From NCBI GenBank assembly GCA_015501605.1, contig JADNRZ010000010.1, positions 1,912,780 through 1,976,779 on the forward strand: a stretch of 64,000 bases of DNA, in the 5' to 3' direction. The notes under the pieces were generated by a model. It was not told the DNA's origin and made no database searches. It saw only the letters and a list, made by a program, of their open reading frames with translations. A program made the position numbers and the translations under genes. The stretch comes from Panaeolus papilionaceus. Lineage: Eukaryota; Basidiomycota; Agaricomycetes; Agaricales. Of this stretch, positions 1-64,000 are shown in pieces; the first letter of the stretch is position 1; each line of letters begins with the position of its first letter.

Positions 1-1
1 G

Positions 2-88
2 GAGAAAGAGTCCTTCGATCCTGAAGTCTGGCAGCATGACAATGACTGTCGAGACAATGTGGATACCTTTTTGGATCCATTAGACTGA
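2..88 (+). CDS. possible 3' end of a gene entering from the left
   Basis: From the window edge an open frame of 28 codons runs to a TGA at 86-88. It reads as an acidic tail (EKESFDPEVW... DTFLDPLD) of the kind often seen at protein C-termini. No family can be assigned from so short a piece, and it could be chance. Confidence 0.2.
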   Translation, partial: EKESFDPEVWQHDNDCRDNVDTFLDPLD

Positions 89-1281
89 TAGGTAGCTTCA
101 GAATTCAGAGGTGAGTTTCGACCGTGGGATGTGGGTGGTTCAGAAAGTTCTTCGAAGATATGTCTTCATCGAACTCGAAAGACAATAGCAATACTACGCA
201 TATGTTGACCAACAAGCACTTGATCAACGTTTACTCAGTACGCTTATGGCCGTCGATTGCTATTCAAATTCAATTACTCGAACTTCAAAATAATGGTTAA
301 GGATTGTTCTCTCCATGAAGCAACCCTGCAGACAAGGTAGCATATCAACGCCTGTCTATGCTTGGCATATTCACAGACTCGGACACATCTGATGGAAAAG
401 ACCAGTTCTGGCGAAAATAGGGCTTAACGCTGCGTATGGCCGTCGGGAGGCAAGGAAGGCGCTGACCTTATAATTGCGTCCATCTCGAGTTCAGTGCCTT
501 ATCCTATTTGCAACGAGAACAATAGAAGACACGGCGTCCGGGAAAGAGTATATTCTAAGTTACGAAGTCGGTATAGACGAGGGATTTTTAGAAGAGCAAT
601 GGAGTTGACACTTCAGACCGAAACCCAGAGAATAGAAGTTACTCACTGAGGGAAATATTTTCAGTCATTTCTTTTCAAGTTGACGGAACACTCCGTTCTT
701 GTTGTCTGATCCATGGCTGCAATTTTCTATGAGGAGTTACTTGTGGATGCCATGACCAGTGCGCTCTTTTCCGTATCGAGCTTTTTAAGGGACCAACGGC
801 ATTCAAAGAAAGAGCAGGAACGCGTACGATGGAGTGGAAGAAAGTGCACGCTTGGTAGCTTCTGGGCGGCGACTTCGAGAGCACTCCATTCTTTGCCTGA
901 TCGGTGGTCGCCGGTGCACCGAGAAAATCGGGAATTTGGAGAGATGCAACATCGGATAACTATTTCCTTTTGCGAGGCCATGTTTTGCGATCTCGGTGCC
1001 TTATGTTTTGCTCCAATATCAACGCTGGGACGACCTAAGTCAGTGGGGCTTCATGAAGGTTATTTGTTATCTATGAAAGTTACCATCAATGACGATATCC
1101 TTCAAAGCAAACAAGCCTCAACACAAATGACGAACATCCTTGATTCATCAGCATTTCACGTTGTTCTCATCCTCCTCCCTGAATTCCCGCAAACTCCTTG
1201 GTATTTTAGGTATTCATTCATTTGAATACTACCACCTTTTTGATCGTCGTATATATCGTCCATCTTAAGAATATAACCAAA
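89..1281. other. intergenic region, no supported gene
   Basis: About 1.2 kb without a convincing gene. Open frames of 60-170 codons occur on both strands around 675-1225, but they overlap one another, have no recognisable domain and no coherent splice sites. The last 100-200 bp presumably hold the promoter of the ISD11 gene. Confidence 0.5.
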
Positions 1282-1662
1282 ATGTCAGCAGTAGCGACAC
1301 CCAGTCGTCAAGCCATCTTGAGCTTGTACCATAACATGCTGCGAAGTTCGCAGTCTTTCAGCTCGTATAACTTCCGAGAATATTTTGTGCGTCGCACGAA
1401 GGACACATTCCGTTCTATGCAGGTGAGTTATAAACTTCGTCATGACTTTCAACGATAAGCTCAACGAAGTAATGTTCATTGCTTTAAATAGGACGAGACA
1501 GACCCAGAGAGACTGAGCTCTCTGTATGCCGAGGCAGTGAAGGAAAGCACTGTTCTAAAGCGAAGCGCCATAGTTAATCAACTATACGGCGGATGGAAGC
1601 TCGCTATAGAGGTCAAAGAGACAGAAGATCCTTCTGTCGTGCACGAACGTTCCGACTCGTGA
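1282..1662 (+). CDS. ISD11: ISD11/LYRM4-like iron-sulfur cluster assembly protein
   Basis: Two exons, 1282-1422 and 1492-1662, joined by a 69-nt intron (GTGAGT..ATAG) in phase 0, give 103 residues, the usual size of ISD11. The family is a mitochondrial matrix subunit that stabilises the cysteine desulfurase Nfs1 in the Nfs1-Isd11-Acp1 complex, which delivers sulfur for Fe-S cluster building. Seen directly: the N-terminal helix ILSLYHNMLR in the LYR position, and the diagnostic block YNFREYFVRR at about residues 29-38. The LYR tripeptide reads LYH here. The start is the first ATG, preceded by AACCAAA. The tail ends in a charged, variable stretch. It is convergent with RCF1, 417 bp away. The assignment is firm; function in this organism is inferred. 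Confidence 0.88.
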
Positions 1663-2079
1663 TTTATACCACCACCTCTACCCATCTCTGTCAATAAACA
1701 GTGACACAACACAAGCACTTACCACCTAACCACCCACTCGTCTACCTATTCATTATGCGGTCCAATAACACCAAACGACAACCCAACTTATGCCTGGCAT
1801 TCCAACACTTCCGGGTAGATTCGGAAACTAGGAAAGCTTTTAGACAACTTTCCTTGACATGGGACATCGTGTACTTCGTCTCTTTGTATGATTAATTCTA
1901 CACCAGCTCTCCATTAATTTCGCGCCTATCTTTCCCAAATTTTAATCACATAAAGTAGCGAGGATCAGAGCGTTTTTTGTTTGATCATTGATTAAAATAA
2001 GTAAGTTATGTGCAGAGTAGGGATACAGTGAAAAGCTAGCAAGGGGAATGCAATGTGTGGAGCCGTGTAAACTTCAAAG
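1663..2079. other. convergent intergenic region between ISD11 and RCF1
   Basis: The 3' flanks of the two convergent genes meet here. It is AT-rich with no supported gene; the one 64-codon frame (1701-1895) has no recognisable content. Polyadenylation sites are expected but no clear signal was singled out. Confidence 0.5.
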
Positions 2080-2679
2080 TTACGACGATGAATCTTTGCC
2101 GCTTGACCAGAACTTCCAACTGCTGCTCTTTTTTATAGCAGCAGACGGAGACTGATCTGCTGGGGATCCTGGAACAACAGGTGCAGCAGGTTTGGAGAAT
2201 GCCGCCTCCTCCATCGCAGTCGTCGCCTCTGCACCTTTCAACCTCATCTCGAATTCTGCTTTATCCTGCTGCTTCTTGGCCTCTGCAAGTTCTGCCTCCG
2301 TTTGATTACCTTCTGAAGCTTTCCTTGCGGCCCGTAGGGACATGGACCCCGCGACTAGGGCGGCGAGGGTGAGGCCTTGAAGCACGACGCGAGCACGCAT
2401 CCAGTGGTTCATTTCCTTAGATTTTCCCTTTCGCATTTTTACAGCAGACATAACGAGGGCACCACATGTTGCAAAGCATCCTGTGATTCCAAAAGAGAGA
2501 GAGAAAAGAAAGGCCAATCAGGGGTTTGGAGGCTTGTCAAGTTGAAAGTGCGACCAACCGATAGGGACCCATGGGTTTTCTTTGAACTTGCGAGCAAACT
2601 TGTCACTCCACGTTTCAAGTGGGTTTTGGTATGGGTGAAGACCCGGAATATCTGTGACTGGCGTTTGGTTGTCGCTCAT
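2080..2679 (-). CDS. RCF1: respiratory supercomplex factor 1, HIG1 domain
   Basis: Exon 1 (2679-2559) and exon 2 (2480-2080) are joined by a 78-nt intron in phase 1, giving 173 residues. The HIG1 domain is complete: the N-terminal block with ENPWVPIGC (spanning the splice), a first membrane segment (CFATCGALVMSAV), the matrix loop with the RxRxxxQ signature (MRARVVLQ), and a second membrane segment (LTLAALVAGSMSL). The C-terminal third is Ala/Ser-rich and charged with a short helical stretch (AELAEAKKQQDKAEFEMRLK). Rcf1 lies in the inner mitochondrial membrane and helps assemble complex III-IV supercomplexes. The N-terminal exon confirms the start: the internal ATG nearest exon 2 would lose the conserved WVPIG block. 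The intron begins GTTGGT, a slightly weak donor. Confidence 0.9.
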
Positions 2680-3280
2680 GTTATACAGTATGAACAGCTC
2701 GCGTCCTGAGAGTGTTCAGGTAGAAGTTATTAACACTGATTGACTAAACCTCGAGGTGCATAGGTGCACTTACAAGTACCTGAAGCCTTCTGCTCAGTTT
2801 TAGTCATTTGTATGTATGATAATCATTGACTTACTATCAGCAATCAAACAGCCAGAGTCCTGCGACGCGGGTAGTGGAAGCGGAAAGAGGATGAAAAGCG
2901 ACCCTGAAAATTTCCTTTTACAGACGAAAAATCAGCCAAATTACTCCGACGCCGATGAGAGTCGTTGCAAGTCTATTTGGTATTGCTTCGTTCATGCACG
3001 AGAAATTAGAAAATACAAGTATATTACTATGAATAAATTTATATCTCAGGTGAAAGAGACAAAGGACTTTGAAGGAACTGTAAATCCATCTGATATCTAT
3101 CCGACTTCATCGACACATAATGCGGGGTATAACCACGGTATGAATGGGTACATCACTGTCATCAGTCGCATTGGTCTGCATCCTGTCGAGAGCGAAATGT
3201 CACCCAGTGAAGCTCTTGATGCTGACTCGATGCCGGCTTTGCGGGACATCTTGCGTTTGTGGTGTCGTAGGTGGGATTGA
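2680..3280. other. intergenic region between RCF1 and URM1
   Basis: Six hundred bases upstream of RCF1 and downstream of URM1, both on the minus strand. The open frame at 2816-3280 (+) overlaps the end of URM1 antisense and has no recognisable domain. I see no supported gene; RCF1 promoter elements are expected near 2680-2850. Confidence 0.45.
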
Positions 3281-3708
3281 TCAGCCTCCATGCAACGTCG
3301 AGATGAATACAAGCTCATCCTCATCCTGAAGCTCATAATCCCCCTCTCCCTCCAACTCCCAATCCGTGTCATTTATGAGAACCAGTATCCCTGGTCGTCT
3401 ACATGAAGAAAAAAGCCAAAGCTGTCAAAAAAGTCGACTCTACATCACAATGGAAGAACGATCACATACACAGTTCCATTCTCCATAAACAGCTCAGCCC
3501 TCTCCTTCAACATATGCTCCTTCATATGATGTATTAGATAAGTAACGTCGGTTTTCTTCTTCTCCTTGCTTTCATCTTGCAATGCCTCTGTGGTGGTGGA
3601 GTTGTCTTTTGGGACTGAGGAGGGTATCTGGATTTTGTACGTCCTTTGGTTGGCGAAAAGGAGTTCTAGACCTCCTCCAAATTCAATTTTAATTGATAAG
3701 GTCGACAT
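3281..3708 (-). CDS. URM1: ubiquitin-related modifier 1
   Basis: Exon 1 (3708-3470) and exon 2 (3398-3281) are joined in phase 2 across a 71-nt intron (GTATGT..GTAG), giving 118 residues. The protein begins [18 protein letters not shown] and ends with [11 protein letters not shown], the exposed Gly-Gly tail needed for thiocarboxylation by the E1-like Uba4. The segment across the splice ([21 protein letters not shown]) is the Urm1 signature. Urm1 acts as sulfur carrier in thiolation of wobble uridine in cytosolic tRNAs and as a protein modifier. It is longer than yeast Urm1 (99 residues) because of a hydrophilic insert rich in Ser, Thr, Lys and Glu at about residues 31-53. Exon 1 alone reads on to a stop in the intron, so the second exon is essential for the call. 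Confidence 0.93.
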
Positions 3709-3974
3709 TTGAGCTGTTGAATGCGATTCGGATGAGTGGGTATGGTCGTCGTCGAGGTAGAGGTTGAAGAATGAGATAAGATAATGGCGATCCGATCATG
3801 TGTTGGATCGGACATCTCCGCCTTGTGATCGCCGCCACTCGGGCTGGCCCTTGTCCGCTACACAAGAGTAGGTATTCGTAAAACAGAGCAACCTATACAT
3901 CAATTGAATAAAATACACAGAAAAAATCAACTAACTAACTCCCCAAACCTAACTAAATACACGAATCTTCACGC

Positions 3975-5597
3975 TCACCGATTGTCCAAATCAACTTTTA
4001 CATCCTTCAATGATCTCAGGACCTCGATAGCCTCACTCGGCACCCCCGTTTTGCTTCGACTCTTAAACACAACCGTCCTAAGTAGACTGTCGCCTTCGTT
4101 GCCCATCGTATATGAGTCAACCAAACTTTTTACCTCTTTACCCGTCAGGTTATCACAGTCGATAATATAAATCCCTGTCTGCAACTGCTCCGCCATCTCT
4201 CGCGTTCGGGTTGCAGCTAGAAATCCAAACCTTGTCAACCTCGACTCCCCGATTATCCTCGAACTGTCGTCGTTAAAGCCTTTACAAGCGTTAAATATGG
4301 CCGTCGTGTACCGCATGTAAATAGAGGCATAACACACGCTAACAGGATCTTGCATCTCCTCTAGAATGAGCCCAAATAATGTCGAGCCTCGGCCAAATGA
4401 CGATATCAACACGCAATTCCGGAATCGAGCAAATGAGGCGCTCAATAAAGATATCGCATTGCACTGGTTCATCTCCCAGAATAGGGATCCACCGATGGTG
4501 TTGAACGAAATGAAATTGAACGTGGCGGGATGTTTAATGGGGTGGTGCATCCCAACGGAGGTGTATGTTTCTGTTTTCTCGTAGGGATCGAGAAATGCGA
4601 ATGGAATGTACCTGGTGTTCATGAAAGACAGGTAGAGCCCCAAACCTGGAGCGCAGCCTCTCGGACGGAGTTTCGAGAGAAGTGAAAAGAAGCCACGGAC
4701 GGTGAGGAGGTGCTCTCCAGTGCATGCACGGTCAATGACATCTCGTCGGAATATTGGAGGTTCGAACGAGAAATACGAGAGAGCGAGGTGATCTACACTG
4801 CAAGCCATGGATTCGAATAGCCCAGGAGAATGTAAAACAGCGTCGGAGTACTGCCGCCCTGTTACAGCCATTGCTGTAGCTTTTCCCGGATCGTAGTCAT
4901 ACGCGCTGAGTGGAACGTCATGCCTGTGCACGATGTGGTCATTCGACCAACCAGTATCGTTAACGTACCAGTTCGGCCCCGTCTGATGACGATCATAGGG
5001 TGCTATGCTTTCGATAAGTCGGCATTGACAAATCAAGATGCGTAGCTTGTCTGAATCCTGAAGGATAAGGCGCTCTAGGAGGGGAAGGTTCAATTCCCAA
5101 TTAACACGAATGACTATCGAAGTACAGCGCCGCAGATGTGGCTCCAGCGCGTTCAGCACAATCTCCATTCGTCTCTTCTCTGTCACCCTCGAACGTATGA
5201 TTGCACGACGGCTGGCGGGGTTTTCCACCTTTGTCGTTATACAGACAGCTAAGGGCAGGTCCTGAGAGAAGCGGAGACTAAACAGCATTCGCGCAGGATC
5301 CTCAGCAATGTTGAAGGTAAAATTCGTCCACAACTCTGGGACGCGTCGAATGGCGTCCCACCACGACCGACAGACTCGGGCCATGTTGTAGGGGAAGTCA
5401 TCTCTCGTCTTATATAATGTAGGCTCAAATCCAAACGTGCGGTAATCAGATACGACGACTCGTTCGTTGTTGTTGAATTCTTTAAGCTCTGCTTCGTGCA
5501 CGATGCTCGCGATCTTGTGAATGACGTTGGGTGGTAGCCTGACACGTCTTACGGGGTTGAATCTGACCTTCTTGAGGGATTTAGCCTTGGTCCCCAT
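3975..5597 (-). CDS. F-box-like protein
   Basis: A single open frame of 540 residues from the ATG at 5597; a further in-frame ATG at 5666 would add 23 residues (563 in all), but that stretch contains GT/AG signals and looks like leader sequence. Near the N-terminus (about residues 20-95) the order LPPNVIHKIASIVHEAE ... MARVCRSWWDAIRRVPELW matches the common basidiomycete F-box layout, in which the helix that binds Skp1 is followed by the 'VCRxWxxxxxxxPxLW' motif. The remaining 440 residues have no repeats I can name but fit the leucine-rich, weakly conserved C-terminal part of this family. Such proteins recruit substrates to SCF ubiquitin ligases; the substrate is unknown. Whether the 24-codon N-terminal choice is right needs transcript data. 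Confidence 0.7.
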   Translation of the reverse strand: MGTKAKSLKKVRFNPVRRVRLPPNVIHKIASIVHEAELKEFNNNERVVVSDYRTFGFEPTLYKTRDDFPYNMARVCRSWWDAIRRVPELWTNFTFNIAEDPARMLFSLRFSQDLPLAVCITTKVENPASRRAIIRSRVTEKRRMEIVLNALEPHLRRCTSIVIRVNWELNLPLLERLILQDSDKLRILICQCRLIESIAPYDRHQTGPNWYVNDTGWSNDHIVHRHDVPLSAYDYDPGKATAMAVTGRQYSDAVLHSPGLFESMACSVDHLALSYFSFEPPIFRRDVIDRACTGEHLLTVRGFFSLLSKLRPRGCAPGLGLYLSFMNTRYIPFAFLDPYEKTETYTSVGMHHPIKHPATFNFISFNTIGGSLFWEMNQCNAISLLSASFARFRNCVLISSFGRGSTLFGLILEEMQDPVSVCYASIYMRYTTAIFNACKGFNDDSSRIIGESRLTRFGFLAATRTREMAEQLQTGIYIIDCDNLTGKEVKSLVDSYTMGNEGDSLLRTVVFKSRSKTGVPSEAIEVLRSLKDVKVDLDNR

Positions 5598-5666
5598 ATT
5601 GCAAGACTCTGTTCTGTAAGTAATAGTGTTTGCTTGTGAGCTAAGAAAATTAATGACAGGTGCCAC

Positions 5667-6739
5667 ATACTTGTGAAATGTTTGTTGAATCGATAATGGA
5701 GTTGAGGTCGATATTTAGCGGTTGGTCTGCTTATAAGTAATGCAGATTCATCGAACAATGGGATTGCACTACAATGGAGTGCGATACAGTGCTTCATAAA
5801 GGTTCCCAATGGTGATTAGTTGTACCGACAACCAACCATCGGGATAGAGAACTTAACCGTGATCCCATTGTCGCGCTTCTTATGATCATCAACTTGCCAC
5901 TGGACTCCTGAAGGTTAAATGTTGATTGGATGGCAATTCTCGATAAACCACAACCTTGCTTTGGTTATATTGCGTGATTCCTGCTCTGTCCAGGTGCATG
6001 GAGATCCTAATGACCACTCTAAGAAATTTTCAGGGTCCCAATGACAGGAGCTTAAAGATTCAGGTTTATGGATCGTATGAGGTACAGTCATGGTCGATTT
6101 CTGAAGATTCAATGAATTCTCCGAGTGGCCTTTCAAGTAGTTCAAGTCGATTGTCTGTCAAAATCATGAGCCAGGATGTCGAAATCAGGGGGATCCTGCG
6201 CGGCAACTCCCGGAATTGTATATTGACTCCAGGCTGTGCTGCGCGATCATGAAGGGTTGGTGGTTGGTGAGCTAACGAAAATTTTACAATCACTCAGAAT
6301 CCAATCAACACTCTCCTCCCTTGCATGCTTGCGCACCCAGTAATGTAGACGTCAAATCTAATTATTTTCATTATGAATTATGAGAGAAACGAATGGCTAA
6401 GAAAGTTCTGATGAGTACTATGTGGTCTCCGACTGGGACAGCTGCTATATACTAAACTCTAATGTTCGTATCATATCGTCTTGATGACGTGGTCATGTCA
6501 ATGAAGCGTGAATCAACTTTTTTGGCGCAAGACAGTCGAGAAATAAGGATGTTGAGTGGATCCCTTTCCCGAGCGACAGATACAATAGAGCATCCAGATA
6601 ATGAGCACAAATAGATGGGTATTGGATAGAGCAAGGTATAGCGAGGCCACATGCACTGCCCGATAAATAGATATCGCAAAATATGATGATCTAAAAGAAG
6701 AAAACGAAAGATGGACAGTAGAGGGTCGCATTGTGTTCT
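5667..6739. other. intergenic region, no supported gene
   Basis: About 1.07 kb separating the starts/ends of two minus-strand genes. Overlapping minus-strand frames at 5915-6293 (ending ...TSYDP and ...CHPINI) are open for 75 codons but lack a domain and coherent splice sites. It may hold a decayed gene, and it includes the promoter of the F-box gene at 3975-5597. Confidence 0.4.
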
Positions 6740-7610
6740 TTAGAACATCATAGCACCAAGAACAGCACCGAGAGCAATTCCGACCGAGCCAGCACGGGTG
6801 CTAACGGCGGCACCCTTTGAGGGAGAAGGTGAGGCCGAGGTGGAGGGCTTGGTGGAAGCAGCGCTGGAGCTGGCGGAAGTGGGCTTGGTGGAAGACGAGG
6901 CGCCTGGAGCGGGAGTCGAGGAGGCAGCGGCACCACCAAGAGGAGCAGTGGATTGACCGGCGATTTGGGCCTTGACTGCATCGGAGAAGTTGCCAGTCAT
7001 GCTGTCGAGACTGTAAGGAAGATTTTTAATTCATGTAGCACGATATGGTTGACTGGGCAGTAACTTACGTGAACTTGGCCGAGAAAGCCAAAGCAGGGAA
7101 CTGAGGAGCGTCAGGATCCTTGAAGCCAAGGGACTCGAAACGGATGAAGCTGTAGAGGGGAGGTTAGCATTTTTCAAAGGGAAAATTTACTGACTCACTA
7201 TTCGCCGCTGTTGGGACCAATAGAGGGGTCAACAGTGAAGGTGAGCTGAGACTCGGTGGAGACATCAACACTCGCATTGATGAGCTGGAGTGAGGTCTAG
7301 AGAGGGACATGAGCAACTTATATTGGGTCAAGGATGTTGAAACATACCTGTTGAAGTTGGTTTCCAACATAGATGGAGATCTTGGCGGGACCGAAGTCTT
7401 TGAGGCTGGGAGCTGAACCATCATCCTGCCACCTGATCTGAGCCTCCTTTCCACCAGAGTAAGTGGTCGACGCAACGGGGGCAGTCGTCTATAGGAAAGA
7501 GTCAGTATTCAAAATTGTCATGTAGAGGTACCGTTTGCATGGTTACGCACGAAAATCTTAGCCAACGAGGCAGAAGCGAGAGCGACGACGATGAAAGCTT
7601 TAGCGAACAT
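6740..7610 (-). CDS. secreted GPI-anchored Ser/Thr-rich protein, Kre9/Knh1-like N-terminal domain
   Basis: Five exons (7610-7551, 7488-7348, 7296-7199, 7149-7069, 7010-6740) all join in consistent phases and give 216 residues. Exon 1 encodes a clean signal peptide (MFAKAFIVVALASASLA). Residues about 20-110 form a beta-sandwich-like domain with the family pattern 'GG..A.I.W.DDG..P.L..FGPA.ISIYVGN..Q' and 'YFIRFES', known from fungal Ser-Thr-rich GPI-anchored membrane proteins related to Kre9/Knh1. Residues about 145-195 are almost only Ser, Thr, Ala and Pro, a likely O-mannosylated stalk. The C-terminus is a hydrophobic tail (SVGIALGAVLGAMMF) typical of a GPI-addition signal. Expected location is the outer plasma membrane or cell wall; a direct enzymatic role is not implied. 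Role in beta-glucan organisation is inference from the family only. Confidence 0.85.
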
Positions 7611-7839
7611 TATGGTCAAAAGAAAGTAACGAGAGTGAGTGTTTAAGTGAGTGGAAGGGCTTGCTGTAGAGCAAAAGCAGTGGTTAGCGGTAAGGGTGGT
7701 GGACGTCAAAAAACAAGGGAGAAAGGGTTTGGCATCGCATCCTTTTATAATTTGTCCGGTTGTCGAAATTCCCGTTCCCATCATCAAATGACCATACCCC
7801 ATCATTTATCCTCCCGCGTGGCTCCATTTCTTTTATTAC

Positions 7840-8400
7840 TGTACCATTCAGAACAGTTCGACGGTCAGCAGGTCAGCAGCCCCTCCGTCGGGTCCAAATT
7901 CGGCCAGTGTCAGCAGTCAGGTCGGTTGGGGTCGAAATGACCATATATGTAAGAAAAATCGGTCAGGTTTGAATTTTTGACCCATTTTTTGACAAAAATG
8001 GATAATTATTCTGTAATTCCCATTAATGTACAGTTCTAACAATATGAACTCCCAAAATGCTTTCAAAAGGCCTCGTAACTATCGAAAAGGGGCTTTTTGT
8101 CGACCGTTGCACTCCTCTATTTACAAAATTTACATTGCTAATTCACCGATCCCCTATGACGACAAGCCTAAAAAACTTAACCCTGCACTCTCAGATCATT
8201 GCATCGGGGTTCAGACCACTGTTGTTCGGTCGAGGTCAGCACTAAAGTTAGGGGCTCCCGAGGTATTCGCCCAGGGCCTGCGATGCGGCCCAGTCATTGG
8301 TAAAAATTGGTCAGCAGTCAGACACCCAATGGTCGAAAAAAAAATTTGGACCAAGGTGTCAGCAGTCAGACCCCCCGTCGAACTGTTCTGAATGGTACAG
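7840..8400. mobile_element. 561-bp MITE-like element, 26-bp perfect TIRs, TA target duplication
   Basis: The sequence beginning CTGTACCATTCAGAACAG at 7840-7865 is repeated exactly, inverted, at 8375-8400. Each end is flanked by TA (7838-7839 and 8401-8402), as expected for a Tc1/mariner-type insertion. Just inside each end lie copies of a short GTCAGCAGTCAG motif and an inverted copy of GGTCCAAATT, so the inverted similarity continues imperfectly. No open frame of note is inside, so the element is non-autonomous. Confidence 0.85.
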
Positions 8401-8402
8401 TA

Positions 8403-9010
8403 TTCCATCTCCTGTCCACTCAATCGCTTCTAATTCTTGATTCTCATCGTTCTATCATTAAAAAGACGCCCATGATTTTTACCAGATGGAATTTTGTTTA
8501 GAGCATTCCCAATCGTAGCGCAAATTCATGAAGTTTTTGCTGGCCCCACCTGCCCAAGCGCACTTGGCAGCGATGGCTTTTTGTAGAAACCAAAACTACC
8601 GTGTTGTTGTTCTGCTTTTTTTACGACTGCGTAAATCAATTGAGTCGGATTCCCATACAGATGCGTACTCGCCGGACATATGTCAACGGGACCTGCAAAA
8701 TATTCGCAGAAACGCCAGGTTCTTACAGAGTTAGGTCAGCGTGGTTATTTATAAACCGCAGTACCGCATTGAGATGGTAACTTTTTTAAATAATGGACAA
8801 ATACCAATTGGGCCGACGCTTTTTGCTCATCTTTGACCAAGCATCACTTCGTCAAGATAGTCCCCAGGAATTGACATGCCTGAATTGCACACTTCGCCAG
8901 CACTAGACTGTCCTAGTACCTGCTTGGATGCATTCTTTATGTCACCCCTAAGCAAGGTAATAATACATACTTCAAAACAATTATAGCTCCGCCAAGCATG
9001 TCTACATATC
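8403..9010. other. intergenic region, no supported gene
   Basis: About 600 bp between the small TIR element and the 3' end of the SGNH esterase gene. Short frames on both strands (62-77 codons) have no recognisable content. Confidence 0.5.
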
Positions 9011-10360
9011 TCATGGCAAGTTTGCTTCAATAAATTTCGCCAGCTTCTCTCCCAATACATTATGGGTTTGCAACGTTAGGTGAACGCCGTCCATGGTGTC
9101 TTTGTCGCCTAGTCCTTTGACGAGGTCGCATAGTTTTACCCCGATCTCGCCGAACTCACCCTGCAGCGTTTGTGCAATGATCGGTACGGCGTTCACCAGC
9201 TCTGTGTTGTCCGTGTCACAATCTGGGAATGGCGGCTGAGGGGCCCGCATGAGTGTAGCCATTTTACGTCTTTGACGAAGGAAAAACTAACCACAAGCCA
9301 CACTTGGGACAGGGAAGGTGACATTCGAAGCAGCTTGGCGGTTAAATCCCGTAAAGTGTCGTGAAAACGATTTGGTGAGATTTCAAAGAATTGGTCGTTT
9401 GTTCCTGTCCTCCGAGTCAGCCATGATCATCAATACATAAGGCGGGAAGCACCAAATTTACCGATGGCGAAAATTACAACGTCTGCTTCCACGGACTGAG
9501 TCCCATGCGGCGATTCTTCTTTCGACCGCGGCGTGTCCTACAGTTCGATCGCGAATGTCAGGTTTGATCATCCACATACTCGATGAAGGTTTACCCAAAA
9601 GAACCCTTCCGACATTCCAATGGCGGGAAACTTATCCTTGATATCATCTGCGTTCGGCGAAACGAGGAGCCATCCAGGGTAGCTGCACAGCTTCACCTCG
9701 ACCCGTGTCGGTACAGCCGCTTGCAAAAGTTTCCTCTGCGCGACGAATGGAAACGCGTCGAGGACTCCGAATGGCACAGCCTCTCCTCGAGGTCCTCCAG
9801 GAGACGCGAATGCTAACGATATGGAGTCACCGATTAGGAGGATCTTTGGAATGGAGGTACTTTTTTCTTGCGCGAAATGAATGGTCGCGTTCTACCCAAA
9901 GTCAGTTCGCGAGTGTCTAATCCGTCTGCGATCCTCGATCAGAACTCACATCGTCAACACTCAAACCCTCTAACTCAAATGTAGACGCCCAATCGGTGAG
10001 CATAATCTTGATCCACATGCTATCGACGAAACCATCATCATGAATTGTGAGATTGGAACCGGGTTGTGGGTCCACGGCGGTCCAGCCTTCCCTATCTAGC
10101 AGAACGGATGTTTCATCACCACCATCGCGTGCTTTTAATATGGTGATCATTTTTGTGCCTCCGTTAATCTTATCTTTCCTCTCGGTATTTTCTCCAACCC
10201 GAAGGTGAAGGTGAGAACCGGTAAAACAGAAGGACAGTGATGCGCTTGCCCATGATGCGGATATCGTGTATCTCGTTGTGCTCGATGGATCGGAAGAGTT
10301 AACCTTGGACCACCTTCCGCTCAAGCCTGGTACGAGGTCTGAGGGTGTTATCAGCTTCAT
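9011..10360 (-). CDS. SGNH/GDSL esterase with N-terminal beta-sandwich (CE2-like)
   Basis: Five exons (10360-9950, 9891-9595, 9537-9462, 9404-9292, 9235-9011) join in phase to 373 residues. The first 137 residues resemble the N-terminal beta-sandwich of CE2-type acetyl esterases (SGRWSKVN, then FTGSHLHLRVG). The catalytic half carries block I ILLIGDSISL with the presumed nucleophile Ser160, block III GTND at 262-265, and block V DGVHLT with presumed Asp348 and His351. Family members remove acetyl groups from hemicellulose or related sugars. No signal peptide is visible: the protein starts MKLITPSDLVPG, so it may be intracellular, or a first exon is missing. The fourth intron was placed so that the protein reads VWLVPPFPD, which fits the family; an alternative acceptor 13 nt further would change the frame. 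Confidence 0.8.
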
Positions 10361-10539
10361 GATGGATTTAGATGGGCGTTAGAACGAAGGGAGCTTCCCA
10401 TCATTTTGGGCACTATTTTAAGAACTGTGGCTCGGGATGCGTGTATTTACCCATGGGGCGGCTTTCGGAACAGTTGTATACTTCTCAAAACTTGGAGGCG
10501 ATCATGAAGACCCAAATATTTTCAAGTTAGAATTTCACA

Positions 10540-10818
10540 TCATACTAATAAACCTACAGAAAATTGTGGCTCAAGTAGTTGTAATGTTATATCTAAACCC
10601 ATATGTACAATATTAATTGGGGAGCCCGTACTTGAATCGTTTCGCGTAAAACACCATGTCGAGGTCCTGCTCGAGATGTCACCCTCAAACTGACCCCGAG
10701 TCGTCATGTTTGTCCCAAAACTGCAATGACCGAAAGTGGGAGAACAGTCATCCTGGAAGTTGGAGTCTATTGTATAGTTAGCTTGATGCATCCAAAGGGG
10801 TCCATCGACATTTTTCAA
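10540..10818 (-). pseudogene. relic exon of the PPxY membrane-protein family
   Basis: An open stretch of 92 codons contains NVDGPLW ... YTIDSNFQDD, which resembles the start of exon 2 of the intact paralogue at 23705-25260 (DVQGPYTIDC). No matching first exon, membrane segment or tail is found around it, so it is best read as an isolated, decayed exon. The similarity is short and seen only by eye. Confidence 0.35.
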
Positions 10819-10859
10819 CGAATGGATGATCTCGTTGTTGGTTGGTTGTTGGGCTCAGG

Positions 10860-10961
10860 CACCCTGAATTGAAGAACCTCTACAAGGAACGTGGCTTGAA
10901 AGTGGGCGGAAAAAAATCAGAATTAATTGCACGTCTTGTAGAAAACGATGTATCAAATTAG
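10860..10961 (+). pseudogene. isolated SAP-domain remnant
   Basis: Thirty-three codons read HPELKNLYKERGLKVGGKKS and ELIARLVENDVSN before a TAG at 10959-10961. This is a textbook SAP motif (two helices, DNA-binding, 'LK..L.ERGL...GKK.ELIARL'). A GGCTCAG acceptor-like site lies just before it and the upstream frame is closed by a TGA, so it is either the last exon of an unrecognised gene or a fragment left by rearrangement. Confidence 0.5.
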
Positions 10962-11265
10962 AGTACACAAAAAGAATTAAGCCATATATATACAAAAATA
11001 GATTTGATGTTGCTCTTACGGTGGCACTGTGTCATCGTAGTTAGTATCGACGGAGTATTCTTGACGATCCTTGTATCAAACTACATGACGCTTCCACGAG
11101 GAAAAAAAGCTGAAAAACCCTCGAGAATTATGGTCAACCCACCATCGCATCGTCATGGACGAGAAGACGGAGTTCAAGCTCGGTTCAAACTCAATTGCGA
11201 TGGATCAATCATACAGTAATTTTCACACCCCTACCCCTTAACTCGACCTCGTCTTCATTTGCAAA
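10962..11265. other. intergenic region
   Basis: About 300 bp between the SAP remnant and the 3' end of the F-box gene. Nothing recognisable; a 71-codon frame at 11004-11219 has no domain. Confidence 0.45.
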
Positions 11266-12682
11266 CTAAACAAGGTATGATACTTCAAATAAAAGACCAG
11301 GCTGCTCAGCAGACACTTGAAATACTTGTTCATGTATGCTGTCAATTTCTCTAATCGTCTCCTTCACAATCTTGGATTCAAGATTGGATGAATGAATGGC
11401 CAACGGGAGATGACCAGCACAAAAGTTCAAGGTAAACTTGAAACTCTCATCACCCGCTATCCGAGCGATTTGTTTTCTCAGCGAGGGCCAATCAGCGCTC
11501 GAAAGCGCAGCAATTGTATGTTGGGAGTACGCCCTGAGATGGAATGTCATCTCAATCCCTTTAAGGGTGCTCGGCACTGAAACTGATCCGAGTGAAGCTG
11601 CAATGTTCGCCACCAGAGAGCTATACCGGCCTCCAAATACAAGGGAGATGTTGATATACTGTAGTTCGGTGCACTGCGAGAAGTCGAGTAACTGAATTGT
11701 GTAAAGATAATCTGTATCAGAGAACAAGTCAGCATTGACTATCATTTATGTACAGAGGTCGGTAAAAGAGTCAACCGTGTTGGTGCTACTCACACTCTGG
11801 CATTCCAGGATTCAGAATGCTCTGCAACCACCCTTGGTCACTCGGGGTCATGATCCTCAATTTCTTTAATGAGTCCTTCGCCTCGACAAGTATTCGCTGT
11901 ATGGCCTGGGCGTCTAACCAGACTGACATTTCGTCGGTGTATTCCGCCAAACCAGAAAGGTTAGCGAAAGGGTGGGACAGGCTGGGATGTGAGGCGAGCA
12001 CCGACAACATTAATCGAGATTGCTTCACCCTGAGATTTTGAATATCTGGTAGGGGAGTACTAGACGTTCTGCGAGGGATAGCTGACATGCGCTCCGGGTG
12101 AGCGTAAGTAAAACTAAGATCACGTAGGTGAGGCGACTCCGATATCAACGTAAGGGGAACGCTGCTGAGTAGGAAGATGTGGAGAGAGACCAATCGCGGG
12201 GCAATGAATGGGATCAAGACGTTCTTTTCGAAGGCTCGATTGTCTGCGATTTTGACATCTTCAGAGGTACCCCGCAACAAAAGAGAATTAAATCCGCTAT
12301 CTGGGCACGCAAGTCTCCCCATAAGGTCAATGAAATCAACATCGTCGCTGATCCATTTGTTGGTATAGCCCAAAGTTATTGAAACGGTTCGTATTGAACC
12401 CGCCAAATATGGTTTGTTGTCGATTATCTTTGAGAGCCGTTGACATCTCTGTGATATCGAGGCTGGGGCGTTATCATGATGCAGGCTTCGCAGAATTTCA
12501 TCGTCGGTCAACCTGATTTCTCTGAAGAGCATGGTTTGAGATTTGACAGCGAAATGCTTGGACACTTGGCTGCAGACTCGGAGAGTAGTGCAATCCTCCT
12601 GTTCATCGGGATTGAGGTAGTCGAGGATATCTTCAACAATTTCGGGAAAAAGTTGAGGACCAATTGTCTTGGACGACGACAT
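11266..12682 (-). CDS. F-box protein (locus 1)
   Basis: Two exons, 12682-11794 and 11711-11266, join in phase 1 across an 82-nt intron and give 444 residues. The N-terminal F-box reads LFPEIVEDILDYL ... LRVCSQVSKHFAVKSQTMLFREI at about residues 11-60, the typical fungal form. The rest is leucine-rich with spaced hydrophobic strands, as in F-box proteins with degenerate LRRs. The expected role is substrate recruitment to an SCF ubiquitin ligase. Its first 25 codons and about 190 bp of upstream DNA are repeated at 16849-17119, next to another F-box gene. Confidence 0.75.
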
Positions 12683-12869
12683 TGTTACCGTTTAGGACAA
12701 AGGGTGAATGTTATCATTTAAACGTGCACGGAAGATTGGATCATTCTCGTCAACGTGGCGAATTGACGTTACACACTTTCGACAGTCATTGCAATCAACA
12801 TCAGATATTTAGCAGTTGACACTAAGTACTACCTATCCCTTTCTGGTATCTACGATCATTTCTTACAAC
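12609..12869. repeat. segmental duplication copy A (5' end and promoter of F-box locus 1)
   Basis: This 261-bp stretch matches 16849-17119 in the same orientation with scattered mismatches and small indels. It covers the first ~25 codons of the F-box gene and its upstream region. Shared landmarks include GTCGAGGATATCTTCAACAA and CGAATTGACGTTACACACTT. Confidence 0.9.
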
Positions 12870-12953
12870 TGTGTCTATATGCGGGTGCGTTGTCGTAGAT
12901 CGCCGCCAAGGCAAAAAAATTAGCACGTGCTGTACAAACAACACGCTCGCGTC

Positions 12954-13321
12954 AATTACAGCTAATTGCTAAACGATAGGCCGTCACGCTCCTACAGAGT
13001 GACATTCGGACCTCAAAAATTAGCCAGATCCAATCAGATTTGATGCGATTTCCACCCTAGTGTACCATGATGCACCCAGCACAGACGTTTGCAACGGTGC
13101 TCTCCTCTCATTTAAGACATAAATTGTTTTCCATACCATGAACTGACGTTGCTGTGCATTTTGGTGAAGTTTTGGGAGGAATCACCACATGTAATGAGCA
13201 ACGAGACAGGTGGGCTGTCCTCGCCGACCCGAAAGCTGGAGTGATACGCGACGGCCATCAACGTAGGTCACAGATGTGATTCTGTCTGGGGTGGCCTATC
13301 GTTCTGCAATTAGCTGTAATT
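12954..13321. repeat. 368-bp inverted-repeat element, 29-bp TIRs
   Basis: AATTACAGCTAATTGC at 12954 and the following GATAGGCC return inverted at 13293-13321; 27 of 29 positions match. The inside has no gene. No clear target-site duplication was found beside the arms, so the class is unknown; a decayed MITE is the simplest reading. Confidence 0.6.
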
Positions 13322-13477
13322 CCTCTTCAGGACACCCGTCTTAGAATAGGAGCTCAGTTGTATAAAGTCCGTAAAATCATTCTTCTTCATGTCTGCACAC
13401 ATTTGGAACTCGGCTGAAGGCCATACTAAAATAAAGGCCATCCTCGGAAATCTACAGCCACCTATTCATCCACACAC

Positions 13478-13786
13478 TTACCAGTGTGAAGGAATTGCTG
13501 CGTCTCTTGACGGAAAAGATGTGTTTGAAGAGGAACGGAATATGTGTGCGTAGGTGTGTGTAGAGGGTGAAACGATCGGGGTAGAAGGGAGTGTAGAGGG
13601 GGTATACGTGCTATGATAGGCCTTGGATTTCTTCACAGGGGTGGCGGAGAACCTTGAGAACGACGTAGGTTTCGAATTTTCGTCCAAGTTCTTCCTCTTG
13701 GAGCTGTTGTTGGACTTGAGAGGGGCTGGCGTGGTGGTGTTAGTGATGTCCCGGAATCCAGCAGGACTTGAAGAAGTTGTCGACAT
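13478..13786 (-). CDS. small Ser/Thr/Pro-rich hypothetical protein
   Basis: Open for 102 codons from an ATG at 13786, with no domain. The composition is basic and low-complexity (KSNNSSKRKN, VKKSKAYHST, STLPSTPIVS), suggesting a disordered, possibly nuclear protein. A good donor (GTAAGT) at the 3' end, just before the stop, suggests a further exon; splicing to an acceptor near 13436 would add about 17 residues ending in HEEE. It is divergent from DSN1, about 320 bp away. The function is unknown and the gene model is tentative. Confidence 0.4.
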   Translation of the reverse strand: MSTTSSSPAGFRDITNTTTPAPLKSNNSSKRKNLDENSKPTSFSRFSATPVKKSKAYHSTYTPSTLPSTPIVSPSTHTYAHIFRSSSNTSFPSRDAAIPSHW

Positions 13787-14109
13787 TGTACGCTACGTGG
13801 GGTATCTCAGAGAAAAAGAACGTGGGTAGGCAGTTGAATAGAGATTAATTCATCGAGTCCCAATTACTCTGTTTCCAAGCCCTGACTCATACATGAAGGG
13901 ACACGATGGTAAGGAGAGAGAATGAGGCGAGAATCAACAAACACTCGCGACACGTTAACGAGCTCACGTGCTCACTGGTGTACAAATAAAAGAAAGGAAC
14001 TCTTGGCCAGTTCGAAAAATTACTTTATAAGGCAGGAGAGTCTGACCTACGACAACGGCGTCCCCTCCTTCGTCGCCATCTACTGCCAGTAGTACTAAAC
14101 CCCAATACG

Positions 14110-16418
14110 ATGCTGGGAAAGCGACAATTGGAGGATAATCCTCTTATGGTTGCTGCGAAAAAGGCGAAGAAAGAGGTACGTTTGATAGCTATACCGATTG
14201 ACGTTGTTTCTTATTTCATCCAAGAAATTCAAACGCGACGCGTCACGGTCAATTAATGCCAACACGGAGAGGGAGAAGGAAGATGCGGATGTCGAAATGG
14301 ATGTGAGAGAGATGGAAGACGAGGCGGACAAGCTGAGGAGGGTGAAGGGGAAGAGCATTGTTGAACGGGGTTTGTTGATGGGCGAGGACGCGACTGGAGG
14401 TGATCTCAACCGCGCTGTTGAGTTTGGAAAACCACCGTCTTTCTCTCAACCCCCATCTCAACCTCAACACGCTAGCACCTCTAAACCACGCGCTACATCA
14501 GCTGATCCACTCCAAGCCAAAGTGAAATCCAAAACCAGATCCGGATTATCGTTTATGCAAAGCACCGTGCTGCAATATCATCACATGGACCTGTCTCAAC
14601 CTATGCCGGAGAGCGAGACACCGCAGATTGAGAGGAACAAGAGGTTGAGGCAGGGTGTGATGGATGCGATTATTGCGGATAGGGAGGAGGACACGATTGG
14701 GAATGGGAATGGGGTGATGCAGACGCCGTCTAGAGGACGGGGGGTGGAGAGGGGTGCTGAGACGCCTGGGAGTGGGAGACGGAAGAGCTCGGTTGGGAGG
14801 GGGAAGAGGGTTAGCATGAGCTTTGCGAGTAGTGGTGTAATTGGTATGCATCCTCTGCAACTTTACCCCGCGCACGAACTGACCTTCATGCATCAACAGC
14901 ACACCCCCACAATTCCGTTAACGAAGGCAGTTTCTACAAGCATATCGACACTGACCTTCCTGAACCTGAACGCGTCCGCCAACTGCTGACATGGTGCTCA
15001 GTCCGAGCAGCCAACCCCAACGGCTCGTCGTCCTCATCCTCAAAAGCCAGTACTTCAACCATCGCTCCATCAGCCCCTGATCCACCTTTGCCACCGCTCT
15101 CTGCTAACGCGAGCAAGGTCGTCAAGAGCATTCAAGACAACCTTGTCAAGATGCTTGCGGATAAGCAGATTTATCTGAATGAAGGCGAGATTGGAAGGAC
15201 AAGGGGAGGGAATGGTGTTGAGGCGTTGGCGGAGAATGAGCAAAATGTGAGGAATAGGAAGTGGGAAGTGGCGTATACTGAGCATATTTTAGGGTGAGTA
15301 TCGACTTTTTTTTAGCCTAACGCTTTCCATCGTTTCAAGACTTGATTAAAATTAATTCCTTTGTCCTGCTTCTCTCTTGCAGGGCACGCCGAGAGGAAGA
15401 AGCATGGAAAACGCTTTCGTACGCCTACGAGACCTACTTTAAGAAACTGCAAACATCCTTAGGTCGTCGTACGGCAGACCTCAATGTCGCGTTATCTTCT
15501 ACTTATTCGGGTGCCGATCCATCACTGTCCCAATCACTATCCACTAAGGCACGAGGGAAACGACGTGCTTCAGGCGAGGGAGCCCTTGGAGCCGCGGCTG
15601 AGGACGCCCTCACTCCTCATGGTCCCTTCAAGTGGCCTGCAGACAACCAGATCACTCTCGAGTCCCAACCCGCCCTCTTGTTGTGTCGAAACATACTATT
15701 AGGCCGGGGCTCTCGCTCGACCACAACTGTGTCACCGTCGCTGGCTCTTGAAACGAATTTGACGAGGCGGATCACAGAGGCACGGTATAAGCTAGATATG
15801 CTGTATACCCTGACACTGGCTGCGAAGACGTCAGCGATGATCGTGGAGAGGGCCCTGGATGAGCGATTTAATGCTCTGAGAGAGTGGTGGGAGGGGAGGA
15901 TTATGCCGTTCGCGGATGAAGTGGGGGGTGTGAGTGCCGAGGGCGAGGGTAGAGGTGTGAGAGTCATGAGAGAGTATTTGGGGAGCGGGATGCCACCGGT
16001 GGTTGCTGGATCGAGGGCGTTTGCCGATGCCCTTGCGGCGGATGGTGGAAGTGATGGTCATGAAGTGGACGATAGTAGGATTTTGATCCCTCTGTCAATG
16101 ACGAGCAGTATTGCGCACCCGCTGGCGTTTTTGCGGACGCTGGCGAGAGTGGATGCTGCGAGGCCGCTGTCGCGGATTAGTGATGCGGTGAGGAGGGCAG
16201 CTCGGGAGGTGCAGAGGGCGGTGGAGACGGGGCAAGGCGTGGTTGGGGAACGGAGGGTGGTGGCGACGAGTAGCATGTCGAGTTTGGGAGTGGCGGGATT
16301 GAGTGGATCGCAGGGAACGATACCGACAACGCCTAGGAAGATGCCTGGTACGCCCAGGAGAGATAGGACACCAGGAAGAGAGAGGACACCGGGAAGGGAA
16401 CGGACGCCAGTGAGATGA
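14110..16418 (+). CDS. DSN1: kinetochore protein Dsn1/Mis13 (Mis12 complex)
   Basis: Four exons (14110-14175, 14225-14843, 14900-15293, 15383-16418) join in consistent phases to 704 residues. The first 22 codons are basic (KKAKKE, nuclear-signal-like). The conserved core starts with RRKSSVGRGKRVSMSF, a motif containing phosphorylatable serines in the Dsn1 family, followed by GVIAHPHNSV and FYKHIDTDLPEPERVRQLL. Next come long predicted coiled-coil helices (ARREEEAWKTLSYAYETYFK). The third exon was placed using this conserved block; reading through the second intron would destroy it. The C-terminus carries at least six TP sites in a TPxR/RxRTPGR repeat, likely CDK targets (inference). Dsn1 links the Mis12 complex to the inner kinetochore. 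At about 700 residues it is longer than yeast Dsn1 (576). Confidence 0.88.
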
Positions 16419-16666
16419 TTGTAGGTGGTAATAGGTGCGATGTTACCTTGGTTTTGAAGGGATGTGTGGGTGTTAAGATGTATTCGTTTTAAATTAGTTT
16501 TCTATTTTTCTCTTTTTTTCTTTCAATTCTATATCTTTTCTCTCTTTTTGTTTATGCTCCATAATATGTCTGTTCTTGTTCTTGACACTCCCGCGCAGGG
16601 GTGGCAGTGGGTGCGTATCTCTTCCATCATCTTGCCCTTTTTATGTTCAGTCTTTTGCAAATATAG

Positions 16667-16860
16667 GTCATGCAACACCAACAGGCGTTATTGTGGGTGC
16701 TGCACTTGGATCCTTGTTTGTCACCGTTACTATCCTTCTGCTTGGGTTCTTTCTCTGGACTCGCACCCAAGAACGTCGTCAAAATATGAAACCAACTCCT
16801 AGACACACTTACAGTCCTCTTCACGCACGAGAGCTATCACGTCACCCAGGATTGAGGTAG
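16667..16860 (+). pseudogene. relic transmembrane exon of the PPxY membrane-protein family
   Basis: After an AG acceptor at 16665-16666 the frame reads TPTGVIVGAALG, a hydrophobic segment, and then a basic stop-transfer stretch (RTQERRQN). This matches the layout of exon 4 in the intact members at 19457-20817 and 23705-25260, but here it lies on the plus strand with no ectodomain exons nearby. The frame ends where the duplicated F-box 5' segment begins (16849), suggesting breakage at that junction. Confidence 0.5.
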
Positions 16861-17119
16861 TCGAGGATATCTTCAACAATTTCGGGAAAAAGTTGAGTAC
16901 CAATTGTCTTGGACGACGACATTGTGACGGGTTAGGAATAAGGGTGAAAGCAGAAGTGTTATCATTTCAATGTGCCCGCAAGATTAGATCTTCGGGTCAA
17001 CGCGGCGAATTGACGTTACACACTTTCAAAAATCATTGCAATCAAACACCAGATATGTATCATCAATTAACACGAAATACTATCTATTCTTTCTGGTATT
17101 TACGATCATTTCTTACAAC
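16849..17119. repeat. segmental duplication copy B (truncated F-box 5' end)
   Basis: Direct-orientation copy of 12609-12869. It includes an F-box start codon (minus strand, about 16921) and 24 codons, after which homology ends. Its far end (17084-17119) now codes for the last 12 residues of the F-box gene at 17084-18423. Confidence 0.9.
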
Positions 17120-18423
17120 ACGAAATAGTGGGAGGTATCTAAATAAAGACCCTGCATCCTTTTCAACTAAACCATTGGAGACCACTGCAGGGATTTGACC
17201 CTTATACTCTCCTTCAGATCCGGTTTCTCCACGCGGCTCAGCATCAACGTCTTTGGTCCAGACTGGTCGAAAGCGCTCGTACATGAATATCACTTGGAGC
17301 GGGCGTCCGGAGTGGAAAGATATCTCCACAGGTCCGACGTCGATAAACTTGAGTGTCGAACAGGCAGAAAATACGGACGCTAATACTGGAGCATCTGTAT
17401 TTCCGCTACACCCCGCAGAGGTATCGAGTGTTATCGACTCCAAACAGACAAAAGCAGATCCTAGGGTTGCGATGTTGTTCTGGGATGGGCGCAAATAGAG
17501 CGAGAATGAATTAGCGCAGTAAGAAATAGATCGGAGCAGTTTGAGCATACCAATATTTGGTCCATCTCAACGTGAAGGTGTCGCAGAATAGGGCATTTGT
17601 CAAGGAAAAATGGAAACGACGGCTCAGGAGTTTCAGAGAGCAGAGGTCCTAGGAAGCAGTGGTAGATAGAAAGCTCTTCAAGCCCGTTCAATAAGGTGAG
17701 CAAGCCATCGTCGAGATTTGCTTGGGTTGGGAGCTCGTCCCATGGACTTTTAAACCAGGACAAGCTTTCAATCTTGTTCTTCCTTCCTGACGTCACGCTC
17801 AGTATATCTGCCCACGCCCCACCAATCCCCTCCAGTTCAGGACAGGAGGAAGGTCCAAGAGGTTGTATATTAGATTCATTGGATGCCTCCATCCGCAGAA
17901 TTCGAAGCGATTGTTGATGGGTCTGCAGAAATGATATCAAAGCAGGCGTATCTTCCATGTCATAGATACCTGGGCCCCAGATAAAGGTGTGAAGTTCCTT
18001 GTCTTTAAGAGCGCCTAGCAGCTGTGTAATGGGTGGCAGATGCATGGGCACATATAAATTGATGATGAAGAATTTGAGGTTCGACATCAGTGACAACGCA
18101 GCAAATACTGTCTCCCAGTACTTCGATATCTCCTTTGCTCGCTCCAGTCCTCGTTCCTGAGTGCTCCCAAAACGCTCAATGCAACCAAAGCGGCGCACAT
18201 ACAAAGCAAGACGGGGATTTCCATTGATTGTGGACACAAATCCATCGTAGGACGATGAGTAAAGCCAGTCCGTCATCTCCTCGTACAGTAGGCGTTCGAT
18301 GGCGATCCGAAACGATCGACATAGAAAAAGGAGGTGGTAAAGGTCTTTCCTGTCGTCCGATAGCAAAGAAAATATATCAAGCAGCAGTTCGTTGGGTAGA
18401 GAGAAACGAGGACGTTTGGCCAT
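17084..18423 (-). CDS. F-box protein (locus 2)
   Basis: Two exons, 18423-17551 and 17479-17084, join in phase 0 across a 71-nt intron for 422 residues. The N-terminus has an F-box-like segment, SLPNELLLDIFSLLSDD ... LLFLCRSFRIAIERLLYEEM at residues 7-52. The rest contains leucine-rich strands typical of the family. The last dozen codons (VVRNDRKYQKE) lie inside the duplicated segment copy B, so the present C-terminus was captured from the upstream DNA of F-box locus 1. Function: presumed SCF substrate receptor. Confidence 0.72.
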
Positions 18424-18688
18424 GGTGGTTTAAAGCAAAGCAATTGATGGAACTCGTTACCATCACTTGAAGCACACGCAAATTGCCGGACCAGTCGCAT
18501 GAAGAAAGTATCGGGTTTGACGGAAATTGGTACCGTCTATATACTATAATATAGTAATATACCCTTGAAGACTTGCACGGCTCATCAACTAAATGATCCT
18601 CTCCAACAGGCCATGTGTTTGATTTCCATAAGGGTAAAGTTTAAATGACGGGTAAGGTGAAGGATTGTGCGTGGGTGGGGATTTAATA

Positions 18689-19467
18689 TTAATTAATCAG
18701 GATGAGCGCCCCTTGTATACGGGGGTGGGTCCTCGAGATGCTCCCTCCTCGTGGTACATGAGAAGGGCTTTGTAGGTGTAACTGTACTATACTTGTAGAA
18801 TGGGGTGGGAATGATGGGCGCCTGCGCATAAGGGGCGATTGTGTGCTTGATTTGCGATACGTGTGCATGTCTGTCCAGCCTTTGACAGTGCCTGCTGCGG
18901 TAAAGCACAAGGGATACAACTGTAATGACTGCTGCCGCAGCGATGCCGGCGCCAACTGCGACCTTGATCGTATTTCCGGTGCCTAAGGAAGTTAAAGGAA
19001 CTAAGTGTTGCTGTTCCGATACACAGGTGAGAGAGACTCACCCTTTGCTGACTCTGAAGGTACCCTGTGTATCGCCGAAGGTACTGTTTTTAACGTGCAG
19101 TTGAGCAGAGACGATGATGCTCGGGCCCCTGCAGGAGCGACAGCGTTCTGCACAACGAGAGAACTTATTGATAAAGGTTGGTTGGTGGAAGAATTTATAT
19201 GGTATGTGATTTCGAGTCGATGAGGGCCGGGCAGGAGACCAGGCGTAGTGAAAAACGGCCCGTAACATTGTAGAGCACAGATCCTGTGTTTTCTCCAGGT
19301 TGCAGCATGTACAACCAATCAGAGAAAGGATACGAGGAGAAAGCTGTCGAGTTCCAAAGATCCGCCGGCGGAGGGGACGATGTCCATCTCCCATAATAAA
19401 TCAAATTAGGAGACGAAGCCTGAACGATAATTTCAATGGGATTTGAGGAGTCTGCACTAGATGACAT
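18689..19467 (-). pseudogene. internally deleted PPxY membrane-protein paralogue
   Basis: The 5' part encodes the family start (SSPNLIYYGRW ... GSVLYNVTG). It then runs straight into TTPGLLPGPHRLEI, which in intact paralogues lies in the middle of exon 3, and in a different frame. Thus exon 2 and half of exon 3 are missing, with a frameshift at the junction near 19256. Downstream, the last exon survives: a membrane segment (VGAGIAAAAVITVVSLVLY) and a cytoplasmic tail with DPPPY. It could produce only a ~90-residue fragment. Its ATG overlaps the stop region of the neighbouring gene at 19457-20817. Confidence 0.75.
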
Positions 19468-20817
19468 CGTAGGTCAAGCGAGAGGAACAGACAATGTACA
19501 GTTTAGAGCTTGTGTCATGCTTTTGTCTCCGCCATCTTCGGTAGAAAAACCATCCAAGAGCGGCGAAGAAAACCGCTGCCGCTAGGTCAACGGCAATCGC
19601 AATGACAGCGCCATTGCTCAGAGCTTAAGTGCGAATCAGTCAACTTACGATGGTAATAAAGAAAGTGATAAATCTTACAGCGATGGAATGGCAAGGGAGC
19701 CCTGTTGACTGGCACATCGCTGGATGGATTGCCGCTTGGTACAACTGATGACGTGAAGTTGTTAGGATTTTGAACGTGAAGTGCTTCCAGTGATAGAGGG
19801 CGTGCCGTGTTGACTCCAGAGAAATAAGTAACCTTCAGCTGATGAGCACCAGGAGGTACTTCTCGTGTTTTGAAAAGGAGTCCCGCCAAATACGTGTTGT
19901 TACGACCAAGGTAAAATCGAGGGTCAACATCTGGAATAACGATGGTCTCCTCGTTTTGATTGTCCACCGTCCACGTAGCCCGAGAACCTCCACTTCTTGC
20001 GCCAAAAGGCTTGAGCCAGGCATAATACCATTTGACAGATGTACCTGAAAAACATGTTGTATAAATTGTGAGCGCCTTTCCGAATGTAAAGAAATTACAA
20101 TACAGACCGTTGAAGTCCAGCGTCAATGTTGAACCTGTCTTATTGGTAGGAAAAGACCTCTCAGGCGACCCCCAGCTGTTCCACGCTTCGTCATAATGGA
20201 TAACGGGATTTTGATGGTTCAGCCTTAGGAGAGTGTTGTCAAGGGCAGCATCAGGCGATGGAAGAAGGCTGAGTCTATCAAACCAGACCTGTCCTGCGTT
20301 GACCTCCAAAGTAAGGTTCAAAGTATAGGATGTGGAGGGTGAAAGATCCAAGTACGTGCAAAGGGGATAGGCATGGGATTGTTCTCGACCGGACAGAAGG
20401 TTTGCGGATGTGTCGTCGTTCCCAGGTGCTGGTGGAGAGATATTACAGTACGCTTTTGAGCTCTCCGTGGCTGTCGAAGAGGAGGACACATTCACAGACC
20501 GAGAACGAGAAGTTGTGTTGTGGCTATGATTTTGAGTGGACAGATGCGCAGAGTTCTCAGTAATGCAGCCTTCAAGTCCATCCAGAATGACATGGCGACG
20601 TACCCGTAAAATTATACCGTATAGATCCCTTTTGACCCTGGGGCACCGTATACAGTTGCTCTGAGAATTGGTAGGGAAAATAAATTGCAGGGTCCAGCAT
20701 GTCCACTGTTGGTGCTGTGGAGCACCAATTTCCATCGTAATGTAGTTGGGGAGACGAGTTTTCGACAATAACCCCGGTGTAAGGTGAGCACAAGAACATG
20801 GATGGCGTGAGGTTCAT
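19457..20817 (-). CDS. single-pass membrane protein, tandem family member B
   Basis: Four exons (20817-20604, 20569-20108, 20044-19679, 19623-19457) keep phase 1 at every junction and give 402 residues. The first exon holds a motif shared by the family (SSPQLHYDGNW ... YNFTG), exon 2 a Ser-rich region and a second ectodomain block ending LDFNG, exon 3 starts TSVKWYY, and exon 4 has a membrane helix (AVIAIAVDLAAAVFFAALGW) followed by basic YRRWRRQK. The tail is short and lacks the PPPY motif of its relatives. No classical signal peptide is visible; either these proteins use the C-terminal anchor or a first exon is missed. The first intron would be only 34 nt, so that join is the weakest. The stop TAG lies 9-11 nt into the next paralogue's coding start. 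Confidence 0.62.
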
Positions 20818-21072
20818 CCCAGGTTTGAATCAAAAGAAGAGTTCTTGTGGATCTCTTGAGCACATATATCCCAAGCCTAAGCACACCCGTCTTGTGTGGT
20901 AAAACGGTGGGTGGGGAAGATGCGAAGAAGCACCAGATTTACTTGTTGACAATTCCATTGAATCTTGACGATATACAGACACTGTCGAAATCCTTTTAAT
21001 TGATGGGGCTTTGTGCCAAGATCTGGAGAAGAGCTTCTGGCACCACTCCCATATCGCATGGTAGGGATCCAC

Positions 21073-21574
21073 GACTTTACAAGATGCTGGGTGATGGTAG
21101 AGTCAAATATACTCCAAGCTTGGTCCCATCGACAATATCGACCGATGAACAGCCAGGATTATTTATAGGATCGTTACCTGCACCTGTTCAGCGACCTTGT
21201 TGATTGAAGAGCTCCATAATTGAGACTTAGAGATGAAGAGCGATGACGATCGGACGAACAAGGATTTGAAGTAGAAAACCCCACTCGCTTATTGCCCTCT
21301 CTCTGTTGGGTGACAGTCTGGTACTTTTGGAATGTTGCAGAAATGAAAATAATGAAAGAATGGCGGGCATGAATAAATTTTAACATCAAGAATTGAATAT
21401 TTCAGGTAGATATTATGGAAACTGAGGCCCAACGTTGACCATGGTGGTTTGGTGCATGGAAACAGTTTGGTGAGCTCATTCCTCTTGTGTGTGAATCGCA
21501 GACGCAAATTGCCGACAGACAACATTAAAATGTTTTCACTGCAGGGTCGTGGTTACATTTAAAAGTATTGAATA
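21073..21574. other. intergenic region with copied F-box flank
   Basis: No supported gene. The stretch 21437-21515 (CCATGGTGGTTT ... GCAAATTGCCG) resembles 18420-18490, the start codon region and upstream DNA of F-box locus 2, suggesting another small copied segment. Confidence 0.4.
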
Positions 21575-23074
21575 TTAAACAATTAAGACTCGAAAAGCGT
21601 CTTCCCTTGCTTCATCAGCCCTCGTTTCATCTCTTAGGACTTCAATCTCATACAAAAAGGAGGCAATCTCTGCCGCATTGTCCCTTCCTACTTCCGTCCT
21701 ATTTTCTTCGTCACTCAACTCATCGTCAGCTTCCGATTCTGATACATACTCGTAATCCTCATCGTCAGGATCCGACTCATCGTCGCGATAGTCCTCCGAG
21801 GTCAACCATCCCATAATATCCACAATCTCTCGAGCAACCGGGAAGTGTACCACCTCATGCTCGATAGTCAAGGAAGGGGTTATCAGAAGTGGTATGTGAC
21901 TCCAAGCTAACAATTGCCTGGGGAAAATACGAATACCTCGGGCGTTCGGGAAAAAGTCGTCGAATCGCGCCATGTCAGGGGAGACGACCAACGCCTCACC
22001 TCCACGTTGAAGGGAGGAAAGGCCTTGGCTGAGTAAGGCTTGTTTTGTATCTTCGACACTATCCTCCGCCCGGACGTCAATCCATTTAACGTTGGGGTGC
22101 TGAAAATGTTGAAACGAGAATGGAGCATGTCGGTTTCGGTCTGTATAGTCTCTGTCATCATGGTGGTGTACGATAAGGTGCTCCAGGGAAGGAGCATGCT
22201 CCATGAGTCTCGAGGGAAGGACAAAGGATGTCTTCGTGTCGTCGTTACGGTGGATATCGAGCACTGCAAGCTTTTTGCCGAATTTTTTGAAGAATGCGAT
22301 GCTAAGCTGCTCGTTGTGTAGGTAGGACCTTGTTGCTGAGATTTGTTGAGGGACATAATGGACACATTGCGCCCACAGCAACAGTCTCATAAGATTGGGC
22401 ATATCCCAATCCATAAAAATTGGAAAGACACTGGAATCCTGTGGTACGCACAGTGTGTGGAATTGTGGGAAGGAGAGGTGATTCGAGGTCTGCAGTGTGT
22501 TGTCGAGCATCTCAGCAAACGATATGAAAAGAGAGAGCAAATTCGAGGATGTAAGCTCTAGAGCTGACATTCATTCGCTTTGGGATGATACCCATTGGAG
22601 GTGAAGATGCGTAATAGGCGGCGTAAGTAAGGGGTAAACGTGAGGACGGAGATATGGTTTGGTTCGATGGGATTGAGTATTGGCATATTGTGTGAGGTTG
22701 GGGCATGTTCGTAACAGTGTGTCAATCCCACCTCTGAACTTCACTGAAGCGAGTTCATAGGGTAAAACGTCTCGAATCTCTATCGACTCTAACCATAGTC
22801 TGAATCTGGAGTTGCCGGTTGTTTTCAGGGTATTTACCAGCCGGGCTAGCTGGATGGATCGTGTAATCAAGATATCACGGTAGAGCAGTGGTAAGGCGGC
22901 ATGATACCATGATTTGCAAACGTAGACAATTGGCAAGACCTTGGGTTGAGGGTGGCCAGACGAGTGGAGCAGTGGGCGGTATGTGAACGGAGTAAAAAAG
23001 CGAGGAAATATGAGCGATTCGACAATTTCTTGGATGAGTTCGGGAGGTGTTTCTATTCTCATGATGTTTTCCAT
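21575..23074 (-). CDS. F-box-like protein interrupted by one in-frame TGA (locus 3)
   Basis: From the ATG at 23074 the frame is open for 167 codons, stops at a single TGA (22573-22571), and continues in the same frame for 331 more codons starting MSALELTSSNL. The N-terminus has F-box features (TPPELIQEIVESL ... VYVCKSWYHAALPLLYRDILI). The part after the stop has leucine-rich content and an acidic tail (ESDPDDEDYEYVSESEADDE). I found no intron with consistent phase that would remove the TGA (the obvious GT..AG pair would be 34 nt and out of phase). It is either a recently silenced gene or two separate pieces; without the stop it would encode about 499 residues. Confidence 0.6.
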
Positions 23075-23704
23075 TGAGGTCTATTGAAGGTTTATCCACC
23101 GTACATATGGGTCGAAATGGGATGAATCCAGATCGTAGTCTAAGGAGAAAGAAGGATGCTTATCGTGATCATCCGATCGGCGCAGATTGTCCAAGCTGCG
23201 CTATATGATTGACCTGAAACTTTAAATTGGAGTCTCAATTGGGATCAGGGCTACATATAATTTTCGCTGTCGCCTCGAGTGACACCTTCGAGTTGTTTAC
23301 GTATTTAAACATGAATAGGAACGAAACTAGCAGACTCACCGCTAAAGATAATTTAAGGAGTTGTATGAGCGTTCAGGTTCAAACGTTCGAGTTTCAAGAA
23401 TTGGCTATAGGAACTATGTTGACGCACAGCACTGAGCGAGCTTCGAAAGAGAAGAAGAGGATATTGATGGTACTAGCCGCGAGTTCCAGTACTTCATAAT
23501 AACCATTAGAGGGTGAGTCCTGTCATCTGACTGCCTCCTATTATTGTCGTCATTCGCCCAACACTGGACATCATCGTTATTCGCCCTCTTTTCCTTGTCA
23601 TATCCGATGCCAACTAACTATACAAGCCCAATACTGAAGAACGAAGGATACAATTCCTAATTCGCATATACTATGCTCTACAACAACAAAATATTCATGA
23701 TTTA
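23075..23704. other. intergenic region, no supported gene
   Basis: About 630 bp between two minus-strand genes. A 90-codon frame (23227-23499, +) has no recognisable domain. It contains the promoter of the F-box locus ending at 23074. Confidence 0.45.
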
Positions 23705-25260
23705 TCACCTATGAGCGAACTTGGAGGGTCGTGGAAAGGAAACTGATGGAACCACTGACGCAGGGTAGGGCGGCGGGTCGCTCTGATAGACACTTGGGCT
23801 TAAGATTGTCTCCGATTCTTGCAGTGGAGGTGAAATATTGGCACTTGCGACCCGTTTATACCATGCATATGTCGGTTGGACAATGGGCTGGTGAGTATAT
23901 GGAGATACCAGCTCTGGTGTGATCCCATTGAGATGCTCCGTGACATTGGAGAACGCGAAGTTCAAGTTCTGCTGCCCACATGATCGCTTCTTGTGAATTC
24001 TATACAAAAACACAATGGCGAGGATCATAAACAAGAACCCTCCGGTAACCGCGACGCCTACTCCAACTTTAGCACCGGTACCAAGTCCTAGATGGAAAAG
24101 GTCATGAGCGACGTGTAATACGTGGTGCGTAATATTCTATGTTAAAGTTTGTGGACTCACCATTCGGAGCATGATTTTTACTACCTGGATCCTGTGTTGT
24201 GGTTGTTTCAGGAGAAGCAGCGTTTTGAACAATGAGGGATGATAACGTGAGGGGCATTGTTGTGTTAAATTCAGTATAGTATCTGACTTCGAGGTGATGG
24301 AGACCAGGTTGCAAGGCAGGGGTTTTGAAGAGCGGTAGTACCATTGAGTTTACGTCCCTTAGACCACTGTCACCGGGACCGAAGATCTGTGGAGTCTGGT
24401 TATCTATAGACCAAACAGCTTGAGAACCTGCCGTGACCCTCCCCATCGGTTTCTCCCAATCCATGATCCATTCTACGGATGTACCTAATAAAATGATACA
24501 CATAGCGCATTGAAGAGGTGTTCATATGTGGATCAGGTATTTCGCACTTTGATAATGAGGTATAAATCATACCATTGAAGTCCAAAGACACCATTGACAT
24601 TGGCACTGGAATTTTGGTTGCATGTCTCCCTGCGAAGCTGTCCCAGTTCGAATCGTAGCGAATCGAAGGATGTCGGTGATCAAGTTTTACCAGTGCATTA
24701 TCAAGATTTGTGTTGGGTCCCGGTGTAAGACTGAAGAGATCAAACCAGACCGTTCGCTCGTGAAGCACAGTCAAGATGACGTTCAGACTGTACGACGTGT
24801 TGGGGTCTAAGCCAGACCATTGGCACATGGGTACTAAATTGCTGCTCATGTTCGCTTGAAATTTTGGGTCTAACCAGCTTATTCCAAGGTCTTCGAATGG
24901 GGTAATCGTACAATCAATGGTATATGGGCCCTGTACGTCTTTGACCTGGGTGCCATTGATGGTACCAAGGGCACCCACCGCAGTAAGCCCTGTTTGAAAA
25001 AAAAACGCCAGACTGTAATCAACCCAAGTTCCGGATTCGTAAAGACATTACGAACCAGTAAAGTTGTAAATCACTGATCCTGTCTTTCCTTCTGGAAGAC
25101 TGTATAACTGGTCTGATATTGGATAGTAAGCAAAGTACTCCGAGCTCATGAAATGTTCGAAAGCCCATGAATCCTGGGTGAACCAAGGCCCTTCAAACAC
25201 CAAGTCAGGTGAAGATGAGTTCACCAAAACTTCAGCGAATGGTGTGGCAATGTTGGTCAT
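23705..25260 (-). CDS. single-pass membrane protein with cytoplasmic PPPY motif, family member C
   Basis: Four exons (25260-25056, 24989-24573, 24484-24161, 24087-23705) all join in phase 1 and give 442 residues. Ectodomain: an N-terminal block (SSPDLVFEGPWF ... TGSVIYNFTG), a second block with DVQGPYTIDC and SLDFNG, and a third beginning TSVEWIMDWEKP and ending LTLSSLIVQNAA. The membrane helix is VGVGVAVTGGFLFMILAIVF, followed by YRIHKKRS (stop-transfer). The tail contains SDPPPYP, a candidate ligand for WW domains such as those of Nedd4/Rsp5-type ligases (inference). N-glycosylation sequons are frequent in the ectodomain. This is the best-preserved copy in the cluster. I do not recognise a named function; the phase-1 exon symmetry would favour exon loss and shuffling, as seen in the neighbouring relics. 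Confidence 0.72.
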
Positions 25261-25519
25261 CGTTTGAAACAGACCTATAGTCCAGGACGAGGGAATGGAG
25301 GTACAAATGCTTCGTCAGTATTAACAGAGACTTTATATCTGGCGCATGTCCTTGTTAAGTGAGATCATATAGACACAGGTGAATACAAGCAATGGTCCCA
25401 AGGTTTCAAAGATCGCGGGATCAGCCCGGCAACTAATTTTACACTTCGAAGGAAGGTGTGTTCGGATCCTCGGATGATGAGCGCTACATTTGGATGTTGT
25501 CAAAAACAACTCGACGCGC

Positions 25520-25895
25520 TGTTGGTCAGAGCATTTGTAAAATCAGGTCTGATATGATGGTCAAGTATCGCATACTCCACAACAGATGATTTGTGTGAGA
25601 TATAATTAGATCTGTATAGTATTGACGGTTTGTTCTGGTGCCAAAGGTTGGGCCTGTAAAGTTATATGTAAAATATTGATTCCACCTTCTCAATAGGAAA
25701 AGTATATAGCCCATCTGAGTATGGGTACGAGGAAAATGTGGATGTGTCTTTCATCTGGTCGGCTGGAGGCGTTGACATCCAAGGTCCTTGATACACCAGG
25801 TCGGGTGACGACGAGTTGACCAAAACTTTGATGAAGGATGCCCCAATGTCCGTCATCATCCGATATTGGGATGCAGAGACTTCTGATTGTGTCAA
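25520..25895 (-). pseudogene. relic first exon of the PPxY membrane-protein family
   Basis: A first exon like that of family member C is present (SSPDLVYQGPW ... YSDGLYTFPIEK), but the conserved YNFTG that should end it is out of frame by a small indel near 25680. No exon 2 follows. It lies head-to-tail, upstream of member C, as a broken tandem copy. Confidence 0.65.
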
Positions 25896-26120
25896 TACAG
25901 AACTTTATAACTTGCCGCGTTCCCGATACATATATGGTCTCACGGGGACGAATATGAGAAGACAATCATTGACAGCCTTGACTTGCAACTGCAGATTTCA
26001 AGTGAGCGGGTACGACGTTCTAAAATATGAGATGGCTTCTCAAATACACCGAAAGGTTGACGTGGAAGAGGACGCTTGATGATACACGCTACAGCCGTTT
26101 GCATAATTCCGTGAACACCG

Positions 26121-26555
26121 AATTTCTGGAGAACACATCACGTGACCCATCAAGGTGGCCAAACAAAGCCGATAAGCCTCAGATATAACTATGTAGCATC
26201 ATCATATTGAGGTATATCTTGACCAGCACACCTTATATTCCATGTCCCAACTATCTGACAATCTTAAGGAAAGGATAATAAAATGATATTTTGATGATGG
26301 TCTTACCTATCGTGATATTCATGATCAGGCACAGGTGTTTCTGGGCTTGATATCCAACACCATCCGAAATTATCAGGAATATGGACAATACAGCATCCCA
26401 TTCCGAAGGCGGACTGGACTGCCATCGTACATACACGACGAGGGTTTGTGAGGGTTGGTAAAAAGGTATTCATTGACGGTGAACCCGACATTCGATGTGG
26501 CTTATCGGCTTTGTTTGGCCACTTTGGTGGGTCACGTGACGTGTTCTCCAGAATT
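26121..26555. repeat. nested inverted repeat, 57-58-bp arms
   Basis: The arm at 26121-26178 (TTCTGGAGAACAC ... GGCCAAACAAAGCCGATAAG) is found inverted at 26499-26555 with about four differences. It lies within, and starts at the inner edge of, the left TIR of the 1.49-kb element, suggesting a second small element or a partial internal duplication. Confidence 0.75.
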
Positions 26556-26578
26556 TCCATCAGGACTTTTACCATTTA

Positions 26579-26608
26579 CTTTTTAACGCTTGTACAAGCG
26601 TTAAAAAG
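26579..26608. repeat. 30-bp perfect palindrome
   Basis: The 30 bases centred on AACGCTTGTACAAGCGTT equal their own reverse complement. Direct repeats of GTTAAAAAGC follow immediately (26600-26640). Confidence 0.8.
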
Positions 26609-27584
26609 CGTTAAAAAGCGAGTAAGTAAAAAGCTCAGCAAGGCGCGTCTGATTTCTCAAAAACCAGTTTAAATTTAAATTATTAAAAAGCACAAAAAGT
26701 TACAAAAAGCGACAAAATTTAACTGAATATACAGGGATGGCCAAATTTAACAGCCATAAGTAACATATTCCACAAGCATGCCTGTTGGAACCCTCCTGAA
26801 GCTTCACCCCCATCCTTAATCCATCCCATTAGCCATGAGGAATGCATTGTGTTGCTCAACCATTTGCATTCAGCCGCCCAATTCTGAATTTATCCACCTG
26901 CTTGGAGTTATTGTCAGATGGGTCACAGAGGTAAACTGAAGTGATGATGCACTCACTATATGAGAGTTGGGCCAATGTTGACGTTGACGAACAGAGTTAA
27001 GCAGGTGATGGTGGTGGTTCAAGAGAAAGAAACGAAGCGAACAAGGGTGGTGAAAGCATCAACCTTGTTCGCAAACAGGGTCATGCCGGATTATCTAATA
27101 TTTTAATTAGCTAATTCTGAAATAGCATCATTTTGAATGCCACCGTCCACGTCAAAAATGTTGCTCGTTTGCTCTTTACCTCAGACCACCACCACTGATG
27201 ACTGTTGACTGCTGCATTCTTTGAGTACCGTGAAACCTAAATGGACAGTGTCCAGTGTCCACTGCGTAAATCTGCCCAACCATCCCTCGAGGGGCCCATC
27301 ATACATACAACATCATAAGATAAATCTGTTGGGATGTACAGTCTGCGCATATGCTAGCAGGACCTGCTAGTACCATACCCAAATGTTGCTGCCATGATTT
27401 TCTGTCTATATTTACCCAGATTGGAATATTCAATTTTGTAATTTATCTGTAAAATAAATATTATATGTAGTTTTCCGGCTTCTTCGCTTTCTGACTTGTA
27501 GCAAGTTAAAAAGTTGCAAAAACCAAAGAAGTATTTTGACAACTTGCTGATGTCGGTGTTCACGGAATTATGCAAACGGCTGTA

Positions 27585-28070
27585 AAGTTAGACATTTCCA
27601 AAAATAACACGACACACGGTTGAGTGTGTGGCATCAGGCCGACTTGATGATCACCGAACATACCTCCACACTCAACAACAGGTAACTTGCTTGAGATATA
27701 ATGTCGATTCGAGTGGCATCATTCGAAAATAGCCAAGGGCCTAGTGATGCAACCGTCGCCAAGGGAGATATTTTAGACTAACCTTTGTTATCAATATTTC
27801 GCTGTGAGCATCTAGGTATAAATCAGAATTCAAGGAATATATCACATCAATAATCGCTGCTGATGTGTGTCAAGTGAGCGATTCGTGATGCTGAGACTTG
27901 TGTGGACCCAAGAGAGCTCCCGATTCATGAGCGCTGGACAAGGGCTGGGGAAGGCGAGGGCTACTTCATGAAACGTTTGTTTCATAATCAATGATATCTA
28001 GACCGAAAAATGTGCTGTGTATTGCGTCCTCTATACACGAGCCATATATTATCTACCATTTTGACTTTGA
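27585..28070. other. intergenic region, no supported gene
   Basis: Just under 500 bp between the TIR element and the next relic. Nothing recognisable on either strand. Confidence 0.45.
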
Positions 28071-28720
28071 CTATGAGCAGGTTTCGGTGTATTCGGGAAG
28101 GAAACAGACGATCGAGATGTTGGATAGGGTGGTGGTTGAATGCTCGGTCCGCCCGGTCGGGCGTCTGGGTTTTGCAGTAGAGGCGAAACGTCTATGTTTG
28201 TTTACCGATGGTTGAACGGTGGTGGGTTCGTGGACACCAGGAGAAACGAGCTGTCGTACACCGAGTCGTGCCGCTGTCTCAAAGCTCTGGCGTTGTTCAC
28301 TACTCATCGAGTAGTCCTCCGACTGTCCTTGGGTTGACTCCCAGCGCCAAAATCGGAAGTATAGGCACACGACAATCACGATTACCAGAACCCCCAACAA
28401 GGCGCCTGCAATAGGGCCTGAGATCTTTCCAGGTGACGTGCCGGTGGCATATCCTAAAGGCAACAAACGCATGAAAAACGTTGATTATGTGGTAGTCTCT
28501 GCATTGATAATCTCACCACTGTTGTCATGGGAATAGTGGTGAAGACTACGGCGAGTAGTCCTGCGTGGTGAAGCTGATACAGAACGAGCTGTATTTTGGA
28601 TAAAGTGAGATGATAAAGTGAGAAGTCGAGTCGTGCCGGGTTGTTGCTGATATGTCACTTTGGGCGTCGAGGTGATGGGAGCCAGGTTGGAATGTTAGTT
28701 TTGGAAAGGCGGGATAATTT
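28071..28720 (-). pseudogene. relic of exons 3-4 of the PPxY membrane-protein family
   Basis: The last exon gives a membrane helix (ISGPIAGALLGVLVIVIVVCLYF) with a Gly-rich lead and a basic/aromatic stop (RFWRW). Upstream, FQPGSHHLDA then, one frame over, VTYQQQPGTTRLLTLSSHFI correspond to a continuous stretch in exon 3 of the intact members, so a frameshift lies near 28660. Exons 1 and 2 were not found. Confidence 0.6.
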
Positions 28721-30376
28721 CTGTGAATGCGGCGTCCGTTAATGCACTAGGATTGAGAGTAAACTCGAGGGGAAGCTATGAACCGCTTCCCCACCTTTAG
28801 TTATATCGTTGTGAAGATGGATATTAATATACATACCTTCTGAGGCGATGCGCCCACTACAATTAGACAGATTCGAGCCACTCCGTGGATATTAGATGTT
28901 TTGTGTATTACGATAGATCTTCGGGTTTGGAGAGGACGATGCGAACCGGAAGAGCTGAAAAATGTATGCGGGACAGATGGGATCCTGGCGCTCTGCCCTC
29001 GTTCCTATCATTCGGAAGCAATACAGATCAAGTAATATATCAGTCGAAAATAGTGCAATAGAAGCTGAGACTAACATTCATCAAAATAGACACTCCAGCG
29101 CCCATCCTTGTGCGAGATGTATGGATTGCAGCGAGGGTCGATGTATGAATAAGTGGAGCTTGACAGAGAATTTGATAGTGAGGCGTCCAAACAAGATCAG
29201 CTCAGTTTTCGCATAGAGAGTTGGGCGCGCCGAGTCAGATTTAGGATCCAGAACGATAGGTGGTATTCTTGTCTAATTCACATTCCCAATCGATGGGCGC
29301 CACAGTGCTTCAGTGATATTAATCAGGAAGCCCCAGTCCTCTCGGGGTCTCCGAGTCCTATGTCGCTCCGCTTCCGGTGATCCTGCAGGAAGCCAAATCA
29401 TCCGATCCGAGGGCACAGCAAAAAATAGCCTCCGAAGACATGGTTTGCGAGTCCAAAAAGAAAGAAAACGAAGGACCTGAAAGCGATGCGGAGCACGTCA
29501 TGCCCAGAATGAGTGCTAATTGAAGTTGTCAGGTGCGTGTGGCCAAGGCCGGGAAGCAGCCGACGACGATCATCGCATGCTGTGCAACGTGTAGCTGGAT
29601 GAATATGTTTGAAATTAACACGTCATTTAAGCCGAGTCCGAGTCATTTAATCCAGTTGAGGAAAGCTGAATGACGTGCAAGAAGTCAGAATAAGCTGTTA
29701 GATTTGCTGAGTTGATTAATTTGAGTCCGGATACTGCGACGCTTGAATTTGGAACTGCCATCTGTAAGAGGTTGACTCGGTGACATACAGAAGTCAAGTT
29801 GAACGTCTAAACTCCTCGGTGTGTTCATGATAATTAAGCGTGGTGTTGTACCGATCTAGTGGTTAGAGAAGTGATGAGCAAAGTAAGGTAAAAGAAACAG
29901 GCATGGAGAGACAGCAAGGAGGGTGGTAGCCATGAGGACAACACGAAATAATCGGCTGTCTAAAAATAATACTTTCATGTTATTATCCATTGGTGAGTTA
30001 GATAATGACCGAGAAATGGATGCTATATCGATACGAGTGGATGTTGTCGAGGCAGTGGTAGACCAAGACTCCAGGGAAATCGCAGGTGGGTGTGGGGGCG
30101 AGAGTGGCGGTGTCAGTGCTGTGGCGGTATCATACCTGATAAATTCTTTCATTCCTCCTTGCATCTTGACCACGTCCTCATTCCTCGATTTTACTTACTT
30201 TTTTCCTCTTATTTTCTTTGCTTTCAAGAGGTAATAGGTAATAATACCTTGCGGTGGTACGACTGCCATCAAGGAACCCAACAAACACAGAACAGCCCTG
30301 ACTCGCGTGTTCTAAAACCCTACCACTCAAACTCAACCTAGTTTCTTCTCCTTCCCTCTCTTCTTCAACCACCAGC
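28721..30376. other. intergenic region upstream of the kinase gene
   Basis: About 1.65 kb with no supported gene. Short frames at 28892-29380 and 29856-30234 occur on both strands and shadow each other. The pyrimidine-rich stretch 30340-30376 just before the kinase start codon is typical of fungal 5' leader/promoter sequence. Confidence 0.45.
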
Positions 30377-32735
30377 ATGGGTAACTCTCAATCACATGGA
30401 TCACGACAAGACTCGCCTCTCCAACCTGCGTCGCAGTCGCAACCTCAATCACACTCGCACAGCAAACTGGCTGGGTTGTCGCACAGGATGTCCAAAGTTA
30501 TTGATGTCAAGGGCGCGTTCAAAGGAACTGGAAGAAATGGAACAGTAGATTCGAAAACACAAGGAACTGGAGCAGCACAAGGAAGTGGAGGCAGTGACTA
30601 CGAGACACCGATTTATGAGACTGGTGGCAAGAAGGTTGGTTTGATTGTTGTGGCTGTGCTTCATTGTTACAATAAATATAATTGATCAACCAGGAATCTG
30701 AGCGCCCATCCACTCCTTTAAAACCACAACAACCACCTCCTTCAACTTTACAACAATCAACGGTTATGCCTGTTACTGTTCCTTGTCAGGTATCGTTATC
30801 TATCTTTTATTCTTAAGAATCGATCATTGATAACAAAATTTATCAATCCATTGATGATCGTAACCTGACAGTATCGCACCGGTAAAACACTGGGTAGTGG
30901 AACCTACGCCATAGTCAAAGAGGCTATTCATATTGAGACTGGAAAGTACTATGCTTGCAAGGTCATTAACAAGCGTCTTATGGAAGGGAGGGAACATATG
31001 GTCCGTCGTCGTCCTTGATCGCATTATCGACTGCGGCTGATTGCTTTTGTTCAGGTTCGCAACGAAATTGCCGTCCTCAAGCGCGTTTCAAGTGGACATA
31101 AGAACGTTGTAACCCTTCACGACTACTTCGAGGTATGGAGTCTTCATACCAGTGTCCAACTAGTTTGACATTATTCCAATCCAGACTTCACACAACCTCT
31201 ACCTCGTCTTTGATCTGTGCACAGGTGGTGAACTATTTGACCGGATATGTGCAAAGGGAAATTACTATGAAGTGTGAGTTAGACTGACGCGCTATGATTC
31301 ATTTCTAATCAACGCGTGCAGTGACGCCGCAGCACTCGTCCGTACCATCTTCAAAGCCGTGCAGTATATCCACGCTGGAGGAATCGTCCATCGCGGTATG
31401 TATTTCCCTCCGATCGCTTGTTACCATTTACTCACCGTGATATCCTATTCTTATCCCCTCCGCTCTTCTCTTCTTCTTTGTCCCTCCCATGGTCCCAACT
31501 CAAACTGATACACATCACCATTGCGATCTATATGGCTCCCCTTGTTATCTTTACGTTACGTTACCCTAACCCTAACTATCACTCATTCATCACCCAATCC
31601 TATCGTTGGATTCGGCGGTCGTGCTAACCTTTCTAATTCGCTGGATCCGGAATACTCTATTCTATTCATTTCACACCTGGCTGGTTATCCCTCTATGACC
31701 CCATCTTTATCCGAAACTCACGCTCATTACCGACCTGGCCGTCTCTTCCGCGCTCGCCGATCGCGCTTCATCCCCGCACGCATCCCTGAATGGACATTCT
31801 ACCCCGCACTTTCAATATCAACGCGCTTTCACTTTATTCCTGTCGTGCCCAACCCCCATGACACGGACTGCCCACAGATCTCAAGCCCGAGAACCTCCTA
31901 TTCCGAACTCCAGCCGAAGACGCGGACATCATGATCGCTGATTTCGGTCTGAGTAGGATTATGGACGACGACAAGCACACGCAGTTGACTGAGATTTGTG
32001 GAACACCAGGCGTAAGTTGATCTTTCGTACTTCGAATCATCGTACTGACAGTCTGCGCATAGTACATGGCTCCGGAGATCTTCAAGAAATGTGTGTTTCC
32101 ATCGATCTATTTATATTTCAAGAATAAACTGACTCAAATTGATTCTGTAGCTGGGCACGGCAAACCTGTCGACGTCTGGGCAATGGGTGTCATCACTTAC
32201 TTCCTTCTCGCAGGCTACACACCGTTCGACCGAGACTCGCAACAACAAGAAATGGAAGCCATCATCGCCGGAGACTATTCGTTCACCCCCGAGGAATACT
32301 GGTGCAATGTCTCTGAAGTCGCCAAGGACTTTGTGCGCAAGTGTCTGACCGTGGACCCGAAGAAACGACCCACAGCTGGGGAGATGTTGGAGCACGAGTG
32401 GCTGGCAAGTGAAGAGCCATGTGCGGTGCGTGACGAGAAGGGAGAGATGAAGGATCTTCTGCCTGGTGTCAAGAAGGCGTTTGATGCCAAGGGCTTGTGG
32501 CAGAAGGCTGCGTTCAGCATTACGGCTCTTCATAGGATGGCGACCGAGGCCTCTGTGGATACAGGTATTATTAAGATGAGAGAGGATATCAACAAGTATA
32601 AGGAGGAGAGTGCGAGGGTGAGTGCTGCTCTTGACTTTCGTGTTTGATTTGAATGCTGATGCGCGCTTGGTTTAGGAAAACCTGGAGGATGTAGCAGTCA
32701 CTTATCAAGCTGTCCATCACGCACCGGAGGCTTGA
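30377..32735 (+). CDS. CaM-kinase-like Ser/Thr protein kinase with N-myristoylation-type start
   Basis: Ten exons (30377-30634, 30694-30789, 30872-31000, 31055-31132, 31185-31273, 31322-31395, 31878-32011, 32063-32090, 32151-32617, 32676-32735) join in phase to 470 residues. MGNSQSHG is a myristoylation-type N-terminus, followed by ~110 disordered residues rich in Gln, Ser, Pro. The kinase domain starts at about 119: glycine loop [12 protein letters not shown], Lys148 (YYACK), HRD at 240-242 (HRDLKPEN), DFG at 263-265, APE at 289-291 (YMAPEIF) and [14 protein letters not shown] and HEWL place it in the CAMK group near fungal Cmk kinases. The region after the kinase ([17 protein letters not shown]) fits a calmodulin-binding/autoinhibitory segment (inference). 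Intron 6 is 482 nt, unusually long here. Membrane targeting is inferred from the start only. Confidence 0.88.
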
Positions 32736-34209
32736 TTGGATTCGAGCCTTACTCTGCTTTCTTTCCTCCCGTCCGCCTCTAATTCTTTCGTAATCAAATG
32801 ACCTCATATTCATCCCTCGCCTTGTTTCTCCTACTCTTGGAACCCCGGGTTTTATTTACATCTTCCTCCTTTTCTACTTTTTTGATTCCAATCCAATCCA
32901 ATTAACAAGACGTCAACCAATGCTTTTCAGGTTTTTGTAATGATATACTCTCGAGTACCTTGTGTTTGCGTGCGTACATACTTACATATACATACAATTC
33001 AATCTCATTTTGGATATCATGCATTTACTTGTTTTCTTGTTTATTTCTGTTAGGTGGTCAGTCCTGATTAGAATATCTTCGGGCGTCGATGTGATGTTTC
33101 GTGATGCTAGTGCACCGTTTTTCGACGCTCATGGGTTTGGTTTCAAGGCAGCGGATCTAGCCCATATATTCAGATCCAAGTTAGTCTCTAATTATAAAAA
33201 TTAAATTATGCCAGCTGTAAATACTTTGATAGTGCGGTGGTCAATGTGGATATGGATGTCGTGAAGTTATTTTTAGATCGACGTTGATTGGCTCTTGTAA
33301 TAGTACTTTAGGGGTGAACTCGAATGATGGTCAACGGTGCGCATTTTGTCCCCTTCAAATATCTTTTTATGAGGGATTGGATTGGATTGACCTTAGAACT
33401 AGCAGAGTGTCAGGAGGAGAGACCTAAGGAAGGAGGAAAGGGGGGATGACCAGGTCTACGATAGGGATACAGGACCGTGTCTACGGGTCTATATACCTAT
33501 CGTAGGTCAGCCTCGGAGGCTGACGGGAGGCTGACTCTGAGACAAAGTTAGGGTTGATTGTTTCGAACGAGGTTATGACGCTGGTCAGACCCAGGATGTA
33601 ACTCGAGTCTCGAAGACCCGGATATGCATATTTATAGTTAGTAACTCGATTCGAGGTATGGTACTGCACCATTTCGAGTCATCTGGGCCATGCCTACAAA
33701 TTTAGCACAGTCATGAGTGGAAGTCAGAGACAAGTCGCCGCTACAACATTTAAGATCTTAAGACAAATCAACTCGAAGTTAGCCATGTCCAACATCGACG
33801 CTGCCATTGTTTGACTCAGCAGCTCCCTCACTTGTTGGAGGTTGGACTTTACTCGTCCTAACATCTCACATACAGTACCGTACTTAGTAGTGTTGCCTTT
33901 CTAAGAAATCGATTGGGCGCTGAGTTAGGCTGTTTACGTGACTAACATACATTCAACATATTTACTTTACTCGATTTGCTAAAGGATTCGAAGTACCAAG
34001 ACACTGGCACAAGTGGCACGCTTTGTCTCTCCGACACAAAACATCCACCCTCATTTGGGGTATAACTGTACATCACACATCTCTAACATGGACCCGCATG
34101 GGGGAAACGGTGATGCACTGAGGTACTAGGAGACCCTTCGCCGCACTATTAAGCAACATCTCGAGACGATGGTGCTTTTTTTGAGCGACCAGCTGACCCT
34201 CGGAGTTAG
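32736..34209. other. intergenic region, no supported gene; two hairpins
   Basis: About 1.47 kb after the kinase gene. Two neighbouring inverted repeats are visible: CTACGATAGGG at 33456 with its complement ending at 33505, and GTCAGCCT-CGG-AGGCTGAC at 33506-33524. No gene is supported. Confidence 0.45.
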
Positions 34210-35375
34210 CTATCGTGAGTCACGAACAGGAAGAAAAACAAGGCACTCACTCGACCTGCTCCTTTCACGTGCTGGCAAGTATGTGGTATAGTTGAAGCTG
34301 CTATTGGAGACATTATTCGAATTATTAATGCTCACGGATGATCCATGATGAGAGTTTGCCGCTATCCAAGGCAGGCCTAGGTGGTATCCCATTGGTGGCG
34401 GTGACCGCAGCGGTTGTGGAATATCGGAGAATGATGGTGCAATGTGCGGCGTACTCCTAGAAGCATTCTCACCTACGCCAGCGCCTTCCCTCTGACCACT
34501 ATCCATATCTTGTGCTAAACGTTCAATTGAATCGTCGTTTTGAAGTTCCGTATTGTTCGCGTGTGCAAGATCAGGTGTAGGTGCATCACTGGCATCGCTG
34601 GTATGCGCATGCTCAATCTCAGAATTTGGGCTGATCTGCATCAGATTACTTGTAGGGCCAGCTGGAGGTATCATTGAGGCGGGTGGTCCTTCTAGATGCA
34701 TTTTCTGAGCCTCATTTACAACAGCATCGTACACCGATTCTGGCCAGTCTTCGAGCACGATAGCTTTTCGCAGGTCACCCTTCAGATTAGAATTTAGGCA
34801 CAGCATTAAGCATGCCAAATAACACATACAGGTTGCTCGGCATGTCGTAGCATGAACTTTTTATGGAGTTCTCGTATGCGGTCGGCATTGCTTCCGCTTG
34901 GCAATCGGGACTTTGGGGCAGAAGCCTGTTGGTACTCTTTCATATATTTTAGAATGTCCTGCAAATTTCTAGTGGTGGATGAATAAGCCCATGAGCATTA
35001 GATAGATTAGCACCATACGATGTCATTGCCTCCGATACGAGTGGCTCGACGCTCGCGTCGAATCGAGCGGTTGACCGTTGCCAATTCAGATAGTATGTAG
35101 CTATGCATCGAGTAATATCGCCAGCGGCTGATTGAAACAGGTCTCTGTGCTTCTCAGCAGTTTGTGACTGTAGGTACCCCCTCGGTTGGTATAATTCCCC
35201 GATAGATGAAAGGAATAACACTCGCCTTTCGGTATATTATAACCGCCATCCGTGCTGCCGGATGCAGCTCACTTTCCACTAGCTCTAGGTTGGTCACTGC
35301 CCTTTCACAGACGACATAGTAGGGATCCCTGCGTTCTAATGTCGATATTTTTCTTTCGAGAATGGTTGTATCGAT
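34210..35375 (-). CDS. hypothetical protein, multi-exon (5' end unresolved)
   Basis: Four exons (35375-35244, 35167-35019, 34968-34830, 34779-34210) join in phase, giving 329 residues; at least one earlier exon with the start codon is expected between about 35400 and 35560. The order is: IDTTILERKISTLERRDPYYV, a helical segment (KHRDLFQSAAGDITRCIATYY), DILKYMKEYQQ, then GDLRKAIVLEDWPESVYDAVV, and a long polar C-terminal tail rich in Ser, Asn, Pro. I do not recognise the family. The internal consistency of the splice sites argues that it is a real gene. The middle part is predicted helical and the last 130 residues look disordered. Confidence 0.5.
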
Positions 35376-37670
35376 CTGTCAAAGGCAGAAGGAAAATCAA
35401 CTGATTATACAGATGATAAAATAAGGTGTGTGCGATGTATCCCAACAGCTTGTTTCTTGTTTCAGGTCGACGAAAACGAGAAGAAAGGCAAGCACAGGTT
35501 GAATTAATGAGCGTTGGCAGTTTGTCCACCACAGTCATTATCACCGTAATTGTTGTCAGCGTCAGAAGGTTGGCACAAGGGCATTATGGAAAAATGGTGA
35601 ACTCGCCTGCCAGTGACACTGATATGTAAGTGATGCACTTGAAAACTGACAATCACAATTCGCTTGTTCTTTGCTTTGTTTTTGGCAGGTTATTTAATGT
35701 ATTCTAGTTCCACTGTAGCCTATATTGAAAACTTTGCATAGTGTAAGGACCCCTTCACCATTTACATCGCCTTCCTTACATCTGTCGGTACCTCACTACC
35801 TTACCTGAGTTATCTACCACGTTGTACCCTTCGTCTAGTCGTTGTTCCTCGCGTTGAAGAACTTGAATGTAGCGGGATCTCGTCGTCAATGTTTACAAGT
35901 TAGCCACGGGTTTTCCAAATAGATCAGATACGGCGCGCATAAGTATACCGATGAATGAAGGCCAGAATCTTGAAGGAAGAGCTCTCGAAATCTCTCCAAG
36001 AACATGCGAGCAGGGTGGTTTGCATTGGGTCAAGATGATCCCAACGTGGACAAATAGGGGAGTCCGGAATTTGCCGACGCGGGTTGATTGGACAACGGAC
36101 CTCGTCAGGTGGCCACCATCTTGCCCCAGCTCTTCGTTCAAGTTCACTACAAGCACTGCCAGCAGTACAACGTGTCTGCCACGGCCCACATGTCTAAGGG
36201 TGGAATAAGGTCCTATTGTTTTAAGTATTTTTGGTGCTGGTCGATGGAATCGTCATACACTCCGAGGACGGGTTTATCTGGGTTTATTCAACCTGTTTCT
36301 GGCGAAGATCTCACACCTTAGACTGCTGGCGCCGTCTCTCTGATATTACCATTTCCTACAGCGGTGATTCTCTGGTTTTCTGGATGCTTGACGTATATCA
36401 GGCTAAACGTATACTAATGGCGCTGCTATCATGTTGCGTATTCTACATTCTCCTCGTCTTCACAGCTATCTATGTATTAAGATGTAATTACAAACTGTTG
36501 GCATCCTCCGACCTTGATTCCGTCCAACACTGGCGCGTGTTCCTCAGTTTGCAACCTCATTATTACAGCCGGAAGTTCAGCGCAGACTTCTGGTGTTCGT
36601 TCCTTAGAGGATCTTTGTATCTTTGACTGATATTCAGAAGGTCGGAACTGCAGTCGTGAACCACTTCTGTAGCAGGAATAGGATGGTTTGGTTTGAGAGG
36701 TGAGCAGAATTACACCGTTAAAACTCCTTCGTGCGTTGATTGGTTGGTTACTAGCAGGTTCTTGACATATGACATCCACCTCCTGCTAACACCAATGAAG
36801 ATGTTAGCACGGTACTAACGAATGGTACGCGGTGGCACCATGCCGACTGATGAGCAGAGACGGGAATAAGTCGATAAACCTAGCGCATCGACTTCCGCCT
36901 CGGAATACGTGACCCGTGTAAAATCAGCCTCGGTAACGGGTTGAATTACAAAGCTTTGAAACTCGAGGATTCATTTTAGAACGCGAAGCTGAGGTGCAAT
37001 GATGTGGGGAGACCAAACGAGGATGGCGTATTCAGCCAAGCGGCTGAGGTGGCATCAAGTAGCTGCGTTGGGGCGGATAGCTACTATTGGTGGTGGGATG
37101 GGTGTCGCTTATTTGGATGGGGCCGAGTTGCGTCAATTCATTGGTAAGGGTGTGTGGGTTGGTATGGGGAAGGTTACAGATAGTGGAGAGCCACGCAAAA
37201 CTACAGTCGTTCGTTGTTGGTAATAAATAAATGGAACAAATTTGAAATACTTGCCAGAAAACCAGCACGGCTGCTACTGTATAGGTCCTCGACTCGGGCC
37301 GAATGAAGTCATCGTCCAAGTCTGACTGGGTGTCTAATTATAGACAGACAACCTGGCCGTGCTCATGAAGGGCTCGCTTAGATCACCCTCCATTTTCACT
37401 GGCAGCACTTCCATATCTCACACACGCATGGTTGGTAATGCCACAAGAGATAAGGTGATGGTGGATTGCAGGAGGTTGTAATACACAGCATGGAAATGTG
37501 AATGTGAATCGACGTGGATGTGAAAGGGGATACAATGAAACATGGATAAACCGAGCGGAAAAACTACACTATGGGAGAACTACACATCAAAAGAAAAGGT
37601 GAAAAAGAACCAAAGTGAAACCAAAAATACCACGTCATCAATACGAAAAGATCCTACAATGTGCTCCCCA
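35376..37670. other. 2.3-kb intergenic region, no secure gene
   Basis: It probably contains the first exon of the hypothetical gene at 34210-35375. A segment at 36104-36205 looks codon-biased and open (ATILPQLFVQVHYKHCQQYN), and a 131-codon frame follows at 36231-36626 with a hydrophobic stretch; neither could be linked into a gene model. The rest shows nothing recognisable. Confidence 0.4.
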
Positions 37671-39064
37671 TTACTCTAAACCGCCTCCTTCCAACGCTTT
37701 GACGATCCCGAACGCTGCTGCTGCTGCGACGCCACCGACCATAAGTGTGCTGAACGCACCCCAGATGTAGCCTGCTGGGTTGATTGCTGCACCCGTTACG
37801 CGTGCTTTTACAGCGCCGAAAATGAGAAGAATGATTCCGGTGATGATAGATGAGTAGACGAGGGCGATGTGTGCGCGGGGAATGAAGAAATAAGGGATGA
37901 GGGGAATGATTCCTCCCATAAGGTATCCAAAGCCAATTGTGAATGCCGAGATGTACATGCGGCGGTCGGGGATTTCCTCTGTGGAATCGCGGAGTGAGTG
38001 TTAGTATTTAGATCATGTTGGTGATGAGAGGATAATAAAAGCGAGAATTGTGGTGTCGGCAATGTTTGTTTGAAAGGTCCATATGCTGGATCTCATGACG
38101 ATGAAGGGATGAAGACAAATAGATAGGTTATCCCCCGAGAACCAATGAAACGGAGTGGATGGATAGATAGATGATAGGAAAGAAGTAAGGGAGAAGATTA
38201 CTCACCAACGCCTTGGCCGAACTTGAGCAAAAATGCCGTCAGGCCCACGTCGGTGCTCCACCTCAACAAAGGGGAGCTCTCTACATCACCCCGGCTACCC
38301 GCCCGTCCTCCAACAACGGCACCACTGGTCGCATTGTACCCTGAGTTCGAGACTTCTACGTCTCGTAGACAACGTGCGACTTCTCTGCACGTTCGTTCGT
38401 CGACACCGACGGGTGCCAGAACTTCTGCGACCTCTCTCTCCATCTCGCCTGCGCAGGACTGTTTTACTCGCTGGTGGGTGGTGGTTTGGAGGTATCGGAA
38501 GTGATCTCGTTCTGCTTGGGAAGCGAGGAACCCGCCGATACCCATTGAGATGGCACCTGCGATAAGTTCTGCGATACCGCCTAACACAACGAGTTTGGAT
38601 TCGCCAAGTGATGAGAGACCGGCGGTGAGAGCGAAGGGGACTGTGAGACCGTCTGATAAACCAATAACACTGTTTATGAGTCGTCTCCGTGAGTCTTCCT
38701 TTCGCTGTAGTAAATGAATAAGTACGTACACGTCACGAACGACATCGGGGTCGATGAGTGTTCGTTCTTCCTTGATAAGCTCCTTGCAGCAGATTCCTCC
38801 CGCCCTTGTGTGGCGTACACACTTGGATGTAGGCGGGGTCATAACACCTGATGGCGTCTCGCTGGCTTCGATGGGCCATACCGGTGGCTTTTTTGTTTTC
38901 GAGTTCGAATCGCGTCGCCGTGAGGGCAACGGAACAACGGGAACGACAGTTGGCGTTGAGGAAAGAGAGCCAGATGATGAAGTAGGGCTTGTCGACATCG
39001 CCGATGCGTTTTTCTGTGTCGTAGCGACGTTCGAGGAGGGAAAAGGGATGACGGCGGAATACAA
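37671..39064 (-). CDS. CCC1: CCC1/VIT1-type vacuolar iron/manganese transporter
   Basis: Three exons (39064-38730, 38669-38206, 37978-37671) join in phases 2 and 1 to 368 residues. After a Ser/Pro-rich cytosolic N-terminus come VVRDVVIGLSDGLTVPFALT and GLSSLG (membrane helix 1), then IAELIAGAISMGIGGFLA with the following SQAERDHF (helix 2 and the metal-relevant Glu/His), a cytosolic helical region containing MEREVAEVLAP, and three hydrophobic segments in the last exon (FTIGFGYLMGGIIPLIPYFF; SSIITGIILLIFGAV; a Gly/Ala-rich helix). Family members exchange Fe2+ or Mn2+ for protons to load the vacuole. The first 60-nt intron was placed to restore the DVVIGLSDG block; without it 20 foreign residues interrupt the first helix. 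The second intron is 227 nt. A second Met at about residue 23 could also start translation. Confidence 0.88.
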
Positions 39065-39609
39065 GGATGGTAGGAGGTTGAGGAGGAAGAGAGGAAGATG
39101 TTAGTCTAATTTAAATACTTGCTCCGCATAATTATTATTCTGCTCATCTCGTGACGTCACATGCTCTGTTAAATCAGCTCCCCAATCACATCACGCGAAT
39201 TGAAAACATTCATCAGCCAATCATAGATCATCCATTATCCATTACAAAATTAATACATTTACTACTGCAGTCCTTATCTATGGAAACCCGGAGTAGCACG
39301 CTTCAAATGGTCAAGCCAAACACAAGATGCCGACAATGCCAGTGATGGCTTGGGTTTCTTGGTGATCTAGGATCCCAAGGGAGTTGCCTGGTGCTGATAT
39401 AGTGATTATGTCTTTGTAAGTAGCGTCCTACAAAATATATTGTCATTTATGAAAGCATCAGTGTCTATACAACCTATTTAGCTTAGTGAACTGAATTTCC
39501 AGTTCATATTCCTCAAGTTATTGCATGAATTATTGGGTGCACCATATCCAGTCTCTTGTAATATCCATGGGAAAGCACGACACAGGACTTTGGTGAGTGT
39601 CGTGAAACC
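39065..39609. other. intergenic region, no supported gene
   Basis: About 545 bp between the CCC1 start and the left TIR of the mariner-type element. It contains the CCC1 promoter; no other gene is supported. Confidence 0.45.
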
Positions 39610-39840
39610 TACAGTGCCTTGCATTGCGGTTTGCAGAACCGATTTTGTAAAAATTATTTGGTTTTGTTTGTTCGTCACACAAAATGTTACATCCAGGGTC
39701 TCGACAGGGTCAGGAGCCAGTTGAGCCTGAGTCAAGAGAGCTCTAAATCAGCTCTCATGCTCTGAGCTGGTGTGGCGATTGATAAGACAAATGACCTTGT
39801 AATAAATCTATCCATTGCCCCATGCCTCCCTGACTCACAG

Positions 39841-40862
39841 AGGACAGACGACAGCTGATCGTAGACTGGAGCGATGGTGGGATGGATCCTGCCACCATTG
39901 CTGAGCATGCAGGATGCAGCATTCACACCGTTTACTATGTCCTATCCTGCTATTGGGAATACGGAACACCCATGAACCCGTTTGCGCAACTGGATGCTGG
40001 TCCCCGAAAACTCAACATTGGTGACATCAATTTCTTGAATTCCCTCATTGAAGCTCGACCGAAAATCTTTTTGGATGAACTTCAGGAAGCGCTTTATGAT
40101 GTCCGAGGTGTGGAGGTCTCAATTTCCACCATTTCTCAGACACTTCAAAGATGGGCAGTCACCAACAAGTGTGTAGCAAGTGCTGCTTTTGAAAGAAATG
40201 AACTTTTACAGGCTATCTGGCAAGCTGAGCATGGTGACATACCTGCTGAATATTGTGTGTGGCTGGATGAAGCTAGTGTTGATGACAAAACAAACCTGCG
40301 GCAAATGGGGTGGAGTGGAATGGGCCAAGCATGTGTTTCACAAGATACATTTCTGCAGGGACAGAGATACTCAGTGCTCCCTGCTCTCACTTCAGAGGGA
40401 ATCATTGCACTCGACATTGTTGAAGGTTCAGTGAATAAGGAGAGTTTCCTTCAATTCATACGTGATCAAGTTGCACCACAATTGAACCCTTATCCTGCCC
40501 CTTGGAGTGTGGTAATCATGGATAATTGTACTATTCACCATGATGAAGACCTCTGTCAGATCATTGAGGAAGAGTGTGGTTCGTGACTTTCCACTACCCA
40601 TCATTGCCAATTTTAGAGTAATCATCATTTTCCAGGAGCACGACTCATATATCTACCTCCATATTCACTGGATTTCAACCCAATTGAGCAAGCATTTCAC
40701 TCCCTGAAAGCATGGCTAAGACGCTGTGAAGCTCAAGCCACCAACCCCCAAATACGACCATGGCTCATTCACCAAGCTATTGACGTGCTGACTCCTGAAA
40801 TGGCTAAGGGGTGGATTCAGAATTGTGGTTATTCATTCGAAGCAGACATTATCAATGTATAG
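39841..40862 (+). CDS. Tc1/mariner (IS630)-type DDE transposase
   Basis: The main exon (about 39841-40578) and second exon (40636-40862) join in phase 1. The N-terminal part has helix-turn-helix character (DRRQLIVDWSDGGMDPATIA ... AGCSIHTVYYVL), reading through the first convincing ATG at 39882; an upstream exon carrying the true start is likely, with an acceptor at about 39840. The DDE core is visible: the first Asp in YCVWLDEASV, the second in VVIMDNCTIHHDE, and the acidic third residue in FNPIEQAFHSLKAW (second exon). The frame is free of stops, so the enzyme may still be active. It would cut at the terminal repeats of the surrounding element and integrate at TA. Confidence 0.88.
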
Positions 40863-40974
40863 ACAAGTATGTACTGGTATAAAAATGTCTACACAGATAT
40901 TAATTGATGAAAAAAGATGATATATACAGATAAAAATAAGCAAGGCAAGTGGAAAGGGAGATGATAATTTCAAA

Positions 40975-42824
40975 TCAGAAATGTGAGCGGCGCTTTTTCT
41001 CAAGACAGGCATACCACTCCTTGCAAAATCTCTTGGCCTTCAATTGGAGGCACCAGTAATACGACAAAGCTCAACATCACTCACAAAAGGAATGATGTCA
41101 GGTGTGTATTCCTCCATCCTCATCTCGATCTCGAAAGAGGTCCAGTCAATGCCTTCCAACTCAGCGAAGTCTCGCAGACATTCACAGAGCTCAAACTCTG
41201 GTTCTGGAATGGGGGAATCAGACACTTGAGTGCGCTTGACATGCTTGGGTGTGGATGGAGGTGAAGATGTAGAGTGGGAGCGCTTATGAGAGCGAGAGGA
41301 TGCAAAGCCTGTTATGACAGGGAGAAGGGCAGTCATCAACATTGCCATAGCATCACGTCCAGGATCTGATTGAAGTGGTGCACTCGCAGGGTGGGGACCA
41401 GTACGCCCATGAGGAAGGGGTCTGCCAGCACTACCATCATGAGCACCATCAAATGCAGCAAAATTTGGTGGCTCATGCTTGGTTGCATCAGCAGCAGCCT
41501 TGAATCATGAATGTGATGAGCAAAGAACATATCAAAAGTAAAGCTGACTTACCAAAGCTGCTGCCCATATCTTTAGACGAAGCAGGTTCAGCATGATATG
41601 CTTCCCAGCTGGATTGACGTAGCAATAGGCCTGTTGCCCATGCTCACCAAGATGTTGCTGGCATGGCCACTTCTTCTTGAGCTCAAGAACGAAGCGGCCA
41701 TGGAGCTGCGAAGCATCATTGTACGACTCTACCTGCGGCACCTAAAAAACATGAGGGCAAAGCAAAAAAAGATATATAAATACGCACTCGAGTACCATAC
41801 ACAAGTTCTTCCTCTGCTCCACCTTGATTTTCCGCAACGCCAGGAGGAAGCTACATTACGAGGCATCAAATGAGTCATTGTATATTTAGAACATCCCGAA
41901 AAACCTACCACTTGCTTGATATGATAACCCTCCATGTCATCCACGTCAATCTCAACCCCAACCTGAACTCTCTTTGGGTCTTTCTTGAGGAGAGCCTCAA
42001 GTGCAACACTGAACTGATGATCATTCTGGATGGATGGTGCACCACTTTTTCCACCACTATAATAAAAATAGCTTGTTAGCCAACATTGGAATGAGCAGAT
42101 GAATTATTTACCTTGCACCTGTCCACTAGAGCTTGAAATCTGGACCAGAATGCATACCTGGACTGAAGGTCTCGTCAAGACCATGTATCTTGAGGATAGA
42201 CTTGATGAAATCAACACGAGAAATTGAGGTCATATGCACAGTGTCCATTTTGGTGATCTTCAACTTCTTCAGGATAGCCTTGTTGCGACCAGAAAGAGGT
42301 GGTTGGGGCGGAGTGAAAAAGAGTGTTACGTTGACATGATGACCTAGAAAAAATATTTGAGTATACAAAAACAGAGACAAAGATAGAACTTACCTTCAAC
42401 GAGTTCAGTGCGAGTGCGGTAGTGTGAATTGGTGATGTTGGTGAGGACAGGAGTAACTGGAAGGCCTGGTGGGAGAGGATTGGCAGGAGCTGGGGATGGA
42501 GAGACACAAGCGGACTGCATGTCGTACTGGACTTGCGCCACTGTATTGATGGTTGGATACGGACGAGGGGGACGACCTGCTGCAACGAGTGCTGCATTGA
42601 TTTGATCATGTGAAAAGTACAGGATTGGGGGATCATGACCCCCATCTGAATGGTAGTGCGTCAGTCAATGACTTGGCAGAAAGTTACGAAAAATACATAC
42701 CCATCCACCCTGGGTTATTCAACCAGGCCTCAGATGGATGACGAGGGTCAAGCGGAAAGTTGGGAGTGCTTGGAGTAGCAGGACCGTTGTTCTCGTTGCT
42801 GGTATTGTGCTGTGGGGTTGACAT
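40975..42824 (-). CDS. accessory protein of the mariner-type element
   Basis: Minus-strand gene, convergent with the transposase. Clear exons are 42824-42701, 42645-42394 and 42343 to about 42169 (all phase 1). Further exons carry GGKSGAPSIQNDHQFSVALE (about 42055), LPPGVAENQGGAEEELVYG, ESYNDASQLHGRFVLELKKK and NPAGKHIMLNLLRLKIWAA. The last part (41500-41040) contains RSHKRSHSTSSPPSTPKHVK, an acidic stretch, then a SAM-like helical motif (DIIPFVSDVELCRITGA). The expected continuation (QLKAKRFCKEWYACLEKKRR, to a TGA at 40977-40975) is shifted by a base near 41043, so the C-terminus is broken or an intron is missed. I cannot name its function. Its position inside the TIRs suggests that it moves with the element and may assist or regulate transposition. 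Confidence 0.6.
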
Positions 42825-43368
42825 GGTGTTCTGTAAGAAGCTGGGGACGTATTGCTGAGACCTACGCACCTTTTTATAGCCCATTCCTCTTCATGAACCT
42901 GCTACATCCCCAAACTGCAAACTCAAAGGCTGCTAAACAGGCAGGGCAGTCAGCAAATCGGGTGAATTCTGAGCTCAAAACGGGAGAAAACATACCTTCA
43001 AGCTCAGCCCTATCACAGTGAATGTTGGCAGAGATGATGAAGCCAGTCGTTCTGGGCCTCGGCAAAAATGAGATAGCCAATCATTGCGCACCAAATCCAA
43101 CCCTTGCTCGACCCCAACATGCTATGACAATTTTAAAAATGGAGGTGAAGGGACAGACATAGTAGAATGTCTGCTATTCGCCATGAAACAAGGCTAGTGT
43201 CGCCATTGGGGGAATAAAGTCGCAGAATGGTGCAGGGAGGATGGTGGCTCTGATCAACCTGCACGCCCAGTTTGCACTGGGTGCAATGTGTGACGACTAG
43301 TCACAACCAAACTCAACCAAACACTTTTTGTGAAATTTGGACTGCAAATCGCAATGCAAGGCACTGTA

Positions 43369-44685
43369 ATTAGCCTGCAGGGACGTGCACCCAAGCTATA
43401 ATCTTAGCACAATTCAATTATAAGGGTTTATTTAATTGGTTTAATACTATAAACATGATCACTGTTATCATCTAAGACCATGAACATGGGAGCTCTGGGG
43501 CTGTGCTTGAGCCTACCTGATCAGGCTCATAAGAACTGAGCACTTTTGATATTGCAAGTATTGCAAAGTCAATATTGGATGATTGTAGCCTCATATCACA
43601 ATAAATTAAATTTTACAGTTTGCTTTTGCTCGAACAGATTCTGGCTCTGAAGCTTTGTCATTGTGCTTAAGATCTTAATGGTCATGAGTAAACCAGAAAT
43701 GAACAAAGCCCCATTTCTGTGCACATCAACTTGGGCATCTATAATTACTACTATCATGTACATATGTATGCATTCAATATACCTCAGAATATATAATTTA
43801 TTGTACTACAACAGTCATGCCATTTAATATTGACATTGCAATATTGCTCATGCGCTGCATTAAGCAAGGCCTTGCACAGCCACAGAATGTGCTCAGCATT
43901 TGGACACACTTATATATTTGGACTTTACATGACCTCAGTGATCTTATTTTCAGTACATAGTGGATGCATTTAGCGCCCTTACTCCAAAATCAACTTACTT
44001 TTGGCTTGGGTAAAGATCACCTGCTGGATAACTAAGATACACAACAAAACCACTGTCCTAAATCACCTTTCCCATGGTTATCAAGAGTGTGCACAATTGA
44101 TGCACTGATAATAATTCATTCAATTACCAGTGAGATATCAACCAGAACTTTATAAAACATGCTGGATGCATTGTGTACACACAATCATGTCCATAATTGA
44201 TAATATTTCTTGTAGGATGCTATCTACCACAACAGGATTCAAGAGCTGAGTCTCTCAGGTCCTTGATCATCAAGGGACACCAGAGAGGCCAAGCCATCAT
44301 TGGCATCACCAGCTTCAAGTGTTTGGCCACAGAATTTGAAGCATGCCAGTCCAGGTTTCCATACTTATCTGGACAAGGGAAATTTTCAAATTAATATGAA
44401 TGTGTTTCATTTATAAATACAAATGTTACTTAAAAAAAGATATTTAATATTATTATTTACCTATGATAGTCTAGTCATTTGTGCCACTACTACCTTTTCC
44501 CTAGTCAAGGACTATGTACCCAGTGCTAAGTTTATGTAATTTTGTACAAAAAAAGGTATTCAAGTCCTGTGAAGTTAAAAAAACTAATAATTAATGTTTT
44601 ATTAGGCAGATTATATTTTATTTTATTTTACATACTTATATATTTAAATATAATAATCATTTCCTTTATTTTTATTGTATTAATA
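43369..44685. other. AT-rich non-coding stretch between transposons
   Basis: About 1.3 kb of strongly AT-rich DNA, with no gene, no repeat ends and no convincing open frames on either strand. It probably is old, decayed transposon sequence. Confidence 0.45.
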
Positions 44686-45240
44686 TTAGTTAGTGACCAC
44701 AGCATTTTCTAAGAGGTCATCAAAGTCCATCCATTGGTTGTGCATGGGGTTGAAGCCTTGCCATGAGATGAAAAATTGCAGCTTTTTGCAGTAGATCCTA
44801 TGATCTAAAATTGCATCCATGAAATGTTCGACTTCTCCATCTACAATCATGGGGTCTGGGATGTTGGTAGAACAAGCTCTATCCAGGAATTGGAGGTTGT
44901 CATTCGGACAGTAGGGTTTCACCAGGCTGGTATGGAAAACTGGTTAAGTGTTGTCACCAGGGGGTAGTGTGAGAGTGACAGTAGATTTAGAAGGGTTTGC
45001 TTCGAGAATTCGGTAAGGACCTTTGAACTGACCAACAAACTTGGGTGTTTTAGCAGCATCATTTTTTGTTTGTTCATAGCATCAGTTGATAGTTCATAGC
45101 AGGACCAAATTGTCAATTTTATAAGGGAAGTCTGGTGCACAGGATTTGTTTGCATGGTAGGTTTGAGATATTTTTGCAAGAAGAAGGTTGTCATGTGCAT
45201 TGCATATGTTGGCATGTATATCAGCAAGCAGCCTAGTGCT
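44686..45240 (-). pseudogene. decayed Ty3/gypsy fragment ending in a chromodomain
   Basis: The minus-strand frame 44922-44686 reads VDGEVEHFMDAILDHRIYCK, KLQFFISWQGF and HNQWMDFDDLLENAV, the chromodomain layout 'VE.ILDHR...L.YLI.W.G......W'. Just upstream, in shifted frames up to about 45240, are pieces resembling the integrase C-terminal region. It is older and unrelated in sequence to the gypsy copy at 46.3-52.6 kb, with no LTR recognised. Confidence 0.6.
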
Positions 45241-46294
45241 TTGAAATCAGCTAATTTAAATATCTGGGGCCAGAATCCCTTAAAATATTAAAAATCCCTG
45301 AAAATGAATTACACAATTCATATGACCTGGGGCAAAAGGTAGCCCTCAGAATATTATATTGGGTATTTTTAGTATACCCTTAGCCTCTACCATTAACTAC
45401 AAGGGCCATGGTTTGTGCCCAATAAGTCAGTCAGTATCTCTCTGGTTTAAACATGGTAGATCATGAATATTGTCTCTAATAGTGCTTAGAACTTTTCAGT
45501 TTTTTGAGAAATGTATACATATTATATTTGCTTAGTGAGGCAGCATGTACACATGTCAAAAGCCATTTGCATGCAGGCAAAGGTCAGAATCACAATGCAC
45601 ATTGGCCAACTTTCCTAATAAGGAAAGTCCAGTATCTGCCACCAGCATGTGTGACCAGCCACATTTTGCTTTCCTTGGTCAATAAAGAAAATCCAAAGGT
45701 TAGTGCTAGACATGACTAACCCCACAACTTGTTGATTAAAATTATTCAAAACTCTAGCTTATCCCATTAAAGATCTAACTAGAAACTGGAGGACAAGTCA
45801 AATGTAGAAGTTCACAATTTGTAACATCATAAAATCTGCAGGATCCCTATAGTCATGGACAAGCAAAGCTTGAAATTATCATAGTTTGGGAACCAAGAGT
45901 ATGAATATTCTAATTTTTTGTGAGCAAACTCAGATTTCAAAAATATGTCCAAAAACACCATTCCAAAGTTTTTCCATAGCATTTTGGGGGGTGGACATGT
46001 TTTTGAGGCAAAAAAATTAGTACCAAACAGGGCTTGATCCACACATTAAGAGTGTGGGAACCTTCCAAATTGGCTCAGATGTTGGTCTGCACTGACCAAC
46101 TTGGCTCCCAAGGTGGGTTATGAAAGGCACAAATCTGTATTTGGGGTGGATGTTCTGATGAATTCAATGTGTCTGGGGCAAAATTATGACATTTGTGCTA
46201 AAATATAATTTATGGTCAAGCTGATGTGGGGCAGAACCAAAAACAGAAGCAAAATATCTCACAAATGAAGAGTATGATTTTTTTGAAAAGTATC
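45241..46294. other. AT-rich non-coding stretch left of the gypsy element
   Basis: About 1 kb with no supported gene. It could be further decayed gypsy sequence; nothing is recognisable. Confidence 0.4.
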
Positions 46295-46615
46295 TGTAAG
46301 GGCACCTCAGACACACACAAGTCCTAGGGGAGATCCAAAGATATATATAAGCTCTACATAAATACAGGAAGTATACTCACCTAGGGGAGATCCAAAGAGA
46401 AAGAGGTAAAGGATCAAACCCAGGTGGAACAGCTATTTAAGTGATGAGCTGGCATTGGCATCAGCCTTGATGCCAAACAATGCCTTTGGGAATAATCAAA
46501 GGGAAACACAAAGGAATGACTATGAAACAGTGGAAACAAGTGAATAACAAATGAGTGACAACTAAAGGAGAGTGTAATATAATATATATGAGTCCATGGT
46601 ATGTCCAGATAATGA
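46295..46615 (-). repeat. truncated 3' LTR of the gypsy element
   Basis: These 321 bp match 51882-52202 almost base for base. The first ~350 bp of the LTR are missing: coding sequence just after the chromodomain joins directly into the middle of the LTR at about 46615, with ATAATGA shared at the joint. Confidence 0.9.
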
Positions 46616-49600
46616 TGAGGTCAGGAGCATGGACATTGCCAGCTGGTTCCCAAGAATTCCAACCAGCATCGTATCCTTCCCATTTGATCAGGTATCAAAG
46701 TTTGCCTCTGATGAACTTGCTGTTCAAAATCTTCTCTACAACAAACTCTTCAACATTGTCAACAAGCACTGGAGGTGGGGGTAGCTTGGCTCTTCAACCA
46801 GAGATGGGGTCATAAGGAGCAGGAGTGAGTCTGACAACATGGAAGACTGGATGGATACAGAAGAGCGATTTAGGAAGCTGAAGATGGTAGGCATTCTTTC
46901 CAACACTAGAAATGACTGGGTAAGGACCAACTTGCTTGTGGGAGAGCTTCTTGGATGGCCAAGTGGTTTGGATGTCTGAGGCATCAAGGTAGACACAATC
47001 TCCAGGCTTGATCTCAGGAGCCTTGGTGCAACACCAGTTGTAGTACCTAGCCATGTCCTCCTTAGCAGCTGCTAAGGCAGCACGAGCTTCCTCAAGAGCA
47101 GTCTTCATCCTATCAGTGAACTCATTCACAGTCTCCATCTGAGAGAGAGGAAGAGGTTCAAAGCCCATGCGAGGATGCTGACCAGAGTCTAGAAGGAAGG
47201 GAGTCTGCTGGGTGGAGGAGTGGACATGGTTGTTGTAGGTAAACTCAGCCATGGAAAGGATGTCATACCAGTCATCCTGTCGCTCAGAGATGTAGAGCCT
47301 GAGGTATTGTTCCAACTCCTGGTTGACATGCTCAGTCTGCCCATCAGTTTGAGGGTGACAGGCAGTGCTATGAGCTGGCTCAATCCCAAGCAGCCTGTAG
47401 AGTTCAGTAGTGAACTCTGCAATGAACTGTGGACCACGATCAGAGACTACCTTGGATGGAATGCCATGGAGTTTCCAGATATGGTCACGATACATGCGGG
47501 CAGTGCCTAGGGCAGAGACAGTGGTAGTGGTAGCAGTGAAGTGGGCGTGTTTGGAAAGGGAGTCAACAACAACCATGATGGCATCATAACCATTGGACTC
47601 AGGGAGCTCGACAATGAAGTCCACACTGATATGGTCCCAATGGCGGTCAGGAACAGCAAGGGGCTCAAGCTCTCCAAGGGGTTGCTGCCTGATGGTCTTG
47701 GTCCTAAGACACATGTCACAGGTGCTGGTGTAGAGTCCTATGAACTTAGACATGCATGGCCATCAGTAGTTTCTAGACACAAGCTCCAAGGTCTTCCAAC
47801 ATCCAGGGTGTCCAGCAAGAGTGGAGTCATGACAGAGAGCCACAATGCAGTGATGAAGATCACCACCTGGTGGAACATAGAGCTTTCCACAGAAGTAGAT
47901 AAGACCATCAGCTTCATCCCACTCTGAGGAGCGAAGAGACTGAGATCCAGTCTTTCTGAGTGCCTTGACTGCCTTGGCCACAGTGTTCTCAAGATCAGAG
48001 GCCTCCTTGGAATGTTGACGGATCTCACAAACCAGAGAGTGTTCCTGTCCAACAAATTCCAGACCTTCTAGTGCATGAACTGCAAACATCCCTGGGGTGA
48101 GGAGGGTGATGTTCTGGTTGTCACATTCACAAGAACCATGGTCAGACTGATGTGAGAGGGCATCTGCTTTTCCCATAGTAGCTCCTGCCTTGTGCTCCAT
48201 GACAAAGTCAAAGTGTGCCAGAGTGAGAGACCAGCAGGCTTGCCTGCGGTTGAGGTTCTGAGACAACATGAAGTATTCCAAGTTCTTGTGGTCAGTCCAG
48301 ATCTCAAACTTGTGGCAGGCACCTTCAAGGAAGTGTCTCCATTCCTGCAAGGCTCGAATGATTGCAAGCATTTCCTTGTCATGAATCTCATAGTTCCTTT
48401 CGACAGGAGAGAGTGACTTGGAGAAGAAAGCAATGGGATGCCACTTTCCATCTTCTGGAGACTGTTGAGAGAGTACAGCACCAGTGGCAAAGTCTGAAGA
48501 GTCAGCTTCAAGCTGGAAAGGAAGATCATCATTGGGAGCAGCAAGGACAGGGGAGGAGGTGACAGCATCCTTGATGGACTGGAAGGCAGTAGCAGCAGCA
48601 GGAGACCAGGAGAACTCAGTGGAGCTCTTGGTGAGGTCGAAGAGGGGATGTGCATGGTGAGAGAAGTCCTTGATGAACCGCCAATAGAAGTTGGCAAAGC
48701 CCAGGAAAGATTGGACTTCTTTCCTATTGGTGGGGGTGGGCCATTGAGCAACTCCAGCAACTTTGACAGGATCCATCTTGACTTGGTTCTCAGCAACAAT
48801 AAGCCCAAGGTACTCAATGTGTGTCTTCTCAAACTTGCATTTCTCCAGGCGGAGGCAGAGACCATGTTCCTCTAGACGCTTCAGGACCCTATGAGTGACC
48901 TCTCGATGCTCAGGAATATCCTTGGTGAAGATCAGGATGTCATCCAGATATACCACAACCACACCTTCAGAGATCATGTCTTGGAAGATCTCGTTCATCA
49001 TGGTTTGGAAGGTGGCAGGACTGTTGGTGAGACCAAAGAACATGACAAGAGGTTCGAAGAGACCTCTGTGAGTGCGAAAAGCAGCCTTCCACTCATCTCC
49101 TTCTTTGATGCGGACATTGTTGAAACCCCAACGAATGTCAAGCTTGGTGAAGTAGCGTGCACCACGAAGTTGGTTGATAAGGTCAGAGATGAGAGGGAGA
49201 GGGTACTTGTTCTTCACAGTCATATCATTGAGCATGCAATAGTCCTGGACCAGACGAAGGGAGCCATCCTTTTTCTTCACAAAGAAGACTGGTGATGCCA
49301 TGGGGGACTTGGAGTGGTGAATCTTTCCCTGAGCCTCATTCTCAGCAAGGAAGTGCTCAGCCTCTTCACGTTCTGCAGGTTTAATGGGTAAACCTTGCAT
49401 CCCTTGGGTTGAGCTCCAGGAATGAGCTCAATTGCATGATCCCAAGGTATTCTCTCAGGAAGCTTAAGAAACTCAGCTTCAGAGAAGACATAATGGAAGA
49501 GACTCTGATAGTCAGGGACTGGACCATGAGATGAGGAAGGGAGAGTGGTCTGTTCTGGTTGAGGAGCAGAGTTATGCAAGAAACCTTCAGCCAGGCATTG

Positions 49601-49768
49601 ACTGATGGTTGAAGTAGCATTGATATGCTCTTCAGCTTCCTCAGGGAGTAAGCCAGAAACCCAGACACAATCACCTTCCTCAAGATCAAATGGCAGATCA
49701 GAGGGCTCAAGATCATCAGAATCTTCAGGGGTGAGAGAGGGGGCAGGACCAGAGTGGCAGGCATTCAC
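46616..49768 (-). pseudogene. gypsy pol: reverse transcriptase, RNase H, integrase, chromodomain
   Basis: From 49768 leftwards. RT: SPVFFVKKKDGSLRLVQDY, ARYFTKLDIRWGFNNVRI and the catalytic VVVYLDDILIF. RNase H: FQLEADSSDFATGAVLSQ with the tether PIAFFSKSLSPVERNYEIHD. Integrase: the HHCC zinc region (HDSTLAGHPG ... CDMCLRTK), and the core with VDFIVELPES, VVSDRGPQFIAEF and HPQTDGQTEHVNQELE. Chromodomain: EEFVVEKILNSKFIRGK and LWYLIKWEGYDAGWNSWEP. Lesions: a one-base deletion near 49385 that shifts the frame, TGA at 47765-47763 where a Trp is expected, and TGA at 46796-46794 before the chromodomain. Such chromodomains direct insertion toward heterochromatin in related elements. Confidence 0.92.
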
Positions 49769-49831
49769 CTTGGCTTCTTCCTTACAAGCAGCCTTCTTTT
49801 CCTCATTGAGTTCCTTCTTGCAACCAAAGCA

Positions 49832-51751
49832 TCAACTGCTAGGCTTGCAACGAGACATCTTGACTTCTCCAGTTTCCCAATTGACTTCAGGATTGTGATC
49901 CCTGAACCAAGTATATCCAATGATCAGCTTCTGCTTCCCTAAGCCGGTGACCCAGAAGAGTGCGTGTTCTGTGTGGCTATTGTACTGGAGGATCAAGTCA
50001 ACCACCTCAGTAATTGAACCAGACTCATTGAGTGTTCCATCCACATTATGAACAGGGATGGGGTGGCTGAGCTTCCTGGTGGCAATTCGGTTGGACTTGA
50101 CATACTCTCGATCAATGAACAGACCAGTAGCACCAGTGTCAAGCAAGGCCTTAACAGATTGAGCTTCATGGGAGTCGGTGGTCTCTATCTCAACCTTCAG
50201 ATGAAGGGAGGTAGGTCCATGTGCAAGAGAAGAGATGGTGCACAAGGAAGGAAGGCGACAACATTCCCATTTGGAGTGATGAGGTAGGTGGGGCAGGGCA
50301 GAAGGATTGTGGAAGGAGGATGGAGAGGAGGGAACCTTGTCTTCATCTGGGAGAGATGGAGTCTCATCAACCAGAGGAGCATACCGATTACGAGAGTCAA
50401 GGATGACTTTAGGACAAGGTGGAGATGGAGTTTGTGCAGGCGTTTGCACAGAGACTTCACTTGTCACAGGCTTTTGTAAGGGGGCATGAGTAGTGTGAAT
50501 AGACAAAGGACTAGGGGAGGGGTCAAGGAAATGTGAGAAGGAAGGAGGAAAGGAAGAGAGTGGGCTAGGCACAGGAGGAGGCTGCAGATGGAAGGTGTCA
50601 TTAGCAGCCAAGTTGAGAGCAACAAGGTGGGCCAATTCAAACCAGCCAAAGGGATTGTTATGAGCTGGATGTGAAGCTACCCGTTCACTGAGATGATCAG
50701 TGATGGAGGGGTGGAGGCCACAGCGAAACTTGACCACAATGTAGGAGGGGTCAGAGTAGCCAGCTTCAGCAACAAGGTCACAGAAGGAGTCGACATAATC
50801 GTCAACAGAACGATCTCCTTGGAAGTAGGAGGTACCTTCCAAGATGAGGGCAGCAGTTTTCTGCTCACACAAGGGGAAGAACTCTTTGCGAAAGTCTTCA
50901 GCAAAGTGGTCCCAAGTTGCATAAGGAGAGGAACCTTCCTCAATGAGCTCAAAGATCCTGCAGGACCATAGAGCAGCTCGACCAGCAGACATGAATGTGA
51001 GGGCCCAACTAATCATGGTAGACTCGTCAGGAAAGAGATTTGGACAAAGTCTGAAGTAACCCATGAGAGAGTTGTAGAAGGCTTTGCCCTTGAGACGATC
51101 ACCATCATACTGGGAAGAAGGAGCTGGCCTAACCTTTTCTGCAATCATCAAAGGTGTCCCTTGAAGATGAGAAGAAGGAGCAGAAGGATGCACTACTCCA
51201 CTAGGATAACCAGAAGAGGCAGTGAGGAGAGGGGAAGACACTATTCCACTGGGGCAACCAGAAGAGACAGTGGGGAGGGGAGGATCCACTCTATTGGATG
51301 ACTGAATAGGAGTAGGGGGAAGAGGAAAACTACTACTAGAAGAAGAAGAAGAAGAAGAAGAATGTTCCATAGATACACTAATAAAATGAGAAGAAGAAGA
51401 AAGAGGGTGAGGAGAAGGTGAAGATTGTTCCATGTTTACACTAGGTAAAGGGAAAGAAGAAGAAGGGGAAAAGTTTCTGTCTACAGTTCCATGGTTTAAA
51501 GAGTGTAGGGGAAAAGTAGAAGAAACAGGAGAGGAAGAAGGGGAGGGAGAAAAAAGAGAAAGGGAAAGGGAAGGAGGATTAAAGGTAGAAGAAAAATAAT
51601 GAAGCAAGGAAAGAACAGAAGACCTCAAGTGGGAGATAGCTACCTGTTGGGATTCCTGCTGAGCAAGCATGGAGGATACCTGGTCTTCCAGGGAAGGCAA
51701 CTGAGACAGAGAGACAGAAGCAGCTGGAGGTGGTGAAGTATGGAGATCCAT
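49832..51751 (-). CDS. gypsy Gag with aspartic protease (ends at a premature stop)
   Basis: Open for 639 codons. A Ser-rich N-terminal region with a poly-Ser run precedes the retrotransposon gag domain (WDHFAEDFRKEFFPLCEQ ... GDRSVDDYVDSFCDLV at about 260-350). Near the C-terminus is the pepsin-like retroviral-type protease with ALLDTGATGLFIDREYV and the following LIIGYTWFRDHNP. A TGA at 49834-49832 ends the frame, but the same frame continues to a Cys-rich motif (CFGCKKELNE) and to pol. In an intact element gag and pol would thus be one polyprotein; the stop is probably a mutation. Confidence 0.85.
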   Translation of the reverse strand: MDLHTSPPPAASVSLSQLPSLEDQVSSMLAQQESQQVAISHLRSSVLSLLHYFSSTFNPPSLSLSLFSPSPSSSPVSSTFPLHSLNHGTVDRNFSPSSSFPLPSVNMEQSSPSPHPLSSSSHFISVSMEHSSSSSSSSSSSFPLPPTPIQSSNRVDPPLPTVSSGCPSGIVSSPLLTASSGYPSGVVHPSAPSSHLQGTPLMIAEKVRPAPSSQYDGDRLKGKAFYNSLMGYFRLCPNLFPDESTMISWALTFMSAGRAALWSCRIFELIEEGSSPYATWDHFAEDFRKEFFPLCEQKTAALILEGTSYFQGDRSVDDYVDSFCDLVAEAGYSDPSYIVVKFRCGLHPSITDHLSERVASHPAHNNPFGWFELAHLVALNLAANDTFHLQPPPVPSPLSSFPPSFSHFLDPSPSPLSIHTTHAPLQKPVTSEVSVQTPAQTPSPPCPKVILDSRNRYAPLVDETPSLPDEDKVPSSPSSFHNPSALPHLPHHSKWECCRLPSLCTISSLAHGPTSLHLKVEIETTDSHEAQSVKALLDTGATGLFIDREYVKSNRIATRKLSHPIPVHNVDGTLNESGSITEVVDLILQYNSHTEHALFWVTGLGKQKLIIGYTWFRDHNPEVNWETGEVKMSRCKPSS

Positions 51752-51881
51752 GGTTGCCAGACAGGGAGAAGAGAGGAGAGGGAGAAAGCACAGAGTCTAT
51801 AATGCAGCTGAACAGAAGAAGCAGAACAGAGGATGTAACAGACTGTATGCAGTCTCAGTCTCCAAGGTGACCTCTTTCTAC

Positions 51882-52555
51882 TGTAAGGGCACCTCAGACA
51901 CACACAAGTCCTGGAGGAGATCCAAAGATATATATCAGCTCTACATAAATACAGGAAGTAGGCTCACCTGGGGGAGATCCAAAGAGAAAGAGGTAAAGGA
52001 TCAAACCCAGGTGGAACAGCTATTTAAGTGATGAGCTAGCATTGGCATCAGCCTTGATGCTAAACAATGCCTTTGGGAATAAACAAAGGGAAATACAAAG
52101 GAATGACTATGTAACAGTGGAAACAAGTGAATAACAAATGAGTGACAACTAAAGGAGAGTGTAATATAATATATATGAGTCCATGGTATGTCCAGATAAT
52201 GAAACAGAGCAAAGGGAAATAGGGGGAAGGAGAGACAAGAGAGACAATGATAAGGAAAGGAATAGGAGGTAGCAGGAGATCCCCTGACAGGTGGTCCTTC
52301 CACAGCCTTGCCATCTTTGTTTGAGGTCAACAGGGCCATGCAGATTACACACCAAGAGAGCTCTTGTATGAACAGAAGATTGTACACAGTCTGCATACAG
52401 TCCAGCAATAAATTGATATGTTCATAATTTTTACAAACATTCTGAGAGAATACACTGATGTCCTTAGATTTGGTTTGAATCATTTCTAAGAACAATTGTG
52501 TGAGTGAGTGGGAGCAGAGCCATGACAGCTACTCACCTTAGTATATGCCCTAACA
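51882..52555 (-). repeat. 5' LTR of the gypsy element (674 bp)
   Basis: TG..CA ends read on the minus strand. Two copies of GGGGAGATCCAAAGA occur within it (about 51912 and 51970). The region just inside (51850-51881) is where a primer-binding site is expected, but no tRNA match was recognised. Confidence 0.88.
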
Positions 52556-52997
52556 TACCAGGTCTTTTTTTTTTTTTTGATTTTTTGATTTTTTTTGAAA
52601 TCAACAATTTATATACCAGGGCTTGTTAGCAGTCCAGTTGTGATTATCGCTAATATACATGAGATAAACTACATATACACCAACTCCTACTAAATACTCC
52701 ACATATCAAGAAATGAAGGGGGCTCAAGAGCTGCCCCAAGCTCAGAAGGGGACCTAAGGGCAATGGTTATGAAGCATAGCTAGCCTAAATCCAGAACAGG
52801 GGCAGTGCCACAAAGCGGCATTGCAGAGGAATGGTGGTAAAAGAAACCAAAGGGAGAGGGGTGCCTGCCAAAGACGTATGTGTTGAATCACAGTAAACAT
52901 CTACATCCAGAACAACTTGCTAGGGCACATGCCGAAGCACAGTGTTGGGGAGTGCCAGAGGATGATAACCCAATGCCCTCCATCCACTCAGCCATAC

Positions 52998-53299
52998 TGT
53001 CAGGGGATCTGTCACAGAACCCCCACCCTAGCGCGGTTACGGTGCACAGCCTGGTCATCATCTCTAGATCACTGTACAGCCGCCCGTTGCATCATTGATA
53101 CCCCTGTCGTAGTGCGCAGCCTCCTTTCCTGATTGTTTCGTCACCATCATTTGATATCGCATAGCCTTAGCCTATTCTTAGATTTAGCGCACAGCATACT
53201 GGTAGATAGTTTATCCGATGTAGTATATAGGCCAGTGGGGATCAGGATGATTCCTCACTCGATTATCAACTTGGCTTCTGGGCATTCCTATCCCTTACA
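52998..53299 (+). repeat. left LTR of the KH-domain element
   Basis: 302 bp, TG..CA. It should carry the promoter for the ORF. The sequence immediately inside (53300 on: TCATAATCGAGTCTC) does not start with the TGG of a standard primer-binding site. Confidence 0.9.
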
Positions 53300-53400
53300 T
53301 CATAATCGAGTCTCTACAGCAGTCTGCACCTCCCTAGCTCACTGCACACCATCTACTCCTCATCCTACAAGCCCTACCCTTCGCCCACACCCTGCTCCCA

Positions 53401-54423
53401 ATGTCTACTACACCAGAGATGTCCTTGGAAGAATTCGTCACTGAACAGTTCGACCAACTCTATGAGCGGATGAGGCTGCTCCAGGAGGAGCTTCGCTCCG
53501 TCACCAACCAGCTCTCTACCCAACAGACTATTGCAGCTATCGCACCTACCCAACCCTCTCGCCGTCAGCGGAAGAAGGCTGAGCCTCCCGCCCCACCGGC
53601 TCCTACTCCCCCACAAGGCACTATTCCCACCCACCTTCATATGTCGGGCACCTACCCTCAGAAGGACGACAAACCCGATCAGCAGTTGCTCACTGTCATT
53701 GTACCCGACGCGATGGCAGCGCACCTGGTTGGGCGAGGTGGAAGGGGTCTTAAACAGATCCATGACTTATCTGGTGCGCACATCCGAGCCTTTGAGGTAA
53801 AGGACGGATCAGCTGGTGCCCGCCACGTCTCTATTCGTGGTACCGACTCTCAAGTTGGTAATGCCCTTGTTGTATTGGGCAAGCGGCTCGCTCGTCGCCG
53901 AGTCCGCGCCCCTAGGCAGCGGGATGCTCCGGGTCCTGCTCGTGATGCCAGTGGGAGGCCAACCGCTGGGAAGTTCCGTGAAGCCCCTGTTCCCATTGTT
54001 CAGGCTGCTCCGGCCACTCAGCCCCCCTCGCCACCATCAATTCCTCAGTCCGCCGCTCTAACCCCTGCAGCACCGTCGGCAACTCCTACCCCTGCTCCAG
54101 GCTCTACTCCGGTCGTCCCCTCCATCGTCATGAACACGGCCGCCCCACCTTCACCGGTGGCTACCCCAGGTGCTCGATCAGCTTCGACGACACCTGTGAA
54201 CCAGCCCAACACTCCCATCGCGCCTACAGCCGTGATGCAGACCGCCAACCCTACCCCGGCACTCTCGCCTGGCTCGCCGATGAGCATTGATGCGATGAGA
54301 GCCCACTTCTCAGCACTTGCGCCCACTCTTGGGAACCCTATCCCCCCCACTGCTCCTTCAAGGGGTGGTCGCGGTGTGGTTTTCCGGGAGCGCAGTGGAC
54401 GAGGCGGTAGATGTGGAAGCTAA
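53401..54423 (+). CDS. KH-domain Gag-like protein of the LTR element
   Basis: Uninterrupted frame of 340 codons from the first ATG 101 bp after the left LTR to a TAA-type end 38 bp before the right LTR. Residues 8-45 form an amphipathic heptad-like helix (FDQLYERMRLLQEELRSVTN), a possible multimerisation coil. A basic patch (SRRQRKKA) and a Pro/Ala linker follow. Residues about 96-166 are a type-I KH fold: TVIVPDAMAAHLVGRGGRGL and KQIHDLSGAHI, with the RNA-contacting GxxG as GRGG at 111-114. Then comes RRRVRAPRQR, a 130-residue Pro/Thr/Ser region, and a C-terminal RGGRG...RSGRGGR motif. KH plus RGG implies RNA binding. Role as a Gag that packages the element's RNA is inference from position; I know of no such retroelement protein. 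Confidence 0.85.
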   Translation: MSTTPEMSLEEFVTEQFDQLYERMRLLQEELRSVTNQLSTQQTIAAIAPTQPSRRQRKKAEPPAPPAPTPPQGTIPTHLHMSGTYPQKDDKPDQQLLTVIVPDAMAAHLVGRGGRGLKQIHDLSGAHIRAFEVKDGSAGARHVSIRGTDSQVGNALVVLGKRLARRRVRAPRQRDAPGPARDASGRPTAGKFREAPVPIVQAAPATQPPSPPSIPQSAALTPAAPSATPTPAPGSTPVVPSIVMNTAAPPSPVATPGARSASTTPVNQPNTPIAPTAVMQTANPTPALSPGSPMSIDAMRAHFSALAPTLGNPIPPTAPSRGGRGVVFRERSGRGGRCGS

Positions 54424-54461
54424 GGGATTTGCTGGGGCAGCAAATCTAGATGGGGAGATAG

Positions 54462-54763
54462 TGTCAGGGGATCTGTCACAGAACCCCCACCCTAGCGCGG
54501 TTACGGTGCACAGCCTGGTCATCATCTCTAGATCACTGTACAGCCGCCCGTTGCATCATTGATACCCCTGTCGTAGTGCGCAGCCTCCTTTCCTGATTGT
54601 TTCGTCACCATCATTTGATATCGCATAGCCTTAGCCTATTCTTAGATTTAGCGCACAGCATACCGGTAGATAGTTTATCCGATGTAGTATATAGGCCAGT
54701 GGGGATCAGGATGATTCCTCACTCGATTATCAACTTGGCTTCTGGGCATTCCTATCCCTTACA
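54462..54763 (+). repeat. right LTR of the KH-domain element
   Basis: 302 bp, matching the left LTR with one visible substitution (ATACTGG versus ATACCGG). Near identity means recent insertion. Confidence 0.9.
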
Positions 54764-55227
54764 CATACCCAGCATGATTGTGAGGCTTGGTGAAGGAGAA
54801 CGTGGCAGGGTTATCCTTGAGGAAGCGCACCAACCCAACAAGAGTTGATGGAACAGATTTGCCTTTGAACAATCGACAACAGGCAAGAATGTGGAGTCGG
54901 TCCATGCATGGTGAGCCGCAGGGGCAGGCTGTGGGTTCAAGAGGTTTGAAGCATGCATAATATGAGCCCATCGGAGTGTGGTTGGTGATGCAACGCACAG
55001 CGCTAGCCGTTAAAGTAGGAGACTCGTCGATTTGAGGGATCCATTGGCCGGACTTTGCAGCAGTTGGAGTGATTTCGATGTCCTTGAGGGACTTGAGCAC
55101 CAAGAAGTGATGCCCTCGCACTTGTGGAGCCATGAACTGACAAGTCCATGCCCCTTCGCACCTAGCATCAGCCTCGCGACGAAGCCAGGAGAGCGTAGTG
55201 TTGACTTTGCGACCAACAGAGACAGTG
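54764..55227 (-). pseudogene. host LINE, C-terminal region of ORF2
   Basis: Reads VGRKVNTTLSWLRREADARC, then KSGQWIPQ ... TASAVRCITNHTPMGSYYAC and a zinc-knuckle-like CPCGSPCMDRLHILACCRLF. This parallels GSWLPVFEAGPLSLTARAVH in the other LINE copies, so the order RNase H - WLR(x)F/E - CCHC is the family layout. One frame change is needed near 55190. The left edge is the KH element's target site, the right edge the inverted-arm element's target site. Confidence 0.75.
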
Positions 55228-58200
55228 CACTAGTGGCTACCACTTTTTATTAATAATTCAGGACAGTTGCCCTGTGGACAATAATACCACTTGCCCTGTA
55301 ATTTATGAAATGATGAGTGCCCTGTTTTTTATGATAATGCCTCAGGTAACTTTAGTGTGCGATTTCATAGATATTATCATAATTGTCAGGCTGATTTTCA
55401 TAGCAACATTTTATATGCTGTAGACATTTTCATGCTGCCCTTGTGATGTTCATGCAATATTATTATCGTTTTCATGATTATGCCTGATATTTTCATGATT
55501 GGTAGGGCAATATTATCATGGATTTCATGATTACTAGGGCGATATTCTTCTTGATTTCATAGATTCCCTTGATCTTATCAGTGCATTTTCTTATCAAATC
55601 AGGGCAATTCTAAATATAGAATTGCCATAATATGACATCATTAGATCAGATCACTATTATCTCCGCTTTTTTTGGACCCTTATCTCATCCATCAATTACA
55701 TCAAATCAGGGCTCTGCCCCTGTTGCACCCATTATTTCTAGCATTTATTACACCGCTTTTCTGGCCACTTTATATGGACATATATATACCATTAGAAAGT
55801 TAAAATTGCCTACTATTTGATTCTGAATTTTATTCAATTTAATTCCTGCAGGGGAGCAGCCAATTCAGCTCCGCTTCTTCCCATCAATTTAGCCCCTATT
55901 CATTTATGCTACTATTCCTGCTGCATTTGCACCGCTTTTTTGGCACTTTTTCTGGTGCACATATATACCATTAGAAAGCCCTAATTGTCTAGTTTAAGAA
56001 TATGCCCTCAGTTTTACAATAGCCCCACTAGGGGCTGCACTATTTAGCTGCGCTTTTTGGGTATTTAATTAGCCCCTATTTTGAATCAGCATTATTCCTG
56101 CTCCATTTTGCACCACTTTGGTGCAATTATATATGGACATATATATATCACCAGAAAGCTACAAATGCCTAGATTAAGAATCTGAAATCAGAATATAAAT
56201 GTTGTGTCTAGGGAGGGAGCAATTGCATTTCGCATTTGGGCATTAGAGCGTGGGAACACCCTTGATCACCTCTTCTCCTCCTCCTCCCACCGCGTTTCTG
56301 CCTCCATTTCTCCACATCCACTCCACCCCTTGGCCTATAATTTGGCATGGAGGTGTATGTTATGTATTATAAACAGCCTATGCAGTAGGAACCCAAGGAG
56401 ACCCCTATGAATGCAGCTATTCTGCATTTAGTCTGTTTTTGCTGCTAATTCTGCCAAAAGAGGACCCAATAGTCCTCAATAACTCGCATTTTGTCCAGGA
56501 TAAAGCCATGGATATATGTTGTTCTGTGCCACATATCATGTGTTCACAGTTCTAGATCATATAGAAACAGCCATATGCTGTCTCACAGGTTCCCAAAATA
56601 CTATATTGGGTATATCTCTACCATTTCTGACCGCTTCATAGTGATGAAAAATGTTCTAAAGTCGCCTCAAGAATACCTACAAAACAAGGGTACTCACAGC
56701 AAATTCTGAGCACTTTTCAAAAATGATGCTGATAAGCCATTTATACAAGATCTGCATTGAAATAATTTAATCAGACCTTGTGGAGACAAGGGTATACACT
56801 GTTATTGATGTTTTCAAAAGGTTTGAGAATATTTGAGTGAGTGTGGAAGGTAGGAGACACAAATGGGTGCTGGAATGCAGTTTGATGTAGTGTGTATGCT
56901 CAATGAACTGACAACAACTAGTATTCTCTTTAACTGTTTCTCTCGTTCTATGAGCTACACTTGACCAATCTCTTTCAAAAAAATTTTAAATTGAAGATAT
57001 ATCAATTCTAAACACATTTCAAGTGTATATTGGCACACAGACAATGATACCACCATACTAGAGTCTCAACACCTCCTCCAGACTATCTGTGATTCATGGT
57101 GGATATTAATTATGCTATATCTCCATGAGGAGAGATCAGATTTCTATGATGAAGCACACATTTGAAAGGTGTTTACAACTGCGGTTTAGAAGATCTTTGA
57201 TCTTGAAAATTGGTTAAGAAATGCAAATGATATTGGTCTAGAAACAAAGGGTATAATGAGATGATGATTTAAGCTAGTTTGCATGTAGTGGAGGGCTAAA
57301 TATTGATTTCTGATGCATGAAACATGTATACACATCTCATGATATAATACCTGATGCTTTGGTTGCGTTCTAATGAATCAAATACTATGCTTTGGCTCCG
57401 CTTTTGGAGCAACATGATCCATACCAGATGTATATAGTGTATTTATGCATATATACGGATGCCAGTGTCCTGTAAGCTTGCACCCACTATTTGATAGTAT
57501 ATATACACCTCCATGCCAAATTATAGGCTGAGGGGTAGAGTGGATGTGGAGAAATGAGGGCAAAAAAGCGGTGGGGGGATGAGGAGAAGAGGTGATCAAG
57601 GGTGTTCCCACGCTCTAATGCCCAAATGCGAAATGCAATTGCTCCCTCCCTAGACACAACATTTATATTCTGATTTCAGATTCTTAATCTAGGCATTTGT
57701 AGCTTTCTGGTGATATATATATGTCCATATATAATTGCACCAAAGTGGTGCAAAATGGAGCAGGAATAATGCTGATTCAAAATAGGGGCTAATTAAATAC
57801 CCAAAAAGCGCAGCTAAATAGTGCAGCCCCTAGTGGGGCTATTGTAAAACTGAGGGCATATTCTTAAACTAGACAATTAGGGCTTTCTAATGGTATATAT
57901 GTGCACCAGAAAAAGTGCCAAAAAAGCGGTGCAAATGCAGCAGGAATAGTAGCATAAATGAATAGGGGCTAAATTGATGGGAAGAAGCGGAGCTGAATTG
58001 GCTGCTCCCCTGCAGGAATTAAATTGAATAAAATTCAGAATCAAATAGTAGGCAATTTTAACTTTCTAATGGTATATATATGTCCATATAAAGTGGCCAG
58101 AAAAGCGGTGTAATAAATGCTAGAAATAATGGGTGCAACAGGGGCAGAGCCCTGATTTGATGTAATTGATGGATGAGATAAGGGTCCAAAAAAAGCGGAG

Positions 58201-58633
58201 ATAATAGTGATCTGATCTAATGATGTCATATTATGGCAATTCTATATTTAGAATTGCCCTGATTTGATAAGAAAATGCACTGATAAGATCAAGGGAATCT
58301 ATGAAATCAAGAAGAATATCGCCCTAGTAATCATGAAATCCATGATAATATTGCCCTACCAATCATGAAAATATCAGGCATAATCATGAAAACGATAATA
58401 ATATTGCATGAACATCACAAGGGCAGCATGAAAATGTCTACAGCATATAAAATGTTGCTATGAAAATCAGCCTGACAATTATGATAATATCTATGAAATC
58501 GCACACTAAAGTTACCTGAGGCATTATCATAAAAAACAGGGCACTCATCATTTCATAAATTACAGGGCAAGTGGTATTATTGTCCACAGGGCAACTGTCC
58601 TGAATTATTAATAAAAGTGGTAATCACCAGTCA
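55228..58633. mobile_element. 3.4-kb element with ~1.13-kb inverted arms and 6-bp target duplication
   Basis: The left arm (55228 to about 56357) and right arm (about 57506 to 58633) are near-identical inverted copies, around a 1.15-kb spacer. ACAGTG lies directly outside both ends (55222-55227 and 58634-58639). The left end begins CACTAGTGGCTACCAC; the right end, read inward, is TGACTGGTGATTACCAC. No frame beyond ~90 codons and no transposase motif is found in arms or spacer. Superfamily unknown. Confidence 0.88.
55660..56200. repeat. three ~180-bp tandem units in the left arm (mirrored at 57660-58200)
   Basis: AGAAAG preceded by an ACATATATA-rich box recurs at 55794, 55973 and 56153, spacing 179 and 180 bp. 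Around each are shared pieces: a (C)ACCGCTTTT box, TATATGGACATATATA, AATTGCCTA and a GGGGC-flanked CTGCG/CTCCGCTT block. The units are degenerate but clearly in register. The same array is present in reverse in the right arm. Confidence 0.75.
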
Positions 58634-58639
58634 ACAGTG

Positions 58640-59324
58640 AGCTCACATGCCATGCAGTGAGCTTTGTAGTGAGGTGCCCATCAAATCATTGAAGGCACAT
58701 GGACAAAGGTAAGCAAGTGATCTTCGCTCCTGGAGAACCACTCAGCTAGCAGATGACAGTTGGCCAGGGCATGCACCTGACCAGGACCAACAGATGGATC
58801 TACAGATCACATGGCCATGCCCAAGCTATCAGTGAATACCACAATGTGTGTGCACCCCTCCTGGTGCGAGGCGAAGGAAATAGCACACCAAATGGCAAAG
58901 AGCTCCACATACTGGGCCAGAGACTTGCCTGCAACGTTCTTGGAGCTGTGGAACTCCCACCCATTGCGATAATACACCGCCAAAACAGTGGACTGGTGAT
59001 GCCATGATGGAGGCACAGAGGCATCCACAATAGCTGACACAGTGTGGGGGCTGGTATCTCCCCAGCCAAGGATGGTGTCCAACTCATCGCGGCGCGTTTC
59101 GGCACTCGTTCCTGGTATGGTGCTCCTGGTGATGATGCGATTGTTAAAACGATCAAGCAAGCAGTGGCCTGGACAAGCCTCTGGAGGGAATCCCTGCATT
59201 GGTTCATCAAGCTGGAGGAGGTTGGTGTCGATCTCCATGACTGCACTCTGGACTTTGGCCTTCTGGGCACCAGTCACCTTTGAGATGGCTCAAGGGTGAG
59301 GGTGTGCCTTGCCAGTGTGCTGCT
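58640..59324 (-). pseudogene. host LINE, RNase H part
   Basis: From 59324 leftwards: VTGAQKAKVQSAVMEIDTNL (spacer), then SAIVDASVPPSW, YVELFAIWCAISFA and HIVVFTDSLGMAM, which carry the RNase H acidic residues (Asp in VDAS, Glu in VELFA, Asp in FTDS). A TGA follows MAM, and a second lies a little further, in a FVHVPSMI-type segment. The right boundary is the 14-bp target duplication of the LINE insertion. Confidence 0.75.
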
Positions 59325-61576
59325 TTTTTTCTTTTTTTTTTTGGTTCAACAATTTATATACCGGTGCGCGACTGGCAGTCCGGTCAGTTCATAGTAAGTA
59401 CAAACGAGCAGTAAACTACAGGAATGTCCACTCCCCAATTCAGTTGGGTATATACTACAGCAGGCACAAGGCAAGCAGTGTCGTAGGGCAAGATATCAAA
59501 GCCGATTGCGCAGCAATAAGGATGTGTCCCACCAAAGCAGGTGTCTGTTAAGCGTGGCGTTCTGTGTGTTGTTGGTGTTAACGCACCTCGACGCAGTTGC
59601 CGATCACGAAGCATGGGCGAGCCTGAGGGGGCGCCTACTGGCCAAAGCCCTTGAGTTACCTCACGGACGAACCGCGCAGGCAACGGGCAGCTAAACTCTA
59701 GTCCGCATACACACCGAAATGTGCTCCCCAACCACTGGTTATGACGCCGAAGCTTCCAGCATGCAAGGGCACTGTCGCTGGCATCCAGTTAAGGACTGCT
59801 TGGGTGACGAACCATTGTCTCAACCACACATGCTGTCGGGACCCCAACAAGCGTCCATCTTCAGCACATCATCCTACACCCATGTCCTCCTGAGGGCGGT
59901 CGGGGTGTATAGCAGAGAAGGAGAACGCGCAGGGGTGCGCGTTCAAGAATCGGTTTAGCTCCCAGGTGTCCCAGGGATAACCACAATGTGCCTTGAATTT
60001 CTTACAATGGCACAAGATGTGTGAGCGCCACCTGAAGCGTCCGCAGACGCACTGGGGGGCTGGGAGATTGAATTGCATGTGGTGATAATATTCACCAATG
60101 GGAGTGTGGCCTGTTATACAATGAACCGCACGGGCGGTCAAAGACAGGGGACCTGCTTCGAACACTGGTAGCCAATGGTGCGTCTGCGGACGCTTCAGGT
60201 GGCGCTCACACATCTTGTGCCATTGTAAGAAATTCAAGGCACATTGTGGTTATCCCTGGGACACCTGGGAGCTAAACCGATTCTTGAACGCGCACCCCTG
60301 CGCGTTCTCCTTCTCTGCTATACACCCCGACCGCCCTCAGGAGGACATGGGTGTAGGATGATGTGCTGAAGATGGACGCTTGTTGGGGTCCCGACAGCAT
60401 GTGTGGTTGAGACAATGGTTCGTCACCCAAGCAGTCCTTAACTGGATGCCAGCGACAGTGCCCTTGCATGCTGGAAGCTTCGGCGTCATAACCAGTGGTT
60501 GGGGAGCACATTTCGGTGTGTATGCGGACTAGAGTTTAGCTGCCCGTTGCCTGCGCGGTTCGTCCGTGAGGTAACTCAAGGGCTTTGGCCAGTAGGCGCC
60601 CCCTCAGGCTCGCCCATGCTTCGTGATCGGCAACTGCGTCGAGGTGCGTTAACACCAACAACACACAGAACGCCACGCTTAACAGACACCTGCTTTGGTG
60701 GGACACATCCTTATTGCTGCGCAATCGGCTTTGATATCTTGCCCTACGACACTGCTTGCCTTGTGCCTGCTGTAGTATATACCCAACTGAATTGGGGAGT
60801 GGACATTCCTGTAGTTTACTGCTTGTTTGTACTTACTATGAACCGACCGGACTGCCAGTCGTGCACCGGTATATAAATTGTTGAACCAAAAAAAAAAAAA
60901 AAAAAAAAACACTGGTAGCCAAGACCCACCCTTCTTAGTAGTGGGCTTGAGGAGACAGCCATGCACGTTGTGCAGGGGCATAAACTGTTTGCCCCTGTAT
61001 GATTGATCTGAGAACTGCGCGTCCCAGAGTGAGAGTGCTTTGCGATCTGCAAAATCGCGGAGCCAGGTGAGTGTCGTGCGCGGTTGTGTACCGACGTGGA
61101 CACTGGGGAGAGACCTGACAGCCTTGTGAGCTTTCCCCTGTGGACCCCAGCGAAGCTGGGAGGGGGTGTATACAAAGAGTACTCGGCGGTTGGCTCCCTG
61201 CGCTAAGGCGCGTACGATGGCCAGGCTGTGTTCCTGGCCTCCATGTTCAGTGCAGTCCAATGTGAGCCTGATGGCGGGCATGCAGTCGGAAAAGAGATAA
61301 ACCCGCTCGCACCTGGGGAAGGTGATAGCCTTGCACAGAGCGAGACAAATCACAAAGAGTTCTGCGTCAACAGAGGTCACTCTGCCTGACAGGATGCAAG
61401 TGAGCCATGGCTCTTCAGCCAATGGCTCACATGACACACGGTCAGTCCTTGGGTCACATGTTCCCAGAGGGTTCGCAGCATACACTAATGCCACTACTGC
61501 TGACTGGAAGTGATCATACCATGGTACTGCTGCATCGCAAGCAGCCACAAATGAACCAGGAGTAGCAATTATCTCA
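59325..61576 (-). mobile_element. 5'-truncated LINE inserted in the host LINE
   Basis: GCCAGTGTGCTGCT flanks it (59311-59324 and 61577-61590). On the minus strand it runs from 61576 through RNase H (VTSVDAELFVICLALC, VYLFSDCMPAIRL, FVYTPSQLRWGPQGKAHKAV), WLRDFADRKALSLW and KKGGSWLPVF to the CxC-HxxxC region, ending in GTATATAAATTGTTGAACC plus an A tail (T-run at 59325-59342). It is interrupted at 60176-60907 by a second fragment. Confidence 0.87.
60176..60907 (+). mobile_element. plus-strand LINE 3' fragment inserted in the LINE above
   Basis: AACACTGGTAGCCAA flanks it (60161-60175 and 60908-60922), a 15-bp target duplication. It starts TGGTGCGTCTGCGG, encodes the end of ORF2 (FRWRSHILCHCKKFKAHCGY ... 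DRPQEDMGVG) and ends in a >20-nt A tail at 60886-60907. Being in opposite orientation to its host, it makes an inverted repeat: 59326-60052 with 60180-60907. Confidence 0.9.
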
Positions 61577-61577
61577 G

Positions 61578-62330
61578 CCAGTGTGCTGCTTGCTCATGAG
61601 AGAGCGAAGCAGGTGGGTGTCTGCAAGCATGCTCACACGAAGTGTGGAACAATTGGTGAGGCATTTGAGGTAGAGTGGAATGGGGATGAGGGCAGCAAGT
61701 GCTTCAACAGTGCCAGTGGGAGCAGTACTAAACACACCAGTGATCCAGAGCGCAGCTTTTTGCTGCATTTTGACAAGTTCAGCCATGAGTGTCTTGTTGT
61801 GAGCACCATTGTAGAACCAGAGGCGGTGACTGTATGTCACAATGGGGAGGATACAGGACCTGTAAAGAAGACGTTGCTGACATGCATTCAAGCCACGAGT
61901 AGAGAAACCAAGCATGCACATGGCCTTGACGGTTGTAAGCGCTTTGGTGGAGTAATAGCGCACATGCTCCTTGAACGAGAGCGTGCAGTCAAAATAGAAG
62001 CCAAGGTACCGCCAGTACAGCTTGGGTGTGAGGGGAGTGTTGCCAGTGTAGGGAGCGAAGCCCAGATCCAGCAGTGGGTTGTACTTGTCGCGTGCATGAG
62101 AGAAGTGAAAGAGCTCAGACTTGTCATGTTCAAGAATGAGGGCAAAGGTGGTGAAAAGCGCATAGATGACCACATACGCGTCCCTAAGGACTTTGTTGTT
62201 ACAATCGAGAGAGGGGGATTGGACAAGGATAGTGCCATCATCAACAAAGGAGAGGAGGGTGGACTTGAAATGAGTGGTCTGGAGCTCATACAGCTTCATG
62301 AGCAGTGTGATATAGAGGGCTAATAGAACC
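61578..62330 (-). pseudogene. host LINE, C-terminal part of reverse transcriptase
   Basis: Minus-strand frame with VLLALYITLLMKLYELQ, the catalytic STLLSFVDDGTILVQS (the YxDD box as FVDD), LYWRYLGFYFDCTLSFKEHV and the thumb segment CQQRLLYRSCILPIVTYSHR. It is interrupted after LMSKQHTG by the LINE insertion at 59325-61576. The upstream RT motifs are cut off at 62330 by the poly-A end of another LINE copy. Confidence 0.85.
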
Positions 62331-62332
62331 AG

Positions 62333-63481
62333 TTTTTTTTTTTTTTTTTTTTTGTTCAACAGTTTATATACTGGTGTGCAGCTGGCAGTCCGGTTGGATC
62401 ACAGTAAATACAAACGAAGTACGAGTACTAGGAATGACTACTCCCCAATTAAGTTGGGTATATACCACGGCAGACTAATCTAAGGCGAGCGCGAAGCGCA
62501 AGCAAAGAACGTGGGGCAAGTTATCAAAGCTGATTGCGCAGCAAATAAGCCTCCCCCTCACGAGAAGGGCAGCAGTACAGAGTGATCAACCGAGCGTCGT
62601 CGGGTTAATGCCCTCGACCCGGTTGTCGAACAGAAGGGGCGCCTACTACTTGAAGCCCTTGGTTACCCATGGATGGGCACCAGGCGGCTAAACTCCATCC
62701 CGCATACACACCGAGGTGTGCTCCCCGACCACTGGTTATGACGCTGAGGCTCCCAGCACGCAAGGGCCCTGTCGCTGGCATCCAATTAAGGACTGCTCGG
62801 GGGACAGGCCATCGTCTCAGCCTCCTGAATTTTCGGGACCCCAACAACCACCCCACTTCAGATCTTTATCCAACGCCCTCCTCCTCCCGAGGGCGGGAAG
62901 GGCGTATAGCAGCAAAGGAGAACGCGAGTGGGTTCGCGTTCAAGTATTTATAGAGCTCCCATGTATCCCATGGGAACCCGCAATAGTGTCTGTACTTCCG
63001 ACAAGAGCACAAGATATGGGAGCGCGTCCCGAAGTGCCCGCAGGTGCACTGAGGTGCGGGAAGGTTGAATTGCATACAGTGATAATATTCACTGATGGGG
63101 GCGTGGCCCGTAATACAACGAACTGCGCGTGCTGTCAAGGACGGGGGACCAGCCTCAAACGCGGATAACCAAGACCCACCCTTCTTCGTGGTGGGCCTGA
63201 GAAGACGGTCATGCTTGTCATGGAGGGGCATGAAATGCCTGCCTCTGTATGATTGTTCCAAGAACTTTGCTTCCCAGAGTTGAAGTGCCTTGCGATCTGC
63301 AAAATCACGGAGCCAGCTTAGTGTCGTGAGGGGACGTGCCCCAACATGAACACTGGGTAGAGATGTGACCATCTTGTGAGCGGTCCCCTGCAGGCCCCAG
63401 CGAAGCTGGGAGGGGACGTGTATGAAAAGTACATGCCGGTTGGCTGCCGCAGGCAGCCAACCGGCAAGAGCGCGCACGATG
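62333..63481 (-). mobile_element. LINE 3' end (third copy)
   Basis: From about 63481 leftwards: IVRALAGWLPAAANRHVLFI, VPSQLRWGLQGTAHKMV, WLRDFADRKALQLW, KKGGSWLSAFEAGPPSLTAR, the CCHC-like CTCGHFGTRSHILCSCRKY and a C-terminus RPSRPREEEGVG; then the 3' UTR and an A tail (T-run 62333-62353). The ORF is open from the breakpoint to its natural end. No target duplication matching the left flank was found at the right edge. Confidence 0.82.
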
Positions 63482-64000
63482 GTGTGGAAGAGGAATATGC
63501 CCCTTGGTGAGGAACGTAATAGACAGAAGACGTGGTGAGTGTAGTGTGGAGTAAAACAAAATAACAAGATGCTTCCCAAGCAAGGGAAGGAAGTGTGTGA
63601 AGTGGTGAGGGAAAATACAGGGCTCGGAGGTGCTCAGCTCGGCTCGTGGTGCTCAGAGTAGTTGCGCGTTCAGACAGAGATGAAAGTAGGAAAAAGCAGA
63701 GAGATATTTTTAGATTGAGAGGGGGTCGTGTTATATGAGAGAAGGTGAGAAGTAACTAATACTGGGCACGCGCATGCTCTCGCGCTGCCCAGACTCCGAG
63801 AAAGTAGCTATTGGAAATCGTAACTACACTATGTAATTGTCTGTGATGTGGTAATAAAAATAAAATGAGTCTCCTAATGTTCGCCGCCGCAAGTCGCTCC
63901 TCTTGACATCGCCAGCTCAACGTGTCACTGAGCTGAGTTGTCCAGGCTCGAGTGGGTCGTCAATCCACTGCTGCAGGAGTGGAGCGCGATGAGAGGGGAG
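63482..64000. other. unassigned sequence at the right edge
   Basis: About 520 bp joined directly to the 5' breakpoint of the third LINE copy. Read on the minus strand it is pyrimidine-rich with a TATA-like CATATAACACGAC at about 63740 and no gene. It may be the LINE's own 5' leader fused by internal deletion, or the DNA it landed in. Confidence 0.35.

Follow-up and report, generated by a model that had tools for sequence, protein, structure and literature searches.

To our knowledge, non-autonomous LTR elements are either non-coding or Gag-keeping, and the TRIM and LARD elements are non-autonomous. LINE-1, a non-LTR element, encodes an RNA-binding protein of its own, ORF1p, which has a coiled coil, a basic tail and a cis preference and uses an RRM together with a different C-terminal domain. 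According to the reports cited here, TRIM and LARD elements of Boletales are non-coding (PMC5689174); the TR-GAG elements of plants are short non-autonomous LTR elements with one intact ORF, a Gag, their Pol is thought to be borrowed in trans, and for the Arabidopsis TR-GAG there is a relative of high similarity that is potentially autonomous (PMC8704663); and Tj1 and Tf1 of fission yeasts share a layout in which the primer-binding site (PBS) is complementary to the 5' end of their own RNA (PMC4600332). Here we analysed a 64-kb window (the whole stretch of 64,000 nucleotides of Panaeolus papilionaceus DNA, on contig C2) and the genome around it (50.85 Mb, 71 contigs), focusing on a compact LTR element that is new among non-autonomous LTR elements because its sole gene is a selected KH protein. 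The initial annotation, made from the letters alone, had known of no described element of this kind, and likewise no description of a KH-encoding LTR element was found among the papers listed in searches of open-licence PMC text.

The layout of the element is given in Table 1. Direct LTRs with TG..CA ends and a target-site duplication mark it as an LTR retroelement, as they do in 22/22 copies, and a PBS and a polypurine tract adjoin the LTRs, the former of the self-priming kind and the latter a purine block with two T. The initial annotation was exact for the window copy as regards the length, ends and single visible difference of the LTRs (T at 53200 versus C at 54664), the CATAC duplicated on both sides and the intact 340-codon ORF. 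It had also reported a purine tract: a block does precede the right LTR, with GATGGGGAGATAG at 54449-54461 directly before it, but the two T inside mean that it is not pure purine. The element has no Gag-Pol of its own, its longest internal ORF being the KH protein and its Pfam content KH_1 alone. An Rfam search of the window at gathering thresholds found no family.

Table 1. Positions in the window of the features of the KH element and of the Ty3-type copy that represents its candidate partner family.
Feature	Position	Strand	Basis or remark
KH element, whole	52998-54763	+	1,766 bp
Left target-site duplication CATAC	52993..52997	.	Sequence
5' LTR, 302 bp, TGTCAGGGGATCT...CCCTTACA; TATATA at LTR position 227	52998..53299	+	
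Predicted transcript start and self-primer ACTCGATTAT (LTR 260-269), 33 nt 3' of TATATA	53257..53266	+	Inferred
PBS ATAATCGAGT, complement of self-primer, 2-nt spacer TC before it	53302..53311	+	
C-rich leader, 49% C, 9% G, six CCC runs	53312..53400	+	Candidate KH-domain target
ORF, KH protein, 340 codons/340 aa	53401..54423	+	
N-terminal long helix, residues 9-41	53425..53523	+	Predicted helix; probable coiled coil
KH_1 domain, residues 98-156, GRGG loop	53692..53868	+	Pfam, predicted fold
RG-rich tail, residues 321-338	54361..54414	+	Sequence
Purine-rich block (polypurine tract) 5' of 3' LTR	54437..54461	+	Alignable with Ty3-type partner block
3' LTR, 302 bp, one difference from 5' LTR	54462..54763	+	
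Right target-site duplication CATAC	54764..54768	.	Sequence
Partner copy 5' LTR, 408 bp	51882..52289	-	
Partner copy PBS AGAAAGAGGT, 2 nt past LTR; complement of ACCTCTTTCT at LTR position 296	51870..51879	-	
Partner copy Gag and protease frame, 639 aa	49832..51751	-	Retrotrans_gag above cut-off; protease matches below theirs
Partner copy RT and RNase H frame, 545 aa	47763..49400	-	RVT_1, RT_RNaseH, RT_RNaseH_2
Partner copy integrase frame, 319 aa, core and Tf2-1-like SH3 domain	46794..47753	-	rve, SH3_Tf2-1
Partner copy 3' LTR, truncated at its start	46294..46615	-	

A protein search of the genome returned 27 matches, comprising 22 full copies and five weak matches (E 0.011-0.121). Each of the 22 has two LTRs and a perfect 5-bp target duplication, the 22 duplications all differ from one another, and the ORF is open throughout, at 340-342 codons. 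The KH element is mobile. Twelve of the 22 LTR pairs are identical, nine carry one or two differences (0-2 in 21 copies overall) and the most diverged copy, L052, carries six. The recent movement that had been read from the window copy, and the many copies with different 5-bp duplications expected from it, were both found. With L052 left out, mean LTR divergence was 10 in 6,342 sites; at a fungal rate of 1.05e-9, quoted in PMC5689174, this gives an age of ~0.75 million years, which is probably an overestimate since most changes in the ORF are CpG transitions. A 21-base pattern of the LTR start had 63 matches, one with three mismatches and 62 with at most one; 44 of the 62 belong to the full copies, and the 18 elsewhere are presumably solo or broken LTRs.

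Pfam matched KH_1 in the encoded protein with an E value of 4e-9 (36.6 bits against a cut-off of 21.5). The AlphaFold2 model (mean pLDDT 62.8, pTM 0.37) contains the N-terminal helix and a KH fold at residues ~95-168, and is mostly of low confidence elsewhere, namely in the middle and beyond residue 170. The best solved structures by sequence were Nova-1 (E 3e-8) and hnRNP K, the top Foldseek match was hnRNP K KH3 (E 6e-4), and Foldseek and VIA-align grouped the model with KH domains of hnRNP K, PCBP, Nova, FUBP1 and IMP1. VIA-align placed KH-type folds on residues 80-174, with no capsid fold among the matches listed. Judging from the titles of the PDB matches, several of the matched KH domains were solved with C-rich strands. 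The protein therefore has the sequence and fold of KH type I with a GxxG loop, and the HMM and structure searches suggested at the outset both upheld the KH domain with GRGG loop that had been read by eye. The RGG tail proposed at the same time is present as well, though modest in the window copy (RGG at 321, GRGGR at 333-337). As for the proposed N-terminal coil, the helix is predicted, and a coiled coil would be its probable form.

It had also been proposed that RNA binding in this element would come from the KH domain, where Gag normally uses zinc knuckles. No CCHC zinc knuckle was present in the KH protein or in the 128 proteins returned by our searches, and no Gag family was matched at E 0.01 in any of 53 aligned sequences (the KH protein and P0001-P0052). 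KH_1 was matched in 52 of the 53, the other, weak Pfam matches being HsbA in two, CCDC53 in one and KH_2 in one. BLASTP between the KH protein and the neighbouring Ty3-type Gag gave no match, and Pfam found KH_1 only; in these searches no zinc-knuckle Gag homologue aligned. Across the genome, there were 39 KH_1 matches, 22 of them in the element copies. The 17 others, on C5, C12, C34, C56 and C67 and with one below the cut-off, look like host genes. When nine of the 17 were compared with the element, the nearest shared 18/61 and 17/59 identical residues (~30%); six family members had 40-64 identical of 63-75 residues. A single captured host gene was ruled out by this low identity and by the 22 full copies.

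Related proteins numbered 53 in one search and 172 in a profile search, and the hosts named among the matches listed were Crepidotus variabilis, Termitomyces sp. Mi166 and Phlegmacium glaucopus, all Agaricales. Many relatives share the size and layout of the KH protein, a heptad-like N-terminal stretch recurs in them, and 62 of 82 returned proteins of 320-425 aa have an RG motif within the last 25 residues. One protein, P0053 (E 0.007), has several KH-type domains and is probably a host protein; it lies outside the alignment and is counted in the totals of 53, 128 and 82. The DNA contigs of 76 proteins (322-422 aa; among 120 of the 172 listed) had a median length of 1,656 bases, with 40 at 1,450-1,850 bases, 14 shorter and 22 longer, and such short contigs would fit compact repeats assembled alone. 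A KH-Pol or KH-Gag-Pol fusion was sought among 282 candidates of ~825-2625 aa, and none was found at E 0.01. No relatives were confirmed in viral contigs or in bacterial and archaeal genomes.

The substitution pattern among copies, another check that had been proposed, pointed to constraint on the protein. Leaving aside one 6-base insertion in L047, the 22 ORFs differ by 52 changes, 30 synonymous and 22 non-synonymous, with no stops. In 5,000 draws that placed an equal number of changes per class at random positions, 33.8 non-synonymous changes were expected from the same spectrum, and a count as low as 22 occurred in 0.04% of draws (P 0.0004). Singletons alone gave 14/32 non-synonymous (P 0.0034), and the 20 of 52 changes common to two or more copies gave P 1.9%; these P values are optimistic, since changes shared by descent are not independent. 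Synonymous and non-synonymous changes numbered 2 and 0 in the helix, 10 and 3 in the KH domain (12 and 3 for both together) and 18 and 19 in the rest. The 22 open frames are weak evidence by themselves because the copies are young (P of no stop 0.17). CpG transitions account for 43 of the 52 changes, which suggests methylation-type decay or silencing of young copies.

As for priming, no TGG follows the 5' LTR at its edge. Instead, ATAATCGAGT, two bases inside the LTR edge, is the reverse complement of ACTCGATTAT at LTR position 260, and tRNA priming was rejected on these two grounds. A 10-nt self-complement was matched by 5 of 5,000 shuffled LTRs, a rare but not absent outcome; of the 1,122 other internal windows of 20 bases, none rose above a match of 8. 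The self-primer is kept in 22/22 copies and the PBS in 21/22, with one change in the most diverged copy. In the fold predicted for a transcript from LTR position 260 (-21.3 kcal/mol), nucleotides 1-10 pair with the PBS; the leader fold is only moderately stable (z -2.05, with 6/200 shuffles as good). These patterns in the sequence, read with a predicted transcript start, strongly suggest that the KH element is primed by itself, Tf1-like, and not by a tRNA. ARAGORN found no tRNA in the 64-kb window, a result that has no bearing on genomic tRNAs. Reading from the predicted start, the ORF's own ATG comes first, with none upstream. Fungal leaders are often pyrimidine-rich; the C content of this 89-nt leader was matched by 278 of 124,292 overlapping stretches of equal length on both strands of the window outside the element, the partner leader has 33% C, and C-rich stretches occur inside the KH ORF too, where 34/934 windows are at least as C-rich as the leader.

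An autonomous relative with matching LTR ends had been recommended as a target of search, and we found a likely one. The damaged Ty3-type element on the minus strand of the window (Table 1) has in common with the KH element the first 13 and last 8 bases of the LTR, both LTRs ending in CCCTTACA; locally, the two LTRs align best over precisely those first 13 bases, and the LTR bodies are otherwise unrelated. The comparison of ends was made between the KH element and this one Ty3-type family. The partner polypurine block, read at two other loci (C34 and C23), can be aligned with the KH element's block; none of 2,000 random internal 25-mers and 2 of 2,000 shuffles scored as high. The partner's self-primer stands 33 nt past a TATA-like TTAAATAG, with a 2-nt spacer before the PBS, the same geometry as in the KH element in other letters, which two chance matches would hardly explain. 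Its predicted RNA also pairs nucleotides 1-10 with the PBS, and its leader fold is no steadier than shuffles (z -0.7, 46/200 as good). The window copy's Gag frame contains no CCHC, and its integrase frame contains a match at E 1.7e-17 to the domain SH3_Tf2-1, whose name comes from a Tf element. Just upstream of its 3' LTR lies YLIKWEGYDAGWNSWEP, which by reading we take to be chromodomain-like, and the family is probably a chromovirus.

Genome-wide, the pattern TGTCAGGGGATCTNC had 142 matches against none for the reversed control. Among 100 listed places, 24 pairs share a strand and a spacing of 5.7-5.95 kb, and in 23 of these 24 (among the matches listed) an RT hit on that strand falls inside the pair, its offset nearly constant and, for plus-strand copies, ~3.05 kb as counted from the LTR start; the offsets use 74 of 150 RVT_1 hits. 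Thirteen RT hits have frames of at least 1,770 aa. Ten of them (1,780-1,786 aa), of which one has a stop within its match, adjoin a TGTCAGGGGATCTNC start. The other three do not, and for one of these (C58) the contig falls outside the listed places. One KH copy (C34:2071039-2072804) is nested in the pol of a partner-family copy (contig C34, about 2068827-2073800), where the distance from RT to 3' LTR is 4,560 instead of the 2,789 of an intact pair; the excess of 1,771 fits, to the base, the length of the KH element and its duplication. Seven of the 22 KH copies have one of the 150 RT hits within 10 kb; such zones cover ~5% of the genome (binomial P 1e-4). Overall, the agreement of the sequences strongly suggests that this Ty3-type family is the autonomous partner of the KH element. 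The 21-base search with the KH LTR start had missed it because the two diverge after base 13. A locus at C17:369573, with CCTTACA and the PBS at two mismatches, was rejected as the partner: this pattern at up to three mismatches had 7 matches outside the copies and 7 for the reversed control, which is chance level, and the nearest listed downstream RT is 12.7 kb away.

The rest of the window offered several side observations. Frames at 54759-55133 and 60679-62359 (minus strand) resemble, by reading, pieces of LINE-type RT/RNase H; if so, the KH element would have been inserted in old retroelement debris. Two inverted repeats follow downstream, one at 55245-56358 and 57503-58616 (1,114-nt arms, 99% complementary, 1,144 nt apart) and one at 59324-60052 and 60178-60906 (729-nt arms, 99% complementary, 125 nt apart), and the latter may have arisen by fold-back duplication or be an error of assembly. 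By reading, the minus strand has F-box-like genes at 11786-12682 and 17461-18423. The beginning of the former lies in a direct repeat of 100 nt (12609 and 16849, 94%), which points to duplication of a gene start.

Taken together, we lean towards the view that the KH element is non-autonomous and mobilised in trans by the Ty3-type family, and that its own KH protein marks or packages its own RNA. The RNA would probably start in the LTR at ACTCGATTAT, its first 10 nt would fold onto the PBS and, after cleavage, prime as in Tf1, and the partner's Gag-Pol would supply reverse transcription, integration and probably the particle in trans; the element's termini, polypurine block and self-priming fold appear to suit that machinery. 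The KH protein, with a helical and probably oligomerising arm, an hnRNP K/PCBP-type KH domain and an RG-rich tail, would attach to its own RNA shortly after being translated, with the C-rich leader as a possible site, and bring it into partner particles, and the ORF would be kept because the protein favours the RNA that encodes it. A KH domain would then do the job of a nucleocapsid or ORF1p. We infer the RNA target, the packaging role and the contact with partner Gag, the packaging role from domain logic. The Gag of the partner's window copy likewise lacks a zinc knuckle, so there might be a genuine benefit in handling RNA through a KH domain. With less confidence, we further suggest that a widespread mushroom retroelement lineage may have replaced RNA selection by Gag with a KH/RGG protein that reads its own C-rich leader in cis, letting a 1.8-kb element take over the particles, self-primed reverse transcription and integrase of a Ty3-type element to which it is otherwise alike at the ends only.

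Other roles for the protein have to be weighed against packaging. It might act on expression, through export, stability or translation of the element RNA or by shielding it from RNA-directed silencing. Its nearest folds are those of hnRNP K, PCBP and Nova, which regulate RNA export, stability and splicing, and the CpG decay among copies does suggest methylation-type silencing; we nevertheless regard such a role as unlikely, because a factor acting in the nucleus only would serve all copies alike and hardly keep the ORF intact in each lineage, so that a cis preference must be added. Somewhat less likely still, the protein could be a structural replacement of Gag that self-assembles through its N-terminal helix and RNA and takes only Pol from the partner. 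A helix, an RNA-binding domain and an RG tail are the layout of an assembling RNP protein, and both the recurrence of the heptad-like stretch in relatives and the absence of non-synonymous changes in the helix fit this. However, no capsid fold was predicted for the KH protein (though its residues beyond 170 are mostly of low confidence), and the partner's RT frames, at up to about 1,786 codons, are long enough for a fused Gag and Pol, by which Pol should enter particles through the partner's Gag.

The identity of the mobilising family and the worth of the ORF can also be questioned. The 150 RVT_1 hits have very different frame lengths, so more than one RT family is likely in this genome, and the LTR bodies of the KH element and the Ty3-type family share nothing past their ends; conceivably another LTR family mobilises the KH element, and the similar ends are a relic of common origin. 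We consider this improbable, as one abundant family agrees with the KH element in both LTR ends, polypurine block, spacer and TATA-to-primer distance, and drift without constraint would not have left untouched just the parts read by integrase and RT. Since KH is a common host domain and host-gene capture by retroelements is known in general, the ORF might even be a passenger, a captured fragment of a host KH gene without function for the element. The depletion of non-synonymous changes, the 172 related proteins, many of them with its size and layout, and the lack of a close host gene make this very improbable indeed.

Such a replacement of Gag's RNA selection by a KH/RGG protein, if true, would make for a class of retroelements whose defining feature is a borrowed RNA-binding protein of host type. 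Should the protein act in cis, RNA selection by a retroelement would be possible through a host-type KH domain rather than zinc knuckles, and cis action would explain why the ORF survives in an element able to rely on supply in trans. One gene and a candidate partner isolate the question of how a parasite's RNA comes to be selected for packaging. Short repeats with a KH annotation resemble a host gene, and the family may for this reason have escaped notice.

Compared with known systems, the KH element is LTR-bounded like TRIM and LARD elements, which have no coding capacity, whereas its 340-codon ORF is open in all copies and depleted of non-synonymous changes. By lifestyle, TR-GAG is the nearest kind: it too is short, non-autonomous and LTR-flanked, with one intact ORF and a Pol thought to come in trans, yet the Gag criterion fails, as the KH element has no detected Gag domain and no likeness to partner Gag, and its LTR bodies are unrelated to the partner's, unlike the Arabidopsis TR-GAG with its highly similar relative (PMC8704663). 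If its RNA starts as predicted, its PBS would be complementary to the 5' end of that RNA, the arrangement of Tf1, Tf2 and Tj1 of fission yeasts; Tj1 carries Gag, PR, RT and IN, all four of which the KH element could use only in trans (PMC4600332). The KH protein has the KH type I fold of hnRNP K, PCBP and Nova, its best solved-structure matches, but these have several KH domains where it combines a single one with a helix and an RG tail. It resembles LINE-1 ORF1p in being a retroelement-encoded protein of RNA-binding type, built on an RRM there and on a KH domain here.
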